From positions 1 through 64,000 of the forward strand of contig CAJOFY010000018.1 of NCBI GenBank assembly GCA_905233945.1: a stretch of 64,000 nt of DNA. The letters run 5' to 3'. Positions within the stretch are counted from its first letter, which is position 1; every line of letters begins with the position of its first letter. Source of the stretch: an uncultured bacterium. GTDB taxonomy: Bacteria > UBP6 > UBA1177. Both the position numbers and the translations under genes were made by a program. Shown here piece by piece: positions 1 to 64,000 of the stretch. The notes under the pieces are model-generated. The model worked only from the letters and a program-made list of their open reading frames with translations, was not told the origin of the DNA and made no database searches.

Positions 1-37
1 CGATCGAAACCGCCAAGAGGATCTTGTTTTGAATCAT
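1..37 (-). CDS. 5' end of a divergent gene leaving the window
   Basis: Only twelve codons are inside the window (MIQNKILLAVSI), reading leftwards from an ATG at 37-35. A strong ribosome-binding site (GGGGAGG, about 44-50) sits just upstream on the minus strand, and a minus-strand promoter lies at 68-95. The hydrophobic stretch after a lysine could be the start of a signal peptide or membrane anchor. Function cannot be judged from so short a piece. Confidence 0.6.
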   Translation of the reverse strand, partial: MIQNKILLAVSI

Positions 38-67
38 TTTTCGCCTCCCCAAAAAGCTAAGGCTGTT

Positions 68-95
68 ATTTTACCAGCTTTTTTTTCTCTTTCAA
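68..95 (-). promoter_or_regulatory. Sigma-70-type promoter for the leftward partial gene
   Basis: On the minus strand the boxes read TTGAAA, 16 bp, TAAAAT. It is divergent from the rightward promoter at 129-156. Confidence 0.5.
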
Positions 96-128
96 GTGGA
101 TTTCGGCTTCATTTCAGTGCAAAATCAC

Positions 129-156
129 TTGATTATTTGCCTTTTTTTCGTAAAAT
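129..156 (+). promoter_or_regulatory. Sigma-70-type promoter for the trmD-rplS region
   Basis: TTGATT, 16 bp, TAAAAT, ending 25 bases before the ATG at 182. Confidence 0.5.
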
Positions 157-181
157 GCCGCGTTTAAATGTGGGGTGACTT

Positions 182-2095
182 ATGAGAATCAAGGTATTTA
201 TATTTGTTTTTGCCGTTTTTTTGATTTCCTTTCCGTTAAGCTGTTTTGCCGCCGGGAACAATGCAGCGCCGGAAAATCACGAGTCTGAGGAAATTGAAGC
301 AAAATTTAAGCTTGCCTCGGCCTTTTTCGGTGATGGGAAATACAGTGAAGCGCTGAAATCGCTTTTTTCAGTTTATCTCAAACTTGACGCAAAAACCAAG
401 CTGGCTGCCTCCAAAACGGTGTTTTTTGCATATCTTTACTTGGAAAAGTTCGATTCTGCTGCAAAATGGTACAATGAACTCGACGATACAAAAAAGGCTA
501 ATCTTCAGCCGGAACTGAATAAATGGCTCAATGCGGATGAGGAAAACCGCCGGAAACTCAACATCGCGCTGAATAAAATCGGCGCTGCGGAGATTAAGCC
601 TGATTCAGAGGCTTCGATGACCATTGACGAGATAATCAGGCGGGCCGAACGCGGTGAAAGTGCCTCTCAAGTGGATAAAGAACAGAAAGATGCCGAAATT
701 GTTGAAGAAAATCTGGACAACTCTGATGAACAGCCATCGGTTTTCGAATTTGACAGGAGTTATGTTCCGGACTGGAAAAAAGTCTGTGTCGTTCTTTCGG
801 CAAACGACAGGTGGGCTAAGTACAACGATGTTATAAAAGGATATATAAACTGGCACTTCACAAAGTTCGACAAAAACGGAATAAAGCCTGAATTTATTGA
901 ATACGACAGTGAGAAATCAATAGATGAAGCAATGAAAAAAGCAAAAAAAATCAAGTGCTTTGCTGTCGTAGGCCCGTTTTTCGCGCCGGAGTTCGCCGAA
1001 AGTTTCATTGCCAAATCGACCGAATATTCGGTTCCGGTAATTTCCTATGTTCCTTTTTCCGCGACGACTGATTCGCTTTTTTTCAACATCATGCCGTCCA
1101 AGGATTCCGAGGCCGAGAATCTTGTGAAATACGCAGTTTCCGAAAGAGAAAGAAAAAAATTCGCAATAGCTTATCTTGATGATGCGAACGGAAGATATTT
1201 GAGAGACATCTATTGGCGTGCGATAGAAGCAGGCGGTGGGGAAGTTGTCGATTTGATCAATGTTTCGGCAGCTGACAACGCTTATATGGACGATGTCGCC
1301 GAAGTCGTCGGAAAACAGGACAACTACGACGAGGCGATCCGCACGTTCAAATGGCGCAACAAGGAGAAATTCCCGAACGAAACGATGCTGAGACGCGCAG
1401 TCGAAAGATTTACCAAAATGATTCCCGGAAAATGCGCATTCGACACGCTTGTTGTTCTCACTCCGCCGGTGCAGACAGCGATGCTGCTCCCGGCTTTCCC
1501 GTATCTCAATGTCGAGTTTGCATACTATCAGAAATATATGAACCGTGCTGTATCAGTAAAAAAGCAGGAACTTCGGAAAGAAGGATTCGACTGGGATATC
1601 CAGCAGATCCTGGTTCTTGCTCCGTCGGAAATAATAAACATTCCGAAAACTATAGAGCAGCTCGGCAAGCTGGTTGACGGAATGGTTGTCTTCGCGCCTA
1701 CAACCGACGTTTCGGAAAAGAATGAAAAATACGCAAAAATAATATCTGCTTTCAAAGCAGGAAACAACCGTCCGATTTATTTTGCCGAAACGATCGCGGC
1801 CGAAGTTGCCGATACTGTGCTTTCAGCGCACGCCGCATCGCAGAAAAGCGACATCGGCAGCTTTGTTGATACGCTGAAATCAGCCTCTTTCACCTCTCTT
1901 CTTTCGGGAAAAACAGTCAAATTCGATGAACTCAACCGCATGAACGGAAGCAGCGAAATACTTATCGGCAGAAACAAGGAGCCTTTTATGACTCCTGCGG
2001 CAATCGAGGAAGAGCTTAAACGCAAAGCCGAGGAAAAGCTGAAAGAGGGAAAACCGCAGCAGGATGAGCAGGAAAATGAAGCAGCTGAAAATTGA
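182..2095 (+). CDS. LpoA-like periplasmic protein: TPR region plus type 1 periplasmic-binding domain
   Basis: A 637-residue exported protein. A Sec signal peptide covers about residues 1-23 (cleavage near CFA-A). Residues 35-130 are helical and TPR-like. An acidic linker at about 150-195 leads to a type 1 periplasmic-binding fold at about 200-600, with typical alternating strands such as FAVVGPFF, VPVISYVPFS and KFAIAYLDD. The tail is rich in Lys and Glu. This order matches LpoA, the outer-membrane activator of penicillin-binding protein 1A, and also receptors of branched-chain amino acid transporters; no transporter genes are nearby. Unlike LpoA it has no lipobox. Its 3' end overlaps the start region of trmD, so it is probably the first gene of that operon. 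Family assignment is firm; the exact role is inferred. Confidence 0.7.
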   Translation: MRIKVFIFVFAVFLISFPLSCFAAGNNAAPENHESEEIEAKFKLASAFFGDGKYSEALKSLFSVYLKLDAKTKLAASKTVFFAYLYLEKFDSAAKWYNELDDTKKANLQPELNKWLNADEENRRKLNIALNKIGAAEIKPDSEASMTIDEIIRRAERGESASQVDKEQKDAEIVEENLDNSDEQPSVFEFDRSYVPDWKKVCVVLSANDRWAKYNDVIKGYINWHFTKFDKNGIKPEFIEYDSEKSIDEAMKKAKKIKCFAVVGPFFAPEFAESFIAKSTEYSVPVISYVPFSATTDSLFFNIMPSKDSEAENLVKYAVSERERKKFAIAYLDDANGRYLRDIYWRAIEAGGGEVVDLINVSAADNAYMDDVAEVVGKQDNYDEAIRTFKWRNKEKFPNETMLRRAVERFTKMIPGKCAFDTLVVLTPPVQTAMLLPAFPYLNVEFAYYQKYMNRAVSVKKQELRKEGFDWDIQQILVLAPSEIINIPKTIEQLGKLVDGMVVFAPTTDVSEKNEKYAKIISAFKAGNNRPIYFAETIAAEVADTVLSAHAASQKSDIGSFVDTLKSASFTSLLSGKTVKFDELNRMNGSSEILIGRNKEPFMTPAAIEEELKRKAEEKLKEGKPQQDEQENEAAEN

Positions 2096-2792
2096 TGTTC
2101 TGACACTTTTCCCCGAATTTTTCGAGTCGCCTTTTTCCGTCAGCATGATGAAAAGGGCGGTTGACAACAACATTATCGAACTTAATCTGCATCAGATACG
2201 CGAATTCGGGCTCGGCAACAGGCGTCAGGTCGATGATTCCCCTTACGGCGGCGGCGCAGGGCTCGTGATGAAACCCGAAGTGATAACCGCGGCATGGGAA
2301 GCGCTTCCGAAAACCGAAAAAACTCAGACGATCGTGATGTCGCCGCGCGGAAAGCTTTTCAACCAGAAAAAAGCGGTCGAATTCGCCGAAACCGCGGAAC
2401 ATTTAATCATTGTATGCGGCCACTACGAAGGAATCGACCAGCGTTTCATCGAAATTTCGGGAGCAGTTGAACTTTCTGTCGGTGACTACGTTCTCACCGG
2501 CGGAGAAACTGCGGCTCTTTCGGTGATCGACGCTGTGACAAGACTTATTCCGGGAGTTCTGGGCAACGAGGAATCGTTCAAAAACGAATCCTTTTCGCTT
2601 CCTCTGCTTGAACACGACCAGTACACAATGCCGCGAGTTTTCAGGGGCTTGGCGATTCCGAAAGTGCTCACCGGCGGCAACCATGCTAAAATCGAAGCGT
2701 GGAGACTCCGCAGCGCTCTTGCGAAAACCGCCGAAAACAGGCCTGAACTCCTTTCGCAAATTCCACCTGAATTCTGGGAAAAAATGAAATGA
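2076..2792 (+). CDS. trmD: tRNA (guanine-N1-)-methyltransferase TrmD
   Basis: TrmD methylates G37 at N1 in tRNAs reading CNN codons, using S-adenosylmethionine, and so prevents +1 frameshifting. The protein begins with the family signature VLTLFPEFF. It carries the trefoil-knot SAM-binding segment GDYVLTGGETAALSVIDAV and the downstream PGVLGNEES motif. About 238 residues is normal for TrmD. I prefer the ATG at 2076 because it gives the usual short N-terminus; an in-frame ATG at 2064 would add four residues. Either start lies inside the 3' end of the upstream gene, so translation is probably coupled. The next gene starts in an ATGA overlap at 2789. Confidence 0.95.
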   Translation: MKQLKIDVLTLFPEFFESPFSVSMMKRAVDNNIIELNLHQIREFGLGNRRQVDDSPYGGGAGLVMKPEVITAAWEALPKTEKTQTIVMSPRGKLFNQKKAVEFAETAEHLIIVCGHYEGIDQRFIEISGAVELSVGDYVLTGGETAALSVIDAVTRLIPGVLGNEESFKNESFSLPLLEHDQYTMPRVFRGLAIPKVLTGGNHAKIEAWRLRSALAKTAENRPELLSQIPPEFWEKMK

Positions 2793-3337
2793 AAAATTTT
2801 TATATCGGACTTATCCACAGTCCCGTTCTCCGCAACGGCGCGACCATAACTTCATCTATCACAAACCTTGACCTGCATGATATCGCGAGAGTCTGCGCAA
2901 CTTACGGACTGGGCGGATATTTCGTGATCCACCCCGACGAAAAAATGCGCGCGATCGCGACCCAGCTTGCCTCGCACTGGACTCATGGGGAAGGAAAAGA
3001 ATACAATCCCGACCGCTTCAAAGCGCTGCAGGTTCTGAAAATCGTTTCATCTTTGGACGAGGCAAAAAAAGAAATCGAAAACCGCTGCGGCGAAAAACCG
3101 GTGACTGTCGGAACGACTGCGAGGAAAAAAGAAAAATTCATTACGATTAACCAACTTAAAGAAGAAAAAAATAAACCCGTTCTGATACTCTTCGGCACGG
3201 CTGGCGGAATGGAAGATAACTTCCTAAATTCATTAGACTTTCTGCTTGAACCCATAGATATAAAAACAGGCTATAACCATCTTAGTGTAAGAAGCGCGGT
3301 GTCGATTTTTATTGACAGATTGAGCAGAACTGACTAA
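2789..3337 (+). CDS. SPOUT-type SAM-dependent RNA methyltransferase (PF09936 family)
   Basis: A 182-residue protein resembling the TM1570 / Methyltrn_RNA_4 family, a small group of SPOUT RNA methyltransferases of unknown target. The N-terminus (IGLIHSPVLRNGATITSSIT) and the segment NLDLHDIARVCATYGLGGYF are family-typical. The C-terminal knot region includes LILFGTAGGM and YNHLSVRSAVSIFIDRL. It overlaps trmD by four bases (ATGA) and is followed by rplS, a neighbourhood in which I recall this family occurring in other phyla. The reaction is well supported, while the RNA substrate is unknown. Confidence 0.8.
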   Translation: MKNFYIGLIHSPVLRNGATITSSITNLDLHDIARVCATYGLGGYFVIHPDEKMRAIATQLASHWTHGEGKEYNPDRFKALQVLKIVSSLDEAKKEIENRCGEKPVTVGTTARKKEKFITINQLKEEKNKPVLILFGTAGGMEDNFLNSLDFLLEPIDIKTGYNHLSVRSAVSIFIDRLSRTD

Positions 3338-3340
3338 TAT
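3312..3340 (+). promoter_or_regulatory. Internal promoter for rplS
   Basis: TTGACA, 17 bp, TAATAT, placed over the last codons and stop codon of the methyltransferase gene. It would allow rplS to be expressed above the rest of the operon. Confidence 0.45.
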
Positions 3341-3370
3341 ACCGCCGCGTTATTTTTGGAGGAGATGAAA

Positions 3371-3730
3371 ATGACAACCAACATTATTCAAAAAATTGAA
3401 AATCAGCAGAGAAGAATCGATCATTATTTTGTAAAACCGGGAGATAAAATCGAAGTTCACACCCGTATCATCGAAGGTGAAAAAGTTCGTATCCAGATCT
3501 TCAAAGGCGATGTCATCGCTATTAAAAACGGCAGAGACAACAACAGAACGACAATAACAGTCAGAAAGTTCTCGGGCGGTTACGGCGTTGAGAAAATTTT
3601 CCCGCTTCACTCCCCGATGATTGAAAAGATAGAGCTCGTAAACAGAGGTCTCGTCCGCAGAAGCAAACTTTACTATCAGAGACTTCGTAAGGGCAACGCA
3701 GCTAGAATTAAACCGAAAAACGTCTGGTAG
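3371..3730 (+). CDS. rplS: 50S ribosomal protein bL19
   Basis: bL19 sits at the 30S-50S interface. The 119-residue product shows the family hallmarks: an N-terminal helix, GDKIEVHTRIIEGEKVRIQIFKGDVI, then TITVRKFSGGYGVEKIFPLHSP and the basic end RRSKLYYQRLRK. The start is the ATG at 3371, six bases after GGAGGAG; an upstream in-frame TTG at 3356 would include the ribosome-binding site and is unlikely. The usual rpsP and rimM are absent from this operon. The next gene starts on the last base of the stop codon. Confidence 0.97.
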   Translation: MTTNIIQKIENQQRRIDHYFVKPGDKIEVHTRIIEGEKVRIQIFKGDVIAIKNGRDNNRTTITVRKFSGGYGVEKIFPLHSPMIEKIELVNRGLVRRSKLYYQRLRKGNAARIKPKNVW

Positions 3731-4716
3731 TGTTCTCGCTTTTATTCGCGTTATTCCTCGCAGTTTCAGCAGAAAATCCTGTTTGTCAGTCAAGATTCGA
3801 TAACGAAGAAAATTTATATAAATCTGCCGCACTTCACTCCGACGACATTTCCGTAAGACGAAGCTATCTTAAAAAGTTCGGTCAGTGTATAACTGAAGAA
3901 GGTATTAAAATCATTGAAGAAAGAAATGTTGCAATTGTTGAAGAACTCGATTGTGAAAACCCGCTTGAAGGGGGCGAATTTTTCTTCAGGGACAAAAAAC
4001 TGTGCTCGCGTTCAGTAACTTTTTTCCCTTCAAAAAAAGTTTTCGCGCTGAAAAAGAAGGGCGGAAAAGTCTCTCTTCCCGGAAACTGGCGCTACATTGA
4101 AACACCCGAAACGCTGCTTTTCTATGATTCGGCAGCGGAATTTGAGGAAAACAGCGACATTTTCGGCCAGATTCTGACAAAAAGCGGAGAGGGAGTTTTC
4201 ACCGACCATCTCGGCAAACCGGTGCATCCCGAGTTTATTTACACAAACGGGAACTGGGAGAAAGTTTATCCGCTGCGCGAACTTTTCTATCTCAATGTTG
4301 CTGAAGACAAAACTTTTGAGGTGAAAATAATCACCGAAAACCAGCTCCCTTACGAAAAAAAGGAGCTTTTCGAGCTGTTAGGCCTCAAGGCAGAAAAAGC
4401 TGAAACGCCTTTTTTTGCTCCGAGCAGCGTTTCTTTGAAAGGAAATGGGCTTAAAGGAATACGCATTCCGAAAACCGAATACATTTCAGACAGGGAAAGC
4501 GATCACGGAACGTACAGAATTTCATTGTTTTATCCAGGTTTGCAGCAGAAAGCGCCGGTTGTTTCAAAAAGCGGAAACTATGAACTTGAAATTGTTTTTT
4601 CTACCGGAAAACTTGAAGCGCTGCTGACAGTTTTCACGAAAAAGCTGGCTGCAGAAGACGCTCTGAACATCAGGGGCGTTATAAACCGCGAAATTCCTTC
4701 ATTTTTTACAGATTAA
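3730..4716 (+). CDS. Secreted protein of unknown function
   Basis: A 328-residue protein starting with GTG that overlaps the TAG of rplS by one base, so it depends on translational coupling. Residues 1-14 form a short signal peptide (cleavage near VSA-E). The mature part has several cysteines near its N-terminus and no transmembrane segment or motif I recognise; it looks like a mixed beta-rich envelope protein. It converges on the flippase gene, and their 3' ends overlap by four bases. No function can be assigned. Confidence 0.7.
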   Translation: MFSLLFALFLAVSAENPVCQSRFDNEENLYKSAALHSDDISVRRSYLKKFGQCITEEGIKIIEERNVAIVEELDCENPLEGGEFFFRDKKLCSRSVTFFPSKKVFALKKKGGKVSLPGNWRYIETPETLLFYDSAAEFEENSDIFGQILTKSGEGVFTDHLGKPVHPEFIYTNGNWEKVYPLRELFYLNVAEDKTFEVKIITENQLPYEKKELFELLGLKAEKAETPFFAPSSVSLKGNGLKGIRIPKTEYISDRESDHGTYRISLFYPGLQQKAPVVSKSGNYELEIVFSTGKLEALLTVFTKKLAAEDALNIRGVINREIPSFFTD

Positions 4717-6221
4717 AGCTGGTTCCTGCCCGAAATTTTTCTTTTCATGGTTGAGACAGCGTTTCTGATAAGCGGTTCTCTGACGACAACGACCGCAGCA
4801 AAAACGAGAAGAAGCGCTGTTTTGAAGGCAAGAGAGACTATTTTTCTTTCAAGCGGAACATAAACTGCCGCACCCCAGAGAATCATAGCTAAAGCGAAAT
4901 AAAAAATTCCGCTTTTTACGCGGTAGGCAATCGGGAAATACTTTTGACCGATGAAATAGGAAGCCGCCATGACGACGAAATTTGATGCAAATGAAGCCCA
5001 TGCACATGCCATGAAACCGAATTTCGGCACGAAAATGACAATGATAAGCACTGTGATGATGCAGGCGGCGAGCGAGAAATAGCTTCCCCATTTCGTTCTG
5101 TCGGTGAGTTTGTACCAGATCGAAAGGTTGGAATAAACTCCGAAAAAGAATTCGCCGAGCATGACTATCGGTACGACCGCGAGACCTGCGAAATATGCGC
5201 TTCCGATCAGATGCTTGAAAATATCGAGATAGAATGTGATCCCGAGAAAAACAAAGAGCGAAAACAGGACGAAATAGTGCATTACATCAACATAAATCGA
5301 GGTGTCGTCCCCTTTTTTGTAGCGGAAAACAAAAGGTTCGTAGGCATATCTGAACGCCTGAAGCGACATGACCATGATAACCGTGATTTTAAAGCACGCG
5401 CCGTAAATTCCAAGCTGCGAATTTGCCTCAGCCGGGTCGGAAAAAAGGTAGGGAAAGAGGATTTTGTCGGCAGTCTGGTTGAAAATTCCGGCGATTCCGA
5501 AAAGAAGGATCGGGAAAGAATATGCGAAAATCCGCTTCATAAGTTTTGCATCGAAAGACCATTTGAAAAGGAAGTCGGGCGAAAGTGCAAGCAGCGTGAA
5601 AGCCGAAGAAACCACATTCGAAACGAAGACGTAGCGAATCTCAAGACCGGATGACCAGATCAGGCTGACAGCCGAAAAACCGTTTTTGGAAAGCCACGGA
5701 GCTGCAATGAGGAAAAAGAGGTTGAGCCCGATGTTTATCGCAATCGAAAGGAGTTTTATAACGGCAAAGCGCACAGCCTTCTGTTTGTGTCTCAAGTTGG
5801 CGAAAGGAACAGCGCAGAAAGCGTCTATTGCGACAATAACGGCAAGCATCATCACGAATTCCTTGTATTCCGAGTACCCCATCGCGGCTGAAACCGGCTT
5901 CAGGAAAAGGGCGACCGCAAGGATGAAAAGCGATGAAGTCGCGGCGAGCGAAGTCAGAATCGTGCCGTAAACCCGTTTCGGATCAGGCTCCTTGTTGATG
6001 AAACGGAAGAAACCGGTCTCCATTCCGTAAGTAAGAATGACGAGCATGAGAGCCGTCCATCCGTAAAGATTTGTGACAATGCCGTAATCGCTTGTCCGCA
6101 CCAGAACACGGGTGTAGACAGGCACCAGCATCCAGTTGAGAAACCGCCCGACGATGCTTGAAAGCCCGTAAACCGCCGTTTCTCCCAAAAGTTTTTTCAT
6201 TCTTGAACCGTTCGCGTTCAT
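4713..6221 (-). CDS. Polysaccharide flippase, MATE/Wzx-like
   Basis: A 502-residue integral membrane protein with about 14 hydrophobic segments, of the polysaccharide-export branch of the MOP superfamily (Wzx, RfbX). Such proteins flip lipid-linked oligosaccharides across the inner membrane for O-antigen or exopolysaccharide. The N-terminal pattern ETAVYGLSSIVGRFLNWMLV followed by PVYTRVL is characteristic. I place the start at the ATG at 6221, preceded by GGGGGAAAA; an upstream in-frame ATG at 6248 lacks a good site. No glycosyltransferase genes lie next to it, so the substrate is unknown. A promoter is visible at 6252-6279. Confidence 0.88.
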   Translation of the reverse strand: MNANGSRMKKLLGETAVYGLSSIVGRFLNWMLVPVYTRVLVRTSDYGIVTNLYGWTALMLVILTYGMETGFFRFINKEPDPKRVYGTILTSLAATSSLFILAVALFLKPVSAAMGYSEYKEFVMMLAVIVAIDAFCAVPFANLRHKQKAVRFAVIKLLSIAINIGLNLFFLIAAPWLSKNGFSAVSLIWSSGLEIRYVFVSNVVSSAFTLLALSPDFLFKWSFDAKLMKRIFAYSFPILLFGIAGIFNQTADKILFPYLFSDPAEANSQLGIYGACFKITVIMVMSLQAFRYAYEPFVFRYKKGDDTSIYVDVMHYFVLFSLFVFLGITFYLDIFKHLIGSAYFAGLAVVPIVMLGEFFFGVYSNLSIWYKLTDRTKWGSYFSLAACIITVLIIVIFVPKFGFMACAWASFASNFVVMAASYFIGQKYFPIAYRVKSGIFYFALAMILWGAAVYVPLERKIVSLAFKTALLLVFAAVVVVREPLIRNAVSTMKRKISGRNQL

Positions 6222-6251
6222 TTTTCCCCCGCAAAAAATCAAAAACATGGG

Positions 6252-6279
6252 ATTATAGTGTTGTTGTTTTATGCCGCAA
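6252..6279 (-). promoter_or_regulatory. Sigma-70-type promoter for the flippase gene
   Basis: Minus strand TTGCGG, 16 bp, TATAAT, about 30 bases upstream of the chosen ATG. Confidence 0.5.
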
Positions 6280-6293
6280 CTTTTTGCACCGAT

Positions 6294-6351
6294 GCGCCGC
6301 TCGGTATAACGTTATAACGGTATAACGGTATATCGACACGATTTGCGGCGC
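6294..6351. repeat. Palindrome-bounded intergenic repeat, copy 1
   Basis: Perfect 7-bp inverted repeats (GCGCCGC at 6294-6300 and GCGGCGC at 6345-6351) bound a core containing ATAACGTTAT and tandem ATAACGG units. A second copy of the core, also bounded by a 7-bp inverted repeat, is at 39534-39593. Confidence 0.65.
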
Positions 6352-6364
6352 ACGCCGACAAAAT

Positions 6365-6393
6365 TTGTTTTCTTTTCTTTTTTTCCTTAAAAT
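6365..6393 (+). promoter_or_regulatory. Promoter for the YihY-like gene
   Basis: TTGTTT, 17 bp, TAAAAT, followed 12 bases later by GGAGG and the TTG start at 6415. Confidence 0.4.
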
Positions 6394-6414
6394 CGCCCGT
6401 TTTTGGAGGCGGCT

Positions 6415-7320
6415 TTGGAAGGTATCGGAAAAAAGTTTCAGAATTTTATGGAAAAGCACAAAATCCTGAAAATCATCTGGGAAACAGGCTATAATTTCTA
6501 CAACGACGACGGTTTTACCTTCACTGCGGCAATAAGTTTCTACTTCATGCTGAGTTTTCTTCCGTTCCTGATCCTGCTGGGCGCATCGCTCGGCTATATA
6601 GTTGATTATATTAAGGATATTCAGAATTTTACTTCCGAAGAGCTTACATCCTACATAATGAATTCACTTCATATCGCGATACCTTTTTTGAGCGAAAAAT
6701 ATGTTTCAAGTCTGGTTGACATCGCCAACTACAAAGCGGGGCTCACGACTGTCGGTCTTCTTTCGCTTCTCGTTTCTGCGACGCTTCTTTTTTCGACTCT
6801 GCATTACTCTTTTTTCAGGATTTTCGGCGGGAAATCGATAAATTTCATCCTTTCAAGGCTGATGGGAGTCGTTTTTCTGCTTACACTCACTATAATTCTC
6901 TTTTTCGTTCAGTATTTTTCGGGCATTTTTCTCTCGTTTGCCGGAAATGTCGCGCAGAAAATCCCGTATCTGCAAAAGATAATCAGCGTGATTTCGACTG
7001 GTCAGACTTACAGTTTAGCCATTTCGACAATCGTAATAATCGTACTTTTCCGCATCCTGATTTCCTACTTCGTTTACGGTATAAAACTGAAAAAAAGCAT
7101 TATCGTCTGCGGTGCGCTGCTTTTTAGTGTACTTTGGAACCTGGCGAAATTATTATACAATTTTTATATCAACGAAATCTCAAGTTTTTCATTTCTCTAC
7201 GGCTCTGCGGCATGGATAATCACAAGCGTCCTCTGGATTTATTACAGCGCGCTGATTCTGCTTCTCTGCATGGAGTTTATAAAAACACTTTCGGTAATTT
7301 ATCCTGAACCTAAAAAATAG
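6415..7320 (+). CDS. YihY/BrkB-family inner-membrane protein
   Basis: A membrane protein of 301 residues with about six transmembrane helices. The segment FTFTAAISFYFMLSFLPFLI and the later YGSAAWIITSVLWIYYSALI are typical of the YihY/BrkB (formerly called RNase BN) family, whose function is unsettled; a transport or envelope role is likely. The TTG at 6415 is preferred because GGAGG lies five bases upstream; the first ATG at 6448 has no ribosome-binding site. It is followed after 10 bases by a lipoprotein gene. Confidence 0.85.
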   Translation: MEGIGKKFQNFMEKHKILKIIWETGYNFYNDDGFTFTAAISFYFMLSFLPFLILLGASLGYIVDYIKDIQNFTSEELTSYIMNSLHIAIPFLSEKYVSSLVDIANYKAGLTTVGLLSLLVSATLLFSTLHYSFFRIFGGKSINFILSRLMGVVFLLTLTIILFFVQYFSGIFLSFAGNVAQKIPYLQKIISVISTGQTYSLAISTIVIIVLFRILISYFVYGIKLKKSIIVCGALLFSVLWNLAKLLYNFYINEISSFSFLYGSAAWIITSVLWIYYSALILLLCMEFIKTLSVIYPEPKK

Positions 7321-7330
7321 GAGGTTTTTT

Positions 7331-8221
7331 ATGAAGAAGTTTTTAATGATTTCGCTTTTGATTTTCGCTGCTTTATTTGCTTTTTCGTGCGCTTCCGATG
7401 ATGACGAAGAGGAAATGAATGGCGGCAACGGGACAGACACGACTCCCGGCGGATCAACCGGAGAGGAGGCCGATTCCGGCGCGGACACGGTTCCGGCAGC
7501 GGACGAAAATGATTCGGATAAAACTGACACGGTGTCAGAATACGGCGATTCTGATACTTCGGATAACTCTGTAACGGATAATGAGACAATAAACGACGCC
7601 GATAATCCGGATTTTGCTCCTGATGACGGCAGCCAGCAGTCCGACGATACCGACAATCCGTCGTCGGACAGCGGCGATTCCGCACCAGACGAAAACAATG
7701 AAGGCGCATCCGATATAGAAAACAGTGAAACGAGTGACAATGACGGTGAACCTCTCACCGGTCTGCCGGAATGCAGCAAAAACAGTGCTTTCCCTTGCGA
7801 GGATTCTTCGACACATCTGCTTTGGTCGGCAAAAACAACGGCAACGTACAACTGGAGTGACCTCAAAAACTACTGCCTGACGATGGGGAACGGCTGGCAT
7901 CTGCCGACAATTGACGAACTCAGAACGCTTGTTCTCGGCTGCGACGAAACCGCACCGAACGGAGCCTGCAACGTCAAAGAAGGATGCTTGAGCAATACTT
8001 CGTCATGCTACACAACGGATGACTGTATCAGCAAAAACTGTCCGACCAAAACGGACGGTTCACACAGCAAATTCGGCGACACGGAATTCCTCTGCTCATC
8101 TTCCGAGCAGTCTGATGATGCCAGCCGCGCATGGGGTATCAATTTTAAAATCGCGTCAATCGGAACTTTTGCCAAAACAGATACTGAACGTGCTTATGCC
8201 CGCTGCGTGAAGAATCAGTAA
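7331..8221 (+). CDS. Lipoprotein with acidic linker and one DUF1566 (Lcl_C) domain
   Basis: A 296-residue lipoprotein: the signal peptide ends in a lipobox (AFSC, Cys20). A long disordered segment rich in Asp, Ser, Thr and Glu follows to about residue 135. The C-terminal part is a DUF1566/Lcl_C domain: PCEDSSTHLLWS, the hallmark WHLPTIDELRTLV, and the end YARCVKNQ. Six or more cysteines suggest disulfides. In Legionella Lcl, the domain that gives this family its name binds glycosaminoglycans, so surface adhesion is a reasonable guess. It has the simplest form of the architecture expanded at 56-64 kb. Confidence 0.8.
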   Translation: MKKFLMISLLIFAALFAFSCASDDDEEEMNGGNGTDTTPGGSTGEEADSGADTVPAADENDSDKTDTVSEYGDSDTSDNSVTDNETINDADNPDFAPDDGSQQSDDTDNPSSDSGDSAPDENNEGASDIENSETSDNDGEPLTGLPECSKNSAFPCEDSSTHLLWSAKTTATYNWSDLKNYCLTMGNGWHLPTIDELRTLVLGCDETAPNGACNVKEGCLSNTSSCYTTDDCISKNCPTKTDGSHSKFGDTEFLCSSSEQSDDASRAWGINFKIASIGTFAKTDTERAYARCVKNQ

Positions 8222-8250
8222 CGCATTTCAACTGAATCAAAGATATCGCG

Positions 8251-8271
8251 TTATTTACACGTCATAATATC
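8251..8271. repeat. 21-bp direct repeat, left copy
   Basis: These 21 bases match 10107-10127 with one mismatch. The right copy is the last codons and stop of the cysteine desulfidase reading frame. The two copies bracket the secreted-protein gene 8283-10091. Confidence 0.7.
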
Positions 8272-8282
8272 TCTGTTATCCG

Positions 8283-10091
8283 TTAATCAATCATTAAAGC
8301 TGAGCAGCCGGAATCTCCTTCTACACAGTGGTAGTTCTTGCAGACAAGGCCAGCATCGCAGGTGCCGTCATCATAGCACGGACCGGTTAATTCACCTGGC
8401 TGGATATCGCTGCCGTATTCTTCTCCGGAATCGGTAGAATCTGTATTAGTGGTATCGGAATCAGCAGACTCTGTATCTATTGCAGTATCTGTATTTGCGA
8501 TGTCGGTATCCGCAGAATCTGTATCTGCGATGTCAGTATCTGCGATGTCAGTATCTGCGGTATCAGTATCTGTTGCAGTATCAGTGTTTGCGGTATCGGT
8601 ATCTCCGGAATCAGAGTCGGTATCGGACGAATCTGTGTCGTTATTATCGCCTGGATTCGTATCAGAGCCTTTTACACATTCGTAGTTCTCGCAGACAAGG
8701 CCTGCATCGCAGGTTCCGTCATCATAGCATGGACCGGTTAATTCACCTGGCTGGATGTCGCTGCCGTATTCCGGTCTGTATGTATCGACGCTCACAATGA
8801 GGAAATTTGTGTAGACTGCATCCTGATTTGCGCCGATTTTGAGGTTAAATTCGGTATCTCCCGGAAAGAACATTGTGTCGAAAGGAGAAATTTTTGTGTT
8901 GACAAGGAATGTATCGTTGTCAATTGCGTATTCGATCGGGTTAGTCGGATCAAGCGGATTGTCCGGGTTTCCGATACATGTTTCCATATGGTCTTTCCAG
9001 CCGTAAATAGAAGAAATCGAGTTGAATATTTCGGTGTAATTGTAATCCTGATTGTAGCTGTCTTTATTTTTTTGGGGATTGCACTTGTTGAAAAGAAGCT
9101 GATAGTTTTCAGGATCCTGCTGACCACTGATTGAGAGACCTTCCCCGAAAATACCAAGTGATACACCGCTTCCCATTGAATTGGCCATGCCGGGATCACC
9201 TTCAAAAGCGACGAGCCCTAGTTTGATGTATGCTTCTTCGGGAAGTTCAAAACCGCTGACCTTAATGGAACTTTCCTGAAATCTGTAATTTTCGAGACCA
9301 TGATAAAAATAAATCTTTTTTGCAAAAACATGTGATGATTTGTAAATCAGCGGAAGTGCCCAGCCGCCTGTCATCGCACTTTGTTTCAGATAATAGCAGT
9401 GATCGGATGATTCGATGCCTTTGACAGTATAGTTTCCGTAAAGTGCAGTGCCGGAATTCATACCTTTAGCTTTTCCTTTAGCGATAATTTCTTTCATAAA
9501 GGCCGAAACATCAACTCTGTAAGTGTAGACTCCGAAATAATTAGCGGTTGCTCCAGGACAGTATTTTTCAGTCTTAAGGTCGCTGTGTGCTGTGTCACGG
9601 ACAGCCTCATATTCAAAATCGCCTTTTTGTATTGATGCAAGATTTCCTTCGATCGAAGCTGTTACAGTTTTTGTTAAAGTTATCGAAGGGTCGCTTGCGT
9701 TCGTGAAGGAAAGTGTTACCGAATTATCTGTGTTTCCTTCCATGTTGTCGGGATCCTGATCTGCAAGCCAGATGAGAAATGCTCGGTCAATTTCGGCGTC
9801 TTCAGGAATGTGTTTTGATGTGAGGGTGTAGGTTGAACCGATATTCTGGTTGATAAGTGTGTCGGCTTGAGGATTATTCGGCATTTCTTCTCCGGTACTC
9901 GGATCTATAGCGGCTGCCTTGTTCTCAGGGCTTCTTTCAAGAGCTGTTTTGTGCATGATGAAGAAGTCCCAGTTGCCTTCTTCCCATTTGAGCTCGGTTC
10001 CATCGGGAGCAACAGAGATTCCGGTATCGCCGATTGCGGCAGATAATAACGTCGGGATTAAAAATACGAAAACCATTAAGAATTTTTTCAT
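8283..10091 (-). CDS. Secreted protein with Asp/Thr-rich repeat linker between duplicated Cys modules
   Basis: A 602-residue exported protein with a Sec signal peptide (residues 1-18) and no lipobox. Residues 20-440 form a large unrecognised domain, probably beta-rich. Then comes a module EYGSDIQPGELTGPCYDDG with GTCDAGLVCENYECV, a linker of repeated ADTD/TDTA units, and a near-identical second copy of the module. The two module copies are also duplicated as DNA (8668-8771 and 8317-8420). The linker resembles those of other lipoproteins here and probably acts as a flexible spacer. The gene starts 15 bases after the desulfidase stop codon and is bracketed by a 21-bp direct repeat. Function unknown. 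Confidence 0.75.
   Translation of the reverse strand: MKKFLMVFVFLIPTLLSAAIGDTGISVAPDGTELKWEEGNWDFFIMHKTALERSPENKAAAIDPSTGEEMPNNPQADTLINQNIGSTYTLTSKHIPEDAEIDRAFLIWLADQDPDNMEGNTDNSVTLSFTNASDPSITLTKTVTASIEGNLASIQKGDFEYEAVRDTAHSDLKTEKYCPGATANYFGVYTYRVDVSAFMKEIIAKGKAKGMNSGTALYGNYTVKGIESSDHCYYLKQSAMTGGWALPLIYKSSHVFAKKIYFYHGLENYRFQESSIKVSGFELPEEAYIKLGLVAFEGDPGMANSMGSGVSLGIFGEGLSISGQQDPENYQLLFNKCNPQKNKDSYNQDYNYTEIFNSISSIYGWKDHMETCIGNPDNPLDPTNPIEYAIDNDTFLVNTKISPFDTMFFPGDTEFNLKIGANQDAVYTNFLIVSVDTYRPEYGSDIQPGELTGPCYDDGTCDAGLVCENYECVKGSDTNPGDNNDTDSSDTDSDSGDTDTANTDTATDTDTADTDIADTDIADTDSADTDIANTDTAIDTESADSDTTNTDSTDSGEEYGSDIQPGELTGPCYDDGTCDAGLVCKNYHCVEGDSGCSALMID
8317..8420 (-). repeat. 104-bp coding repeat, C-terminal copy
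   Basis: Near-identical to 8668-8771, with about ten differences. It encodes the module containing GELTGPCYDDGTCDAGLVC. Confidence 0.75.
8668..8771 (-). repeat. 104-bp coding repeat, inner copy
   Basis: Partner of 8317-8420. The two copies flank the Asp/Thr-rich linker of the same gene. Confidence 0.75.
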
Positions 10092-10106
10092 AATGACCTC
10101 TCTTTT

Positions 10107-10127
10107 TTATTTGCACGTCATAATATC
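10107..10127. repeat. 21-bp direct repeat, right copy
   Basis: Covers the last codons and the stop of the desulfidase frame. It matches 8251-8271 with one mismatch. Confidence 0.7.
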
Positions 10128-13100
10128 AAGGATCACTTCGTCGGTTTTTTCCATTCCTTCAGAAGCAACTGTCGCAAGATTTTTGATTGTCTTTTCGATG
10201 TCGCGCTCGATTATTCCGTCGGTTTCGGAGATCTCGATGTTTTCGATCGCAAGAAGGGCGCTCTGAAGTGCGGCGTTGATCGTCGTCGAGACTTTAAGTG
10301 CGCATCCAGCCTTCGCGCCGTCGCAGATCATGCCGGAAATGTTTCCTATCATGTTTTTGATCGCGTAGTTTATCTGCGTTAAGTTTCCGCCCAGAAGGTA
10401 TGTGATCCCGCATGCGGCTCCTGTTGATGCGGTGACTGTGCCGCAGAGAGCTGAAAGTTTCGACATGAATTCTTTCAGATGGATCGCTATCAGGTTGCCA
10501 AGGTAAAGTGCGCGGATGAGTTTTTCCTCGCTTGAACCGAGTCTTTCTGCAGTCGCGACTATCGGCATCATAACTGTGATCCCCTGATTTCCGCTCCCTG
10601 AATTACTCATAACTGAAAGGGTGCAGCCCGCCATTCTCGCGTCGCTTGCCGCAGCGGTCAGAGCCATTGCGTAGTTTGCAAGGTCGTCTGCAAGCAGACC
10701 TTTCTGGACGTTGAGGCGCAGAGTTTTTCCGACACGCAGACCGTAGTCGCCGCTCAGGCCTTCGAGTGCGATCTTTTTGTTCATTTCGGCACCTTCAAGA
10801 ACGTAACGGATCTTTTCAAGCGGAACTTTGTTGATGAAATTCCAGATCCCTTCGACCGTCATGTGGTATTCCTGCGTTTTCTGGCTGTTTTCGTTCCAGT
10901 CGAACGAGAAGGCGTTGCACGATTTCTGCGAGATTATTTTGCCGTTGAGTTCTGTGAGAACGATATTCGTGTGGCTTCCGCAGATAACTGTTCTTGCGCA
11001 CTCTTTGCCGCTGAAACATATTGCTTCGATGTAGAGTTTATCTACTTTTTCCTTCATCGAAACGGCGATCTCACCTTTTTTTACCATCTCTTTCGCCTGG
11101 GCGATGTGCTCTTTTGTAACTCCGCTCAGCACTTCAAGCTCTTTCGAAGGATCTCCGCCTTTGATCCCGAGCGCAGCCGCGATAGGAAGCCCGACCATGC
11201 CTGTTCCCGGAATTCCGACTCCGAGGCCGTTTTTCATGATGTTGCCGCTGAGGGCTATCTCGGCTCTTTCTACCGGTCTCCCCAAAAGTTTTGCGGAAGT
11301 TGCCGCGGCAAGCGCCACAGCTATTGGTTCTGTGCAGCCGAGTGCCGGCACTACTTCACTGTTGAAAGCGTCGATGTAAAGCTGGAAATCCATCTCTTCC
11401 TCATTGTCTTCGTTTATGTTAGTGACTACTTTGAAATCGGTAAAAACACGGTATTCGTAAGCCTTGAGGTGAATATAGAAACCGTGTTCGAAAATATCTT
11501 CGGTGCTTAAAGTGTAAACGTGCCCGGAAATGAGTTCTTTGAATCGGACGAAAGTTCCTTTTTCCCTTCTGAGACCGAGGGCAAAATCGAGGTTGATCCG
11601 CCTGAGTTCGCCGCTTCCTTTATCGAGCCAAGCGCAGCTCTGCTTGATCCAGCCTGAGGTCTCCGCGAATCTGTTGTGGTAGAAAACAAGGACTTTGCTT
11701 TCCCCCCAGCCGTTGGAATATGCGAAAACGTTCTCGTCTACCGTGCCGTCCGACTTATAGAAATCGTAGAAGTGGAAATCGTTGACGTGTGCAAAAAGGT
11801 GGCGCAGATGCAGTAACGGGAAGATCTCGCGCTCGTGCCGCTCAACAAGCGCCTGATTGACAGACTCGTTTTTGTAGGCGCGGCGGTATTCCATGCCGTA
11901 TTTTTCTGAAAATCCCTCGATCTGGCCGTGTCCGAACATCGGAAGTCCCGGCATCGTGATCATAAGAAGGGTGACTCCGAAGTATTTGTCGTTATCTCCG
12001 AACTGCGCGACCGCCGTTTCTTCATCGGGGTTGTTGAGAAAGTTGACGTATCTTTCGAGAATGTGCGGATCGAATTCGAGAACGCTTTTTACAGACTGCC
12101 TGTATTTCGCGTTTTCCTCGTTTTTCATGAAGTTCATAAACGCGCTGTTGTAGACGCGGTGCATTCCCAAAGTGCGGACAAAATAGCCTTCCATAAGCCA
12201 GAAAGCCTCGGCCAAAAGCAGCGTGTCTGGTGCTTCGACAGCGACTCTGTCGACAACTTCGCGCCAGAATTCCTTCGGGAAAAGTTTGTTGAATTCTTCA
12301 GTCGTAAGTCCGTGTTCAGCGCGTGATGCGATGTCTCCGCCGCTTCCCGGTTCAGGGAACCAGAGTCTGTGATAGTGCCTTTTTGCAAGCGTCATCGCCG
12401 CATCAAACCTGATTACGGGGAAGTTTTTCGCGATTTTTATGATCGTCTGGATCACCTGTTCCCTGACGTCGGCACGCATATAGTTGAGTTGCGCCGTATC
12501 GTTCCACGGCATGCAGGTCCCGTCGTTTCCGTGGTAGATGTAGTCGGTTCTGCCTGTCCTGAAATCGACCCGTTTGAAAGTCACTGCCGCATCGCTTTTC
12601 GAATAGTAGTGGTCTTCGATATAGATCCCGATATTCGGGTCGTTCGAAAGGTTTTCGCCGTTGTAAGAGTAGGCAGGAAAAGGCGGTTCGTCAGATGAAA
12701 TGAACCATTCGGGATGCTCCGAGATCCACTTCGAATCTATCGCCGTGTGGTTGGGGACCATGTCGCTCGCAAGTCTGATCCCGTGTCTCCACGCCCTTTC
12801 ACGGAGATTCTGCATCGCCGCTTCGCCGCCGAGTTCAGAGGCTATTTCGTAGTCGTAAAGCGAATACGCACTTGCCGCAGCTTCGGGATTTCCCATTATC
12901 TGCTTTATCCTTTTTGAAGCTTTGCTGCGTTCCCACAAACCGATCAGCCAGAGTGCCGTAAAGCCGCGTCTGGAGAGGGTTTCAAGTTCTTCGTCAGGGA
13001 TCCTGTCGAGAGTGTGGATATCTGCTGAATACTGCTTCGAAAGCTGGTCGAGCCAGACAAAAATGTTTTTTGCGATCATTACGACTCGCGGCATCCAGAG

Positions 13101-13970
13101 CGAATCTTTCGAGAAATTTTCGTTCTCGGGGTCGCCGTCACCCCAGCCGTAAAGCGTTTCTTTTGTGAGCGCAGGAAAATTACCGCCTCCGCCCGGCCCG
13201 AAAACAGGTTTCGTCTCCTCTTTTATGATGTCTGCCGAAAGAAGGAGCATTTTTGAAAAACGTGCCGAGATCTTAACTCCCCAGTTTTTGCGGATAAATT
13301 CAAGCTGTCCCGCAAGTGAATCAGGAGAAGCCTTGAACGGAGCGCGCAGAAGGTCGAGAACAGAAACTTTTTCGCCTCCGGAATCTATTTTGGGATTTCC
13401 GGCAAAAAATCTTTCCGCTATATCAAAAAATCTGCCGTAAGCCGGATTTTCAGCAAGTTTTGCATCGCCAAAAAGTTCGTCAAATTCGGAAAAAGCGGGG
13501 TTTTCGTTTGCGATTTTAAGCAGAAGAACTTCTTCAAGTTCCGCAAGTTTATTGGGAACGCCGTCTGTCGAAGCAGCTAAGAATTCGGCCTCCGACATTC
13601 CGCCCGATGCGACTGCGCTTGTCGGGAATTCCCGGACAAAATCAAGAAGGAGTTTTTTGAAAGCGTCCCCTCCGATCTCACCCTCAGCAGTTTCAAAAAG
13701 TTTTTCCGGAAACTGCGGAAAAATTTCTGTTCTGTAAAGGTGAAAAACGAAGTGGCTGATTTCGTCGATAAGCCCCATCGCATAAAGGTTTCCCGGGGTT
13801 ATGTGTTTTTTGCTTTTTTCGGCGGCATACTTCGAATTGAGTTTGTAAGCGAAATTTTTCGCAGCCGCAAAATCGGCGAAAACAACATTCCCGGTAATCG
13901 AAAAAAGTTCTTTTGAAAGTCCGAAACGCTCTCTCGCGAGGCGGTTCACATGGAAGTGGTTCTTCTGCAT
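10107..13970 (-). CDS. GH13 alpha-amylase-family protein fused to a UPF0597 / cysteine desulfidase domain
   Basis: One uninterrupted frame of 1287 residues from the ATG at 13970. Residues 1 to about 855 are a GH13-type glycosidase with the (beta/alpha)8 elements DMVPNHTAID, the nucleophile in VIRFDAAMT (about 522), the acid/base in LLLAEAFW (about 585) and FGDND (about 657). Residues 860-1287 form a complete UPF0597 / L-cysteine desulfidase (CdsB/YhaM) domain beginning MDFQLYIDAFNSEVVPALGC followed by TEP. Cysteine desulfidase releases sulfide, pyruvate and ammonia from cysteine. The two halves are not known partners. The joint (about 13 residues, KVVTNINEDNEEE) reads like former intergenic DNA, and GAGG five bases before the internal ATG at 11393 could start the second half alone. 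The start at 13970 is 16 bases after the YqeY stop. Confidence 0.75.
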   Translation of the reverse strand: MQKNHFHVNRLARERFGLSKELFSITGNVVFADFAAAKNFAYKLNSKYAAEKSKKHITPGNLYAMGLIDEISHFVFHLYRTEIFPQFPEKLFETAEGEIGGDAFKKLLLDFVREFPTSAVASGGMSEAEFLAASTDGVPNKLAELEEVLLLKIANENPAFSEFDELFGDAKLAENPAYGRFFDIAERFFAGNPKIDSGGEKVSVLDLLRAPFKASPDSLAGQLEFIRKNWGVKISARFSKMLLLSADIIKEETKPVFGPGGGGNFPALTKETLYGWGDGDPENENFSKDSLWMPRVVMIAKNIFVWLDQLSKQYSADIHTLDRIPDEELETLSRRGFTALWLIGLWERSKASKRIKQIMGNPEAAASAYSLYDYEIASELGGEAAMQNLRERAWRHGIRLASDMVPNHTAIDSKWISEHPEWFISSDEPPFPAYSYNGENLSNDPNIGIYIEDHYYSKSDAAVTFKRVDFRTGRTDYIYHGNDGTCMPWNDTAQLNYMRADVREQVIQTIIKIAKNFPVIRFDAAMTLAKRHYHRLWFPEPGSGGDIASRAEHGLTTEEFNKLFPKEFWREVVDRVAVEAPDTLLLAEAFWLMEGYFVRTLGMHRVYNSAFMNFMKNEENAKYRQSVKSVLEFDPHILERYVNFLNNPDEETAVAQFGDNDKYFGVTLLMITMPGLPMFGHGQIEGFSEKYGMEYRRAYKNESVNQALVERHEREIFPLLHLRHLFAHVNDFHFYDFYKSDGTVDENVFAYSNGWGESKVLVFYHNRFAETSGWIKQSCAWLDKGSGELRRINLDFALGLRREKGTFVRFKELISGHVYTLSTEDIFEHGFYIHLKAYEYRVFTDFKVVTNINEDNEEEMDFQLYIDAFNSEVVPALGCTEPIAVALAAATSAKLLGRPVERAEIALSGNIMKNGLGVGIPGTGMVGLPIAAALGIKGGDPSKELEVLSGVTKEHIAQAKEMVKKGEIAVSMKEKVDKLYIEAICFSGKECARTVICGSHTNIVLTELNGKIISQKSCNAFSFDWNENSQKTQEYHMTVEGIWNFINKVPLEKIRYVLEGAEMNKKIALEGLSGDYGLRVGKTLRLNVQKGLLADDLANYAMALTAAASDARMAGCTLSVMSNSGSGNQGITVMMPIVATAERLGSSEEKLIRALYLGNLIAIHLKEFMSKLSALCGTVTASTGAACGITYLLGGNLTQINYAIKNMIGNISGMICDGAKAGCALKVSTTINAALQSALLAIENIEISETDGIIERDIEKTIKNLATVASEGMEKTDEVILDIMTCK
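11393..11402 (-). promoter_or_regulatory. Internal ribosome-binding site and ATG for the desulfidase half
   Basis: On the minus strand GAGG lies five bases upstream of an in-frame ATG (11393-11391). This would give a 428-residue protein, the normal length of UPF0597 proteins. Confidence 0.6.
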
Positions 13971-13986
13971 ATTTTTGTCCGAAAAG

Positions 13987-14424
13987 TTATGAAAGTGCCT
14001 TTTTGACGAGTCCGCTTGCCGTTTTTCCGTCAAACTGGCCGTCGTATTTTTTCTTGAGTTCAGCCATGACAGCGCCCATCTGACGCGGAGACTTGTCGGG
14101 AAGAGTTGCTACGATTTCTTCAATTACTTTAGCAAGTTCTTCTTCGGAAAGCTGTTTCGGAAGAAGTGATTCAAGTATCTCTTTTTCGCGGAGAGTTTCT
14201 GTTTTGTCCTTGCCCATTTCGTCCATCAGCGCGAGAGTCTCGTTCACGTTTTTGAGGAATTTCTTGATCATCGCGATAGTTTCGGCATCTGTCGTTTCGC
14301 GGTTCCCGTCGTTTTTGCCGACCATTACAGCCTCTGCGACTAAAGTCGAAAGGAGATTTCCTTTGACTGTATCTTTCTCAAGTTTCGCCTTCATCATCAT
14401 TTTTCTAAGTTCGCCAAGCAGCAT
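13987..14424 (-). CDS. GatB/YqeY-domain protein
   Basis: A 145-residue YqeY-family protein (PF09424), helical throughout, with the typical ending SPRQMGAVMAELKKKYDGQF and ASGLVKKAL. The domain resembles the tRNA-binding tail of GatB; the family is linked to tRNA amidation by homology, but its own role is not settled. The ATG at 14424 is preferred because GGGAGG precedes it; an upstream ATG at 14448 lacks this. A promoter is visible at 14466-14493, and the glycosidase-desulfidase gene follows in the same direction. Confidence 0.85.
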   Translation of the reverse strand: MLLGELRKMMMKAKLEKDTVKGNLLSTLVAEAVMVGKNDGNRETTDAETIAMIKKFLKNVNETLALMDEMGKDKTETLREKEILESLLPKQLSEEELAKVIEEIVATLPDKSPRQMGAVMAELKKKYDGQFDGKTASGLVKKALS

Positions 14425-14465
14425 TTTGACCTCCCTGTTTAAAACCAATTAAAAAAGAACGAAAA

Positions 14466-14493
14466 AGTATAGTTGCAACTTTTTTGATGTCAA
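14466..14493 (-). promoter_or_regulatory. Strong sigma-70-type promoter for yqeY
   Basis: Minus strand TTGACA, 16 bp, TATACT. Confidence 0.6.
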
Positions 14494-14511
14494 CGGGATG
14501 AATGATGAGTA

Positions 14512-15639
14512 TTAAATCCCTTTCCGCAGGATTTCCAGATAATTTTCGTAGGAATAAATCCTTGATTTTCCCGATTTCGCGGTTTGTTTAAGGATTCCTT
14601 TTTCGCAGAAAGCTGAGATATAGTTTGCGACGGTGTTGTATGAAAGGTGCAGGGCGGCAGCTGTTTTTTTCGTTTCGATAATCGGATTCTGCTCAAGATA
14701 ACGCAGAAATTCGAGCAATTTCGGTGAAACAAGGATTTCCTCGTTTCTATGCCTCAATGCCGTTAAGCGGTCGATGGTTTCGGTAGCGTCTTCGGCTGTT
14801 TCGGCGATTCCGCGGAGAAAGAACTTGATCCACTGCTCGTAATTGCCCGCTTTTCTTACTTCAGCCATTCTGTCGTAATATTCGATGCGGTTCGATTTCA
14901 GAAAGTATGAAAGATAAAGAACCGGAGATGATATTGCCTGATTCTGCATGAGAAAAATGCTTATGAGAAGCCTTCCGATCCTGCCGTTGCCGTCGAGAAA
15001 CGGGTGAATCGTCTCAAACTGGTAGTGCAGAAGCGCCGCTTTGACAAGCAGATCCATTCCGTCGTCTGCGTTCATGAATTTTTCAAAATCGGAGAGGCAT
15101 TCCGTCATGTCATGCGGATTCGGCGGAATATATCTCGCATTTTTCAATGTGCTGCCGGCTCCGCCGATCCAGTTCTGCGAAACACGGAATTCTCCCGGAG
15201 TTTTGTCGCATCCGCGGACACTTTTCATGAGCACTGCGTGGGTTTCGCGGATAAGCCTGTTGCAAAGCGGAAGAGCGTCAAGCCTTTGAGTCGAAAAATT
15301 TATTGCGCGGACATAGTTCACGACATCCGAAACATCGGCGTTTGCGTTTTCATCCGCTTCGGGATTGAGCACGTCGTCAAGTGTGCACTGCGTCCCTTCA
15401 ATCTGCGAAGAGAGAAGTGCCTCTTTCCTCACATACATCGAAATAAAAAGGTTTTTGTTTGGAACTCTGCCGGCGACACTGTTCAGAACCGCCAGTTTTT
15501 CATGGGCATCAGTGAGAAGATTCAGCATTTCGGTATCAATTTCAATCGCCGGAACCGGCGGCAGCGGATTCGGATAAAACGAAAAATACGCACTTTCGCC
15601 GCTGAAATTCTTAACTGTTTTTCCTGCTCTGTTTTCCAT
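14512..15639 (-). CDS. Fic-family protein, class II (AMPylator) with HTH C-terminus
   Basis: A 375-residue Fic/DOC protein. The core motif HPFLDGNGRIGRLL (about 205) provides the catalytic His and the phosphate-binding loop used to transfer AMP to target hydroxyls. The N-terminal Fic_N region contains SSQIEG, fitting the inhibitory helix motif (S/T)xxxE(G/N) that blocks ATP in class II Fic proteins; the enzyme is therefore probably autoinhibited. The last 80 residues look like a winged-helix domain (TKKTAAALHLSYNTVANYIS). The start ATG at 15639 follows AAGGAGGAG. No antitoxin-like partner gene is adjacent. A promoter is present at 15665-15692. Confidence 0.92.
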   Translation of the reverse strand: MENRAGKTVKNFSGESAYFSFYPNPLPPVPAIEIDTEMLNLLTDAHEKLAVLNSVAGRVPNKNLFISMYVRKEALLSSQIEGTQCTLDDVLNPEADENANADVSDVVNYVRAINFSTQRLDALPLCNRLIRETHAVLMKSVRGCDKTPGEFRVSQNWIGGAGSTLKNARYIPPNPHDMTECLSDFEKFMNADDGMDLLVKAALLHYQFETIHPFLDGNGRIGRLLISIFLMQNQAISSPVLYLSYFLKSNRIEYYDRMAEVRKAGNYEQWIKFFLRGIAETAEDATETIDRLTALRHRNEEILVSPKLLEFLRYLEQNPIIETKKTAAALHLSYNTVANYISAFCEKGILKQTAKSGKSRIYSYENYLEILRKGI

Positions 15640-15664
15640 CACTCCTCCTTGAGTTTTTCGATTG

Positions 15665-15692
15665 ATTTTAGCTAAGAAATTTTAAGAATCAA
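15665..15692 (-). promoter_or_regulatory. Promoter for the Fic gene
   Basis: Minus strand TTGATT, 16 bp, TAAAAT. Confidence 0.5.
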
Positions 15693-15768
15693 TGAATTTT
15701 TGAGTTTTATCGTAAATTTTTAGGGAGAAATTTCAAAAATTTGCAATTTTTTGAGTTTTCTCAAGATT

Positions 15769-15880
15769 CTTCGCTCCGCTCAGAATGACATTTACACTTC
15801 GACAAGCTCACTTCGACAAGCTCAGTGACCTGCTGGCCGTTCGCTCTCCGGCATTTTCCCCTCGCCACACTGGAGAGGGG
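15769..15880. repeat. Cluster of short intergenic repeats between fic and rpsU
   Basis: The 350-base gap has no gene. It holds TTCTTCGCTCCGCTCAGAAT (about 15769), two tandem copies of CTTCGACAAGCTCA (15797-15810 and 15811-15824), and a hairpin CCCCTC/GAGGGG (15858-15863 and 15875-15880). Similar motifs recur between genes in many environmental genomes, so they are probably REP-like mobile or structural debris. The promoters of fic and rpsU lie on either side. Confidence 0.55.
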
Positions 15881-15903
15881 AAGTAAAGGGGTGAGGTTTC
15901 CCC

Positions 15904-15931
15904 TTGACAAAAGCACTTTTCTGCCTACAAT
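15904..15931 (+). promoter_or_regulatory. Near-consensus promoter for rpsU
   Basis: TTGACA, 16 bp, TACAAT, 57 bases upstream of the rpsU ATG. Confidence 0.65.
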
Positions 15932-15988
15932 TTCCGCCGCTTCATGTTGTTATTAACAAATCAGAAGTATGAAAGGTGGTGAAAACCA

Positions 15989-16204
15989 ATGCGTAGACAG
16001 AAAATCATCGCTCCTTTGGAGGTTTATGTTTCCGACGATCTCGAAAAGGCGATAAAGATCCTCAAGAAAAAAATGGCTCTCGAAGGTCTTTACAAAGAAA
16101 TCAAAAAACGCCGTCATTACGAGCCGCCGTCAGTCCGTAACCGCCTGAAAAAGGAAGAAGCGGAGAGAAGACGCAGAAAAAACATGAAGAAAAAAAGAGG
16201 TTAA
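15989..16204 (+). CDS. rpsU: 30S ribosomal protein bS21
   Basis: A 71-residue, strongly basic protein matching bS21, which binds near the 3' end of 16S rRNA and aids initiation. The segment VSDDLEKAIKILKKKMALEG and the ending in RRRRKNMKKKRG are typical. AAAGGTGGTG precedes the ATG. It is transcribed alone, with its own promoter (15904-15931) and a terminator (16217-16242). Confidence 0.95.
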   Translation: MRRQKIIAPLEVYVSDDLEKAIKILKKKMALEGLYKEIKKRRHYEPPSVRNRLKKEEAERRRRKNMKKKRG

Positions 16205-16216
16205 TCTCTTTTTAGT

Positions 16217-16242
16217 CGCCGCCCGGAAGGGCGGTTTTTTTT
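16217..16242 (+). terminator. Rho-independent terminator of rpsU
   Basis: Hairpin CCGCCC-GGAA-GGGCGG (16219-16234) followed by eight T. Confidence 0.9.
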
Positions 16243-16287
16243 ATCCTGAAAACCTTGAATTTGCTGATAAAATCTGAAAATCCGGCG

Positions 16288-17235
16288 CTATTTTTCTTCT
16301 GAAAGAGGCAGGAATCCGCGTCCGTAGATCTGGTTTGTGTCAAAAACGGAAAGGAATGCGTCCTTGTCGGTGTCTCTGACAAAATCCTGCAAAGCAGAAA
16401 GTTCGCGGCGGCTGAGTGCGGTGTAGATGACTTTTTTGTCGTCGTGTCCGTACATTCCCTGAGCGAAGAAGAATGTACCGCCTCTTCTCAGTTTGTGGAG
16501 AATGAAATCGCTGATTTCATCGTGTTTCGAGGATACGACGAAAACAGCTTTTCTGTTGCTGCCGCCGAGCATTACCGCGTCAAGAACCTTGCCTGTGAGG
16601 TAGATTGTGATGATGGCGTAAAGGGCGAGCGAAAAGTCTTTGAACGCGATTACACCTACCGAAACGATTGCGGAGTCGATGAAGATAAGAAGCTGACCGA
16701 CCGAAATCTTGGTGTATTTGTTGATTATCTGCGCGATGATGTCGCTGCCGCCGGTCGATGCTTTCGCCCTGAAAATAAGCGCAAGGCCGACACCGATGAG
16801 AACGCCTGCAACCAGGCTTGCGAGAAACGGATCCTGAACCGGAGATGGGATAAATTCTGTTCCTTCGGCAAGATCTTTCGGGCGGAACCAGCCAAAATTT
16901 TCAATCAGTTTGGACTGAAAATCGATGAAAAACGATGTTGCGATTGTTCCGACAAACGTCTTCACGCCGAATCGCGGGCCTAAAATGTAGATTCCGAGCG
17001 CAAAAAGCGGGATGTTGAATATGAGACCTACCGTTCCTGTAGGAAATCCGAAAACGTGGTGGATGACGATCGCCGTGCCGTAAACGCCGCCTGGAACGAT
17101 TTTGTGCGGGTCTGCAAAAAATGAATATCCGGACGCCATTATCATCGAACCCAAAATTATAAGAAAGTAGGATTTGAACCATCTTGCCGAGTAAAGTTTG
17201 TCGGTAAAGAAGCGTTCTTTTGACAAAAGAGACAT
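16288..17235 (-). CDS. YitT-family membrane protein (DUF161 + DUF2179)
   Basis: A 315-residue protein with about five or six transmembrane segments and a soluble C-terminal DUF2179 domain. Family-typical pieces are SGYSFFADPHKIVPGGVYG, STGGSDIIAQIINKYTKISV and, near the end, KVIYTALSRRELSALQDFV. The function of YitT proteins is not established; a transport role is often supposed. The ATG at 17235 follows GGAG and has a good promoter at 17278-17305. The gene converges on rpsU, whose terminator lies between them. Confidence 0.88.
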   Translation of the reverse strand: MSLLSKERFFTDKLYSARWFKSYFLIILGSMIMASGYSFFADPHKIVPGGVYGTAIVIHHVFGFPTGTVGLIFNIPLFALGIYILGPRFGVKTFVGTIATSFFIDFQSKLIENFGWFRPKDLAEGTEFIPSPVQDPFLASLVAGVLIGVGLALIFRAKASTGGSDIIAQIINKYTKISVGQLLIFIDSAIVSVGVIAFKDFSLALYAIITIYLTGKVLDAVMLGGSNRKAVFVVSSKHDEISDFILHKLRRGGTFFFAQGMYGHDDKKVIYTALSRRELSALQDFVRDTDKDAFLSVFDTNQIYGRGFLPLSEEK

Positions 17236-17277
17236 AATTTTTCTCCATTAAAAAAACAAAAAATCAAAAGCGGCGGC

Positions 17278-17305
17278 AATATACGGAAAGTTTTTGAATA
17301 GTCAA
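17278..17305 (-). promoter_or_regulatory. Promoter for the yitT-like gene
   Basis: Minus strand TTGACT, 16 bp, TATATT; divergent from the mla promoter. Confidence 0.55.
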
Positions 17306-17333
17306 TGATTTTTTTAGTTTAGAGCACTTTTAC

Positions 17334-17362
17334 TTGACGGAACGTGCTTTGACTGTTATTTT
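17334..17362 (+). promoter_or_regulatory. Promoter for the mla operon
   Basis: TTGACG, 17 bp, TATTTT, 30 bases before the TTG start of mlaE. Confidence 0.5.
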
Positions 17363-17391
17363 AGCCGGCTTTTTTTTGAGAAGGTTTAAAA

Positions 17392-18156
17392 TTGCTGAAG
17401 TTTTTTAATAAATTTATCCGCAATTCAGTCGATTTTCTGCGGTTTTCGGGAGAGTGCTGCCGCTGGCTTTTCGTGCCGCCTTACCGTATCGGGCAGATTG
17501 CGGAGCATATCGAAAGAATCGGCCTGCAGTCGATTCCTATTGTCGCGCTTTCAGTATTTACGACCGGTATGATTCTGGCACTGCAGCTCATCAACATCAT
17601 GTATATTTTCCGTGCCGAGACTTTCGCCGGAGCGGCTGTTGCTATCGCGATGAGCCGCGAACTTGCGCCTGTTGTCACGGCAATAGTCCTGATTGCGAAA
17701 AACGGCTCTGCGATGACGGCTGAAATCGGAAGCATGCAGGTCACGGAGCAGATCGCGGCGATGGAGACGATGGCGGTAAGCCCGCTCAGATACCTTGTCG
17801 TGCCGAGAATTTTCGCTTCTATTCTCGCTTTCCCTGCACTCACGGCGATAGCGAATGCTGTCGGAGTCTACGGCGGATACTTTGTCGCGGCCTATGTCAT
17901 GAGCGTAAACAAAGTCGCCTACAACCAGACGATGTTCTTCTTCGTTGACCCCGACGATATCTGGACCGGGCTCATAAAAGCGGCGGTTTTCGGCTTTATC
18001 GTCACGGTTATATGCTGTTACCACGGCCTTAGGACGAGCGGAGGCGCGAAAGGTGTCGGCAGGCGGACGACGGCGGCGGTTGTCCTTTCGACGGTTGCCA
18101 TTCTTGTCGCCGATTATATAATGACTTTTTTGTTCATCAGACTTTTGGGAATGTGA
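17392..18156 (+). CDS. mlaE: MlaE-family ABC permease
   Basis: A 254-residue inner-membrane permease of the MlaE/TrbA family (DUF140), which works with an ATPase and an MCE protein to move phospholipids or other lipids between the inner and outer membranes. Characteristic segments are VALSVFTTGMILALQ, AMSRELAPVVTAIVLIAKNG, EIGSMQVTEQIAAMETMAV and a conserved region near the C-terminus. The start is a TTG at 17392 with GAAGG upstream. The gene overlaps the ATPase gene by one base (TGATG), so the three genes at 17392-20416 form an operon. Confidence 0.93.
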   Translation: MLKFFNKFIRNSVDFLRFSGECCRWLFVPPYRIGQIAEHIERIGLQSIPIVALSVFTTGMILALQLINIMYIFRAETFAGAAVAIAMSRELAPVVTAIVLIAKNGSAMTAEIGSMQVTEQIAAMETMAVSPLRYLVVPRIFASILAFPALTAIANAVGVYGGYFVAAYVMSVNKVAYNQTMFFFVDPDDIWTGLIKAAVFGFIVTVICCYHGLRTSGGAKGVGRRTTAAVVLSTVAILVADYIMTFLFIRLLGM

Positions 18157-18920
18157 TGGCGGAAACGATAGTCAAAGTCAGAAATGTTTTTAAATCGTTC
18201 GGGGAACACAAGATCCTGAACGGAGTAGGTCTCGATATCGAGGAAGGGCGCATCACGGCCGTTATCGGCAAGAGCGGAACCGGCAAAAGTGTCCTTCTGA
18301 AGAACATAATCGGGATCATGAAGCCCGATAAAGGGGAGATTTTTTTCCGCGACAAGGACATCGTTAAAATGAATAAAGAAGAACTTCTGGAAATAAGAAA
18401 AAATATAGGTTATCTTTTCCAGGATGCCGCGCTTTTTGATTTTATGTCGGTTGAGGATAATATTAAGTTTCCGCTGGTCGAGCAGCTGGGGATGAAGGAA
18501 GGCAAGGAACTTTCCGGCAGAGTCGCTGAGCTGCTTGAGCTTGTCGGGCTTCCCGGGACGGAAAAGAAGTTTCCTTCCGAGCTTTCGGGCGGAATGAGAA
18601 AGAGGGTAGGGCTTGCGCGTGCTATAGCCGTAAAGCCGAAGATCGTCCTCTTTGACGAGCCGACGACAGGGCTTGACCCGATTCTGGCGGAAAGTATTGA
18701 TGAATTGATAGATATGGTGAATAAAGAATTGAATATGACCTGCGTCGTGATAAGCCACGACATCGCTTCAGTTTTCAGGCACGCTGACAAAATCGCGCTC
18801 CTTTACGACGGCGTGATTCAGTTCTGCGGAAAGCCTGACGAGGCTTATGCTTCGGACCACGAGGTTTTAAGGCACTTTATTTCCAATTCTTTCAGAGGAT
18901 TCGGGGCTGAGACGAGATGA
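18156..18920 (+). CDS. mlaF: MlaF-family ABC ATPase
   Basis: A 254-residue ABC ATP-binding subunit. It shows Walker A (GKSGTGKSV), the Q-loop (YLFQDAALFDFMSVEDN), the signature LSGGMRKRVGLARAIA, Walker B (IVLFDEP) and the switch His (VISHD). YLFQDAALFDFMSV is typical of the Mla/Ttg2A lipid-transport subfamily. The ATG at 18156 overlaps the mlaE stop codon, and the 3' end overlaps the MCE gene by four bases. Confidence 0.94.
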   Translation: MAETIVKVRNVFKSFGEHKILNGVGLDIEEGRITAVIGKSGTGKSVLLKNIIGIMKPDKGEIFFRDKDIVKMNKEELLEIRKNIGYLFQDAALFDFMSVEDNIKFPLVEQLGMKEGKELSGRVAELLELVGLPGTEKKFPSELSGGMRKRVGLARAIAVKPKIVLFDEPTTGLDPILAESIDELIDMVNKELNMTCVVISHDIASVFRHADKIALLYDGVIQFCGKPDEAYASDHEVLRHFISNSFRGFGAETR

Positions 18921-20416
18921 ACAGAGCCGTTAAAATAGTGATTTTCTTCGTTTTGTGTTCGTGCTGCGCCGGAGTTTACATCTATAAATCGGCTGATTTG
19001 TTTGAAGGCGACACAAAAACTTACTATGCGCTTGCCGACGATGCGATGGGTCTTCTGCGCGACAGCGATGTTCTGGTTGCCGGAGTCGTTGTCGGAAAAC
19101 TTGACAAAATCGGACTTGAGAACGGCAAGGCGAAGTTCACGCTCAAAATTTCTAAAGATCTGCCGCTTTACGAGAACGCGAAACTCGAAAAAGTGATGGA
19201 AAGCATGCTCGGAACGAATGTGCTCGTCCTTGAGCCAGGTGACAGTTCAGTGCCGCTTTTGAATGAAAACGACTATATAAAAAATGTCAAAACCGATTCC
19301 GGAATGTCAGCTGCAATGAGCAAAGTTACTGAAATTATGGAAAAAACTGACGCTCTGATGGAAAAGGTGTTAGAGCGCGAAAATCAGGAAAAACTCAATA
19401 AAATCATAGATATGCTTGTCAGAACAACTGAAAACACGACCCAGAATGTCGAAGGGAGCATGAAGATGCTATCTTCTGTTCTCAGGGATATGTCGGAAGT
19501 TATGCAGAAAGTGAACGCAAAAAGCGATTCCGAAATGGAAAAACTATCGAAAATACTGGAAAATACTCTCAAAGTCACTGATAGGATCGCCGAAATTTCG
19601 GACGGAAAGGATGAAAAACTCAACCAGACTCTTGACGATCTCAGAAGCAGCCTGAAACTTATCGCCGACGAGCTTGCCGCTTCCCGTGGAGCGATGCAGG
19701 ATGTCCGCGAAATTACTTCAAATATGAATCAGATTACAGAAAAAGTGGCTAACGGCGAAGGAACGGTCGGCAAACTTCTCACCGACGAGAAACTTTATAA
19801 CGATATTGTAAAAGTTTCCGACAAGCTCACAGACTATGCCGACACACTGCTCGGAATGAAGGTTTATGTCGACGCTCACTCGAATTACATGGTTTTCAGC
19901 AACTCGTTCAAAACATACTTCGACATCACTCTTCAGCCGCGTCAGGACCGCTTTTATCTGCTCGGCGTCGTCGATGATCCGCGCGGCAACGTATCGCACA
20001 CGGTTACTACGCACACGACTGATGTCGACGGCACGACATACATAGTCGAAGACGACAAAACGGTCGTTTCCGACAAACTGAAATTCAATCTGCAGATAGG
20101 GAGGATCTTCGGGCCGGTCGCGCTCAGGGGCGGTATTTTCCAGAACAAAGCTGGCTTCGGAGTTGATTACAATCCGTGGAAATATGTTTCGCTTTCGGCA
20201 GAAATCTTCGATTTCGGAAGCGGAGGCGCGCCCCAGCTGCGCGTTCAGGGTCTTGCACGGCCTCTGCTCTGGACAATGGAGCCTTTCAGCTGGCTTTACA
20301 TCACGGCGGGCGGCGAGGATCTGATAAACGGCGAGCGGGACCTTTACTTTGGTCTTGGCCTCAGATTTGACGACGATGACCTCAAAAGTGTAGTTTCGTC
20401 TGTTCCAAAACCATAA
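18917..20416 (+). CDS. MCE-domain lipid transport protein with coiled coil and C-terminal beta-rich domain
   Basis: A 499-residue protein. A single membrane anchor (about 5-25) precedes one MCE domain (about 35-120) with ADDAMGLLRDSDVLVAGVVV and GKLDKI. Residues 130-300 are a long coiled coil, which in this family bridges the periplasm. The last 180 residues (from DITLQPRQDRFYLLGVVDDP to YFGLGLRF) look like a series of amphipathic beta strands. MlaD proteins are normally about 180 residues, so this is the long form found in some diderms. It probably spans from permease to outer membrane. It is the third gene of the mla operon. Confidence 0.88.
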   Translation: MNRAVKIVIFFVLCSCCAGVYIYKSADLFEGDTKTYYALADDAMGLLRDSDVLVAGVVVGKLDKIGLENGKAKFTLKISKDLPLYENAKLEKVMESMLGTNVLVLEPGDSSVPLLNENDYIKNVKTDSGMSAAMSKVTEIMEKTDALMEKVLERENQEKLNKIIDMLVRTTENTTQNVEGSMKMLSSVLRDMSEVMQKVNAKSDSEMEKLSKILENTLKVTDRIAEISDGKDEKLNQTLDDLRSSLKLIADELAASRGAMQDVREITSNMNQITEKVANGEGTVGKLLTDEKLYNDIVKVSDKLTDYADTLLGMKVYVDAHSNYMVFSNSFKTYFDITLQPRQDRFYLLGVVDDPRGNVSHTVTTHTTDVDGTTYIVEDDKTVVSDKLKFNLQIGRIFGPVALRGGIFQNKAGFGVDYNPWKYVSLSAEIFDFGSGGAPQLRVQGLARPLLWTMEPFSWLYITAGGEDLINGERDLYFGLGLRFDDDDLKSVVSSVPKP

Positions 20417-20428
20417 TTTGTGTGAAAA

Positions 20429-21520
20429 ATGCGTCCTGAAATAAAAAAAATAGTCATAGATCCCGAGTTCAGAAACGCGGAACTTCCGCATAAAATCGCG
20501 GAAAAACTGTGTTTGAAGCCTGAATTTATGACAAAAGAGGAGCTTCTTGACGAAATCCGGGAAAATCCCGGCGAGGATTTGTTCAAAACCGCCAAAAAGG
20601 TCCTTTTTTTCACCAAAAACAAAGGGCGTTTCCTCAAAAAGTGTCCCGGCAGCAAAGGCGTTGTCTGCTGCAACTATTACACGATAAACAGCGTCACAGG
20701 CTGTCCTTACGATTGCTCCTACTGCATTCTTCAGCACTACATTGGCAACAATCCTTTCATTACGGTCTTTTTGAATAAGGAAAAAGCGATAGAAGAAATA
20801 GTTGATTTCCTTTCCGAAAACCGCTTCCTTCGCGTGGGAACAGGGGAACTTGCCGATTCTCTGGCGCTTGACCATCTGCTTGACGAAAGCGGATTTTTCA
20901 TCGGAGAATTGAGCCGCCGTTCGCTTTTTGACAGAGTTCAGTTCGAGTTCAAAACGAAATCGGCCGAAGTCGAACGCCTGCTCGAAGTGAAAAAACTGTA
21001 CCCTGAAGCAAATATCGTTGCCGGATTTTCTGTAAATGTTCCGCGCTTCAGCGCTCATGAAGAGCCGGGAACAGCCGCTATCGAAGAGCGTATGAACGCG
21101 GCAAGAGACCTTCAGTCGGCTGGGGTCAATGTAGCGATACACTTTGACCCGGTGCTTATGCTGGACGAACTTTTTGATGACTATATGAAACTCATAGATT
21201 TTATTTTTTCTCGTCTTGACCCTGAAAAAATCGCGTGGATAAGCATTGGAGGGTTCCGACACACGCTTGCTTTGACTGAAACAATTGTCAGTAGAAACCC
21301 CGGTAGTCTGCTTCTGCGCGGAGAGATGTTTCCCTCCGACAGCGACAACAAACTCAGGTATCTCGCTTTTCAAAGAAGAAAATTTTATACGGCTTTCAAT
21401 TCGCGCGTTTCATCGTATTTCAAAGGCAAGCCGCCGCTTTACATGTGCATGGAAAAGGCTTTTATGTGGTCTGACATGAAGATGCCGCTGCCGGAAAATG
21501 TCTTCCGCGACAACAAGTAA
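20429..21520 (+). CDS. Spore-photoproduct-lyase-like radical SAM protein
   Basis: A 363-residue radical SAM protein. The cluster motif CPYDCSYC (CxxxCxxC, about residue 92) binds the 4Fe-4S cluster that cleaves SAM. The surrounding YYTINSVTGCPYDCSYCILQ, VGTGELADSLALDHL and ISIGGFRHTL match the SPL family. True spore photoproduct lyases repair thymine dimers in endospores; in non-spore-formers these relatives are of unknown function or may repair DNA. It begins 12 bases after the MCE gene and may be cotranscribed. Confidence 0.85.
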   Translation: MRPEIKKIVIDPEFRNAELPHKIAEKLCLKPEFMTKEELLDEIRENPGEDLFKTAKKVLFFTKNKGRFLKKCPGSKGVVCCNYYTINSVTGCPYDCSYCILQHYIGNNPFITVFLNKEKAIEEIVDFLSENRFLRVGTGELADSLALDHLLDESGFFIGELSRRSLFDRVQFEFKTKSAEVERLLEVKKLYPEANIVAGFSVNVPRFSAHEEPGTAAIEERMNAARDLQSAGVNVAIHFDPVLMLDELFDDYMKLIDFIFSRLDPEKIAWISIGGFRHTLALTETIVSRNPGSLLLRGEMFPSDSDNKLRYLAFQRRKFYTAFNSRVSSYFKGKPPLYMCMEKAFMWSDMKMPLPENVFRDNK

Positions 21521-21591
21521 TCAAATTTGCTGAAAAGGTTTTCTGCCGCCGGATTTAATCTCCCAATGAAATTAGCATAGGATTTTTGCGC

Positions 21592-21617
21592 AAAAAAAAC
21601 CGGGCCGAAGCCCGGTT
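21592..21617 (-). terminator. Rho-independent terminator, mainly for the 21638-24139 gene
   Basis: The hairpin AACCGGGC-CGAA-GCCCGGTT (21598-21617) is followed on the minus strand by a run of T. A shorter T-poor tail on the plus strand means it may also partly stop rightward transcription. Confidence 0.85.
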
Positions 21618-21637
21618 AAAAAATGAAAATCATTTTC

Positions 21638-24139
21638 CTAGTGATGGCAAGGTTCCGAACCTATACCGATACGGGTATTTGTCTCTGGATCCGGAGTAGT
21701 GATGTAGTTCTCGTATTGCTCAGCATCCCAAATCGGAATAAGAACTGCATCTGAGTTTTCGTAAGCGCATATCGGATAGCTGACAGGATCCGCAGTTATA
21801 TTTTCATCAGGCATAGCTTTGTCTGTAACAATCGCGTTGCCTTTCCATGTCGGGTTGCTGTCAGGACCTTTAAGAGAGTTATCCCATTTTACAACAGCAA
21901 TAACTTTCCATTCCTGATATTTGATTTTGAATTTTGTGGTTTTCTTTCCTGTTTCCGGATCTTCTGTGCCGTAGCTGTCAGTAGTTCCTTTTCTCGGAGC
22001 AGCATCACCGTCGATAAGAATATCGACTTTTGCATCTACTTCATAAGCGCTGTCTTCACCGCTGTAACCAGGATCGCAGCGGTCAATCTTGTCGCTGTAT
22101 TGTGATGTGCAGGTAACGTAACCTACAACAAGCAGGTATTGATCGTCAGGAACATCCACATCAGGTTGTCCGTCAGCACCGTCTTCACCTGTTGCGTTAT
22201 TCTTTTTGTCGTCAATCGGGCCAAGACCTATTGTTTCAGGGTTCTGGTAGTTATCACCGCCCCAGGTGATATCGTAGTCGAGTGAAGCATGCCACTGGAT
22301 GGTCGCATCGCTTTTGATTTTGTCATCGGTTTTTCCCTGGTCACCGAATGAGCAGTCGTCGTGACGCCAGTAAGCTTCGCAGTCAGGATCATCAACCGGG
22401 CAGTCAAGATTTCTCTGTTTTGTGCCAAGAAGACCGTCCTTTATATTGAAGCCGAGAGTTGCTGCCTCGAGGCTTGTTTTCTTTACAAGGTGGATATCAA
22501 GGTCGATTGCAACACCGTCTTTTGAATCGGTTTCAGCTTTTGTTTTGAAACCCTGTTTCCATGAAAGCTGCGTAACTACACGAGCCTGAGGAATAATCTT
22601 GGGAATGACAGTTATATCGGTTGTGTCGCTGACAAGATCAGTCTCTTTGTCAACTGTTTCAGCCTGAATGTTGATTTTGTAGTATTTCGTACGTGTTTCT
22701 TCACAGTATTTCTGGTGGCAGAGAAGATATTCTGAAAGTTTCATGAAGAAATATTTGTCCGGATTCTGTGCGTCATAAGAAGGTTCAGTACCGCATTCGG
22801 AAGAACATTTCGACGCATTGTAGGATTCGTTTGTTTCATCATATCTTACAGGAGTAATCATGAGGCCGGTGAAAGCAGCTCTCTTTGGATTATCTCTTGT
22901 TCCGGTGTCAGCAAGCCACTGACCTGCCGAAGCATCCATATCGGTAAGTTTGAGTTTTGATTCCTCAAGAAGAGGCGTCGGAGACTCTTTCATTTCCCAT
23001 TTATATTTAATGTAGTATCTCGACTGCCAGTTTTCGAGGCACTGTTCCGGAGCATCAGGATCAGAAACGCATGTGTCTTTAAGGTTCATCTGGACTTTGT
23101 CGTAGATGTTTTTGTATGACATCGGCGGGGTTACCGGATATTCAAAATCAACGTGGATTATCGGTTTTGGCGGTTTGTTGGGCTGTCTTGTTACCTGAAT
23201 TCTGTAGCTTGTCGAGCTCTCGCCGCATGTATCGGTTTTTCCTTTTGTCGGGTCGTTTGTGCAGATTTCAATCGAGAAATCGCCGTTCTGTCTGTATTTG
23301 AGAACATCGTTGTCAAGTCTTTCTGACGGCGGGTTGTCCTTGAGTGAAGTTGCCGCAGCCTTGTCGTAGTTCAGACGGACTTTGAATTTTGAGTTGTATT
23401 TTTTCGGATCAAAACCTTTCTTGCAGACTTTATCGGCGGAGTCAAGCTGAAGCGGGCAGAGGGAAGCGATAGCGTCGCCTTTGTTTTCGCCCATGAAGTC
23501 GAAAGTAAGTCCTTTCGGTGTGTAACCTTCAGCTGCGATGCCGTTTTCCATTTTCTGAACTTCGATCTGGAAGAGCTTTTTGTATGTTTCGTTCTCAAGA
23601 GAAGCGATAAGCTGACCGTTCGGGTCAATCATGTTGATCTTTCTGATCTTGAGCTCGCCGGTAACACCGCGGTTGTAAATCTCGAATTCTTCGGTGATAA
23701 CGTCTGCAACAGCAGCTTTTACGGTTCTTACGGCGTAAACAGGAGCCGTTTCTTCTATAACAGCGCTTTCGTCTTCGTCTGCGTCAGCGTCGGTTGTTTC
23801 TGTTTCGTCGGCGTCTTCAGCAGGCTCGTTGTCGGCATCCGTTTCAGCCGGTTCATTGTCAGCATCTGTTTCTGCCGGTTCGTTGTCGTTTTCGGTGTCT
23901 GCGGTATCAGCTGTGTCGTTGTCAGCCGGCTCTGTGTCACCGGTGTCAGCCGGTTCAGTGTCGGTGTCTTCCGGTTTTCCGGTATCGGCATCACTTCCGT
24001 CATCCCACGGATAGTAAGCGAAAACCATTTTTGCCGGGTTAGACGCGATCTCAGGTTTTCCTTCAACATCGTAGCTGTTGCATGAAACGAAAGCTGAAAC
24101 TCCGAGCAACAACAGCATAACTACCAGTAATCTCTTCAT
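21638..24139 (-). CDS. Large acidic-linker lipoprotein of unknown function
   Basis: An 833-residue lipoprotein with lipobox AFVSC (Cys20). After about residue 45 comes a low-complexity spacer built from repeated DNEPAETDA/DTEPADT units to about residue 125. The remaining 700 residues are a large extracellular-type region with several Ig-like stretches (for example FEIYNRGVTGELKIRKINM and PNKPPKPIIHVDF) and scattered cysteine pairs. I recognise no catalytic motif. It has its own near-consensus promoter (24194-24221), GGAGG before the ATG, and a terminator. It may be a surface or structural protein. Confidence 0.75.
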   Translation of the reverse strand: MKRLLVVMLLLLGVSAFVSCNSYDVEGKPEIASNPAKMVFAYYPWDDGSDADTGKPEDTDTEPADTGDTEPADNDTADTADTENDNEPAETDADNEPAETDADNEPAEDADETETTDADADEDESAVIEETAPVYAVRTVKAAVADVITEEFEIYNRGVTGELKIRKINMIDPNGQLIASLENETYKKLFQIEVQKMENGIAAEGYTPKGLTFDFMGENKGDAIASLCPLQLDSADKVCKKGFDPKKYNSKFKVRLNYDKAAATSLKDNPPSERLDNDVLKYRQNGDFSIEICTNDPTKGKTDTCGESSTSYRIQVTRQPNKPPKPIIHVDFEYPVTPPMSYKNIYDKVQMNLKDTCVSDPDAPEQCLENWQSRYYIKYKWEMKESPTPLLEESKLKLTDMDASAGQWLADTGTRDNPKRAAFTGLMITPVRYDETNESYNASKCSSECGTEPSYDAQNPDKYFFMKLSEYLLCHQKYCEETRTKYYKINIQAETVDKETDLVSDTTDITVIPKIIPQARVVTQLSWKQGFKTKAETDSKDGVAIDLDIHLVKKTSLEAATLGFNIKDGLLGTKQRNLDCPVDDPDCEAYWRHDDCSFGDQGKTDDKIKSDATIQWHASLDYDITWGGDNYQNPETIGLGPIDDKKNNATGEDGADGQPDVDVPDDQYLLVVGYVTCTSQYSDKIDRCDPGYSGEDSAYEVDAKVDILIDGDAAPRKGTTDSYGTEDPETGKKTTKFKIKYQEWKVIAVVKWDNSLKGPDSNPTWKGNAIVTDKAMPDENITADPVSYPICAYENSDAVLIPIWDAEQYENYITTPDPETNTRIGIGSEPCHH

Positions 24140-24193
24140 TTTTTAGAACCTCCAATAAATATTCCAAGAATCACATAAACCAAACTTCGCGCA

Positions 24194-24221
24194 ATTATAG
24201 GAATAAGCGTTCAAAAGTCAA
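24194..24221 (-). promoter_or_regulatory. Strong promoter for the 833-residue lipoprotein gene
   Basis: Minus strand TTGACT, 16 bp, TATAAT. Confidence 0.65.
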
Positions 24222-24245
24222 AAATAAAAAATGGAATCTTGAAAA

Positions 24246-25118
24246 TTATTTCGTCTGGACTTTTTTGCCAAGAATTTTGCAGCCTCTAGCTTCGAGGTCT
24301 GCGACGCTGTCGAATGAATAAATCGAGTTCATTTCGACATCGACGAGTTTGAGTTTCGGGTGGTCGTTTATCGGCGCGAGGTCGCGGAGCTGGTTGTCCT
24401 GCATGTAAAGTTCTTCGAGAGCCATGAGTTTGCCGAGAACGAGAATTATGTCGATCCGGTTGATGTTGAGGCTGAGGACTTTGAGTTTCTGCAATGGTTT
24501 GAGCGGGAAAATCTCGATAACGGCGTTGTCGTTGAGCGAAAGATATTCGAGCTCTGTGAGGTCTGCGATCTGCGCGACATCGCTGATCCTGTTGCTGTTG
24601 AGCGAAAGTTTTTTGAGCTTTTTGAGCTGCGAGAAATCGGCGAGGCCCTGAATTCCGTTGCGGCTGATGTCGAGTTCTTCCAGATTGACGAGACTTTTGA
24701 CCGGACGTATGTCGCCTATGTAGTTTTTGTCAAGGTTGAGATAGGTGAGGTTCGTCAGATTCTCGAGCGGATACATGGTTTTGATCTCGTTTTCGCTGAG
24801 GTCGAGGTATTTAAGTTTCGTGAGCTGCGAAAGCATCGAAATATCTTCGATCTTATTTTTTTTGAGGGTGAGTTTCTCAAGATTCGGGAGTTTTTCGATG
24901 CCTTTGATGCTGTTTATGAGTGATTCGCCGAACGGGTTCGCTTTAAGCGTCTCTTCGGTGTTTGAACAGTTAAGTTCCTGGATTTCCTCAAACTTTTTGT
25001 CAAGTTTCTTGATGCAGTTGATAAAGACCTTGTCTTCGAAGCCTTCGAAATTCTGCCCGGAACTGCATGAAATGAACAAAAATACAACTGAAAGAATAGG
25101 AATGAGTGAAAGTTTCAT
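24246..25118 (-). CDS. Leucine-rich-repeat lipoprotein
   Basis: A 290-residue lipoprotein (lipobox FISC, Cys18). From about residue 65 to 270 it consists of nine or so 22-residue SDS22/internalin-type leucine-rich repeats of the form LxxLxxLxLxxNxIxDIxxL (for example LKYLDLSENEIKTMYPLENL). Such repeats form a curved protein-binding surface. It follows the PII-like gene after 10 bases, with AAGAGGT before its ATG, so it is probably the third gene of the DUF1538 operon. Whether it has anything to do with the transporter is unknown. Confidence 0.85.
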   Translation of the reverse strand: MKLSLIPILSVVFLFISCSSGQNFEGFEDKVFINCIKKLDKKFEEIQELNCSNTEETLKANPFGESLINSIKGIEKLPNLEKLTLKKNKIEDISMLSQLTKLKYLDLSENEIKTMYPLENLTNLTYLNLDKNYIGDIRPVKSLVNLEELDISRNGIQGLADFSQLKKLKKLSLNSNRISDVAQIADLTELEYLSLNDNAVIEIFPLKPLQKLKVLSLNINRIDIILVLGKLMALEELYMQDNQLRDLAPINDHPKLKLVDVEMNSIYSFDSVADLEARGCKILGKKVQTK

Positions 25119-25128
25119 TTTTTACCTC

Positions 25129-26229
25129 TTATTTTTTCTTTTTGTCTGTGTAGGAAAAAGCTGTTCCGCTCTTCTTGACGATGATTTTTCCGTCGGTTTT
25201 GTCTGAGAAAAATCCCGCTTTGACGAGCGCGGTCAGGATCCCTGAACGCTGTTTCGTACCGATGACCATGTCGGAAATCTCCATCGTTTTCTTCGCGAAA
25301 CCGTCTTTGGTTTTTGTCATCTCGCGGCAGTTCGAGATCGTTGCGCCGCTTGCACCCGCCGACATCGCCGCGTCAAGCATTTCCTTGGACTGTGTGTCGT
25401 TGCAGACGAGCATGATGTTCTCGAGGTCGGTCATATAGGTGCGCTCGACCGCGTTTTTGGCGTTGAGAGTTCTTTTTCTCCACTCTGTGCCGCCCTGGAT
25501 CGAGTCGATCACGCTTATTATCTGGCCCATGCTTGCAGCTGCACGGTTCGCTCCGAAGAAGGTCTTCGTGTCTAAAGTAGCCATGCTGACCGGGTATGAG
25601 AAGATGAATCCCATGCCGGGACGGTCAAGGTGTCCGCCTTCGATGAGAAGATCCATCATTCCTTCTGTGTCGTGGTTCGCGACAACGATGTTTATCGTCT
25701 CTTTTTCAGCGGGGATCGTGATCCTGATGAGTCCCATTCTGTCGCGGATCCCGCCGCCGATGCCGTAGGAGATCATCGGAACGCTCGAGCCTTTGTCGAT
25801 CGCGGTTTTGGCAAGGGCAAGGCCTCTTCCGCGCTGAGTGATGGCGCAGATCCCCATATAATTCGACTGTTTGCTTTCAAGCGAGAAGTTGAATCCGTCG
25901 AAATTCTCGTTGTTTTCGCTGCTTTCGATGAGAACTGCCGGTTCTGTGAATATCGAGCCTCGTCCTTCCTGCGAGAGGTCGGCAGCGTAGACTATTTTGT
26001 CGAAAACTTCTTTTTCTTTCTCGACCGGAACATAGAAATGGTATGTTTCGAGCATATTTTCGGCAATGCCCTTGCGGTTGAAGAACCAGTGCTTGTCTGT
26101 GGAAACAATAGAGCTGCTGCGCTGTGCAATGTAGTCGTCAATGCCGCATTCTTTCAGGGCTTCGACGATTTTCGGCGAGATGTTCTTGTAAACGCTGCAA
26201 GTGAATTTCGCTATATTCGTGAATTTCAT
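25129..26229 (-). CDS. Tandem PII-like protein paired with DUF1538
   Basis: A 366-residue soluble protein that reads as three consecutive GlnB/PII-like units. The first ends in EGRGSIFTEPAVLIES. The second contains AITQRGRGLALAKTAIDKG, IRITIPAEKE and LLIEGGHLDRPGMGFIFSYP. The third covers about residues 270-366. PII proteins sense nucleotides or 2-oxoglutarate and control transporters and enzymes by binding them. The gene overlaps the DUF1538 gene by one base (TAATG), which points to a regulatory subunit of that membrane protein. PII-like genes beside DUF1538 genes occur in other bacteria; the three-unit form is what I infer here. Confidence 0.7.
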   Translation of the reverse strand: MKFTNIAKFTCSVYKNISPKIVEALKECGIDDYIAQRSSSIVSTDKHWFFNRKGIAENMLETYHFYVPVEKEKEVFDKIVYAADLSQEGRGSIFTEPAVLIESSENNENFDGFNFSLESKQSNYMGICAITQRGRGLALAKTAIDKGSSVPMISYGIGGGIRDRMGLIRITIPAEKETINIVVANHDTEGMMDLLIEGGHLDRPGMGFIFSYPVSMATLDTKTFFGANRAAASMGQIISVIDSIQGGTEWRKRTLNAKNAVERTYMTDLENIMLVCNDTQSKEMLDAAMSAGASGATISNCREMTKTKDGFAKKTMEISDMVIGTKQRSGILTALVKAGFFSDKTDGKIIVKKSGTAFSYTDKKKK

Positions 26230-28142
26230 TATCTGCCTCCATTGGTTGCGTTATGCATTTTCTTCGCCTTGCGGCTCGCGCTGATCCCCATGAGAAGAAC
26301 GGCGAGGATCGGGCAGGCAGAAGCCATGCTGAGGATGCCGAAACCTTCGACAACGCCTTCAACTCTCGCGCCGAGTCCGAGACCCATTGCAAGAACGAGC
26401 GGGACCGTGACAGGACCGGTGGTAACGCCCGCGCTGTCCCAGCCGATGTTGACATACTGCTCATCCGAGATCGCTGTAAGAACAAGGAGAATCAGGTAGG
26501 ACGGAACGAGCATCCAGAAAATCTGAATGTTCCAGATGATCTTTACCGCTCCGAGTGCGATCCCGAGACCGACTCCGAATGCAACTGCGTAGATGAGTGT
26601 CGTCTTTTTGAAAGTACCGACAGAAAGTTCCTCGACTTTCATACCGAGCGCGTTGAGAGCAGGTTCGGCGAGTGTTGCTCCGAAGCCCATTATGAAGGCG
26701 AAAAGGATAACTATCAGGTATCCGCCGCTGCCTCCGTTCTTGCCGAAAATGGGGCCTATCTGCGGGATGTAGCGGTAGATTTTCTTAGGTTCGTCGTAGT
26801 TTTTCTCAACAAACGGGATCTGCGAATATTTGTTTTCACCCTCTTTTTTGAAGAAGAACTCGTTGACTTCGCCTTCAGGAGTGATCGACTTCTGAACGAT
26901 AGCCTTGTCGAAGTTGTGCATCGTCTCCTGACTGTCACTCAGTTCTATCGCGCTGAAAGATGCCGGAAGTCTTGATCCTACCTGTGTTCCGATCTTGGAA
27001 AGGCCGTATTCCATGCCGATCCCGAAAAGTCCCATTCCGAGGATCGAAATGAAGATACCGAGGAAGATCTCGTCCTTTTTCGGGAGTTTTTCGCGGAGAA
27101 GAACGACGAAAACGAGAAGAATGAATATCGTGAGCGGAAGGATCGCCTTTGCAGCTTCGAAGAATTTGTCACTTGCGACATTGACGAGGTTTATTGCCTC
27201 TTCGACTTTGTCGCTTGCCGAAAGAGCCGCTTCAGTGAACTGCTGCTTGACGGCTTCGAATCTCTCTTCTGTTCCGACTATCTGAAGCGCTTTCGCATGG
27301 TTCGCGTCGCTGAAGAAATCGGTCTGCGACATAGGTTCGGGGAGGCTCATGTTGAGCGCCGCTCCGAAAATGTAGACTGCCAAAATCGGGAACGCACTGG
27401 CAAGAGTTACGACACCGAAACCCATCGAATCGCTGTCTTCGCCGCCCACAGTCCTGCAGATACCGATACCGAGAGCAAGAACAAGAGGAACCGTTACCGG
27501 GCCTGTCGTTACAGCGCCGCAGTCCCACGCCAAACCTGTTATGTAAAGCAGGTTCTGGTCAAAAACGCCCCAGACCGTGAAGAGAAGAAGGAGCGGAATG
27601 ACTATTAAAATAAAGGGTTTGAGCGAGATCGACTTCATGAATCTGAGCATACCGGCGATAACCGCGATGCCGACGCCTATTCCGACAAAAGCTACAAGAT
27701 ATTCGGCTTTCTGGTTCAGCATCACGAAAAGTAAAGGCGCTTCCCACGGCTTTACGAAAGAGCCGTTCGCCTTTAAGATCGCGATCGAAGGCTCAGCGTA
27801 AGTCGCTCCGAAACCGAGGATGAAACTGAACGCGATGATCGTGAAAAGTCCGCTTTTTAGCGGCAGTTTGATACCCAGAATTTCGCCGAGCGGCATGATC
27901 CCGAGGAAAAGACCTTCAAGGAAGAAAGCCAGACCTAAGATGACAAGTCCGATACCGACCGAAATGACGCCGGCTTCATAAATCGGCATACCGAGGATCA
28001 TTGACTGGAAAAGGATGAGGTAGATAACTACCGGAAGAACCGAGACGAGCTGTTCTTTGAGCTTGTCCTTGCAGAAGCCGAGCAGCATCATCAGAGACTG
28101 TTTCAACGGAATTTTGAGTTTTTCCTGTTTGTTGGATGACAT
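26229..28142 (-). CDS. DUF1538 membrane protein with internal duplication
   Basis: A 637-residue integral membrane protein with two DUF1538 (PF07556) halves. Matching landmarks appear twice: FILGFGATYAEPSIAIL / FIMGFGATLAEPALNAL, and DCGAVTTGPVTVPLVLALG / DSAGVTTGPVTVPLVLAMG. The conserved TTGPVTVP and GATxAEP motifs in membrane segments suggest a transporter or channel pore; the substrate is unknown. A large soluble insertion separates the halves. The ATG at 28142 follows GGGAG; an upstream ATG at 28166 has no ribosome-binding site. It is the first gene of an operon with the PII-like and LRR genes. Confidence 0.87.
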   Translation of the reverse strand: MSSNKQEKLKIPLKQSLMMLLGFCKDKLKEQLVSVLPVVIYLILFQSMILGMPIYEAGVISVGIGLVILGLAFFLEGLFLGIMPLGEILGIKLPLKSGLFTIIAFSFILGFGATYAEPSIAILKANGSFVKPWEAPLLFVMLNQKAEYLVAFVGIGVGIAVIAGMLRFMKSISLKPFILIVIPLLLLFTVWGVFDQNLLYITGLAWDCGAVTTGPVTVPLVLALGIGICRTVGGEDSDSMGFGVVTLASAFPILAVYIFGAALNMSLPEPMSQTDFFSDANHAKALQIVGTEERFEAVKQQFTEAALSASDKVEEAINLVNVASDKFFEAAKAILPLTIFILLVFVVLLREKLPKKDEIFLGIFISILGMGLFGIGMEYGLSKIGTQVGSRLPASFSAIELSDSQETMHNFDKAIVQKSITPEGEVNEFFFKKEGENKYSQIPFVEKNYDEPKKIYRYIPQIGPIFGKNGGSGGYLIVILFAFIMGFGATLAEPALNALGMKVEELSVGTFKKTTLIYAVAFGVGLGIALGAVKIIWNIQIFWMLVPSYLILLVLTAISDEQYVNIGWDSAGVTTGPVTVPLVLAMGLGLGARVEGVVEGFGILSMASACPILAVLLMGISASRKAKKMHNATNGGR

Positions 28143-28176
28143 TTTTTTCTCCCTAAAAGTTCCCAAAAGGCGGGCG

Positions 28177-28204
28177 ATTATACGCGAAAACCGGCTGAGT
28201 TCAA
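28177..28204 (-). promoter_or_regulatory. Promoter for the DUF1538-PII operon
   Basis: Minus strand TTGAAC, 16 bp, TATAAT. Confidence 0.6.
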
Positions 28205-28224
28205 AAAAACTGCAAATTTACGGA

Positions 28225-29121
28225 TCATTTTAAAATGACAACAAGCGAAAGAACCGCTGTCCAGAGCGGAATAAAAAGGAATTTCCACTCTCTTTCGGCT
28301 GCGAAAAAAACGGAAAGAGCCGCCGCCGCTGCCGGAATAGAGATCAGAATGTAGTCCAGAGCAAAGAAATTGTTTGAACGGGAAAGAAAAATTTCTGCCA
28401 GAACAATTGCGGCAGCTGACGGGACAAAAAGGAAAAACCGTGTCTTTTTGTCACTTTGTTTGATGAAACCGGTTATTTCTCCGGCAAAGGCAATCGCGGT
28501 GAGAAGTGCGAAAAGCGAAATATAGTAAAGGCTGTAGGCGATGTGATCGGCAAATCCTGAGGGTAAATGCGAAAACGACGGATGATCCGGATTTACCGCA
28601 AACCACGAAAAACCGAGGCAGAAAAACGAAGAATAGAGCGAAAGAGCGGCTGTCAGAGCAGATTTGATCAGATTCCCGGAGAGGATCAGAGCCAGAGCAA
28701 ACGATCCGATAAGAAGCATCAGAAGCTCCGGAAACATCGGCCAGTTGTATTCGTGCGAAGCGAGGAGAGTCGCCATGTTGCCCAGAACCTGCATCGGGGA
28801 AACCGGGTTTATGAAGTTCAGATGCCACTTGTGTCCGACGAAAACAGAATAGAGAAGGGGAATGTAGGTCAAAAATCCTCCGAGTGCCAAAACAGGCAGA
28901 TCCTTGTTCTTTACCTTCAGCAAGTACTTGAAATTTATTACGAAAAACATCATGACACAGTTGAACCACGAAAGCTGCATTGTGTAAATTGCAACCATCG
29001 ATTCTCCCATTTCGACGGTGATACGGATCAAAATCAGGATTTGATAGCAGAAAAATGCCGCAAGAAGCGGGAGTGTGTTTATTTTTGCGACGGTGCGCTT
29101 AAAAAATTCAGCAATTTTCAT
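28225..29121 (-). CDS. Polytopic membrane protein of unknown function
   Basis: A 298-residue protein with about eight hydrophobic segments, a short cytoplasmic N-terminus and no signature I can name. His and Trp residues in loops (FVGHKWHLNF, NPDHPSFSHLPSGF) could line an external face. The gene overlaps the end of fmt by 14 bases, so it is the last member of the rpoN-ptsN-purL-fmt transcription unit. The product may be a transporter or an enzyme acting in the membrane; neither is supported directly. Confidence 0.7.
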   Translation of the reverse strand: MKIAEFFKRTVAKINTLPLLAAFFCYQILILIRITVEMGESMVAIYTMQLSWFNCVMMFFVINFKYLLKVKNKDLPVLALGGFLTYIPLLYSVFVGHKWHLNFINPVSPMQVLGNMATLLASHEYNWPMFPELLMLLIGSFALALILSGNLIKSALTAALSLYSSFFCLGFSWFAVNPDHPSFSHLPSGFADHIAYSLYYISLFALLTAIAFAGEITGFIKQSDKKTRFFLFVPSAAAIVLAEIFLSRSNNFFALDYILISIPAAAAALSVFFAAEREWKFLFIPLWTAVLSLVVILK

Positions 29122-30043
29122 TATTTGAAGAAAAAATTTCTCCTTGAACCGGTTTATATCCGTTGATAAATTCGGCCGCTTTCATCGAATTTTTTCCGGC
29201 AGGTTTAAGTTCTGTAATCTTTATCCCGCCGTTTTTGCACGCAACAACGATTCCGCTTTTGGAAACTTCAACAATTTCTCCCGGATTGCCGCCGCAGTTT
29301 TTAACGAATTCGGCTTTTTCAATGCCGATGATGTTTCCGCGGAAAATTGCACGGACTCCCGGTTCATAAGTTAATGCCCTGATTTTGTTGAATAGAACTC
29401 TTGCATCGCACCTGAAATCAAGCCACATGTCCGATTTTTGGATCATATTCGTGAAAACAGGCTCTCCCTGCTGCGGAACCCGCTCTAGAGTTCCTTTTTC
29501 GATTTTTTCCCAGTTTTTTTCAAGCAGTTCAAGCGAAAGATTTGTCAGTTTTTCAAAAAGCGATGTCGCATTGTCGTTTTCTGAGACGGCACAATCGGCT
29601 GAAAGAACCACGTCTCCGCTGTCGAGTTCTTCATCCATCACCATGACCGAAGTTCCGCTCACCGCATCACCGTTCAGCAAAGCGGTATTTACCGGAGTCG
29701 AGCCGCGGTACTTCGGCAGAAGCGAGAAATGGACATTGAGCGGATAAAGTTTGGGAATATCAAGAATCCGTTTCGGCAGAATCTGCCCGTAAGCTACAAC
29801 AAAAAGCAGGTCCGAAGCAAAATTTTTCATTATTTCGAACGCCTTTTCCGACTTCGACCAGAGCGTATGAACCTCAAGACCGAGTTCGAGCGCCCGTTTT
29901 TTTACAGGAGTCGGTTCAAGTTTCTTGCCGCGCCCGCGGATTTTGTCCTTCTGGGTAAAAACTATGATTTCATCCGTTTTTTCTGCACAAAAATTTAGAA
30001 AAGGAACGGAAATTTCGGGACTTCCCATAAAGATGATTTTCAT
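29108..30043 (-). CDS. fmt: Methionyl-tRNA formyltransferase
   Basis: Fmt formylates initiator Met-tRNA using 10-formyltetrahydrofolate. The 311-residue product begins MKIIFMGSPEISVPFLNF. It has the catalytic-region motifs PLNVHFSLLPKYRGSTPVNTALLNGD (Asn and His) and SGTSVMVMDEELDSGDVV (Asp), followed by the C-terminal tRNA-binding domain. The ATG at 30043 is preferred, since it gives the canonical N-terminus; a TTG four codons upstream directly abuts the purL stop. Length is normal. Confidence 0.94.
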   Translation of the reverse strand: MKIIFMGSPEISVPFLNFCAEKTDEIIVFTQKDKIRGRGKKLEPTPVKKRALELGLEVHTLWSKSEKAFEIMKNFASDLLFVVAYGQILPKRILDIPKLYPLNVHFSLLPKYRGSTPVNTALLNGDAVSGTSVMVMDEELDSGDVVLSADCAVSENDNATSLFEKLTNLSLELLEKNWEKIEKGTLERVPQQGEPVFTNMIQKSDMWLDFRCDARVLFNKIRALTYEPGVRAIFRGNIIGIEKAEFVKNCGGNPGEIVEVSKSGIVVACKNGGIKITELKPAGKNSMKAAEFINGYKPVQGEIFSSNNENC

Positions 30044-30055
30044 TTTTCTTTTCAA

Positions 30056-33000
30056 CTATTTCATTTTGTTCATCAACCCTTTCCAACTCTTTTTGAGCTC
30101 GGCAACATCAAGATCTGCGACGCTTTCGTCCTTGAGACCGTTGATCTTGAGGAATGTTCCTGAAGTTACTTCGCCGATTTCAGCACAGTCGCAGTCTTTC
30201 ATAACCTGTTTGAATAATTCAACATTCTCCGGTTTTACCGAAACAAGGATCCTGCCGTTCGACTCACTAAAAAGAAGGGTGTCGTTTCTTGTGACATCGT
30301 TTGATTTTATCATCTTTTTAAGGTCGATTTTCGCTCCGAAATTACCTGCAAATGCCGATTCGGCAACTGCAATAGCGAAACCGCCGTCAGAAAGGTCGTG
30401 AGCGCTTGCGACAAGCCCCTGCTTCATTGCTTCGTGGAGAGCGCGGTAACTCTTCATGAATTTCGCGGAATCGACTTTCGGGACAAATCCTTCGTGTTTT
30501 ATGCCGTGATAGAGGTAATATTCACTGCCGCCGAGTTCGTCTTTTGTCTCACCAATGAGGAAAATTTTGTCGTTTTCGTGTTTGAAATCCATCGTGACCA
30601 TCTTTTCGACATCGTCCATCTTCGAAATCAATGTGAAAAGAAGTGTCGGCGGAATGGAGATCTTGTTTTTGCCGCTGCCGTAGTCGTTGTGCATGCTGTC
30701 CTTACCGCTGATGAGCGGGATCGCATACTCTGTGCAGTATTTGTAAAGCGCTTTGTTGGAGCGGACAAGCTGGGCGAGTTTCTCTTTTCCGTCGGGATTT
30801 TTTTCTTCGTCATAAATCGGATCAGGCCAGCAGAAGTTGTCGAGACCGCTCATGAAATCGGGGTCTGCGCCAACGCATACAGCATTTCTGACAGCTTCGT
30901 CGATAACGCTTGCCGTCATGTGATAGCAGTCAAGGTCGCTGAAAGAAGGCTTGATTCCGTGGGAAACGACGATCGCGTTTTTCTTGAACGGAGAAACTCT
31001 GAGAACACCGGCATCGCTCGGTCCGTCGTGTTCCGCGCCGCAGAAAGGCTTGCCCGCGCTTCTTCCCTGGACTTCGTGGTCGTATTGTCTTACCCAGTCC
31101 TCTTTCGAAGCGATGTTGACGCGTCCTATCATGTCAAGCAGAATATGGTTAAGGTTGCTTTTTTCAGCCGGAATAAACTCTTTTTCAGGCTGTCTTTCGC
31201 GGAAATTCCAAAGGGCGTCAAGATGATATTTCGGGTTTCCTTTGTGGAGGAATTCCATTTCAAGGTAAGCAGCTTTGATGTCGTTGTAGTAGATTTCAAG
31301 ATATCCGGTGTTAGTGTATTCGCCGACAATCGTGATTTCGACTTCGTGGATATCGGCGATTTTCTTGAGTTCGTCGTATTTTTCTTTCGGAACCGAAAGG
31401 GTCATGCGCTCCTGAGCCTCGGAAATAAAGATTTCCCACGGCTGAAGGCCCTGATATTTAAGCGGAACTTTCTCGAGATAAACTTTCGCGCCGCCTGTAT
31501 CCTGCGCCATTTCGCCGACACTTGAGCTGAGTCCGCCCGCGCCGTTGTCCGTTATTGCGTTGAAAAGGTCTTTGTCACGCGCTTCAAGAATGAAGTCGAG
31601 CATTCTCTTCTGAACGATAGCGTCACCGATCTGGACTGCCGTGACGGGGCTTCCTTCGTGAAGTTCCTCGCTGCTGAATGTCGCGCCATGGATTCCGTCC
31701 TTGCCGACTCTTCCGCCCGACATGATGATAAGGTCGCCTGCCTTCGCCTCTTTTTTCCAAGAAGGTTTGCCGTTGAGCTCCATCGGCATGAGTCCGCCTG
31801 TTCCGCAGAAGACGAGCGGTTTGCCGAGATAACGGTTGTCGAAGTAAATAGAACCGTTTACGACCGGAATCCCGCTTTCGTTGCCGCCGTCTTTTACGCC
31901 TCTGTGGACTCCTCTGAAAATTCTTCCCGGATGAAGCAGTTTTTCAGGGATCTCACCGCGGAAGAACGGGCTTGCAAAGCAGAAAACATCTGTGTTGAGA
32001 ATAGGTTTCGCACCCATTCCGCAGCCGATGATGTCGCGGTTTACGCCGACGATCCCGGTGAGTGCGCCGCCGTAGGGATCAAGTGCGCTCGGAGAATTGT
32101 GTGTCTCGACTTTCATCGCGAAAAGTGTGTCGTCATCGATCTGGACGATCCCCGCGTTGTCATCGAAAACCGATTTTATCCACGGTTTGCTTTCAAGCAT
32201 GTCGGTCGTGGTCTTTTTGATGCACGATTTGTAGAGGGATTGGATCTCCTCGTTTTTATCGCTGACTTTGTCCACATATTTGATGTCGGCGGCAAAAATT
32301 TTGTGCTTGCAGTGTTCGCTCCAGGTCTGCGCGAAAACTTCGACCTCGCAGTCGGTAGCTTCCGCCGACATTCCGTGCGCGACTCTTTCCTTGATGACAT
32401 CCTCGCGTCTGAAGTAGTCGCGGATCGCCTTCATCTCGTCGATATTGAGCGCGAGGACACGCGATTTCGAAATTTTCATCAGCTCTTCGTCCGAAACGTC
32501 AAGAGCCATTTTTTCGACAACGGGCTGCGTTTTGTCAACGACTCTCGGGACTGCGTCGCCGATCCTCTGCCCTTTCTTCCACTGTTGCGCGCTGAGGATC
32601 GAATAACGCTGGATCACGCCGTTAGCAAGGAGGTCAGACGCGATTTTTTTGATTTCTTCCTCGCTGATCTTTCCGCTGATCAGATATTTTCTGCCGGAGA
32701 AAACCATGTCGTTCTCGCCGATGTGTCCGAGAAAAGTCTTGAGTCCCCAAAGTGCCGTTTTTCCTTCATTGTCGGTAACACCAGGGAGATATCCCGTCTC
32801 GACAATCCAGTCAAAAGAGTAGTTATCTGCCAGAACTTCGCGTGTTTCGAAAACCTCGGTGACCGGATCGGCCAGCACTTCCGCCGCGAACGCCGCGACC
32901 TGCTGCTGGGTCACATCTTCGCAGTCGATGAGATAGACTTTGAGCATCTTTACATCGTCGACCGTTCTGATTCCGAGATCAGTCTCGATACGTCTTTTCC

Positions 33001-33061
33001 ACGTCAGACCCTGAGCGTCCTTAACATCTTCGTTCAAACCGACTTCGACTCTGAAAACCAT
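30056..33061 (-). CDS. purL: Phosphoribosylformylglycinamidine synthase, PurS-PurL fusion
   Basis: A 1001-residue FGAM synthase, step 4 of purine synthesis. The first 170 residues look like two PurS-like halves (VGLNEDVKDAQG, then ETGYLPGVTDNEGKTALWGL), the small subunit separate in many bacteria. The rest is a PurL synthetase with QTWSEHCKHKIF, KVETHNSPSALDPYGGALTG and the second half (HDLSDGGFAIAVAES). No glutaminase (PurQ) domain follows the PurL part, so a separate PurQ must supply ammonia; none is in the window. It is 1001 residues against about 740 for small PurL. The gene sits between ptsN and fmt with short gaps. Confidence 0.9.
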   Translation of the reverse strand: MVFRVEVGLNEDVKDAQGLTWKRRIETDLGIRTVDDVKMLKVYLIDCEDVTQQQVAAFAAEVLADPVTEVFETREVLADNYSFDWIVETGYLPGVTDNEGKTALWGLKTFLGHIGENDMVFSGRKYLISGKISEEEIKKIASDLLANGVIQRYSILSAQQWKKGQRIGDAVPRVVDKTQPVVEKMALDVSDEELMKISKSRVLALNIDEMKAIRDYFRREDVIKERVAHGMSAEATDCEVEVFAQTWSEHCKHKIFAADIKYVDKVSDKNEEIQSLYKSCIKKTTTDMLESKPWIKSVFDDNAGIVQIDDDTLFAMKVETHNSPSALDPYGGALTGIVGVNRDIIGCGMGAKPILNTDVFCFASPFFRGEIPEKLLHPGRIFRGVHRGVKDGGNESGIPVVNGSIYFDNRYLGKPLVFCGTGGLMPMELNGKPSWKKEAKAGDLIIMSGGRVGKDGIHGATFSSEELHEGSPVTAVQIGDAIVQKRMLDFILEARDKDLFNAITDNGAGGLSSSVGEMAQDTGGAKVYLEKVPLKYQGLQPWEIFISEAQERMTLSVPKEKYDELKKIADIHEVEITIVGEYTNTGYLEIYYNDIKAAYLEMEFLHKGNPKYHLDALWNFRERQPEKEFIPAEKSNLNHILLDMIGRVNIASKEDWVRQYDHEVQGRSAGKPFCGAEHDGPSDAGVLRVSPFKKNAIVVSHGIKPSFSDLDCYHMTASVIDEAVRNAVCVGADPDFMSGLDNFCWPDPIYDEEKNPDGKEKLAQLVRSNKALYKYCTEYAIPLISGKDSMHNDYGSGKNKISIPPTLLFTLISKMDDVEKMVTMDFKHENDKIFLIGETKDELGGSEYYLYHGIKHEGFVPKVDSAKFMKSYRALHEAMKQGLVASAHDLSDGGFAIAVAESAFAGNFGAKIDLKKMIKSNDVTRNDTLLFSESNGRILVSVKPENVELFKQVMKDCDCAEIGEVTSGTFLKINGLKDESVADLDVAELKKSWKGLMNKMK

Positions 33062-33070
33062 GACTTCCTC

Positions 33071-33517
33071 CTATAAATTGATCAAACCTATTATTTTTTC
33101 AGGACTTTCAGCCTCGACAAGACTTTTCCGCATCTTTTCGTCGTTGCAGAGCATCGAAATGCGGCTTATCAGCTTGAGGTAAAGCAGGTTGTTCCCCTCA
33201 GGCACGATAAGAGAAAAAACAAGGCTCACGTCAATGCCGTCGCTGCTTCCGTAAGGCATCGGATCTTTCAGCGAAATAACCTGGATCACGACATTTTTCG
33301 AATCCTTGATCCGGCAGTGCGGCACCGCGACACCCTTTCCGATCCCGGTCGAGCCGTAAGTTTCGCGCTCTGTCAGGCTTTTAAGCACCGAATCTTCCGG
33401 TATTCCGGCATATTTTCCGGCGTTTCCGGCGATATATCCGAAAAGTTCCTCTTTCGTTCTTATGTCAGCGCGGCATGCGATAAATTCTTTTTTCAAAAAA
33501 TTCGCTATCTTGCACAT
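33071..33517 (-). CDS. ptsN: PTS IIA-like nitrogen regulatory protein PtsN
   Basis: A 148-residue EIIA of the fructose/nitrogen type. The phosphorylated His lies in the motif GIGKGVAVPHCRI (about residue 66). In other bacteria PtsN is phosphorylated by PtsP/PtsO and regulates potassium uptake and sigma-54-related functions rather than sugar transport. Its start is two bases from the rpoN stop, reproducing the classical rpoN-ptsN linkage, although the hpf gene that often lies between them is missing here. Confidence 0.9.
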   Translation of the reverse strand: MCKIANFLKKEFIACRADIRTKEELFGYIAGNAGKYAGIPEDSVLKSLTERETYGSTGIGKGVAVPHCRIKDSKNVVIQVISLKDPMPYGSSDGIDVSLVFSLIVPEGNNLLYLKLISRISMLCNDEKMRKSLVEAESPEKIIGLINL

Positions 33518-33518
33518 T

Positions 33519-35045
33519 TCAGTTTCCTACCTCGAACTGATAGTTTCTCTTGCGCTCCCTTGCGAGCGGAATATTCATTTTTGAGCGGTATTTCGCAACT
33601 GTTCTACGGGCGACTTCGATTCCTTCCTTGCTTAAAATATGGGCGATATCGTCATCGCTGTAAGGATTTTCGCGACTCTCGCTTTCGATTATTTCAGCGA
33701 TTTTCTGCTCAAGGCGCTTGTTTGTCGTCAGATTATCGTTAACCTGCTTGACGAAGAAGTATTTTAGTTCGAAAATCCCGTGCGGAGTCTGAGCGTATTT
33801 GCCGTTAGTGAGCCTTGAAACCGTGGCGATGTGACGTCCGATGTCATCCGAAACATCCTTCAGAGTGAGCGGCTTCAAGAATTTGTCGCCGTGTTCCAGA
33901 AACGCTTTCTGGTGAGAGAAAATACTCGATGCAACCTGATAGAGCGTGCGATTTCGGTCACTTACCGACTTGATTATCCACTCCGCATTTTTGTATTTTT
34001 CCCTCATGAAGTGCTTTTCGTCGCGGTTTTTGACATTTTTCAGATTTTCTTCGAACAGATCGGTCTTGAGAACGACCGTCGGCAGCATTTTGTCGTCAAT
34101 ATAGATCACCGGTTCGCCGTCGCGGACAAAAACCATGAGATCGGCCTTGACATACTCGGTTCTTTCCTGCTCATAGCCGTAAGCTGGATACGGCAAGACG
34201 ACGCCGCTTCTGAAAAAAAGAAGAAGCTCCGAAAGTTTTTCCTTTGAAATATTCAGGCTTGCACAAAGGGCATCAAAATTCTTTTTTACAAGCAGTTCCT
34301 GCATCGCCTCATCACTGAAAAGGCGTTCAACCGAATCTTTGAATTCATCTGGAATTTCAAGCGAACCGTGTTCAATGAAAACAAATCTCAAATACTCTGG
34401 GAAATTGCGGCATCCGCAACCCAAAGGCTCAAAATTTTTGAGAATTTTTCGGGCTTTTGCCACAGTTTCGCTGTCAGATGCAATCTGGACGGCAATATCT
34501 TCATCACTGTCGGGCAGAAATCCTTTAGCATCGAGATTATAAGCCATGTAAATCAGCACATCTTTAAGCTCGTCCGAATAATTCGATACAGAAATCTGGA
34601 AGTCAAGCGACTGCGAAAAACTCTCTTCCGACGGAACTGTGTTTTCAAAATTGAAATCGTCAGGCAGATCGTTTGATTTTCTAAGGTTGGTTTCACCGAA
34701 ATTGTTTGAAGAAGTCTCACTGAGAAGCTCCCAGTCGAACTCGGCTAAAATCGAGCTCATGTCTGTCGCATCATCGTTTATTTTCAATGGTTCCGTGACA
34801 TCCTGATTTGCGTTTTCGGTTTCGGCAGCATCTTCGGTGCTGACTGGAGCCTGTTCTTCGATTTCGCCGCCCCAGTCCTCGATTTCAAGAAACGGATTTT
34901 CCGAAACTTCTTCGAGAATCATTTCACGCAACTCAAACTGGTTTTTCAGCAGCATTTCGATGCTCTGACGCATCTGGAGAGTCATTTTCAGCTCATGTGA
35001 GAGCGTCAGCCCCTGCTGCTGCTGCATTTTTAAAGAAGAACTCAT
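33519..35045 (-). CDS. rpoN: RNA polymerase sigma-54 factor
   Basis: A 508-residue sigma-54. The N-terminal activator-interaction region is Gln/Leu-rich (MQQQQGLTLSHELKMTLQMRQ). An acidic linker follows at about 70-110, then the core-binding domain. The C-terminus carries the RpoN box ARRTVAKYRSKMNIP (consensus ARRTVAKYR) that reads the -24 element, preceded by a helix-turn-helix. The ATG at 35045 has GAAGGG upstream; a GTG at 35051 is the alternative. Sigma-54 needs an AAA+ activator, none of which is encoded here. A promoter is seen at 35070-35097. Confidence 0.96.
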   Translation of the reverse strand: MSSSLKMQQQQGLTLSHELKMTLQMRQSIEMLLKNQFELREMILEEVSENPFLEIEDWGGEIEEQAPVSTEDAAETENANQDVTEPLKINDDATDMSSILAEFDWELLSETSSNNFGETNLRKSNDLPDDFNFENTVPSEESFSQSLDFQISVSNYSDELKDVLIYMAYNLDAKGFLPDSDEDIAVQIASDSETVAKARKILKNFEPLGCGCRNFPEYLRFVFIEHGSLEIPDEFKDSVERLFSDEAMQELLVKKNFDALCASLNISKEKLSELLLFFRSGVVLPYPAYGYEQERTEYVKADLMVFVRDGEPVIYIDDKMLPTVVLKTDLFEENLKNVKNRDEKHFMREKYKNAEWIIKSVSDRNRTLYQVASSIFSHQKAFLEHGDKFLKPLTLKDVSDDIGRHIATVSRLTNGKYAQTPHGIFELKYFFVKQVNDNLTTNKRLEQKIAEIIESESRENPYSDDDIAHILSKEGIEVARRTVAKYRSKMNIPLARERKRNYQFEVGN

Positions 35046-35069
35046 GACCACCCTTCAAAAAAACGCGGA

Positions 35070-35097
35070 ATTATAATGCCAAAAAATACGGCGGCAA
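35070..35097 (-). promoter_or_regulatory. Promoter for rpoN
   Basis: Minus strand TTGCCG, 16 bp, TATAAT. Confidence 0.5.
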
Positions 35098-35134
35098 GAT
35101 TTTTGCTATGAGTTTTATTGATAACGTCCGTAAA

Positions 35135-35162
35135 TTGACTTTTTTCGTTTGAAATTTAAAAT
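35135..35162 (+). promoter_or_regulatory. Promoter for the 35193-36874 gene group
   Basis: TTGACT, 16 bp, TAAAAT, 30 bases before the ATG. Confidence 0.55.
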
Positions 35163-35192
35163 CCTGCGGTTCTTTTTTTGAAGGAGTAGAGG

Positions 35193-35609
35193 ATGAATGT
35201 TTTTTTAAAACCGCTTTTAACGAGTAAGACATTAAATTCATTGATATTTTTAGTGGTTTTTTTCTTTTCATGCATTGTTTTGGCAGCCGAAGGGGAAAAT
35301 CCTACAGTCGATGTCACGTTCAAAAAATCAAAAAACAATGTTGTCTATACGATAACTTACGGAAAAAACACGAAATTCAACGACAACGAAGCGGCTCCTT
35401 ATAAATTTGTTTTTATGGATAAAGAAAAAAAGGAACTCGGCAAAATCGACAAAAGTTTTTTTGTCAAAAACAAAGAGGGAAAAGCATCTTACACCTCGGA
35501 ATTCGGTGAATCTTTTACAAAAATCACACTTCCGGTCTGCCTTTACAACGAAAAAACGGGACTCGCAGAAAAATGCACAGTCAAAAACATTAAATTGGAT
35601 ATAAAATAG
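35193..35609 (+). CDS. Small secreted protein of unknown function
   Basis: A 138-residue protein with a signal peptide of about 33 residues (hydrophobic core SLIFLVVFFFSCIVLAA; cleavage probably near LAA-E). A lipobox-like FFSC is also present. The mature domain of about 105 residues is Lys-rich and appears to be a small beta sandwich, with a CLYNEKTGLAEKC loop near its end that could form a disulfide. AAGGAG precedes the ATG. It heads a set of three short-spaced genes that I do not recognise. Confidence 0.7.
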   Translation: MNVFLKPLLTSKTLNSLIFLVVFFFSCIVLAAEGENPTVDVTFKKSKNNVVYTITYGKNTKFNDNEAAPYKFVFMDKEKKELGKIDKSFFVKNKEGKASYTSEFGESFTKITLPVCLYNEKTGLAEKCTVKNIKLDIK

Positions 35610-35620
35610 CGGAGGAAAAA

Positions 35621-36613
35621 ATGGGTTTAATCAGAAACATCAGAGATGCTGTAAAAAAAGAAGTCAAGGATTACGTTCTTCAGTTGGTCGAATCCGAAAA
35701 GGAAACCGAGAAAAAAACTGAGCAGCCGGTATCTGAAAAAGAGCAGAAAAATATTGAGGTGAATGTTGAGCAGCCATCTCAGGAAGTAGAGGAAACACCT
35801 GTTGTAAAAGAGGAAAAAACCGAGCCTGCAAAAATGGAAAAAGTTGAGGAAATCCGCGAAAAACCAGCTAAGAAAGAGATTTGTCCGATTGCAAACGATC
35901 TCGAATTCGTGAGATTTTCATATAAAAAGAATCAAGATGTCATCACAATTCCGCAGGAGCTTTCGGAACTTATCAAAATGCTCCCTCTTGAGGAGTATGC
36001 GTGCTACATGAAACTTTACTGTTTTGTTGCCGATCAGAAAAAAAATTACGGTTACTGGGGCGGCACTTTAAAACGCAAAATCGGACTCGACGCGCTTTCG
36101 ACGGCTGAATTTGAGGAACTCGGCAATAATCTGGCAGCATACGGCCTTATGCTGCTTGAAAAGCTGACAGAAAACCAGAAGACTTTTGTTCTTTACGTCC
36201 CTTTCGACGAGGATAATATGGTAAAACTCAGCACGGCAAAACAGCCGGCAAAACAGGAAAAACCGGTAAAAAAACAGCCTCCGAAACCCGCTCCTAAAAA
36301 GAACGAGCCTGAACCTGAGGAGGAAACGCAGCGCGCTGAAGACATTCCGGGAAAACCTGTCGAAGGAATGGAAAACGACGAGATGTACAAGTCCTACAAA
36401 ACTTTTGTAAGTCTCGAGATCGACAAAGCTAAAATGCGCGTCGGAAGGGCGAATTTCGACAAAATCTACATGGAAGCGGTAAAATACATCGACAAAAAAT
36501 ACGGCTTCAAAGTACTTTCCGATTCCGATAAGTTCAAGGAATACCTGACGAACTACTATATCTCCGCGTTCGATATTCCGACATTCGAAAACTGGAAGAA
36601 GTCAAAAGGTTAG
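35621..36613 (+). CDS. Cytoplasmic protein with charged linkers, unknown function
   Basis: A 330-residue protein without signal peptide. The order is a short helical N-terminus (1-30), a Lys/Glu/Pro-rich linker (30-88), a globular domain of about 110 residues (EICPIANDLEFVRFSYKKNQ to LYVPFDED), a second Lys/Pro-rich linker, and a C-terminal helical domain of about 80 residues ending YYISAFDIPTFENWKKSKG. The central domain has a winged-helix-like feel (TLKRKIGLDALSTAEFEELG), but this is only an impression. It lies 11 bases after the secreted-protein gene and 12 before the next, so all three are probably cotranscribed. Confidence 0.65.
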   Translation: MGLIRNIRDAVKKEVKDYVLQLVESEKETEKKTEQPVSEKEQKNIEVNVEQPSQEVEETPVVKEEKTEPAKMEKVEEIREKPAKKEICPIANDLEFVRFSYKKNQDVITIPQELSELIKMLPLEEYACYMKLYCFVADQKKNYGYWGGTLKRKIGLDALSTAEFEELGNNLAAYGLMLLEKLTENQKTFVLYVPFDEDNMVKLSTAKQPAKQEKPVKKQPPKPAPKKNEPEPEEETQRAEDIPGKPVEGMENDEMYKSYKTFVSLEIDKAKMRVGRANFDKIYMEAVKYIDKKYGFKVLSDSDKFKEYLTNYYISAFDIPTFENWKKSKG

Positions 36614-36625
36614 GCGGAGTCAAAG

Positions 36626-36874
36626 ATGCTTCAAGATATTAAGATTCTGATGAAATCGCTCAGCGACATCGATGTAAGGATAATGCTGTGCAAAAGTGCG
36701 TTCGAGTGGGAGCTGCTGGCGAAAAAATACAACGCTCTGCGTGACGAGATTGAAGCTTTCTGCGCATCGGGTCTTCCTGAAGATGTAAAAGAGGCTCTGG
36801 AAAAGACGAGAGCTTATCTGGTCGAAAAGAAAGGAGAACTTCCTCCGCTTGATTTGTCCGATTTCTTTAAATAA
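36626..36874 (+). CDS. Small helical protein of unknown function
   Basis: An 82-residue, charged, almost wholly helical protein (MLQDIKILMKSLSDIDVRIM to PPLDLSDFFK) with two cysteines. GGCGGAG lies upstream of the ATG. It is the third gene of the group starting at 35193. Coiled-coil character suggests a binding partner, possibly the 330-residue neighbour. No family recognised. Confidence 0.6.
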   Translation: MLQDIKILMKSLSDIDVRIMLCKSAFEWELLAKKYNALRDEIEAFCASGLPEDVKEALEKTRAYLVEKKGELPPLDLSDFFK

Positions 36875-36918
36875 AATCAGCTAATTACCATCTTATTCCA
36901 AAAAAAATCATTTTTTAT

Positions 36919-36946
36919 TTGACTTTAAAACAATTCCGGCTATATT
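36919..36946 (+). promoter_or_regulatory. Promoter for the tRNA pair
   Basis: TTGACT, 16 bp, TATATT, ending 13 bases before the first tRNA. Confidence 0.6.
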
Positions 36947-36959
36947 ACCTGCCGCTGAT

Positions 36960-37035
36960 GGGCGCTTAGCTCAGCTGGGAGAGCATCGGCCTTACAAGCC
37001 GGTGGTCGCAGGTTCGAACCCTGCAGCGCCTACCA
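36960..37035 (+). tRNA. tRNA-Val (TAC)
   Basis: Complete cloverleaf: acceptor GGGCGCT/AGCGCCT with a terminal G-U pair, D-arm AGCTCAGCTGGGAGAGC, anticodon loop CTTACAA (TAC) and T-loop GGTTCGAACC. The CCA end is encoded. Confidence 0.96.
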
Positions 37036-37053
37036 TTCTTTCACAATCGAGAC

Positions 37054-37130
<77 letters not shown>

Positions 37131-37233
37131 TCTTTTTTGTTTCCCCAACAGCAATTTTCTTGATTTAACTCTTTTAAAATGCAACTATTGCCCGATTTTT
37201 GTGATTGTTATTTCAATTCCAAAGGAGGAAAGT

Positions 37234-38141
37234 ATGTTCAGAAGTTTTGACGAAATGATTGATTTTGTTAAGAAAATGGAAAAGAAGCAGGTCGTTGCTG
37301 TTGTCGGTGCCGACAAGCCTGTCGCAGTTGAAGCGGCGATCGATATGGTCTGGCGATCCCTGTCCTTTTCGGAAACGAGGAAAAGATAAAACACTTGATA
37401 GAAGGCACTGTTCTTGATGGCAAAGTCGAGATAGTTCCGTGCGCAGACAACATTGAAAGCTGCTCGAAAGCTGCCGATTACGCGGCTGACGGCAGAGTCA
37501 ACATCCTTCTCAAAGGAAGCGTCGAAACCGCACAGATCATGAAAGCCGTTTTCAGAAAAGAGAACGGCTCAAGGCGGCTGCGGTCGTCAGTGACATCCTG
37601 ATGTACGAAGATCCGCTTTCAAAAGGCGAGAACAAGCGTCTCGTCGGCATTATGGACGGCGGCATAATCCCGCTTCCCACGCTTGAACAGAAGATCGAGA
37701 TGACGCGCGGTGCGGTTCAGGTTTTCCATAAACTGGGCTTTGAAAAACCGAGAGTCGCTTACATTTCGGCGATCGAAACGGTTTCTCCGAGGATCCAGTC
37801 GACAGTTGATGCGGCAGAGATCCAGAGAATGAAGGCGGAAGGCGAGCTTGACGACATCAACGCTTACCTTGAAGGACCATATGCTATCGACAACGTAATT
37901 TCTGAATACGCCGCAAAGGTAAAAGGGATCAACTCCGTCATGGCAGGATGCGCTGATATTCTTATTTTCCCGAACATCGAAAGCCGTTCTCGGAAAACTC
38001 GTCCACTACTGGGGCGGTGCTCAGACAGGTCACGTAATCGTCGGAGCTAAGGTTCCCGTTCTTCTGAGCTCGCGTGCCGATGACGCAAGGGCGAAAATCA
38101 ATTCGCTCGTTCTCGGAATCACGGTAAACGCTCACAGCTAG
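37234..38141 (+). pseudogene. ptb: Phosphate butyryltransferase gene with three frame breaks
   Basis: Reading through the breaks gives a nearly full phosphate acetyl/butyryltransferase (about 300 residues), which makes butyryl-phosphate from butyryl-CoA. Frame 1 runs from the ATG at 37234 (GGAGG upstream) to AAIDM. A missing G at about 37347 moves to GLAIPVLFGNEEKIKHLIEG. A second missing G at about 37566 moves to AAVVSDILMYEDPLSKG and IMDGGIIPLPTLEQKIEMTR. A third break near 37980, probably a small deletion, leads to AVLGKLVHYWGGAQTGHVIV and the TAG at 38139. The first two breaks are losses of one G where GGG is expected. The adjacent buk is intact. Genuine decay or sequencing/assembly error are both possible. 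Confidence 0.8.
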
Positions 38142-38144
38142 GCC

Positions 38145-38414
38145 ATGACTGAAAAGCACGAAGTCAAATATCCCGTCACGATCGCTTTGAAAGTGGTCAT
38201 GCACTCAAAAGATGAAGCCGGAAAAAACGTTTCCGATCTCATGGAAATCCTCAAAAATATCGGAATTCCACTGCGCGGCGCGGTATCGGAAAACAAAAGT
38301 TCCGCCGGAAAATACACTTCCTACACAGTTCCGGTCTACGTGGAAAACAAAGAGAAAATGTATGCCCTTTACGAGGCTTTGAAAGCCCATCCCGACGTAA
38401 AATTCGCAATTTAA
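38145..38414 (+). CDS. DUF493/YbeD-like small protein
   Basis: An 89-residue protein resembling the DUF493 (YbeD, UPF0250) family, which has an ACT-like fold: YPVTIALKVVMHSKDEAGKN, then SAGKYTSYTVPVYVENKEKM and a final YEALKAHPDVKFAI. These proteins are thought to have a regulatory role; YbeD is often next to lipB. Here it lies between the ptb remnant and buk, starting three bases after the ptb stop, so it is probably in the same operon. Confidence 0.7.
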   Translation: MTEKHEVKYPVTIALKVVMHSKDEAGKNVSDLMEILKNIGIPLRGAVSENKSSAGKYTSYTVPVYVENKEKMYALYEALKAHPDVKFAI

Positions 38415-38427
38415 TATGGAGAGAAAA

Positions 38428-39501
38428 ATGACAAAAACAGAAGTCGCAATCGTTGTAAACCCAGGCTCGACATCGACAAAATTCGCGGTATTCAGCCGCG
38501 AGGGCTCGCTTTACGAGGAAACCGTGAGACATCCGCAGGAAGAACTTGCGAAGTTCAAACTTGTTTCGGAACAGTTCGATTTCAGATACACGATGATAAA
38601 ACAGGCGGTTGACAAAGTCGTTGCCGAAAAAGGATTTCAGGTTGTGGCGTCTGTCGGCAGAGGCGGCCCGGTCAAACCGCTTGAAGGCGGTACTTACCTT
38701 GTCAATCAGGCGCTTCTGGATGATCTTAACAGCTGCAAATTTGCCAACCACGCGTCGAATCTCGGCGGAATAATCGCAGACCAGCTGGCAAAGGATTTCG
38801 GACTCAAGGAAAGCTACATCGTTGACCCGGTAACGACCGACAATATGTGGGATAAGGCGCGTCTCAGTGGACTTCCCGGAATCACGAGGATCTGCCGCGT
38901 CCATGCGCTCAACATCAAGGCTGTTGCCAGAAAAATCGCTGAAAAGCAGGGTAAGGATTTCTACAAAGCGAACTACGTCGTAGCTCACTTGGGCGGAGGA
39001 ATCTCGATCGCTGCCCTCGAAGGCGGAAAAGTCGTTGACGTAAACGACGGACTTCTCGGAATGGGACCTTTCAGCATGAACCGTGCAGGTGCAATGCCGC
39101 TCATCGGAATAATCAACATGTGTTACTCAATGCCGAAAGAGGAAGTCATCCGCATTTTCTCGCGTGAAAGCGGTTTCAAGGCATACATCGGGACCGAAGA
39201 TTTCCGCGACATCGAAGACCGCGTCAAAGCCGGAGACCCCGAAACTCTCAAAGTTTTCGACGCTTTCGAATATCAGGTCGCGAAGGAAATCGGCGCGTAT
39301 GCAGCTGCTCTGAAAGGAAAGATCGACGGGATCATCGTCACCGGCGGCTGCGCTTACTTCAAGAAATTCGTCGAAGATCTCAAAGAATACACCGGCTGGA
39401 TGGGTGAATTCTTCGTTTATCCTGGCGAAGACGAGCTCGCGGCACTTGCCGAAGGCGCCTTCAGAGTTGTCGACGGTGTTGAGAAAGCCAAAATTTATTG
39501 A
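38428..39501 (+). CDS. buk: Butyrate kinase
   Basis: A 357-residue acetate/butyrate kinase (ASKHA fold). It converts butyryl-phosphate plus ADP to butyrate plus ATP. The phosphate-1 motif is VVNPGSTSTKFAVF; further landmarks are GRGGPVKPLEGGTY, VAHLGGGISIAALEGGKVVD and DGIIVTGGCAYFKKFVEDL. The ATG at 38428 follows GGAGAG; an upstream ATG at 38416 would include the ribosome-binding site. With a working Ptb, this would be the terminal ATP-yielding step of butyrate fermentation; branched-chain acyl groups are also possible substrates. Confidence 0.92.
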   Translation: MTKTEVAIVVNPGSTSTKFAVFSREGSLYEETVRHPQEELAKFKLVSEQFDFRYTMIKQAVDKVVAEKGFQVVASVGRGGPVKPLEGGTYLVNQALLDDLNSCKFANHASNLGGIIADQLAKDFGLKESYIVDPVTTDNMWDKARLSGLPGITRICRVHALNIKAVARKIAEKQGKDFYKANYVVAHLGGGISIAALEGGKVVDVNDGLLGMGPFSMNRAGAMPLIGIINMCYSMPKEEVIRIFSRESGFKAYIGTEDFRDIEDRVKAGDPETLKVFDAFEYQVAKEIGAYAAALKGKIDGIIVTGGCAYFKKFVEDLKEYTGWMGEFFVYPGEDELAALAEGAFRVVDGVEKAKIY

Positions 39502-39533
39502 TCGATAAGAACGTTATTATCGTTATTACGATT

Positions 39534-39593
39534 CGCGCCGTCGGAATAACGTTATAACGGAATAACGGTATAACGATCCTGATTCTCGGCGCG
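39534..39593. repeat. Palindrome-bounded intergenic repeat, copy 2
   Basis: Perfect 7-bp inverted repeats CGCGCCG (39534-39540) and CGGCGCG (39587-39593) bound the same ATAACGTTAT / ATAACGG core as at 6294-6351, with about two mismatches over 30 bases. The whole 206-base gap 39502-39707 otherwise holds only short direct repeats and a promoter. Confidence 0.65.
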
Positions 39594-39650
39594 TCGATCC
39601 TTAACGACAAAATCTGGCGGCGTCGAATTTGATCGACAAGAACGACAATT

Positions 39651-39678
39651 TTGACAAAAGAATCTTTGATATTATAAT
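39651..39678 (+). promoter_or_regulatory. Consensus promoter for the lipid kinase-PP2C group
   Basis: TTGACA, 16 bp, TATAAT: both boxes match the sigma-70 consensus exactly. Confidence 0.7.
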
Positions 39679-39707
39679 CTTTCGTTTGTTTTTTTAGAGG
39701 TGTCTTC

Positions 39708-40634
39708 ATGCCGGGAATCGGTCTTGTCTCAAATCCGTATTCAAAGAAAAATAGAAAGCATCCTGACATGTTTAAAAAACTTATTGAATGCGCTCCGGAC
39801 AAGGATCTGGTCAGGCTGCCCGATTCATTCGAGAAAATGGATGCCGCGATGGAGCATTTCAAAAACTCGAAAGTCGATGCCATCGCGATAAACGGCGGTG
39901 ACGGCACGGTTCATGTAGCTCTTACTTCGATGATGAAGATCTACCGCGGCGAGCAGCTGCCGAAGATCGCGATTTTAAAAGGCGGAACGATGAACATGAC
40001 CGCCACGAATCTCAAGCTCAGAGGTACTCCGGTCGATATTTTCAAGCGCGTTGTCAAGGCATGGAAAGAGAAAGGTGACCTCAACTTCAGGCAGATTTCG
40101 CTTCTTAAAGTGAACGAGCGTTACGGCTTCATTTTCGGAAGCGGCGCTGTCTGCACTTTCATGGATCTTTACCACAGAAGCAGCAATCCGTCCCCGCTTG
40201 TTGCGGCAAAATCGGTTCTTGCGATGGCGGGTTCGATGATGGTTCACGGAAAACTGGCTGCTGAGTTCTTCAGGCCGACATGGCAGGAACTCAACGCCGA
40301 CGGTTTTTCTTTCGGCAGGGCGCCTTATCTGGCTTTCCTCATTACGACCCTTCCTTCTGTCGGGCTCGGAATGGATCTTACTTTCAGGGCAAAAATCGAT
40401 CCGAAAAAGGCACAGATGATAGCTTTCCGCGACAAGGCGAGAATTGTGCCGCAGGTGCTTCGCGTCTGGCTCGGACGCGCTGTTCCGCCGGATGTCGTCG
40501 ATGATACCGTCGGATCAAAATTTTTTATAAACGGAGACAAATCGTTCAGATACACTTTGGACGGCGATATGTATTCGTCGTCAGGAAAACTTGTGGTCGA
40601 AACAGGGCCGTTGTTGGATTTAGTTACGGAGTGA
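39708..40634 (+). CDS. Diacylglycerol kinase-family lipid kinase
   Basis: A 308-residue member of the DAGK_cat/YegS/LCB5 family. The nucleotide-binding signature AIAINGGDGTVHVAL is at about residue 60, followed by the substrate-side ILKGGTMNMTATNLKLRGTP. These enzymes phosphorylate diacylglycerol, sphingosine-like or other lipids; the exact substrate cannot be read from sequence. It is followed after three bases by a PP2C phosphatase gene, and a consensus promoter lies upstream. Confidence 0.85.
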   Translation: MPGIGLVSNPYSKKNRKHPDMFKKLIECAPDKDLVRLPDSFEKMDAAMEHFKNSKVDAIAINGGDGTVHVALTSMMKIYRGEQLPKIAILKGGTMNMTATNLKLRGTPVDIFKRVVKAWKEKGDLNFRQISLLKVNERYGFIFGSGAVCTFMDLYHRSSNPSPLVAAKSVLAMAGSMMVHGKLAAEFFRPTWQELNADGFSFGRAPYLAFLITTLPSVGLGMDLTFRAKIDPKKAQMIAFRDKARIVPQVLRVWLGRAVPPDVVDDTVGSKFFINGDKSFRYTLDGDMYSSSGKLVVETGPLLDLVTE

Positions 40635-40637
40635 AAA

Positions 40638-41405
40638 ATGCATTATAAAAGTGCTGCACTGACGCATCCCGGCATGAAAAGGGAGCTTAACGAGGACAGT
40701 TATGTGATTCTTGGAAACGAAGGTGTTTTTGTCGTCGCCGACGGTATGGGCGGACACAATGCCGGTGAAGTCGCATCGAAAATCGCGATCGACACGATTG
40801 CCGAGTTTTTCCACGCTTCAGAAGAAGATGATGACATGACATGGCCGTATAAACTCGATCCTACCCTCGCTCTCGACGCAAACAAGCTCATGGTCGGGAT
40901 AAAATTCGCAAACAAGCGCATCTTCAAGCAGTCTTCCGAGGATGCTGCGTGCAGCGGAATGGGAACGACGGTTGTTTCGATTATCGCCAAGGACGGAGGA
41001 GAAGATCTTTATGTCGCTCATGTCGGCGACAGCCGCTGCTACTGTTTTTACGAGGGCGAACTGGTTCAGGTTTCGGAAGACCACTCGCTTGTCAACGAAT
41101 ACATCAAAGCCGGGCAGATCACGAAAGAACAGGCGAAGACTTTTCCGCACAAAAACGTCATTATGCGTGCTCTCGGCATGAAAGACAATGTTCTTGTTGA
41201 CATCCAGAAAAGGACGGCGAGGGCCGGCGAAATCTATCTTCTCTGCTCTGACGGCCTTTCGGACATGGTTTCAGACGAGGATATGGCTGGTGTGCTTGCC
41301 GGAGATATTTCTCTTGAACAGATGACCAAACAGCTCGTCGACATGGCAAATGCCAACGGCGGCAAGGATAATATCACGGTTATTTTGGTAAAAGTTGAAC
41401 CTTAA
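40638..41405 (+). CDS. PP2C-family serine/threonine phosphatase
   Basis: A 255-residue PPM/PP2C phosphatase of the PrpC/Stp type. Metal-binding and catalytic motifs are present: LNEDSYVI, VVADGMGGHNAGEVAS, VAHVGDSRCYCF, LLCSDGLSDMVSDE and GGKDNITVILVKV at the end. Such enzymes usually reverse phosphorylation by PASTA- or Hanks-type kinases; the kinase at 52131 is a candidate partner elsewhere in the window. It is probably cotranscribed with the lipid kinase. Confidence 0.94.
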   Translation: MHYKSAALTHPGMKRELNEDSYVILGNEGVFVVADGMGGHNAGEVASKIAIDTIAEFFHASEEDDDMTWPYKLDPTLALDANKLMVGIKFANKRIFKQSSEDAACSGMGTTVVSIIAKDGGEDLYVAHVGDSRCYCFYEGELVQVSEDHSLVNEYIKAGQITKEQAKTFPHKNVIMRALGMKDNVLVDIQKRTARAGEIYLLCSDGLSDMVSDEDMAGVLAGDISLEQMTKQLVDMANANGGKDNITVILVKVEP

Positions 41406-41419
41406 TAATGGAGATTTTT

Positions 41420-42124
41420 ATGAAAAAATTCATGATTTCAATCGCATTGATTTGCTCAATGTTTTTCTTTGCAGCATGCGGCGGAAGCGATTCCCAGAAC
41501 GAGGAAACTCAGGACGCGGACGCAGTTGACGAACCAGATACCGAGGAAGTTCCAGATGAGCAGACCGAACTTCCTTATCCGGAAGTTACGAAGACATCCA
41601 CTGAAGTCGGTGAGATTGCCCAGAACATCACTATTTTTGATGATCAGGACGTCGAGCATAAACTTGCCGAGTGGTATAAGCCGAACAACCAGGAAAGCAA
41701 GCTGATATGGCTTATTTTCACGACTTACGACTGCCCTTACTGCCAGATTCTCGAGCAGGATCTGCTTGAGATCAACCTGCCGGAATACCGCGAGCAGGGA
41801 TTTAAGATCATTCTTGTTTTCAACGGCTATCTTTACGAAGGACCGAAACCTGAAGAAGAACCGGCGAGCCTTCTCGAATACAAGGAGGTTTTCCTTTCTA
41901 TGTATCCGGACCGCGGACGTTTCGAGCTTTACGGCTATCTTAAAATGGAAGAACAGAAAGTTCTTGGAAAATTTATGGGACTTAACGGCGGCTATCCGAC
42001 GCATATGCTTATAGATGCTTCGACAATGGAAATTCTTGATTACATGGCAGGCTGGGGCGAAGACAGCGAAAGTCTTGTCAATGAAATGAAAGAAGGAATA
42101 GAATATTTTCTTTATATGCTTTAA
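41420..42124 (+). CDS. Thioredoxin-fold lipoprotein (CPYC motif)
   Basis: A 234-residue lipoprotein with lipobox FAAC (Cys19) and an acidic spacer to about residue 55. The thioredoxin-like domain carries WLIFTTYDCPYCQILEQDL, with a CPYC redox motif like glutaredoxin/DsbA, and HMLIDASTMEILDYMAGWG near the end. It should act as an envelope thiol reductant or oxidase. The ATG at 41420 follows TGGAG. A second thioredoxin-fold lipoprotein gene starts three bases after its stop. Confidence 0.82.
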   Translation: MKKFMISIALICSMFFFAACGGSDSQNEETQDADAVDEPDTEEVPDEQTELPYPEVTKTSTEVGEIAQNITIFDDQDVEHKLAEWYKPNNQESKLIWLIFTTYDCPYCQILEQDLLEINLPEYREQGFKIILVFNGYLYEGPKPEEEPASLLEYKEVFLSMYPDRGRFELYGYLKMEEQKVLGKFMGLNGGYPTHMLIDASTMEILDYMAGWGEDSESLVNEMKEGIEYFLYML

Positions 42125-42127
42125 ATC

Positions 42128-42655
42128 ATGAAGAATATTGTCTTTTTTATTTGTGTCGTCTTCTTTGCCGTTTCATGCGGTAGCGCACCGTCGAAAACGG
42201 ATGAGCCGGCATCAGCTTCCGGAGAACAGGCCGGTTTTTCGATAAACCTTGAAAAAGTTGACGGCGGAAGTTTCTCGTTCGAAGAGATCCGCGGCAAAAA
42301 GCATCTTGTCGCCGCTTTCTGGGCTACATGGTGCGAGCCGTGCAAACAGGAGCTCAAGAAACTCGCCGAGATTTACCCCGATTTTTCGGCTTCGGTTGAG
42401 TTTGTCGGAATTTCGACTGACGCCGAGGATATGATTGACAAAGTGAATGAGTTCGCTGCCGAGGCGGCGCTGCCGTTCCCGGTTCTCATTGATCCGAGCG
42501 GAAACACCGTCAGTTCGATAATTCCAGGCGGCGATTCCGTTCCTTACATGGTTGTCGTTGACAAGAACGGAGTGATTGTTTCGCGTCACAGCGGATACAA
42601 TCCCGGAGATGAAAATGCTCTCAGGAAAGAACTTGAAGAGCTTTTATCCCGTTGA
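42128..42655 (+). CDS. TlpA-like thioredoxin lipoprotein (CEPC motif)
   Basis: A 175-residue lipoprotein with lipobox AVSC (Cys17). The TlpA/ResA-like domain shows VAAFWATWCEPCKQELKKLA, a WCxxC active site, and VPYMVVVDKNGVIVSRHSGY with the cis-Pro region. TlpA/ResA proteins reduce disulfides in the periplasm, for instance during cytochrome c maturation; no cytochrome genes are near, so the client is unknown. It is tightly linked to the preceding CPYC lipoprotein, suggesting that the two work as a pair. Confidence 0.88.
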   Translation: MKNIVFFICVVFFAVSCGSAPSKTDEPASASGEQAGFSINLEKVDGGSFSFEEIRGKKHLVAAFWATWCEPCKQELKKLAEIYPDFSASVEFVGISTDAEDMIDKVNEFAAEAALPFPVLIDPSGNTVSSIIPGGDSVPYMVVVDKNGVIVSRHSGYNPGDENALRKELEELLSR

Positions 42656-42782
42656 TTTTTTTGTTGTTTTTGTTTTTTGTTCGCGAAATGACGAAAAAAC
42701 TTGAATTTATATGTTCTTTTACTACTCTCTTGCTGATTTTTTTGATTGTTTCTCAAGTATTTTGACTTTTTAGGAGGATTTG

Positions 42783-44219
42783 ATGTTCAAGAAAATGCTT
42801 ACACTGCTTATCGCAGTTCTTTTTGTCGTTCCTTTTATGGCAGCGGCAGACGATTTTGATGATGATTTCGGCGGTTTCGAGGATGAAGGAGAGGATTCCG
42901 AGTCCGAAGAAGAGGAAGAAGAAGCTCCGGCAAAGAAAAAATCCAAAGAGCAGTCCGAAAGTGACGCTGCAATGAAAGACCTTATGGGTGATCCAGATGA
43001 GGAAAAAGAGGAAGCGTCTGAAAAAAATAGCGAAGACGGCGCGGTTGAAGCTGCACCTGCTGAAGAAGGAAAAGCTGCTGCTGGCAAATCTTTCAAAGGC
43101 GTTAAACCGATCCTTCTCGTAAAAGGCGGTTTCACGGTTTTCGGTTCTTATAAGAGATGGAACGGGAGTGAATCCACGAAAAAAACTTCAAGCATGAGCT
43201 CGATGTTCGGCAGCCTTGACGAAGGAATCGTCGGTCTTGAATATCAGGGCAAACATGTCATTGCAAAGGGAACGCTCAATATCAGAACCAACTATGCTTT
43301 CATGGAAAATGGCGCTAATCCGCTTGCAAGAGTCAACTATCATTCGATTCAGAACGGTGCTGCAAATGCTCTTTATGAAGTTTACGGCGGCATTAAGTTC
43401 TTTGATGTTTTCATTAAAGCAGGTAAACTGATGCCTGAATACGGCCTTGTTGATTCATGGCAGAACCTCGGAATGGGTTTCACGACTCCGTATCTTACCA
43501 GAAGCCTTGTCGTAGTTGAAGGTTTCCTTCCTGAGACAGACGCAGGTCTTGCTCTCGGCTACAACGGCATAATCAAGAATGACCACAACGTTTTCCTCGG
43601 TCTTTCACTCGGAACCGGCGCAAACAACAGCGAATTCTGGGATTCAGACAGAACCATGGGACTTTACGGAAGAGTCGGTTACGGCTTTAAAGATTATGTA
43701 AAAGCTGCTTTCGCTTTCCAGTACAGAAAAGATCACCATATGGCTAAAGACCTTGACGCTGTCGGTATCGGCGTTCATCTTAATGTTTCAGCTAAAGGCT
43801 TCGAAATGCCGTTCACTTTTGATTACAACATGATGAAGATGCTCAAGGGTGAAAATGCAATAAGAAAGAGCACGACTTCTCTTCTTATTTCTGCGGCTCC
43901 CGGCTACGCATACCACTTCAACCACGAATGGATTGACAAAGTCGGTCTTGCATTGAGATACGACCTTGTTCAGGGTGTTTACCTTAATGGCGCTGAGCAC
44001 TACCTCAACTGGAACAACTTCAAAAGCAATTCCATGATCATGAGGATCGGTGTTACTGCGAACTTCTTCACAAAAGAGCTTGCAGGAGTCCGCGGCATGG
44101 CTGGTCTTACGTTCCTTATGCAGCCGAAAAGCAAAGTTGATAAAAGCGGAACATATGACGGCAAAAAGTACGATTACGGCTTCACGACACTCGTTCTTCA
44201 GGCCGGTGCTGAGTTCTAA
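42783..44219 (+). CDS. Outer-membrane beta-barrel-like protein with acidic N-terminus
   Basis: A 478-residue exported protein. The signal peptide covers residues 1-21. A strongly acidic, Lys-containing spacer follows to about residue 105. The remainder has repeated amphipathic strands with aromatic ends (for example IVGLEYQGKHVIAKGTLNIR, YGRVGYGFKDYVKAAFAFQY) and ends in a terminal-phenylalanine strand TTLVLQAGAEF, as expected of outer-membrane beta barrels. AGGAGG precedes the ATG, and a terminator follows at once, so it is transcribed alone. It is probably a porin-like or surface barrel. Confidence 0.8.
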   Translation: MFKKMLTLLIAVLFVVPFMAAADDFDDDFGGFEDEGEDSESEEEEEEAPAKKKSKEQSESDAAMKDLMGDPDEEKEEASEKNSEDGAVEAAPAEEGKAAAGKSFKGVKPILLVKGGFTVFGSYKRWNGSESTKKTSSMSSMFGSLDEGIVGLEYQGKHVIAKGTLNIRTNYAFMENGANPLARVNYHSIQNGAANALYEVYGGIKFFDVFIKAGKLMPEYGLVDSWQNLGMGFTTPYLTRSLVVVEGFLPETDAGLALGYNGIIKNDHNVFLGLSLGTGANNSEFWDSDRTMGLYGRVGYGFKDYVKAAFAFQYRKDHHMAKDLDAVGIGVHLNVSAKGFEMPFTFDYNMMKMLKGENAIRKSTTSLLISAAPGYAYHFNHEWIDKVGLALRYDLVQGVYLNGAEHYLNWNNFKSNSMIMRIGVTANFFTKELAGVRGMAGLTFLMQPKSKVDKSGTYDGKKYDYGFTTLVLQAGAEF

Positions 44220-44234
44220 GATTTGTGTTTTTAA

Positions 44235-44259
44235 GGGGGCTTGAGCCCCCGTTTTTTTT
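44235..44259 (+). terminator. Rho-independent terminator after the barrel gene
   Basis: Hairpin GGGGGC-TTGA-GCCCCC (44235-44250), then a G and eight T. Confidence 0.9.
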
Positions 44260-44297
44260 ATTTTTTACTTTTCCGGTATGGAAAAATGGAGGATTTT

Positions 44298-44915
44298 ATG
44301 AAAAAATCGGTTCTTATTATGATTGTTTTCGCAATGCTTTTTGCTTTTTCCGCAGTTTCGTGCGGTGAGAAAAAAACAGTAGACGAAAGAGCTCTGGTCA
44401 AAGAGCTTGTCGAAAAAGGCGAATACCAGCAGGCAAAGGCGAAACTCGTAACACTGAGAGGACAGTATCCGAATGATCAGGAACTGACGGAACTCAACAG
44501 ACAGGTCGATGAGAAAATCGCCGAGAGTTTTTATCAGAAATACTGGGATGAAGCTGAGCAGAAAGGTGATCACAAGGCTTGGATCGAAGCCATGATCAGA
44601 ATCAAGAAAGTCGAGAACATCAATAAGGAAATGGTAAACGGCTGGATCAAAAAAGCTGCTGAAAAATGTGTCGATGCAGGTGCAAAAAGCCTTAACGACG
44701 GAATGCTTCTCGCACTTCTGGACCAGCTTGTTCAGCGTTATCAGGTTATAACGATGAACGACAGGCTCATGTATATCACGATGTTCGTAAAGGAAGGAAG
44801 ATTCCCGCTTAAAGAGTGGCAGGACACTTTCACCACGAAATATCCGGAACTTATGGACGAGGAAACCGATAAATTCGTCGGCTGGCCGAGACCTGAAAAA
44901 CCGGCATCGAAATAA
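44298..44915 (+). CDS. Small helical lipoprotein
   Basis: A 205-residue lipoprotein (lipobox AVSC, Cys22). The N-terminal part resembles a TPR pair (ALVKELVEKGEYQQAKAKLV, then QELTELNRQVDEK), while the rest is helical without known motifs. The ATG at 44298 follows GGAGG; in-frame starts further upstream overlap the terminator and are not used. Possibly an envelope assembly or scaffold protein; function unknown. Confidence 0.75.
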   Translation: MKKSVLIMIVFAMLFAFSAVSCGEKKTVDERALVKELVEKGEYQQAKAKLVTLRGQYPNDQELTELNRQVDEKIAESFYQKYWDEAEQKGDHKAWIEAMIRIKKVENINKEMVNGWIKKAAEKCVDAGAKSLNDGMLLALLDQLVQRYQVITMNDRLMYITMFVKEGRFPLKEWQDTFTTKYPELMDEETDKFVGWPRPEKPASK

Positions 44916-45121
44916 GCGCGTCACATTTTTTCTTATTTTTTCAAAATTTTTGTCTGAATCCTGAAATTTTTACAGCGTTGATTTGTTTGTATAATTGTGT
45001 TTTGTTTGCTTGTTGTGCGATAAAGATGGATAAAAAATATAAAAATATATGCATTTAAATCTTTTCTTATTCGTTTTTATGTTTATAATCCTATGTTTCG
45101 GTTGTTTTTTACGGACTTGCG

Positions 45122-46732
45122 ATGTATAAGTATTTGTTCGGTGTTCTGCTTCTCGGAATAGTTGTTCTGGTTCATGAATTCGGTCACTTTATTGTAGCAC
45201 GTCTCTGCGGAGTCAGGGTCGAAGTCTTTTCAATCGGTTTCGGTCATCCTATTTTTAAGAAAAAACACGGTGATACTGAATACAGGATTTCGCTTGTTCC
45301 GCTCGGCGGATATGTCAAAATGCTCGGAGAATCTACTTCCGAAGAGTCCGAGGTCGCTGAAAACGAGATCCAATACTCTTTCAGCGCCAAAAAGTGGTGG
45401 CAGAAGGTGCTTATAGTCTGCGCAGGGCCGGTTTTCAACCTGATTTTTGCGTTTATAGTCCTCATTTTTGTCGCATTTTTCATGTTCGAAGCCCCTTCTT
45501 CCGTTCTTGAGTTTGTCTCTCCCGACGGTGCTGCTTACGCTGCGGGGATTTCGGATGGTGACAGAATAGTTGAGATGAACGGCGAGCCGGTCGCGGTGTG
45601 GGATGATATCCCGTCGGTCCTTGCCCCGGTTTCCGATACCGCAGGATGCGGCGAAGTAAGCGTTAAAGTCGAAAAAGCGCTAACAAAAGAGGTTAAGACT
45701 TACACTGTTCACCCGAAAACAGGTTCCTACACCGATATGTTCGGTGATGAAAAGCGGCGCTGCGAGCTCGGCGTGGTCAGATTTCCGCGCGGACCGAAAA
45801 TATTCCTGCTCGGGGATTTTCCCGGACTTGAAAACGGTGACGTTGTTCTTTCTGTGGACGGAGAGAAGATTTCAAGATACTACGAGCTTGCCGAAAGAAT
45901 CAGAAAACCGTTCGGAAAAATGGTTGTTTTGCGCGGCGGGAATGAAGTCTCTGTCAATTTTCCGCAGGATATGCCGGAAAAACTTGAGATTGCATACGGC
46001 GGTCTTCTGGTTAAATCGGTTGAAAACGGCAGTTATTCCGAAAAAGTCGGCGTGAAAGAAGGCGATTTCATAATGGAACTGAACGATTCCGTAATTACCG
46101 CTCCTTTCCAGTTTTATTCGGTTATCGGGAAACTCAAGGAAGGAGACAGTGTGAAACTGACCTTTGTCCGCGGTGGAGTCCGTCAGAACATAGAGTTTAC
46201 GGTTTCTTTCGACGAAAGTGAAAACGAGATGACGGGGCTTAGAGACAAAAGACTGAACTGGGGAGCGTATTTTGATTATGACAGCGAAATTCCTGAAATT
46301 TACGCCCGTCGGAACAACCTGCTGACTTTCCCCGTGAGATACGCAGCGAAAGAGATGTCTGACATTGTTGTCTCGACTTTCAAAGGGCTTGCCTACATGA
46401 TCAGCGGAAAACTTTCGTCAAAAGGGCTCGGCGGGCCGATTATGATTTTCGATATCTCGAAGCGTGCCGCCGACGCCGGTATCCGCTATTTTCTGGCGAT
46501 AATGGCTATGATAAGCATAAATTTAGGCCTTATCAATCTGTTTCCGATTCCCGTTCTTGACGGCGGATATGTCGTGATTTATACGCTCGAAGGAGTGATC
46601 GGGCGCACAATTCCGGCTAAAATCAAGGAGAAGGCGCTTATGGCCGGCTTGTTTCTGCTCTGCGGGTTGATGGTTTTTGCGGTTTTCAACGATTTTATGA
46701 GATATATTCCGAAGATTTTTAACCATGGCTGA
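45122..46732 (+). CDS. rseP: RIP metalloprotease RseP with extra PDZ
   Basis: A 536-residue site-2 protease. The zinc motif HEFGH is at residues 18-22 in the first transmembrane helix, and NLFPIPVLDGGYV near 475 provides the second metal-ligand region. It cuts membrane-embedded substrates such as anti-sigma factors after another protease has acted, and it clears signal peptides. The middle section shows three PDZ-like segments (VSPDGAAYAAGISDGDRIVE, FPGLENGDVVLSVDGEKISR, SYSEKVGVKEGDFIMELNDS) rather than the usual one or two, explaining the length. It is followed by tolQ after 20 bases. A TATAAT box is at 44990-44995, but I saw no good -35 partner. Confidence 0.92.
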   Translation: MYKYLFGVLLLGIVVLVHEFGHFIVARLCGVRVEVFSIGFGHPIFKKKHGDTEYRISLVPLGGYVKMLGESTSEESEVAENEIQYSFSAKKWWQKVLIVCAGPVFNLIFAFIVLIFVAFFMFEAPSSVLEFVSPDGAAYAAGISDGDRIVEMNGEPVAVWDDIPSVLAPVSDTAGCGEVSVKVEKALTKEVKTYTVHPKTGSYTDMFGDEKRRCELGVVRFPRGPKIFLLGDFPGLENGDVVLSVDGEKISRYYELAERIRKPFGKMVVLRGGNEVSVNFPQDMPEKLEIAYGGLLVKSVENGSYSEKVGVKEGDFIMELNDSVITAPFQFYSVIGKLKEGDSVKLTFVRGGVRQNIEFTVSFDESENEMTGLRDKRLNWGAYFDYDSEIPEIYARRNNLLTFPVRYAAKEMSDIVVSTFKGLAYMISGKLSSKGLGGPIMIFDISKRAADAGIRYFLAIMAMISINLGLINLFPIPVLDGGYVVIYTLEGVIGRTIPAKIKEKALMAGLFLLCGLMVFAVFNDFMRYIPKIFNHG

Positions 46733-46752
46733 TTTGTTTTTGGAGGTTTTTG

Positions 46753-47475
46753 ATGATTATCAATCTTAGTGTTGCGGCAAATTCTTTGACGGCGGGGCTT
46801 CAGCTTGCCGAAACGGTGAAAAACTCTTCCCTGCTTGTAAATATTATGCTTTTTGCCCTTATTCTTGCAAGTGTCATTTCGCTTGCGATAATCGCCGTAA
46901 AGTTTGTCCAATACAGGCAGGCGGCCATAGAAACAGCCCAGTTTGTAGATATTTTCTGGAAAAACAAGGAGGCGCAGGATGTCGCCGCAAAGACGGCTAC
47001 TTTGACAAAATCACCTGTCTCCGCTGTGTTTGCGGCAGGTTTCGTTGAATTTAAAGATACTAAGGAATCATGGGAGGACAAGGGCATTGTCGTTATCGGC
47101 AGTAAAGTCGATGATCTCGCTGCGAATGTCGAAAGGGCGATGCGCCGTGAAATCCATGTCAGAACCCAGCTCCTTGAAAACGGTCTTTCTTTTCTGGCGA
47201 CAACCGCGACCGCTTCGCCTTTCATCGGCCTTTTCGGAACGGTTTACGGTATTATGAACGCATTCCAGGAAATCGGAAAAACGGGCAGTGCGACACTCGG
47301 TTCGATCGCGCCGCATCTTTCCGACGCCCTTGTTACGACTGCATTCGGCCTTATCGCGGCAATTCCGGCATCGGTCGCTTTCAACTACTTCAACGCACGT
47401 CTTCAGAAGTTTGAGAACGAATCGATGAATATTGCCGCCGATTTCATCAATCAGATCAAGAGGAGCAACGTCTGA
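46753..47475 (+). CDS. tolQ: TolQ/ExbB-type proton channel
   Basis: A 240-residue inner-membrane protein with three transmembrane helices. The MotA/TolQ/ExbB domain is evident in LLENGLSFLATTATASPFIG, LFGTVYGIMNAFQEIG and DALVTTAFGLIAAIPASVAF. With TolR it uses the proton gradient to drive TolA and so constrict the outer membrane at division. The ATG at 46753 follows GGAGG. The gene shares one base with the tolR start, placing it firmly in the Tol-Pal operon. Confidence 0.93.
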   Translation: MIINLSVAANSLTAGLQLAETVKNSSLLVNIMLFALILASVISLAIIAVKFVQYRQAAIETAQFVDIFWKNKEAQDVAAKTATLTKSPVSAVFAAGFVEFKDTKESWEDKGIVVIGSKVDDLAANVERAMRREIHVRTQLLENGLSFLATTATASPFIGLFGTVYGIMNAFQEIGKTGSATLGSIAPHLSDALVTTAFGLIAAIPASVAFNYFNARLQKFENESMNIAADFINQIKRSNV

Positions 47476-47912
47476 TGGCAAATTACGGAATGGAGGAACC
47501 GCGGAAAAGGAACGTCCGCGCCGAGATGAACATCACTCCGATGGTTGACATTGTTTTTACTCTTTTGATAATTTTTATGGTTGCGGCACCGCTCATTGAA
47601 CAGGGAGTTGACCTCGATCTGCCGCAGACCGAGACTGTTCCGATAGAAAGCCCGAAAGACAAGTTCATTGTCCGTGTTTTCAGCGGAAAAAAAGAGACCG
47701 ACAACCAGATTTTTATCGACAAAACAGAAGTTCCTATCAAAGATCTTGAAGTCAAGCTCAAAACAAACGCGCTTCTTCAGGAGAAAAAGGAGATATACCT
47801 TCATGCCAGCCGCGATCTTTCGTACGGTTATATTGTCAGAATAATGGCGATAATGAAAAAAGCCGGCGTGAACAATATAAACCTTGTGACTGAACCTTTG
47901 GAGAAGGAGTAG
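47475..47912 (+). CDS. tolR: TolR/ExbD-type biopolymer transport protein
   Basis: A 145-residue protein with a single N-terminal transmembrane helix. The signature NITPMVDIVFTLLIIFMVAA includes the essential Asp in the membrane helix that carries protons with TolQ. The periplasmic part has the ExbD/TolR fold (KEIYLHASRDLSYGYIVRIM). It lies between tolQ (one-base overlap) and tolA (six-base gap). Confidence 0.93.
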   Translation: MANYGMEEPRKRNVRAEMNITPMVDIVFTLLIIFMVAAPLIEQGVDLDLPQTETVPIESPKDKFIVRVFSGKKETDNQIFIDKTEVPIKDLEVKLKTNALLQEKKEIYLHASRDLSYGYIVRIMAIMKKAGVNNINLVTEPLEKE

Positions 47913-47918
47913 AAGGGA

Positions 47919-48770
47919 ATGGCTAGTAATGTACGTAACGGTTCATTTATTTTCGGAAAAAATTCGGGGGGAGTGAGCCGGAAATTTTTCTTAGGATGCT
48001 CTTTCGGTTCGCTGGTCATCCATATTCTCGTGCTGATTTTCTTTGCAAGCGGTCTGTGGTTCACGCAAAGCCGCAGAATCGAATTCGAGAGTGTCCAGGC
48101 GAAGCTCGTGAAGCTGGGCGAAGAGCGTGACAAGAAACTGCTTCCGCGCATAACGCAGCCGAAACCGGCACCGAAATCAGAGAAAAAAGACCCAAAGCCT
48201 GAGCCTAAAAAAGAGGAGAAAGTCGTCGAAAAGCCTAAACAAAAACCTGACGGCAAGGCTAACTCGCTGAAGCCAAAGGAAGAGCCGAAAAAAGCCGAGA
48301 AGCCTAAGAAAGATGAAAAGCCGAAGGAAGAAAAGAAAAAGCCTTCCTCTCTTGACGAGCTTATTGCCGGCGATGTTATGGAGAAAATCAAACGCGATGC
48401 CCGTGCCGAAGAGAGCAAGGAAGGGGCGAAGGACGGTGTCGAGGACGGTGATGTCACTGATCCGGCTCTCGCTCTGAAAGCGAATATGTATGCCCGTCAG
48501 ATCAGCAGGAAAATCAAGGAAAACTGGAATATTCCGAGCATAATCTCTGCTGACGAGCGCAAAAAGCTGATGACAAAAATTTATTTTAAAATAACTTTCG
48601 GAGGTGAAGTTTACGATATAAAAATCAGAAATTCATCAGGAAAGTCCGTTTATGACAGTTCGGTAATCGAAGCGGTAAGAAAAACTGCAAAGCTTCCTTT
48701 GCCCGAAGATAAGAATTTGAAGAAACTTGTTTTAAAGGAGGGGTTTGAATGTCCGTTCACTTCAGATTGA
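47919..48770 (+). CDS. tolA: TolA-like energy transducer
   Basis: A 283-residue protein: transmembrane helix at about 27-47, a long Lys/Glu/Pro-rich periplasmic stretch (about 75-155), and a C-terminal TonB_C/TolA-like domain (KITFGGEVYDIKIRNSSGKS, then VYDSSVIEAVRKTAKLPLP). TolA relays force from TolQ-TolR to TolB-Pal. Its position between tolR and tolB supports the name; by domain it could equally be called a TonB-family protein. It overlaps tolB by 22 bases. Confidence 0.85.
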   Translation: MASNVRNGSFIFGKNSGGVSRKFFLGCSFGSLVIHILVLIFFASGLWFTQSRRIEFESVQAKLVKLGEERDKKLLPRITQPKPAPKSEKKDPKPEPKKEEKVVEKPKQKPDGKANSLKPKEEPKKAEKPKKDEKPKEEKKKPSSLDELIAGDVMEKIKRDARAEESKEGAKDGVEDGDVTDPALALKANMYARQISRKIKENWNIPSIISADERKKLMTKIYFKITFGGEVYDIKIRNSSGKSVYDSSVIEAVRKTAKLPLPEDKNLKKLVLKEGFECPFTSD

Positions 48771-50050
48771 TCGCCGCTCTGACGGTGATTTTCGCTTTTT
48801 TTAATCTTTTTGCCCAGCTTCAGGTCGAGGTAAAAGACGGTGCTGTAGCTGACTACAAAATGGCGGTTTCCCCGCTTGCCGTTCTTGGCGGAGCCGATGC
48901 CGGACTCTCTTCCGAAATAACCGGTTCTATTGAGAAAGTTCTTGATATCACAGGTTATTTTAAGGTTCTGGACAAAGACTCGTTCCTCGAGAAACCTGAA
49001 GTCGCGTTCAACAAAGTCGATTTCAAGTCATGGCTCAATGTCGGTGCGAACGGCCTTATCAAGGGATCGATCAAAGGCAAGGATGATGTCGAACTGGAAC
49101 TTGTGTTCTACGAGGTCGCTGGCGGAAAGGAGCGCCTTCACAAAAAATATTCGACAAAGGCCGGTATGGCGAAAAAGGCTGCATACCGCTTTGTGGCGGA
49201 AGTCATCAAAATTCTTACCGGAGAAGAGATGAACTTCATGTTCTCTAAAATCGCCTTCATTGAAAAAACAGGTGACAAATACAATCTTGTAGTTACGAAT
49301 TTTGACGGAAGCAACAAAAAGGTTCTTGTTTCGACGACGGCGACGGTTCTTCTTCCCGAGTGGTCGGCTGACGGAAGCAAGATCTATTACACAAGCCACG
49401 AAAAGAACAATCCGAATCTCTACTCGATAGACCTGAAGACGACGAGGATCAAAACTGTTTCGGCTTACGACGGTCTCAATGTATCGCCGAGTGCGTATCC
49501 GGACAACAAAACGATAGCGCTCTGTCTTTCCAAGGACGGAAATTCGGAACTTTATTCGCTTGATACGACGACAAACGAGCTGAGAAGACTGACAACCAAT
49601 GCCGAAACGGACACCGCTCCCAGTGTAAGTCCGGACGGCAAGGAGATTGTCTTTGTTTCGAACAGATCTGGAAATCCGCAGATCTACAGAATGTCTCTGG
49701 CAGATCTGAGTAAAGTCGAAAGACTTACCGAGCAGGGAAACTACAACCAGGATCCGGAATACAGCCCCGACGGCAAGAAAGTCGCTTTCAGCGGCCGCGA
49801 CGAGAAGTATCAGTTCGATCTTTTTATTATCGATCTGGCTACAAGAAGCATTGAGAGAATAACCCAGAACCAGGGCAAGAACGAGTCTCCGACTTTTTCT
49901 CCCGACAGCAAGGTTATCGGTTTTTCGTCGAACAGAAGCGGCAAAGGAAAACTTTTCCTTTCCAATGTCAGCGGCACGAAACAGATTGCTGTTTATTCGG
50001 GTGAAGGCGAAGTTATGATGCCTTCATGGTCTCCGGCTGAAACTAATTAA
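48749..50050 (+). CDS. tolB: Tol-Pal system protein TolB
   Basis: A 433-residue periplasmic protein. The signal peptide (about 1-21) is followed by the TolB N-terminal domain (about 25-165) and a six-bladed beta propeller with repeated PDG/SPDG motifs ([80 protein letters not shown]). TolB binds Pal and TolA. The start lies inside the end of tolA; pal follows after a few bases. Confidence 0.94.
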
Positions 50051-50064
50051 GAGAGGTGAGAGAT

Positions 50065-50814
50065 ATGAAACAGATTTTCAATTTTTGCGCAGTCGCGGTT
50101 TTTGTTTTCACGATGGTTTGTTCCTGCGCCGGTAATCCGCCGAAAGATGAAAGAGAAGCTGCTGAAAGTGCTTTTAAAGATGTCGAGGCGGCCAAAGACT
50201 GTGCCAGGGAGGACTATCTTGCGGCAGAAGAGCTTCTGAATCAGGCCCGCGAAGAGATCAACAATAAAAATTACGACAAAGCCAAGGAACTTTTCAATAT
50301 GGTCAAGGAGAAGAGCGACGCGATTGCCAAATACTACCGCGAGCATCCGGACGAGTGCATGAAGAAGAAAAATGACGAAACCGGTGAAAACGGAGGCAAC
50401 GGGGAAGACGGTGATATTAAGGAGTCTGACGTCACTTCTTCCGAAGCGGTCGATCCGGCGGCGGATCCAAAAAATCCGGACATGGATTTCCAGGTCGTTC
50501 ACTTCGAATATAACCAGTATGCAGTTCTTGAAGAAGATCTCCCGAAAATAGACATTATGGCCCAGTGGATGATGAATTTCCCCGAGAGAGTTGTCAGAAT
50601 CGAAGGTCATGCCGATGAACGCGGCAGCAACGACTACAACCTTTCACTCGGCGAGAAGAGGGCTGCGGAAGTAAAAAACAAACTTATCCAGGCAGGCATC
50701 GATTCTGCGAGGATCAAAATCGTATCCTACGGCGAGGAACGTCCGGTAGATCCTGCTTCAAACGAAGAAGCGTGGTTCAAAAACAGAAGAGCTGAGTTCA
50801 AACACGAAAATTAG
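50065..50814 (+). CDS. pal: Peptidoglycan-associated lipoprotein Pal
   Basis: A 249-residue lipoprotein (lipobox near Cys22). After a helical segment and an acidic linker, the C-terminal OmpA-like domain (about 150-249) binds diaminopimelate in peptidoglycan: [40 protein letters not shown] and [12 protein letters not shown]. It is longer than typical Pal (about 170) owing to a roughly 80-residue helical insert after the lipobox. The ATG at 50065 is preferred after GAGAGGTGAG. It is the last gene of the rseP-tol-pal operon. Confidence 0.92.
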
Positions 50815-50906
50815 TTCATCTGCCGCCGCATTTTTTGAACGGTATCCCGATATTCAGATATGCCGACATCACGACTACGGCGGTGTCGAAATTTTTCCCC
50901 GAATAG

Positions 50907-50934
50907 TTGAAATTTTTCCTTGTTTTAATAAAAT
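50907..50934 (+). promoter_or_regulatory. Promoter for the 50964 lipoprotein
   Basis: TTGAAA, 16 bp, TAAAAT, 29 bases before the ATG. Confidence 0.5.
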
Positions 50935-50963
50935 ATCAGGTCTAAGTTTTTTAGGAGTGAAAA

Positions 50964-52103
50964 ATGAAGGAAAAGTTATTGTTTTTGTTGCTTGTTTCGG
51001 TTATTTCCGTTGTTCTTGCAGTTTCATGTTCAGACGAAGAATCGGAGGATACCGGACAGGCAAACGTAAAATGCAACTCAAATATGGACTGCGGCAGGGA
51101 TTCATACTGCGATCTGGAAAATCCCAAGCAGGATGCTGATCTCGGAATGCTTGTATATTACTGCAAAAAAAGACAGCTCTGCGCGACTCAGGCCGATTGT
51201 CCGATTAACTGGAAGTGCAAAGTCAGCGAAGGTTTCTGCATAACCACCAAGGAAGCGGACGGTATTCTGTGCAAATCCAACGATGACTGTCAGGATCCGG
51301 CTTTCCCGGTATGCAATCTGGCAACGGGTGAATGCGAAACGCCAGACGGCGGCGGTCAGGGCGGAGAATCCGAACTTCCGGACAGTGTGGAAGACGAAGA
51401 TTCCGATCCGGGCACAAACGATTCCGAACCGGAGGACAGCGACAGCGGGAAGCCGGACGAGGATAACAGCTCGACGCCTGAACAGAACGATAACGATAAC
51501 GACAAGGATACCGATACCGACGATGAGGACTCTTCGACTCCCAGTGTAGGCGAGGTCATCATGAGTGACGGTTTTGAAAGTGAGGAACCTGCATGGACCA
51601 TAGTTCCGAAAAATTCCGAAGCTCCGTGCTGGGAAATCGGTGCTCCGTCAGGCGGTCCGGAAGAGGCTCACGGCGGTTCGAATGTCGCTTCGCCGATGCT
51701 GGCCGGCAGCTATGCGCAGAACTGCAATGACCTTCTTCAATACAATACTGCGGTTTCAATTCCTTCGACGGGAAACCCTGAAATTTCTTTCTATGCATGG
51801 GTCGATCTGAACGGAAGCGGCTATGTGCCGACCGATTATGTGGAAGTTCTTATCAAACAGGAAGGCAAGATGTGGGAGGAGACGACAGGGCTTTATCTTT
51901 CAGCTGATACCCCGTCGCTTCTTTCGGCTCTTGACAATTCGAGGACGAAGATCACCAAGGTGCTCGGAACAAAATATTATAAATTCACCGGCGATCTTTC
52001 GACTTATAAAGGGCAGACCATTGAACTTGGATTCCGTTTCACAAGCGACGATTCCGATGAAGGAGAGGGATTTTTCCTCGATGACATCGAGATCGCCCAT
52101 TGA
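50964..52103 (+). CDS. Lipoprotein with Cys-rich module, acidic linker and jelly-roll-like domain
   Basis: A 379-residue lipoprotein (lipobox AVSC, Cys20). Residues 30-125 hold three Cys-rich modules (CNSNMDCGRDSYCDL, CATQADCPINWKCKV, CKSNDDCQDPAFPVCNL) like those in other secreted proteins here. An Asp/Ser/Glu linker spans about 130-195. The C-terminal 180 residues start DGFESEEPAWTIVP and end GEGFFLDDIEIAH, the pattern of a MAM/concanavalin-like carbohydrate-binding fold. GGAG precedes the ATG. It is probably displayed on the surface. Confidence 0.78.
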   Translation: MKEKLLFLLLVSVISVVLAVSCSDEESEDTGQANVKCNSNMDCGRDSYCDLENPKQDADLGMLVYYCKKRQLCATQADCPINWKCKVSEGFCITTKEADGILCKSNDDCQDPAFPVCNLATGECETPDGGGQGGESELPDSVEDEDSDPGTNDSEPEDSDSGKPDEDNSSTPEQNDNDNDKDTDTDDEDSSTPSVGEVIMSDGFESEEPAWTIVPKNSEAPCWEIGAPSGGPEEAHGGSNVASPMLAGSYAQNCNDLLQYNTAVSIPSTGNPEISFYAWVDLNGSGYVPTDYVEVLIKQEGKMWEETTGLYLSADTPSLLSALDNSRTKITKVLGTKYYKFTGDLSTYKGQTIELGFRFTSDDSDEGEGFFLDDIEIAH

Positions 52104-52130
52104 TTCAAATAATATGCATGAGAGGCTGTT

Positions 52131-53657
52131 GTGATACCGAAAACTACTGCTGATTTTGAAGAAAAGTACATCGGTTCGCTCATAAACGACCGCTACAAAA
52201 TAATCAAACTCGTGGGAACCGGCGGCATGGGAAGCGTTTATCTCGCGGAACATGAGATCCTGCGCAAGAAAGTCGCCATAAAAATCCTGCATTACGAGCA
52301 GAGCAAGCGCAAGGACACTGTCGAAAGGTTCAAGCGGGAAGCTATTGCGGCGTCGAATGTCGGACAGGACAACATTGTCGATGTCACCGATTTCGGCTAC
52401 ACCGAAGAGGGAAACGCATATTTCGTTATGGAGTATGTCGAAGGACGCTCTCTTGCCGATGTCATGAAGGAACAGCGCGTTCTTCCTCTTGAATTTGCGG
52501 TTGCGGTCGCTTCCCAGATTGCCGTGGCGCTTTATTCTGCACACGGAAAGGGGATAATCCACCGTGATCTGAAGCCCGAAAATATTCTTCTCACGACCAA
52601 GGACGGCATTTATCCTTTTGTGAAAATCGTTGATTTCGGCATTTCGAAGATTCTGCAGGACGATGTCAAGCCTGACGAACGTCTCCGCACGCTCACGAAG
52701 TCCGGCGCGATTTTCGGAACGCCGGAGTATATGTCGCCTGAACAGGCTGCCGGAAACAGCGTGGAACCTGCTTCCGACATCTATTCTTTAGGCGTCATAA
52801 TGTACGAAATGCTTACCGGAAGGCTTCCGTTCTTTGATGACAACTACATGAAAATCCTGCATAAGCACCAGTATGAGTTCCCAGAGCTTCCGAGCAATGT
52901 AAACCCGGATATCGTGCCTGAAATGAATTCTGTGATAATGAAATGCCTCGAAAAGAAGCCTTTCAACCGTTACGGCACGATGATGCTTCTTCTCGGCGAT
53001 CTGAAAAACATCTATCTTAAATACAATCTTGAGGAAAAACTTAGCCTTGCGTTTCTTTACAACTCGGGAACGGTGCGGAGCATGAACCCTGCGGCTGAAA
53101 TGATTTCAAGCCAGGATATAATCAGAATGCTCAATTCGTCGCCGGATGAGGAGGTCCGCCATGTTTCGATTGAAAGCAGGAAAGCCGGAACCGTTCTCAA
53201 GATACTGGTTGTGGTCATTCTTCTGGCTGTGGCCGGAATTGCGGCCTACACTTTTGTCAAAAGGCAGAATCCGCCGATGGTTGCTGAAAGGACCGAGCTT
53301 TCGAAGTATGACGACAAAAATGCCGCGGTAAAAGAGGAACAGCCGAATAAAAAAGAGATCGTAGCAGACAGAAAAGGAGCTGAAACGGTAAAAAAAGCGC
53401 CGGTAAACGGCAAGAAAAGCGTCCCGATGATGAAACTTACGGTAAATTCCAATATTCCCGGCGTCCGCGTTTTCAACAACGAAACCGGAAAAACCATCTG
53501 CAAGACTCCGTGCACTAAAAAGCTCCCGAGAAAAGAGGCCGGGGTTATTATTTTAGGCTTTGAATACGAAGATTATTCAATAAAACCGATGGCTGTCACG
53601 CTTGACAAGGATATGACGGTCAACTTGAACCTTAAACAGGAGGCAGATAATGGCTAA
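52131..53657 (+). CDS. Membrane Ser/Thr protein kinase with PEGA-like tail
   Basis: A 508-residue Hanks-type kinase starting with GTG. The kinase domain (about 15-285) has the Gly loop GTGGMGSVYLAEH, Lys in VAIKIL, the catalytic loop HRDLKPENILL, DFG, and FGTPEYMSPEQ. A transmembrane helix lies at about 362-383, followed by a Lys-rich linker and a C-terminal extracytoplasmic domain (about 430-505) that looks like a PEGA domain (VNSNIPGVRVFNNETGKTIC and CKTPCTKKLPR). Such kinases sense envelope signals and phosphorylate cytoplasmic targets. The PP2C phosphatase at 40638 could be its counterpart. Its 3' end overlaps phoH by eight bases. Confidence 0.93.
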   Translation: MIPKTTADFEEKYIGSLINDRYKIIKLVGTGGMGSVYLAEHEILRKKVAIKILHYEQSKRKDTVERFKREAIAASNVGQDNIVDVTDFGYTEEGNAYFVMEYVEGRSLADVMKEQRVLPLEFAVAVASQIAVALYSAHGKGIIHRDLKPENILLTTKDGIYPFVKIVDFGISKILQDDVKPDERLRTLTKSGAIFGTPEYMSPEQAAGNSVEPASDIYSLGVIMYEMLTGRLPFFDDNYMKILHKHQYEFPELPSNVNPDIVPEMNSVIMKCLEKKPFNRYGTMMLLLGDLKNIYLKYNLEEKLSLAFLYNSGTVRSMNPAAEMISSQDIIRMLNSSPDEEVRHVSIESRKAGTVLKILVVVILLAVAGIAAYTFVKRQNPPMVAERTELSKYDDKNAAVKEEQPNKKEIVADRKGAETVKKAPVNGKKSVPMMKLTVNSNIPGVRVFNNETGKTICKTPCTKKLPRKEAGVIILGFEYEDYSIKPMAVTLDKDMTVNLNLKQEADNG

Positions 53658-54978
53658 AAAAATTTTCGTTCTTGACACGAATGTTCTGATTTCCGACCCT
53701 AAGGCGATTTTCAATTTTGACGAGCACGATATTGTAATTCCGATTGTTGTTATAGAAGAGCTCGACAAGTTCAAGAAAGATATGAATCAGGTTGGTCTTG
53801 CGGCAAGGGCTTTTGCGCGTCACATCGAGGAACTCCGCCAGCAGGGCAGTCTTCTTGACGGTGTCCAGCTTCCGAACGGCGGATCAATAAAAATCGACAT
53901 CACGGGTGAAATTGAGCTTCCCGGCGCGAAACTTGCATCGGGTTATGCCGACAACGTCATTCTGTGCGCGGCTTACAAAATCACGAAGGACAATCCGGAA
54001 CGAGAAGTCGTTCTTGTCAGCAAGGATGTCAATCTCCGCATCAAAGCCGATGTTTACGGCATCAAAGCTGAAAATTACAGAAACGATACTGTCAATTTCA
54101 ACAAACTTCCGACCGGATACGAGACTTTGAGTGTCGAAGGGGCTTTCATCGACCGCATTTTCGAGGAAAAAAAGATCCCGCTTTCGACTTTGGAGGATAC
54201 TCCTTTCGCAACTGCCCTCGCCAACCAGTTCTTCAAACTCGTGGATCTGGAAGCCGGCGAGCAGCATACGGTGACAGTTAGGATCGATCCTTTCGACAAT
54301 GCTCTCATTCCACTCAAGCGTTTCAAGGATGTCTGGGGGCTCAAGGCGAGAAATTTCGCTCAGGGACTCGCTTTAGATCTGCTGATGGACGACAGGGTCA
54401 AACTTGTGAGCCTTATCGGAACTGCCGGAACGGGAAAAACTCTTCTCGCAATCGCCAGCGGTCTGCAGAAGTGCATAGAGGAGGGGAGATATACGAAAAT
54501 GCTTGTCGCAAGACCTATTTATCCGATGGGAAAGGACATCGGTTTCCTTCCGGGAACGATTGACGAGAAGCTGAAACCGTGGATGCAGCCCGTTTTTGAT
54601 AATCTTGAATATCTTCTTGCCGGTCACGACATGGGAAGCATGGGAAAAATGAACGAACTTCTGGCGAGCAAGGTTATTGAAGTCGAGGCTTTGACCTACA
54701 TCCGCGGAAGAAGCATTCCCGAGCAGTTCATCATTGTCGACGAGGCGCAGAATCTGACTCCGCACGAAGTCAAGACGATCGTTTCCCGAGTCGGCGAAAA
54801 CACGAAAATGGTTCTCACGGGAGATCCTTTCCAGATCGACAATCCGTACATGAACGAGTCGAACAACGGTCTGAGCTATATTGTCGACCGTTTCAAAGAC
54901 CTTGCCATTGCGGGTCATATAACTCTTGAAAAAGGCGAGCGTTCTGCTTTGGCTAACGCTGCAGCGGAGCTTTTGTAG
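53650..54978 (+). CDS. PhoH-family ATPase with PIN domain
   Basis: A 442-residue PIN-PhoH (PhoH2/YlaK-type) protein. The N-terminal PIN ribonuclease domain (about 1-140) starts KIFVLDTNVLISDPKAIFNF with acidic metal ligands (VVIEELDKFK). The C-terminal PhoH helicase-like ATPase has Walker A GTAGTGKTL (about 257) and Walker B FIIVDEAQNLTPHEVK (about 363). The combination suggests RNA unwinding linked to cleavage. It overlaps the kinase gene, and a metallophosphoesterase gene follows after four bases. Confidence 0.92.
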   Translation: MAKKIFVLDTNVLISDPKAIFNFDEHDIVIPIVVIEELDKFKKDMNQVGLAARAFARHIEELRQQGSLLDGVQLPNGGSIKIDITGEIELPGAKLASGYADNVILCAAYKITKDNPEREVVLVSKDVNLRIKADVYGIKAENYRNDTVNFNKLPTGYETLSVEGAFIDRIFEEKKIPLSTLEDTPFATALANQFFKLVDLEAGEQHTVTVRIDPFDNALIPLKRFKDVWGLKARNFAQGLALDLLMDDRVKLVSLIGTAGTGKTLLAIASGLQKCIEEGRYTKMLVARPIYPMGKDIGFLPGTIDEKLKPWMQPVFDNLEYLLAGHDMGSMGKMNELLASKVIEVEALTYIRGRSIPEQFIIVDEAQNLTPHEVKTIVSRVGENTKMVLTGDPFQIDNPYMNESNNGLSYIVDRFKDLAIAGHITLEKGERSALANAAAELL

Positions 54979-54982
54979 ACTT

Positions 54983-55735
54983 ATGAAAATCGTAGTTCTA
55001 GGCGATGTCCACTCCAATCTTCCCGCTCTCGAAGCGGTTATGAAAGAGATCAGAGAGAATATCAGACCTGATGTGATTTTTTTTGCAGGAGATGCTGTCG
55101 GTTACGGTCCGTGGCCAGGCGAAACTATTGATATTCTTAAAGAAAACGTTAATTTCGGCGTTCTTGGGAACCACGATGCAGGAATCGTCGGAAAAACGGA
55201 TATCAATGACTACTACGATGCTGTGAGGTATGTTATAAACTGGACGACGGACGTGCTCACAAACGAGCAGTTCGCGTTTCTGGACCGCCTGAAATACATT
55301 CATGCCGATGAAGCAACGCACTGCCTTCTTTCGCACGGATCGCCGCGAATGCCCGAAAGATATGACTACATTTTCAGCTGCAAAGGGGTGAACCGTCTTT
55401 ATGATGTCGCGCCGTTTCTTCAGAGGGTGAATTTTGTCGGGCACAGTCACTACACCAATCTTTTTCTGCTGACGGGCAACAATCAGTCGGTCGAGCTCAA
55501 TATTTCAAGCGGCGAAGTCGATATTTCGACGCTGCCGAACCCCGTTGTCTGCGTCTGCGGTTCGGTCGGGCAGCCGCGCGACGGAGATCCGAGATCGAGT
55601 TTCGTTTCATACGACACTGATAAAAAAATTCTTAAATATCACAGGGTCGAATACAATTTTGAGCTGACAATCAGCAAAATCAAATCACTTCGTCTTCCGG
55701 CCTCGTTCGGGGAGAGGCTCAGAAATGGCTGCTGA
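54983..55735 (+). CDS. Metallophosphoesterase (YfcE/MJ0936-like)
   Basis: A 250-residue calcineurin-like phosphoesterase. The metal-binding motifs are in order: GDVHSNLPALEAVM, FAGDAVGYGPWP, FGVLGNHDAGIV, LLSHGSP and VGHSHYTN. These enzymes hydrolyse phosphodiesters or small phosphoesters; the substrate is not readable from sequence. The ATG at 54983 gives the canonical N-terminus KIVVLGDVHSN; upstream in-frame codons lie inside phoH. Its end overlaps lipB by 11 bases, so kinase, phoH, this gene and lipB form one tightly packed unit. Confidence 0.9.
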   Translation: MKIVVLGDVHSNLPALEAVMKEIRENIRPDVIFFAGDAVGYGPWPGETIDILKENVNFGVLGNHDAGIVGKTDINDYYDAVRYVINWTTDVLTNEQFAFLDRLKYIHADEATHCLLSHGSPRMPERYDYIFSCKGVNRLYDVAPFLQRVNFVGHSHYTNLFLLTGNNQSVELNISSGEVDISTLPNPVVCVCGSVGQPRDGDPRSSFVSYDTDKKILKYHRVEYNFELTISKIKSLRLPASFGERLRNGC

Positions 55736-56348
55736 CATTCCTTTCCGGATTTTTGAAAAGCCTTGCGATTACGGAGAAATGCTTGAATTCCAGGAAAATC
55801 TGCGCAGCGATGTGATTTTCAGAAAAAGCGAAGGCAAAGTCCTTCTTCTTGAGCATAATCCGGTCTATACTTCCGGTCTTCGCGGCAAAGAAGATGATTT
55901 CATAAAACCGGTCGGAAACATTCCGGTTTTTAATGTGCGCAGGGGCGGCGAGCTCACTTTCCACGGGCCCGGGCAGCTTGTGATTTATCCTGTAATCGAC
56001 TTCAGAAACTACGGTTTTGCCTCGATAAAAGAGTTCGTTCTTTTCTTCGCAAACTCGATAAAAAGCGTTCTGAGTGGTTTCTGCGGTGTAAAAAACCTTG
56101 AGTGGCACGATGAGAAGGCTGGACTCTGGGTCGAAGACCGCAAAATCGCGTTTACTGGAATGCACTTCAAGAAATTTGTCCCGATTCACGGGTTTTCTGT
56201 AAATATTTCCAATGATTTATCCTATTTCTCGAAAATTGTTCCCTGCGGAATGCCGAATTGTATAATCACTTCCGTGAAAAAAGAGACAGGTGAAATTTTT
56301 TCAGTTAAGGATGTAGCTGAAAAAATTGCCGAAACGATAAATTTGTAG
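55725..56348 (+). CDS. lipB: Octanoyltransferase LipB
   Basis: A 207-residue LipB, which moves octanoyl from acyl carrier protein to lipoyl domains as the first step of lipoate synthesis. Key motifs are VRRGGELTFHGPGQLVIYPV (substrate loop), AGLWVEDRKIAFTGMHFKKF (catalytic Lys) and HGFSVNISNDLSYFSKIVPC followed by GM (catalytic Cys). The final leucine codon and TAG stop lie in a short repeated sequence also found at 60148, so the end of the protein may have been set by that repeat. lipA is not in the window. Confidence 0.93.
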   Translation: MAADIPFRIFEKPCDYGEMLEFQENLRSDVIFRKSEGKVLLLEHNPVYTSGLRGKEDDFIKPVGNIPVFNVRRGGELTFHGPGQLVIYPVIDFRNYGFASIKEFVLFFANSIKSVLSGFCGVKNLEWHDEKAGLWVEDRKIAFTGMHFKKFVPIHGFSVNISNDLSYFSKIVPCGMPNCIITSVKKETGEIFSVKDVAEKIAETINL

Positions 56349-56369
56349 AGACGCGACCTGACACGTCTC
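56339..56369. repeat. 31-base hairpin repeat, copy 1
   Basis: AAATTTGTAGAGACG followed by GACC and CGTCTC, able to pair GAGACG (56348-56353) with CGTCTC (56364-56369). It is near-identical to 60148-60178. Each copy lies just upstream of a paralogous lipoprotein gene. Confidence 0.65.
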
Positions 56370-56389
56370 AAAAAAATAGGGAGGTTTCC

Positions 56390-59300
56390 ATGAGAAGGTT
56401 TTTGAGCTTGGTTCTTGTTTTTGCCGCGTTGTTAGCTGTTTCGTGCAGCGGCAAGAAGAAATCGCATGATGAGAACGCGTACGTGGAACAAGTGTCGAAA
56501 GAGATTTCTGCCTTGGCAGGCGGAACGGTCGAAAGTTCCGACGGAAAGACTTCGGTCGAGATTCCGGGCGGCGCGCTTGACAGTGATACTGTGATCACAA
56601 TGACGATTTACGATGCCGAAGGTTATGCGGGAACTGAAGAAATTGATACTGTGAGCAAAGTTGTCGAGTTCGAGCCGAGCGGCATAATTTTCAAAAAACC
56701 GGTCATAATTTCGATGCCAAGCCTCAAGGATACCGGAAACAGGATAATTGCTGCGGCAGTTTTACATGAAAAAGAGGGAAAATGGAGCTACAGCGAAACA
56801 GGCGCAGCAGTAAAAATAGCCGGACGTACCGAAACGGGCGATCCGATAATGACAAGCGCTTCCGGCGATCCGATCATTCTGAATGCATCTGGAGATCCTG
56901 TAATGACGATCGCTTCCGGCGATCCCATCATGCTGAGTGCATCCGGTGATCCGATAATGGTTACAGCTTCCGGTGATCCGATAATGAACTCGGCTTCCGG
57001 TGATCCGATAATGATGACGACAGGCCATTTCTCATCCTACACCTTCCTCGCTCTTGATTCGTCAGAAGCTGTCAAACCTGATAATGAACCTGCTGATGAC
57101 ACAGACACATCGGATACCGAAATGCCGGATATCAATGATAACGATGAGATAGGCGAAACAGATGATGACGGACCGGTTGACGACGCAGACACGTCTGATG
57201 ACGATATAACGGATGACGATACAACGGATAACGATACAACAGTCATCGATGATGACGATGAAATTGAGGATATTGATGATCCTGACAACGAACCGGAAGA
57301 GGATGACGAACCGGCAGATGACACCGATACGGTAATTCCGGAGCCAGAACCGCAGTATTCCAATGTTCTCTGCACGAATATGACGATCTGCACGAACGAT
57401 AAAGGTGAGCAGATTGTCTGCCAGGCGGAAGATACGGATTTTTACGGTCAGGATGCGCAGTATGCGGTAAGAAAATCGTGTGTGCCGCATCGCTCCTTTG
57501 CAAAAGTCCCGAAACCTGAGATCATTGAAAACGATTTTGTAGAGGTCAAGGACGATTTCACCGGCCTTACATGGCTTTTCACCGGAGCAAAAGGAGCTTA
57601 CGAAGACCTTAAAAACGGCTGCGACATCTCTTACGGCGGAAAAGAGGACTGGAGACTGCCGACTCCTAAAGAATTTTTCACGCTTTCTCACAACGAGATG
57701 CTTTTCCGCGGTATCGCGGCAGTTGATCCGTTTTATTTCGGAAAGATCGTTGAAAGCGGCGAAGACAGCGGCTATTTCGGAATTTACGCATGGAGCTCGA
57801 TCGAAGGTTATCTTTATTCGTTTGAAAACGGAGGGCTCCTGCCTCTGGAATACTATGCGAATAACTCATCTTATTTCACTGACGGTCTTCTTGCCTGCGT
57901 AAGCGGCAAGGAATACGGAAAAGTCAAGGCGGCGAACTATGTTCCTGTTGCTGAAAGCGAAGGAAAGGTGATCCTTGATGCCGGAACAAATCTTTACTGG
58001 CAGAAAGATTCTGCCCTGATCAACTCATGGAAAGAGGCTCTTTCATACTGCGAAAACCTTGAATATGCAGGGTATGACGACTGGAGACTTCCCAACAAAA
58101 ACGAGCTTCTGAGCCTTATCGACTATTCAAAAGCAGGCACGGAAGCGGAAGTTTTTTCATCGTTTCCCGGCATGACACCTGACATTTTCTGGAGTTCGAC
58201 AGGTTCGAACCACGGAGCGTGGGTCGCATATATGAACGACGGAACTTTAAATGTAAGCGGAGGAGAAGGCGGAGGTGTTGTCGTCGTCGATAACGCCTAT
58301 ACGAGGAGCATCAAAAGAGACGAGATCGAAGATGGAGAAGAGGAATACGAGCCTCGACCGGCAGTGCGCTGCGTAAGAAGTCTTCTTGATGAGAAAACTG
58401 ATATCCCGGCATGCGGCGAAACAGGCATCGCGCCCTGCAAAGACGCAAACGGAACAGTCTGGTCATCAGTCATATATCCTAAATTTTTTGCCGGTTTCGA
58501 CAAAGAGCTGATCCATGAAAGCGGAGGCGGAGGTTGCGGAGGCGAATGCAGAGGCTCTGACAAATCGGTAAGTTCTCTCTATTCTTATTCTATAATTGAT
58601 GTGTGCCGTGATCTTTACGAAAGCGGCTCGCACAAGTGGAGACTTCCGACGATAGACGAGATCCGCTCGCTTGTTACGACCGATAAAATCAAAACCGGCG
58701 GAAGCTGCGGTGTTACGGCAGCATGTTCTGAAGAATCCTGTTTCAGTGAAGATGACTGCACCGGCGACGATTCCTCGGAAACAATTCTTTTTGATTACGG
58801 ATTTATGCTTTCAGGAACAACGTACTTTGACGATGGTGAAATCAGTATTCTTGAATTTTGGGGTGTGAGCGTAGAGGAGGGCGCACTTGCGGCTATTTCC
58901 GGAGAGATCCCCCTTTCGGAACTTGCCCAGAGGTGTGTTCTCGACGAAACTCTCGACTATAAGGAAACGCCGTATCTTGATCCTGAAACTGGACTTCTCT
59001 GGTCCGATATTTCATCAGATTATTTGTATTTCGAAGAAGCGGAAGACTACTGTTCCAGTCTTATGGAAGGGACGGATCGCTACTGGAGACTTCCGACTGT
59101 GGATGAACTCCTGACGCTTGTTGTAAACTGCAGCGAAGATGAGGCTCCGTGCCCGATGGATCTGAACGGAAAATACTCCGTTTTCCGCGATAACGAAGGT
59201 TTATGGTCGTCAGAAGAGGTCGGAAACGATCATTACATTGTCTATTTTGAAGATGCCTCAGTTTGGAAGGGGCATTATGGTTCATACACCCGCTGCGTTT

Positions 59301-60133
59301 CCGACGGGCCGAACCCGTGCAACAACGATCCGTGTGCAGCTGATCCGCTCGCGACCGGATGTTTCCCTGATTCTTCCGAGGTATATCACTGCGGATGCGT
59401 GGAAAATTACACCTGGGACGGCGGAGAAAAGGTATGCAAGGCAAGTACCAAAACCGAGAACTGCAACGCTGAACTGCCGGAAAATGCGGAGTGGTGGAGT
59501 GCAAGCATAACCCAGACATGGAGTGGAAACGCGTGGCTGCCTGAAATAACAGGCGAAGCAATTTACAGCTACGAAGAGGTCGAAAACGAATGCCGCTTCA
59601 AATGCAGTGAGGGCTATTTCTGGGAAAGCGAAAAATGTCTCCCGGAATGCGGTTCCGGCAACAAATTCCCGTGCATAGATACTGAAACCATGCTGATATG
59701 GTCTTCGCGGTCGGATGAAGAAATTGGGATGGAAGATAACGCTGCCGCTTCCCATTGCGAAGGCATCGACGAAGGCGGATTTACCGACTGGAGACTGCCG
59801 ACCATCGATGAACTGAGAACGCTGATACAAAACTGCGCCGGCTCACAGGCAGACGGAGAATGTGCGATATCTGATCTGGAGGATCATTTGTCCGATGTTG
59901 ACTATATTGCTGGTGATTGTGCCTGCGAAGACATAGAGAACAACGAGGGTCATTACAGCAAATTAGGTGATGATGACACCGTTTCCCTCTGGTCTTCCTC
60001 TGCTCGGTCTGACAAAACATACTATTATTGGCTTGTAGATTTTATCTCCGGGAGTTTGTACTCCAAAGATGAGGAGAGCCCCTACTATGTCCGCTGTGTT
60101 AGGAAGGAACAGCATATTTTACCGTCGAATTAG
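56390..60133 (+). CDS. Giant modular lipoprotein: ZU5-like, GDPIM repeats, FYGQD module, five DUF1566
   Basis: A 1247-residue surface lipoprotein (lipobox AVSC, Cys19). Residues 40-145 look like a ZU5 domain (GGTVESSDGKTSVEIPGGAL to VVEFEPSGIIFKKPVIISMP). Seven 9-residue repeats SGDPIMxxA span about 150-212. An acidic Asp-rich linker runs to about 320. A Cys-rich block with DFYGQDAQYA (about 350) precedes DUF1566 units, whose WRLP hallmark recurs near 421, 565, 750, 899 and 1134. An EGF-like segment and a QTWSGNAWLPE module lie between the fourth and fifth units. GGAGG precedes the ATG. It is likely an adhesin or ligand-binding surface protein; this is inferred from DUF1566 in Lcl. Confidence 0.85.
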   Translation: MRRFLSLVLVFAALLAVSCSGKKKSHDENAYVEQVSKEISALAGGTVESSDGKTSVEIPGGALDSDTVITMTIYDAEGYAGTEEIDTVSKVVEFEPSGIIFKKPVIISMPSLKDTGNRIIAAAVLHEKEGKWSYSETGAAVKIAGRTETGDPIMTSASGDPIILNASGDPVMTIASGDPIMLSASGDPIMVTASGDPIMNSASGDPIMMTTGHFSSYTFLALDSSEAVKPDNEPADDTDTSDTEMPDINDNDEIGETDDDGPVDDADTSDDDITDDDTTDNDTTVIDDDDEIEDIDDPDNEPEEDDEPADDTDTVIPEPEPQYSNVLCTNMTICTNDKGEQIVCQAEDTDFYGQDAQYAVRKSCVPHRSFAKVPKPEIIENDFVEVKDDFTGLTWLFTGAKGAYEDLKNGCDISYGGKEDWRLPTPKEFFTLSHNEMLFRGIAAVDPFYFGKIVESGEDSGYFGIYAWSSIEGYLYSFENGGLLPLEYYANNSSYFTDGLLACVSGKEYGKVKAANYVPVAESEGKVILDAGTNLYWQKDSALINSWKEALSYCENLEYAGYDDWRLPNKNELLSLIDYSKAGTEAEVFSSFPGMTPDIFWSSTGSNHGAWVAYMNDGTLNVSGGEGGGVVVVDNAYTRSIKRDEIEDGEEEYEPRPAVRCVRSLLDEKTDIPACGETGIAPCKDANGTVWSSVIYPKFFAGFDKELIHESGGGGCGGECRGSDKSVSSLYSYSIIDVCRDLYESGSHKWRLPTIDEIRSLVTTDKIKTGGSCGVTAACSEESCFSEDDCTGDDSSETILFDYGFMLSGTTYFDDGEISILEFWGVSVEEGALAAISGEIPLSELAQRCVLDETLDYKETPYLDPETGLLWSDISSDYLYFEEAEDYCSSLMEGTDRYWRLPTVDELLTLVVNCSEDEAPCPMDLNGKYSVFRDNEGLWSSEEVGNDHYIVYFEDASVWKGHYGSYTRCVSDGPNPCNNDPCAADPLATGCFPDSSEVYHCGCVENYTWDGGEKVCKASTKTENCNAELPENAEWWSASITQTWSGNAWLPEITGEAIYSYEEVENECRFKCSEGYFWESEKCLPECGSGNKFPCIDTETMLIWSSRSDEEIGMEDNAAASHCEGIDEGGFTDWRLPTIDELRTLIQNCAGSQADGECAISDLEDHLSDVDYIAGDCACEDIENNEGHYSKLGDDDTVSLWSSSARSDKTYYYWLVDFISGSLYSKDEESPYYVRCVRKEQHILPSN
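56837..57025 (+). repeat. Seven 27-bp units encoding SGDPIMxxA
   Basis: Successive nonapeptides start at residues 150, 159, 168, 177, 186, 195 and 204. GDP and Ile/Val-Met/Ile are fixed, while positions 6-7 vary (TS, LN, TI, LS, VT, NS, MT). Confidence 0.9.
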
Positions 60134-60147
60134 CAGGGAGTTTAGGT

Positions 60148-60178
60148 AAATTTGTAGAGACGTGACCTGACACGTCTC
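60148..60178. repeat. 31-base hairpin repeat, copy 2
   Basis: Same element as 56339-56369. Here the stem is a perfect 8 bp (GAGACGTG with CACGTCTC, loop ACCTGA). It is the first of six adjacent hairpins. Confidence 0.65.
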
Positions 60179-60186
60179 GGTTTATT

Positions 60187-60282
60187 CCCCCGCTAAGTTA
60201 GAGGGGGTGCCGCGGAAGCGGCGGGGGCGTGTGTGACACACTCCACAGTCAGTAAACTGACAGCTCCCCTAATTAGGGGAGC
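60187..60282. repeat. Array of consecutive stem-loops between the two lipoprotein genes
   Basis: Five further stems follow the 31-base repeat without long gaps: CCCCC/GGGGG (60187-60207), GCCGC-GGAA-GCGGC (60209-60222), GTGTG-TGA-CACAC (60229-60241), GTCAGT-AA-ACTGAC (60248-60261) and the perfect 20-base palindrome 60263-60282 (GCTCCCCTAA and its complement). There is no coding capacity. Confidence 0.7.
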
Positions 60283-60303
60283 AGAATATAAGGGAGGGTT
60301 TTC

Positions 60304-62778
60304 ATGAGAAGGTTTTTGATTCCGGTTCTTGTTTTTGTCGCGGTTTTTGCTGTTTCGTGCGGCGGAGACAAAAAAACAAATAACGGCGGCAGCAGCGAAG
60401 AAGCGAAACCAGTTGCAGAGGTTTCGCAGGAGATTACGGCTGAAGAAGGGGGAAAAATCGAGGCCGAAACCAAGGACGAGGCCGTTTCGATCGAGATTCC
60501 GGCAGGAGCTCTTGACGAAGACGTGAAAATCACGATGAAAATTTTCGATGCCAAAGGTTACAAAGGGACGGATGGGCTTGATGTAATCAGCAAAGTAGTC
60601 GAATTCGAGCCGAGCGGCATTGTTTTCAAAAAGCCCGTAATAATCACAATGAAAGCTCTCAAGGATGTAACGAACAAAATAATATCTGCTGCAGTTTACC
60701 GCGAATCGAAAGGGGAATGGAGTTACAGCGAAACCGGTGCAGCGGTAAAAATGACCGGACGCACCGAATCGGGCGACCCGATAATGACAAGCGCTTCGGG
60801 CGACCCCATCATGCTGAACGCATCGGGTGATCCGATAATGACAAGCGCTTCAGGTGATCCCATCATGCTGAGCGCATCGGGCGATCCGATTATGGTTACA
60901 GCTTCGGGAGATCCAATAATGAATTCGGCCTCCGGCGATCCGATAATGATGACGACTGGTCACTTCACATCCTATACATTCGTCGTTGTCAAGCAGGAAA
61001 AAACAGATGATTCCGATGATTCCGACACGGCAGATGAAGAAATCATCGATAATGACGATAGCGACGCTGACACAGAGCCGGTCAAACCGGAAGAAGATAC
61101 TCCTGTAATCAATGATAACGACGAGTCTGAAGATGCCGATGACATTGATGCGGATATTGATGATGATGAAATCGACGACATTGATGATGATATAGATGAT
61201 GACATAAATGATATTGAAGTCGTTGACGATGACGCCGACACAGACACGACGGAACCCGACAGCGACATTCCTGAACCAAGTGACACCGATACCGAACCGG
61301 CAGGACCCGACCCTTGTGCGGACGATCCGTGCGAAGATATCGTCCATTCCGACGGCGTATGCAGTGTTAAAGCGGTTGACGGCGCGAAAACTTATGCCTG
61401 CGGCTGTGTTGCTCCGTATGCATGGGACGGCTCGAAGTGTTCAAGTAGCTGCGCAAGTGATCCGTGTTCGACAGTCCAGCACTCGACCGGAATATGTTAT
61501 CCGAAACCGGATGACGAATACGAATGCGGCTGCGCGGAAAACTACTACTGGGATGGCTCGGCAAAGAAGTGTGACAACCCGTGTCTGGCAGATCCGTGCG
61601 GCAGTGTTCCTCATACAACTGGATGCGTTCCGGAAACGGGAACCGAATATGTCTGCACCTGCGAAGAGCTCTATGCATGGGAGGGCTCGACAAAGAAGTG
61701 CGTAAGCCCGTGCGATTCAAGTCCGTGCGCGGCATTCGAACATGCGACTTCCTGCACGGCGAAGGCATCTGATTTCTATGTCTGCGGCTGCGAGGAAGGC
61801 TTCTACTGGTGGGGAACGGTGAAAGGATGCACCGCTGAACAGCCGGTATTCGGCAGAATCTGCACTTCACAGCTTAAATGCTACGACGAAAACAGAGAAA
61901 TTCCGTGTCCGGCGCCGGGCGAACCTTTTTACGGTCAGGATGCGAACAAGGCGCGTGAAGGTCTGTGCGCTCCTAAGAGTTTCACTATTGTGGATACCGG
62001 AATCGAGGATGAAAAAATCGTTCGCGACAACAATACAAGGCTTGAGTGGATGAAACGTCCCGATAGCGGAAGCTGGAGGTGGAACGATTCCAAGTCACAC
62101 TGCAACGACCTTAGTTACGGCGGTTACGATGACTGGAGAGCACCCACTCCGAAAGAGTTTCTGACTATCGTTGACAACGACAAAAAAAATCCTTCGCTTG
62201 ACATGAACTATTTTGATTATTCAAACGACTATCTATGGACATCCGCCAAACAGGCCAACCCCAACGACACGATGTACTGGGCTGTTGATTTTGATTCCGG
62301 AGAGCTGAAGCGTATTGCGAACACCTCGAATATTTATGTGCGCTGCGTCCGCGGCGATACAATGCCCGAAAGTTCGTTTACGATTCCGGACATCTACGCG
62401 GAAGCCGAAGAAAAGATAGTTTTAGATACGCTGACCGGACTTCAGTGGCAGTATAACGATTTGGCCATCAGCGACATAGACTCTTTCTGGCGTAAAGCTA
62501 TTGAATACTGCGAAAACCTGACTTATGCGGGATTCTCTGACTGGAGACTTCCCAACAAGGAGGAACTCGCGACAATTGCCGATTACGGCAGATACAATCC
62601 GGCATCATCTTTCCCCGACATAGCGAATGTCAATGATCTGCTGACTTCTACCACGATACCTGAAAAGACCTATGCCTCATTCCAGCTTTCTCTGCCGCAC
62701 GGTGTTTTGGAAAGTTCGTGGTGGAAGACTGAGGGATCATCGACAACTTATCATGTCCGCTGCGTCCGTTCGGAATAA
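60304..62778 (+). CDS. Modular lipoprotein paralogue: ZU5-like, GDPIM repeats, EGF-like modules, DUF1566
   Basis: An 824-residue lipoprotein (lipobox AVSC, Cys19), closely related to its upstream neighbour in the first 215 residues (ZU5-like region, then seven SGDPIMxxA repeats at about 157-219). An acidic linker (225-335) is followed by four EGF-like modules with the pattern DPCxxxxHxxGxC...YxCxCxxxYxWDG (337-520). Then come the Cys block with PFYGQDANKA (about 545) and two DUF1566 units (WRAPTPKEF near 612; WRLPNKEELATI near 747). Compared with the neighbour, the C-terminal half has been reshuffled. GGGAGG lies before the ATG. A surface adhesin or binding role is likely but unproven. Confidence 0.85.
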   Translation: MRRFLIPVLVFVAVFAVSCGGDKKTNNGGSSEEAKPVAEVSQEITAEEGGKIEAETKDEAVSIEIPAGALDEDVKITMKIFDAKGYKGTDGLDVISKVVEFEPSGIVFKKPVIITMKALKDVTNKIISAAVYRESKGEWSYSETGAAVKMTGRTESGDPIMTSASGDPIMLNASGDPIMTSASGDPIMLSASGDPIMVTASGDPIMNSASGDPIMMTTGHFTSYTFVVVKQEKTDDSDDSDTADEEIIDNDDSDADTEPVKPEEDTPVINDNDESEDADDIDADIDDDEIDDIDDDIDDDINDIEVVDDDADTDTTEPDSDIPEPSDTDTEPAGPDPCADDPCEDIVHSDGVCSVKAVDGAKTYACGCVAPYAWDGSKCSSSCASDPCSTVQHSTGICYPKPDDEYECGCAENYYWDGSAKKCDNPCLADPCGSVPHTTGCVPETGTEYVCTCEELYAWEGSTKKCVSPCDSSPCAAFEHATSCTAKASDFYVCGCEEGFYWWGTVKGCTAEQPVFGRICTSQLKCYDENREIPCPAPGEPFYGQDANKAREGLCAPKSFTIVDTGIEDEKIVRDNNTRLEWMKRPDSGSWRWNDSKSHCNDLSYGGYDDWRAPTPKEFLTIVDNDKKNPSLDMNYFDYSNDYLWTSAKQANPNDTMYWAVDFDSGELKRIANTSNIYVRCVRGDTMPESSFTIPDIYAEAEEKIVLDTLTGLQWQYNDLAISDIDSFWRKAIEYCENLTYAGFSDWRLPNKEELATIADYGRYNPASSFPDIANVNDLLTSTTIPEKTYASFQLSLPHGVLESSWWKTEGSSTTYHVRCVRSE
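60772..60960 (+). repeat. Seven 27-bp units encoding SGDPIMxxA (paralogue)
   Basis: Same number of units and nearly the same variable residues, in the same order, as 56837-57025. Confidence 0.9.
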
Positions 62779-62835
62779 CCTTGCCTTTTTCCCTGTTACC
62801 CGTAACATTGCGCGTATTTGTTTTTTAGGGTCGGA

Positions 62836-62904
62836 ATGAAGAAAATTTTCATTGTTTTTGTGCTGATTCTAATCAGAATGTGTGAGAAATTTGCGGTGGA
62901 ATAA
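62836..62904 (+). CDS. Possible 22-residue mini-ORF with signal-peptide-like start
   Basis: ATG at 62836 gives MKKIFIVFVLILIRMCEKF and stops at 62904. The start looks like a lipoprotein signal peptide, so it may be the stub of a decayed paralogue rather than a working gene. The ribosome-binding site is weak. The rest of the 62779-62967 gap shows nothing clear. Confidence 0.25.
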   Translation: MKKIFIVFVLILIRMCEKFAVE

Positions 62905-62967
62905 TTGAAAAATAATCATAAAACAAATTGAATTTATATTGAAAAAAACGAGGGATTTAAGGGATTT

Positions 62968-64000
62968 ATGAAAAGAATCTTGCTATGTTTTTCGGGATTT
63001 TGTTTGTTGTTTCTGCTTGAAGGCTGCAGTAAAAAAGAATCAATCTACGATTCTTTTTCAGATGATGAGGAAAATGTAACAAAATGCGGCACTTTGGATG
63101 CTGAATGCTGTCAGAACCGGATCTGTCACAACGGACTGGTCTGCGACATAAAGCTCAATATCTGCAAGGAAAAAGTCGGAGAAAGCGATACCGACGATGA
63201 TATTCCGGAACAGGATTTTCCAGACGAGGATTTTTTTGAAGAAGATTCGGAACGGGAGGACTCCGGCGGCGACGACAACGATTTTGTTGAAGATGAGCCG
63301 GAAGATGACGATTCCGGTGATGACGATCATATTCAAACTCCATGTGAACCTAATCCCTGCGTGTGGGTTGCAAATTCTACGGGGATATGCGCATTGGAAG
63401 AAAACGACGGATATTTTTGTAAATGTCAAACAAACTATACATGGAATCCGTCAACTTTAAAATGCGAAGCCGACACAAGAAGCGCGGAATGTCCGCCGAA
63501 GCCGGAAAACACAGTTTGGAGCGATTCCGAAGCAGGCGGCTTATTCTCGCAGACATGGAGTTCTTCAGGCTGGAAACCTGAAATTTCTGCTTCAACTTAC
63601 AGCGAATCGGCTGAAATCTGCGCATTTAAATGTGTTTCTGAAGATTATAAATGGAACGGTTCCGAGTGCATAAACTTGTGCATGCCGGAAAATCCCTGTA
63701 CCGGATTTGCAAATTCAACGGGAAACTGCACAACAATCAGTCCGACGGAATATTTATGCGAATGCAGCAGCGGATATTTCTGGTGGGGAGCTGAGACAGG
63801 CTGCACAAAAAATCTTAATCTCGGCAGAATATGCACAGCTCTCGACAAATGTTACAATAATTTAGCTCAAATAGAGTGTCAGAATCCAGGCGGAGATTTT
63901 TTCGGGCAGGATGTGCAGTATGCGGCTTCAGGCAGCTGTACTCCGCAGGATTTTTCGATTGTCGAGACTGAAATTGAAAATGAAAAAATCATTCTTGACA
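62968..64000 (+). CDS. Third modular surface lipoprotein, 3' end beyond the window
   Basis: An open frame from the ATG at 62968 to the window edge (344 codons, no stop). The lipobox is LEGC (Cys20). It lacks the ZU5 and GDPIM parts of its neighbours: a Cys-rich module (CGTLDAECCQNRICHNGLVC) and an acidic linker (about 75-130) lead to an EGF-like module (EPNPCVWVANSTGICALEEN), a QTWSSSGWKPE module, another EGF-like module (ENPCTGFANSTGNCTTI), and the Cys block with DFFGQDVQYAASGSC. The sequence ends where a DUF1566 domain begins in the other two proteins, so one is expected just outside. Confidence 0.85.
   Translation, partial: MKRILLCFSGFCLLFLLEGCSKKESIYDSFSDDEENVTKCGTLDAECCQNRICHNGLVCDIKLNICKEKVGESDTDDDIPEQDFPDEDFFEEDSEREDSGGDDNDFVEDEPEDDDSGDDDHIQTPCEPNPCVWVANSTGICALEENDGYFCKCQTNYTWNPSTLKCEADTRSAECPPKPENTVWSDSEAGGLFSQTWSSSGWKPEISASTYSESAEICAFKCVSEDYKWNGSECINLCMPENPCTGFANSTGNCTTISPTEYLCECSSGYFWWGAETGCTKNLNLGRICTALDKCYNNLAQIECQNPGGDFFGQDVQYAASGSCTPQDFSIVETEIENEKIILD

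Follow-up and report, generated by a model that had tools for sequence, protein, structure and literature searches.

An in-frame fusion of a GH13-type glycosidase with a predicted L-cysteine desulfidase that appears to retain an internal start site

How do two metabolically unrelated enzymes come to share one reading frame, and can the second still be made on its own? A locus of an uncultured UBP6 bacterium (assembly GCA_905233945.1) raises both questions; the window analysed here comprises positions 1 to 64,000 of contig CAJOFY010000018.1, 64,000 nucleotides in all. A GH13-type glycosidase and a complete, predicted CyuA-type L-cysteine desulfidase are encoded by one open frame of 1287 codons on the minus strand (Table 1). 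A preliminary description of this DNA had located the gene correctly (10107-13970) but left its strand unstated: the frame runs from ATG 13970 to TAA 10107-10109 (minus strand), whereas the plus-strand reading contains many stops. The fusion has a predicted mass of 143.8 kDa, and a product begun at the internal ATG would have 45.3 kDa (earlier given as 145 and 48 kDa). An in-frame TTG also lies upstream, at 14033; a start there would overlap yqeY. The reading from this TTG has 1308 residues, and residue numbers for Pfam and PDB matches are given on that reading.

Table 1 Features of the fused gene and its upstream neighbour (positions in the window).
Feature	Position	Strand	Remark
Fused coding sequence, 1287 codons, 143.8 kDa	10107..13970	-	Joint open in 12/15 genus genomes
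Glycosidase N-terminal domain, residues 1-300	13071..13970	-	No Pfam match at E 0.01; fastest-evolving domain
GH13 catalytic domain, residues 329-698	11877..12986	-	Pfam PF00128; invariant columns
Post-barrel part of the glycosidase, residues 699-846, with the YEYRVFTDF stretch at its end	11433..11876	-	
Linker, residues 847-859	11394..11432	-	Sequence and length vary among 12 genomes
Internal Shine-Dalgarno core GAGG	11399..11402	-	Invariant in 12/12
Internal ATG, codon 860, start of the desulfidase part	11391..11393	-	Invariant in 12/12
Predicted CyuA-type L-cysteine desulfidase, 428 residues, 45.3 kDa	10107..11393	-	
yqeY, upstream neighbour of the fused gene	13987..14448	-	

The fused gene and its two parts

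The in-frame fusion is both real and old. The single frame joining two unrelated enzymes, as first described, recurs across the genus, and the comparison with relatives for a stop codon, suggested at the same time, found an uninterrupted joint in 12 of 15 genomes, with protein identities as low as 68% (68-99% over the stretch matched); two of the remaining three are incomplete and lack the gene, and in one the gene breaks between contigs. The named records found for the genus, whose members are ruminant gut bacteria, are, judged by title or sample name, mostly metagenome assemblies, which would leave room for the joint being an artefact of assembly or sequencing. However, 12 assemblies share this joint even though their linkers vary in sequence and length; for practical purposes this refutes such an error, and we give it almost no credence. 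Two apparent interruptions were discarded: a TAA flagged inside the gene of G004 precedes the start region (the open frame covers residues 20-1308), and a frame break in the N-terminal domain of G001 adjoins an assembly gap of 18 Ns. Because the genus genomes are related, conservation in 12/12 represents fewer independent tests. The fused gene is the sole desulfidase gene found in the genus genomes.

CyuA L-cysteine desulfidases convert cysteine to pyruvate, ammonia and sulfide. The C-terminal part is predicted to be such an enzyme, given a match to Pfam SDH_alpha (PF03313; 217.1 bits, cut-off 26.4; residues 964-1303) and a PDB sequence match to L-cysteine desulfidase (E 5.7e-30; residues 889-1306). 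The nearest characterized relative is MmCyuA of Methanococcus maripaludis (PDB 9fsl, 9fyi, 9he0, 9he2), residues 14-394 of whose 400 are covered. Its Cys23 and Glu25 have counterparts in Cys879 and Glu881 (GCTE motif), both invariant in the desulfidase alignment, and Cys1176, Cys1216 and Cys1223 align with its three conserved cluster cysteines. According to PMC12647591, the Cys and Glu of the GCTE motif are catalytic in MmCyuA and the three cysteines bind a [4Fe-4S] cluster; Cys1176, Cys1216 and Cys1223 are putative ligands of such a cluster, a match by residues only. The folds match as well (Foldseek of the desulfidase model against 9he0_A: E 1.6e-19, TM by target 0.82, rmsd 5.8). This was the only use made of the second structure model (residues 300-1287; mean pLDDT 58), which is good only in the desulfidase part (mostly pLDDT 70-95, with low stretches).

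The N-terminal part matches Pfam Alpha-amylase (PF00128; 42.9 bits, cut-off 22; residues 350-719). It resembles the GH13 superfamily in keeping the barrel motifs: Asp403, Asn407, His408, Arg521, Asp523, Glu588 and Asp649 are invariant in 11 aligned family members, and Asp523, Glu588 and Asp649, at the expected places, are by motif what we take to be the conserved catalytic Asp, Glu and Asp. It differs in that Pro replaces His ahead of the third catalytic Asp (11/11 aligned sequences) and in carrying an extra N-terminal domain. Similarity to any named GH13 subfamily is low (best NCBIfam model, 30.8 against a cut-off of 875), and PDB matches, including those to maltooligosyl trehalose synthase and GlgE, are local and weak, the nearest solved chains by sequence being 3dhu and 4gkl. 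An AlphaFold2 model of this part, built from eight close sequences, reached a mean pLDDT of 38 and was left out of fold searches.

Comparison of substitution rates, computed for eight pairs only, shows constraint on both enzymes: dN/dS was 0.02-0.05 in the GH13 domain and 0.01-0.09 in the desulfidase in seven pairs, and 0.11 and 0.06, respectively, in the pair with G004. Residues 736-845, adjoining the joint, gave 0.46 in the G004 pair (0.04-0.10 in the others), so this region may be relaxed. Such divergence, together with the loss here of a domain that relatives keep (see below), is what one would expect if the glycosidase were an inactive remnant, a mere carrier for the desulfidase; the slow evolution of the barrel, even against G004, and the invariant GH13 motif residues make this reading very unlikely.

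Replacement of a glycosidase domain

The glycosidase of sister genera terminates in a helical C-terminal domain of its own, about 300 residues long and, outside the genus, without Pfam matches. Of ten other genomes in the order, eight were found to have this domain, against 0 of 15 in the genus; as to the two exceptions, in one the contig ends early and the other holds only a gene fragment. The two enzymes had been described as complete, which holds for the desulfidase; the glycosidase lacks this domain. A profile of the C-terminal domain also matched, weakly (11-26 bits), 16 of 20 loci in another phylum (representing 20 of the 32 genomes matched); one of the other four, L089, is truncated, and the remaining three (L079, L086, L087) look alike by eye. 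No desulfidase was found in these 20 loci (blastp, E 0.01).

Gene neighbourhoods differ between the two parts. The glycosidase adjoins yqeY also in G015, G016, G017, G018 and G019, and in the first three, which represent three sister genera, the free desulfidase gene lies on a different contig with other genes adjoining. By comparing genes across the order, we thus trace the history to a domain replacement, the desulfidase standing where the helical C-terminal domain was. The preliminary description had instead proposed that the glycosidase stop codon was lost in a two-gene operon. The linker is indeed short and its bases are leader-like, but the separate location of the sister-genus desulfidases and the additional absence of the ~300-residue domain contradict stop-codon loss as the whole story; we hold it to be highly improbable, and at most it might have followed a truncation as the final step.

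The breakpoint of the replacement can be placed only between the last conserved strand of the glycosidase and ~12 bases before the desulfidase ATG. The idea that the short joint is former spacer fared better, as the linker end is probably the former leader of the desulfidase gene: in the free gene of G016, GAG is likewise the third codon before the ATG. The free gene of G017 has no clear Shine-Dalgarno sequence, so that G016 and, as a less close case, G015 provide the basis for comparing leaders. In a desulfidase tree, the 11 fused desulfidases form one group beside two free UBP6 desulfidases (23 rows, without G009, which its contig truncates, G007, of which there is only the late part, and G015, with 134 residues; long-branch warning at L030, L031 and L055). 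The fusion looks like an event of single origin.

A conserved putative start signal at the joint

The GAGG at the joint, read on the minus strand, lies five bases before the internal ATG (first base, nine before), bearing out the earlier remark that its distance from the ATG is right, and both elements are the same in all 12 joints. Among ten linker codons, the GAG in third position before the ATG is the only invariant one; the flanking codons vary (Lys, Asn or Arg on one side; Glu, Asp, Val or Lys on the other), and the base right after GAG is always G. Linker dN/dS was 0.08-0.75 (7 computable pairs; 10-13 codons). At positions filled in at least 11 of the 12 genomes, four invariant Shine-Dalgarno cores occur in 3152 positions, this GAGG being one, and ATG 11393 alone among 27 invariant ATGs has an invariant core 4-10 bases upstream. 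These patterns support retention of the internal Shine-Dalgarno sequence and ATG.

In strength the site is less distinctive. Scored against the usual bacterial anti-Shine-Dalgarno sequence (16S rRNA was not found in the genome), ATG 11393 has the best mean energy of 25 invariant in-frame ATGs, and another is slightly better when ranked by weakest genome. In the window genome the energy is moderate (-5.6 kcal/mol): 29 of 42 window genes are stronger at their best ATG (sought in the first 60 codons, which favours strong sites; 42 of 45 genes scored), and a score as good is reached by 9.75% of random 13-base stretches. Across 1057 codon columns, 15 do as well as the internal site when judged by the weakest genome, and 20 when judged by the mean. 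Local mRNA folding ranged from weak (G014) to average (G013) in 7 of 12 genomes and was not counted as support; third-position conservation around the start is raised without being exceptional.

These figures bear on whether the 144-kDa bifunctional chain is the sole product, the internal signals being relics that chance or the encoded amino acids have preserved. The moderate energy fits such a reading, as do the residues after the internal Met, which are conserved as protein too, and the outcome of testing Glu codons alone, since GAG is used throughout in 3 of 61 invariant Glu columns, the linker Glu being one of the three (rows of G003 and G004 untrimmed at the start codon; G001, G009 and G011 partial). 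Against it stand the lone invariant GAG between varying neighbours, with its constant following G, and the stronger site (-11.3) in G004, the most distant member of the genus. A single product is plausible but, on balance, unlikely. Many fused relatives without an internal start had been named in advance as pointing to a selected bifunctional enzyme; fused relatives are many, but 12/12 keep the signal and the ATG.

Proposed products and known systems

We propose that in an ancestor of the genus a yqeY-linked GH13 gene lost the 3' end encoding its helical C-terminal domain, and that this position was taken, in frame, by a desulfidase gene still preceded by the final bases of its leader; the genus has retained the fusion since. 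The Shine-Dalgarno sequence of the leader would have become linker codons and stayed conserved, which makes additional initiation at ATG 11393 probable. Two proteins would come from a single mRNA, the 144-kDa fusion and a free desulfidase of 45 kDa, and the conserved signals make it most likely that both are made; fused and free subunits could associate by way of the dimer interface that CyuA is known to have. Use of the internal start, activity of both parts and mixing of subunits are what we infer. Taken together, domain replacement, a captured leader and probable use of the internal start form an account that we consider fairly likely. A further-reaching proposal, that this is a selected dual-product gene in which the desulfidase dimer took over from the lost C-terminal domain as the glycosidase's module for assembly, with the free-to-fused ratio set by the internal start, seems to us speculative and rather improbable; if true, a single complex would link an enzyme acting on sugar polymers with the breakdown of cysteine and the release of sulfide.

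The locus offers a fusion of metabolically unrelated enzymes, with outgroups in which the two parental genes are still separate. Two questions can be put to it: whether fusions of this kind persist because the downstream gene is able to retain a start of its own, and what function the lost glycosidase domain had. In practice, gene callers may list one enzyme and miss the other in these bacteria. No report of a desulfidase–glycoside hydrolase gene fusion was found in the part of the literature searched, and the words 'fusion' and 'fused' are absent from the main text of PMC12647591 as far as it was accessible. MmCyuA stands alone, as do the desulfidases of G016, G017 and eight further free loci (open frames of 428-457 residues), whereas the desulfidase here bears 859 glycosidase residues on its N-terminus. 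SpaO, HrcQ and RpnL/RpnS are reported likewise to have an internal in-frame start from which the C-terminal part is made separately. In those systems the shorter product is part of a single protein, whereas the short form here would be a complete, unrelated enzyme that has its own gene in sister genera.

Fused frame and its spread in the genus

The fused frame begins 16 bases after the yqeY stop codon and encodes two enzyme parts. Codons 1–859 form the glycosidase part, whose GH13 catalytic domain scored 42.9 bits with Pfam PF00128. The remaining 428 codons form a CyuA-type L-cysteine desulfidase (PF03313, 217.1 bits), which matched PDB entry 9he0 (E 5.7e-30) and, through the predicted structure of this half, CyuA in Foldseek (1.6e-19). 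Glycosidase matches in NCBIfam and PDB (alpha-amylases, maltooligosyl trehalose synthase and GlgE) were weak and local; the GH13 motif residues, which we take to be catalytic, showed no variation in an alignment of 11 family members. An Asn-Pro-Asp-Glu motif, noted in the window and in loci L057, L059, L061 and L063–L068, stands at the place of the usual GH13 Asn-His-Asp; it is shared by 11/11 aligned sequences, also occurs in G052, a genome of another phylum, and may mark an unnamed GH13 subfamily.

Coordinates of the features discussed (L, loci compared; G, genomes)
Feature	Location	Strand	Remark
Fused frame, 1287 codons	window, ATG 13970 to TAA 10107-10109	minus	single reading frame
Putative internal start	window, ATG 11393	minus	
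Glycosidase N-terminal domain	window, 13071-13970	minus	
Region with Asn-Pro-Asp-Glu	window, 11877-12986	minus	
602-residue protein	window, 8283-10091	minus	behind fusion
Glycosidase C-terminal domain	L057:1950-2864	minus	outside genus
Glycosidase C-terminal domain	L061:4105-5025	plus	outside genus
Intervening genes	L070:14190-16523		G014
CTP synthase	L067:1699-3372	minus	G004

The in-frame fusion proposed in the preliminary description is borne out by relatives, and the check for a stop codon that it recommended found the joint open in 12 of the 15 genus genomes, a set that includes the window's own (G000, G001, G003, G004, G005, G006, G008, G009, G011, G012, G013 and G014). Linker sequence and length vary among these 12, which for practical purposes excludes an assembly error at the joint. 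The two ends of the gene lie on separate contigs in G007; searches gave no match in G002 (59% complete) and only a short weak match, to another amylase, in G010 (72% complete). Fusion-bearing records, where the sample is named, came from rumen, reticulum, abomasum, duodenum and reindeer.

Across seven pairs of genus genomes, dN/dS was 0.02–0.05 for the GH13 domain and 0.01–0.09 for the desulfidase. The pair that includes G004, the most distant member of the genus, gave 0.11 and 0.06, respectively. Residues 736–845, beside the joint, gave 0.46 in the G004 pair, with synonymous sites near saturation, and linker evolution was mostly faster. The glycosidase N-terminal domain changes much more rapidly than the remainder of the fusion: its identity to G004 is 43%, against which the two enzyme parts reach 72% and 83%.

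The protein encoded behind the fusion has a long Asp-Thr/Ser-Ala repeat run and two copies of a Cys-containing segment; different genes occupy its place in G006, G014 and G004. In G014, yqeY is separated from the fused gene by two opposite-strand genes, so adjacency to yqeY is not required for the fusion. The CTP synthase frame of G004, which reads in the same direction as the fused gene, overlaps its end by 10 bases and gives that genome a different operon setting.

Origin by domain replacement

Elsewhere in the order, the glycosidase could be traced along most of its length in 9/10 genomes (G015–G023; that of G019 matched from residue 223 in one search and further in another) and as a fragment in G024 (65% complete). 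It follows yqeY in G015–G019, and not in the three genomes examined of the order's third family (G020, G021 and G023). Outside the genus, the strand reading YRVFTDF in the fusion leads into a further domain of ~300 residues, without a Pfam match, in which a HIRAFxxYQNWW stretch occurs in 6/6 aligned sequences. Searches found this domain in 8/10 other genomes of the order (the G019 contig ends ~120 residues past the YRVFTDF-equivalent point) and in 0/15 genomes of the genus. In a second phylum, the glycosidase was detected in 32/80 genomes; the domain profile matched 16/20 loci there, weakly, and blastp on the same 20 loci gave no desulfidase among the matches listed. This distribution indicates that the C-terminal domain is old and was lost in the window's genus.

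Free desulfidase genes occur in three sister genera (G016, G017 and, as a gene truncated at a contig edge, G015), in all three on a different contig from the glycosidase; the matches listed included none for G018 or for the six genomes of the order's other families. G015 and G016 share the gene upstream (73%); downstream, G016 has an MMPL transporter gene and G017 one for an M16 peptidase. In a 23-row tree with Clostridiaceae and others as outside rows, UBP6 desulfidases form one group (100/100), with 11 fused and two free sequences on opposite sides (split 99/94; fused group 91/91 as drawn). A second desulfidase, sought in every genus genome (E 0.001), was not listed, and several show the one gene as pieces. 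The simplest reading is a single fusion event with the native desulfidase gene as donor. Sequence comparison indicates that the fusion is a replacement of a glycosidase domain near a domain boundary. Given the lost domain and the desulfidase lying elsewhere in relatives, loss of the glycosidase stop codon in a two-gene operon, as first suggested, is not the whole history.

Probable internal start

Of the ten codons before the internal ATG, the sole invariant one across 12 genomes is GAG, third before the ATG, and the next base is G in 12/12, upholding the earlier suggestion of a retained start site. The bases up to the ATG read GAG GAA GAG ATG in the window and AGG GAG GAT GAA ATG in G004, the latter identical by eye at 11/15 bases to the free G016 gene (AAG GAG ACG GAA ATG); the free G015 gene has GGA GGA GGT TCC ATG, and no clear Shine–Dalgarno (SD) sequence was seen before the ATG of the free G017 gene. 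Invariant GGAG, GAGG or AGGA occurs at only 4/3152 nucleotide positions, at the internal start and two other places.

An ordinary fusion without a short product seems to us less likely, though plausible. It would fit the stronger SD at the best ATG of 29/42 window genes, the 9.75% of random 13-base stretches that score as well as the internal SD, and folding that is unremarkable at the site in part of the seven genomes examined. However, among 27 invariant ATGs, the internal one alone has an invariant SD core 4–10 bases upstream, the chance for a given ATG being ~1% (4 cores × 7 spacings / 3152). Weaker tests agree with a kept internal start: by SD energy, the internal ATG ranks best by mean and second by weakest genome among 25 invariant in-frame ATGs, and 15/1057 (weakest genome) or 20/1057 (mean) codon columns are as good; 3/61 invariant Glu columns are wholly GAG. 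Judged from sequence, the internal start is most likely used.

Proposed products and comparison with MmCyuA

Ribosomes starting at the first ATG, where the SD is poor (−3.2) and translation may be coupled to yqeY, would make a 144-kDa chain, and others starting at the internal ATG a 45-kDa desulfidase. CyuA of Methanococcus maripaludis (MmCyuA) is described as a dimer (PMC12647591); a free chain could therefore pair with a fused one through a CyuA-type dimer. The residues described as mattering in MmCyuA, Cys23, Glu25 and cluster cysteines 287, 329 and 336 (PMC12647591), correspond to Cys879, Glu881, Cys1176, Cys1216 and Cys1223 of the fusion.

Follow-up and report, generated by a model that had tools for sequence, protein, structure and literature searches.

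The ZU5 heads of two neighbouring lipoproteins from an uncultured bacterium of the UBP6 lineage (UBA1177) carry a tandem array of GDPIM units, which is an innovation of one UBP6 order. The array is ancient and not a product of recent slippage, selection acts on every unit, and its wording is the slowest-changing part of these heads. In terms of anatomy alone, it is almost certainly an old order-specific insertion, placed in the hairpin that joins the penultimate strand of the ZU5/GAIN-type fold to the strand before it. The ZU5 domain that bears it is known; what is new is the ancient, order-specific tandem insert.

The array and its place in the ZU5 fold

The window, that is the whole stretch of 64,000 nucleotides that was analysed, encodes the two lipoproteins on its forward strand, on which all features given below for it are located. 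Both open with a lipoprotein signal ending in ...AVSC, and the ZU5 head is the membrane-proximal part of these surface proteins. Lipoprotein 1 (56390..60133; 1247 aa) consists of a signal peptide with the lipobox AVSC, the ZU5 head with its GDPIM array, an acidic low-complexity linker (57059..57360, approximate bounds from the sequence) and five Lcl_C stretches, the best of which (PF07603) spans 57968..58261. Lipoprotein 2 (60304..62778; 824 aa) shares this type of head and has a similar acidic low-complexity linker (61000..61338, likewise approximate), which falls far into the disordered side of the charge-hydropathy plot, along with EGF-like Cys-rich repeats and two Lcl_C stretches, the best one at 62017..62352. 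In both proteins Lcl_C lies downstream of ZU5. A third consecutive lipoprotein with an acidic linker and EGF-like Cys repeats occupies 62968-64000 and extends past the window end; ZU5 and the array are both absent from the portion inside the window.

Each of the two heads contains seven tandem 9-residue units, as an earlier note on this DNA had claimed, at 56834..57022 in lipoprotein 1 and 60769..60957 in lipoprotein 2. Their form is SGDPIMxxA with infrequent exchange of I/V and M/I, or more precisely (T/S)GDP(I/V)(M/I)xx(A/T) in lipoprotein 1 and SGDPIMxx(A/T) in lipoprotein 2. The variable pairs read TS, LN, TI, LS, VT, NS, MT in the former and TS, LN, TS, LS, VT, NS, MT in the latter, and so differ at unit 3 alone (TI versus TS).

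The Pfam-matched part of the ZU5 core (PF00791) lies at 56516..56722 in lipoprotein 1 and 60439..60702 in lipoprotein 2, with scores of 23.7 and 29.3 bits against a curated cut-off of 21. AlphaFold models the ZU5 part with a pLDDT of about 80-91; Foldseek relates it to the ankyrin/UNC5b ZU5 domains (2.7e-5; structures 3ud2, 3g5b and 3f59 at prob 1.00) and to the GAIN domain of BAI3 (4.5e-3, prob 1.00), and the profile A1 matches ankyrin ZU5 at 1.9e-7. Membership in ZU5 is thus borne out by both the profile cut-off and the beta-sandwich fold. The large sister family adopts the ZU5 fold too (most top matches at prob 0.75-0.98), which Pfam misses. The array had been placed between a ZU5-like domain and the acidic linker; the domain is indeed a true ZU5, but the array resides inside its fold, with the final unit GDPIMMTTGH forming the penultimate strand and the turn that follows carrying an H-F-[S/T] triad. 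In the AlphaFold model this turn is found between strands 178-184 and 187-193. The triad is HFS in lipoprotein 1 (residues 213-215; 57026..57034), a predicted ZU5 self-cleavage site by homology to the HF/S of PIDD (PMC3210808), and HFT, likewise predicted to be such a site, in lipoprotein 2 (residues 220-222; 60961..60969). In lipoprotein 1 the G of the last GDP precedes the H of the triad by 9 residues.

This register, which the earlier note overlooked, is widely kept. HF[ST] is present in all 71 aligned type I heads (47 T, 24 S), and among 110 distinct arrays [HN][FY][ST] follows in 104, with the triad offset from the last GDP by exactly 9 residues in 85 and exactly 18 in 15. In bacteria of other phyla, eight of nine ZU5 loci show H[FL][ST] at the equivalent place, and the repeats are lacking; the distance from the conserved W strand to the H, counted by eye, is 18-23 residues in them versus about 80 here, which marks the array as an insertion before the penultimate strand. 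These heads accordingly differ from known ZU5 domains in having a tandem GDPIM array of 50-100 residues instead of a short turn at this point, and also in being carried by bacterial lipoproteins; no UPA or death domain was found with them. HF[ST] is widespread in bacterial ZU5 domains and thus not peculiar to the array-bearing ones, and the register between triad and array could stem merely from insertion into a fixed hairpin.

The PF00791 match above cut-off, the ankyrin/UNC5b fold and the H-F-[S/T] of the last hairpin are all likenesses to the ZU5/GAIN/Nup98 autoproteolytic superfamily. In PIDD, self-cleavage occurs at HF/S behind each ZU5 domain, CARD8 and NLRP1 cut themselves at SF/S, and in these proteins the fragments remain associated (PMC3210808), while GAIN domains self-cleave at HL|S/T (PMC11697300). 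Zhang et al. 2012 (PMC3482391), in the part available to us, suggested ZU5 self-processing for bacterial surface proteins that likewise combine ZU5 with adhesion modules; unlike here, a tandem insert is unmentioned in that part. Going by motif and fold, we give an even chance to the proposal that the heads described here self-cleave at HF|[S/T].

Distribution, spacing and copy number

The 2.65 Mb host genome (G000) contains 57-59 GDPIM motifs, depending on the pattern used, and these are confined to seven genes. That number is not due to chance, as the GDPIM DNA pattern has 57 matches in this genome and the reversed control pattern has none; a spacing control with an 8-residue period had no match in 28 genomes. 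The host's order is represented by 25 genomes, and 23 of these have 6-114 occurrences each of the GGNGAYCCNATNATG motif. In G007 there are three occurrences, in an unrelated context, and in G013 none. All three genomes from UBP6's other order lack the motif, and it is at chance level (<=4) in 214 further genomes; it is this presence in 23 of 25 genomes, set against absence or chance level in the 217 others, that identifies the array as one order's invention. The array-bearing relatives are metagenome-assembled genomes (MAGs) from the rumen and other ruminant guts, of which some are labelled UBP6 (UBA1177, UBA1209) and some Spirochaetales, the latter probably a mislabel. A scan of viral contigs for the 9-residue period returned nothing, and the five matches of a 6-residue scan were all Gly/Met-rich low complexity of the GGDPMM type and were rejected as instances of the GDPIM repeat. 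Phage matches by tblastn show 33-40% identity at E 9e-4 to 7e-3. A protein of G007 (L181, on C90) with three GDPIM copies is not ZU5-like (AGGDPIMASGTAEG...), and this was the sole such context seen.

Of the 463 gaps that separate motifs in 80 distinct arrays, 447 have a length divisible by three: 373 are of 9 residues and 34 of 6, and the remainder are mostly 12-36 residues. Degenerate units such as GEEIMISAA, GEQKMLSAA and GNSSSLCAA still step by 9. Directly before the triad, heads from the order's other genera and families have 6-residue units (SGDPIM, AGDPIM, QGDPIM). Seven or eight units per array are the norm in the genus. The count of canonical motifs is 3-9 for most ZU5 lipoproteins and 18 for one of them; in the large sister proteins the main array holds about 9-12, a small further array lies upstream in some, and the total reaches 21 at most. 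The claim of exactly seven units consequently holds for both window proteins and fails in relatives, where the copy number per array spans about 2 to 18; this variability, the 6-residue units of deeper relatives and the multiple-of-three spacing had escaped the earlier note.

One type of head is combined with varied tails, including Lcl_C, DUF6273 and disintegrin/EGF/TSP3. The protein with 18 motifs (L118; 2433 aa) mixes 6- and 9-residue spacing and has six DUF6273 stretches. L055 is a fusion of a head of 6-residue units with six disintegrin-like stretches, one EGF-like stretch and one thrombospondin type 3 repeat; such a combination is more familiar from animals. Two short lipoproteins, L005 (on C24 of the host genome) and L106, share the common ZU5-array head and have another kind of Cys-rich tail, that of L106 matching no Pfam family. 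The host genome also encodes large lipoproteins whose ZU5 fold is unseen by Pfam and whose main array has 9-11 units (L155:1578-9482 on C2, and L156 on C39); the one on C2, of 2634 aa, has six Lcl_C stretches and, in a domain further upstream, a small second array built of 6-residue units. A third close paralogue of the window proteins (L002; C1:161656 onward) has a full seven-unit head and a frameshift within the acidic linker, after which the Lcl_C part resumes in a different frame, the result of pseudogene formation, phase variation or an assembly error.

G013 is 97% complete and the sole near-complete member of the genus without GDPIM; no large sister protein was found in it. Its one ZU5 lipoprotein (L053; C47:28697-29254) has a block of 62 aa, against 63, made of decayed units, which by eye can be divided into the seven steps GQFVISTNQ, GDSVSVSAD, GSLVVNIE, GREVLLSGK, RDPFSITED, AEPISGTEL and NNSLNMAAG. 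The triad has become HLG, without its S/T. In this single case the GDPIM wording and the nucleophile were lost together, and the block length was retained.

Conservation and nature of the array

The GDP and hydrophobic pair had been described as nearly invariant, and the 431 units of defined register bear this out: D is conserved at 95, P at 97, I at 93 and M at 97%, with G at 100% because it served as the anchor. In the most distant heads, identity to lipoprotein 2 over the ZU5 part is down to 35-46%, and it is against this figure that the 93-97% of GDPIM makes the array wording the slowest to evolve. The residue pairs reported to be specific to each position and kept between paralogues proved so as well: in 25 distinct seven-unit arrays the variable residues agree by unit index at 0.539, versus 0.319 in within-array shuffles (z ~38, not readable as a probability since the arrays share kinship). 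Although the array is a tandem repeat at the DNA level, its origin by neutral slippage of a 27-bp unit has next to no probability, as units of one array agree at third positions to only 0.535, versus 0.48 for units of different arrays, pS is 0.61, nearly saturated, within arrays, and pN/pS of the GDPIM core is 0.077. Between same-index units pS is saturated at about 0.68, and the earlier view of selection on each unit in place of slippage is upheld. The same conservation weighs against reading the array as a surface-loop spacer, flexible and without a specific partner. Such a spacer would agree with the very low AlphaFold confidence in the array, the differing length among paralogues and the location in a surface hairpin. 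However, it would need neither 93-97% identity per position throughout the order, with the ZU5 fold down to 35-46%, nor position-specific residues, and we regard it as improbable.

Alternatively, the array might be a small beta-solenoid or beta-roll-like stack capping the ZU5 sandwich, with a GD(P) turn and a PIMx strand from each unit. AlphaFold predicts short PIMx strands in four of the seven units of the window-protein array, by its composition the block falls among folded sequences in the charge-hydropathy plot, the side chains are position-specific, there is weak similarity to RTX beta-rolls, and the spacing is orderly, in that gaps are multiples of three, degenerate units hold the 9-residue step and even the decayed block of G013 retains an apparent 9-periodicity. 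Against such a stack, the pLDDT of these units is 49-66, and a sister protein's array of 11 units is nearly structureless at ~30 (AlphaFold, 16 sequences), so that structure prediction does not sustain the fixed fold with one turn per unit that had been suggested at the outset. Units of 6 and 9 residues together with gaps of 12, 15 and 18 residues are found within one array, array size is far from constant, and I/M are rarely swapped for L/V at the hydrophobic positions; the near invariance of I/M may equally mean packing in a fold that is invisible to AlphaFold with a shallow alignment. On balance we think this architecture unlikely, if still the chief competitor of the explanation preferred below. 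It is far less conceivable that the array is a divergent calcium-binding RTX repeat (GGxGxDxUx). Like RTX (PF00353), it has a period of 9 with G-D and then two hydrophobics per unit, and phmmer and tblastn place the sequences closest to the block chiefly among RTX proteins, CyaA (E 4.6e-3, PDB) being one; plasmid matches at E 5e-5 to 7e-4 include calcium-binding proteins of 31-33% identity, and the best of them (37.7%, 5e-5) is annotated as a peroxidase family protein. Yet PF00353 is unmatched even at E<=10, the calcium-ligand Asp of position 6 is replaced by Pro in 97% of units, deep type I relatives use 6-residue units, and the array lacks GGxGxD and sits within another domain. In sequence, then, the resemblance to RTX reads as convergence in period, in keeping with the earlier remark that the period is that of RTX and the motif a different one.

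The strict 6-residue period (xGDPIM) of deep relatives is reminiscent of the hexapeptide left-handed beta-helix, whose consensus is [LIV]-[GAED]-x-x-[STAV]-x. The array departs from this consensus, and the hexapeptide profile matched neither the window block nor L055, the protein with a hexapeptide array. No Pfam or NCBIfam model matches the array block at cut-off, in line with the statement that it has no named repeat family; weak matches to PGDYG, DUF1150, ChapFlgA and Zf_2nd_IFT121 are far under their cut-offs and are attributed to chance. The string SGDPIM had no occurrence in the literature searched.

A possible role at the cell surface

The explanation that we propose as a whole unites the array insertion, a self-cleaving head and multivalent GDPIM recognition or self-association, and we hold it to be plausible, though somewhat short of even probability. 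The last array unit, as the penultimate strand, runs in fixed register into the H-F-[S/T] triad, and the head would cut itself at HF|[S/T] in the manner of PIDD, CARD8 and adhesion GPCRs, whereupon the acidic linker and the adhesive tail would be retained solely through the last strand. The GDPIM units, the identical 'word' in all paralogues, would serve multivalent recognition or self-association and may dock the heads to one shared partner or to one another at the cell surface, with copy number setting avidity or reach. The recognition role of the array is in itself a tentative assignment. It is a more speculative and rather doubtful step to see GDPIM as a lineage-specific code, by which a common partner or homotypic pairing would read all ZU5 heads and thereby assemble self-cleaving adhesins into one surface system. 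If that were true, G013, with both wording and nucleophile gone from its only head, would represent a loss of the system.

Here a tandem pentapeptide changes far more slowly than its folded carrier in several families of one order, to which it seems confined. Through its fixed register with the ZU5/GAIN triad, the array is tied to a mechanism so far known in detail from adhesion receptors and inflammasome proteins of animals. The GDPIM pattern points to an unrecognised rule of surface interaction or assembly in these little-known uncultured rumen bacteria.
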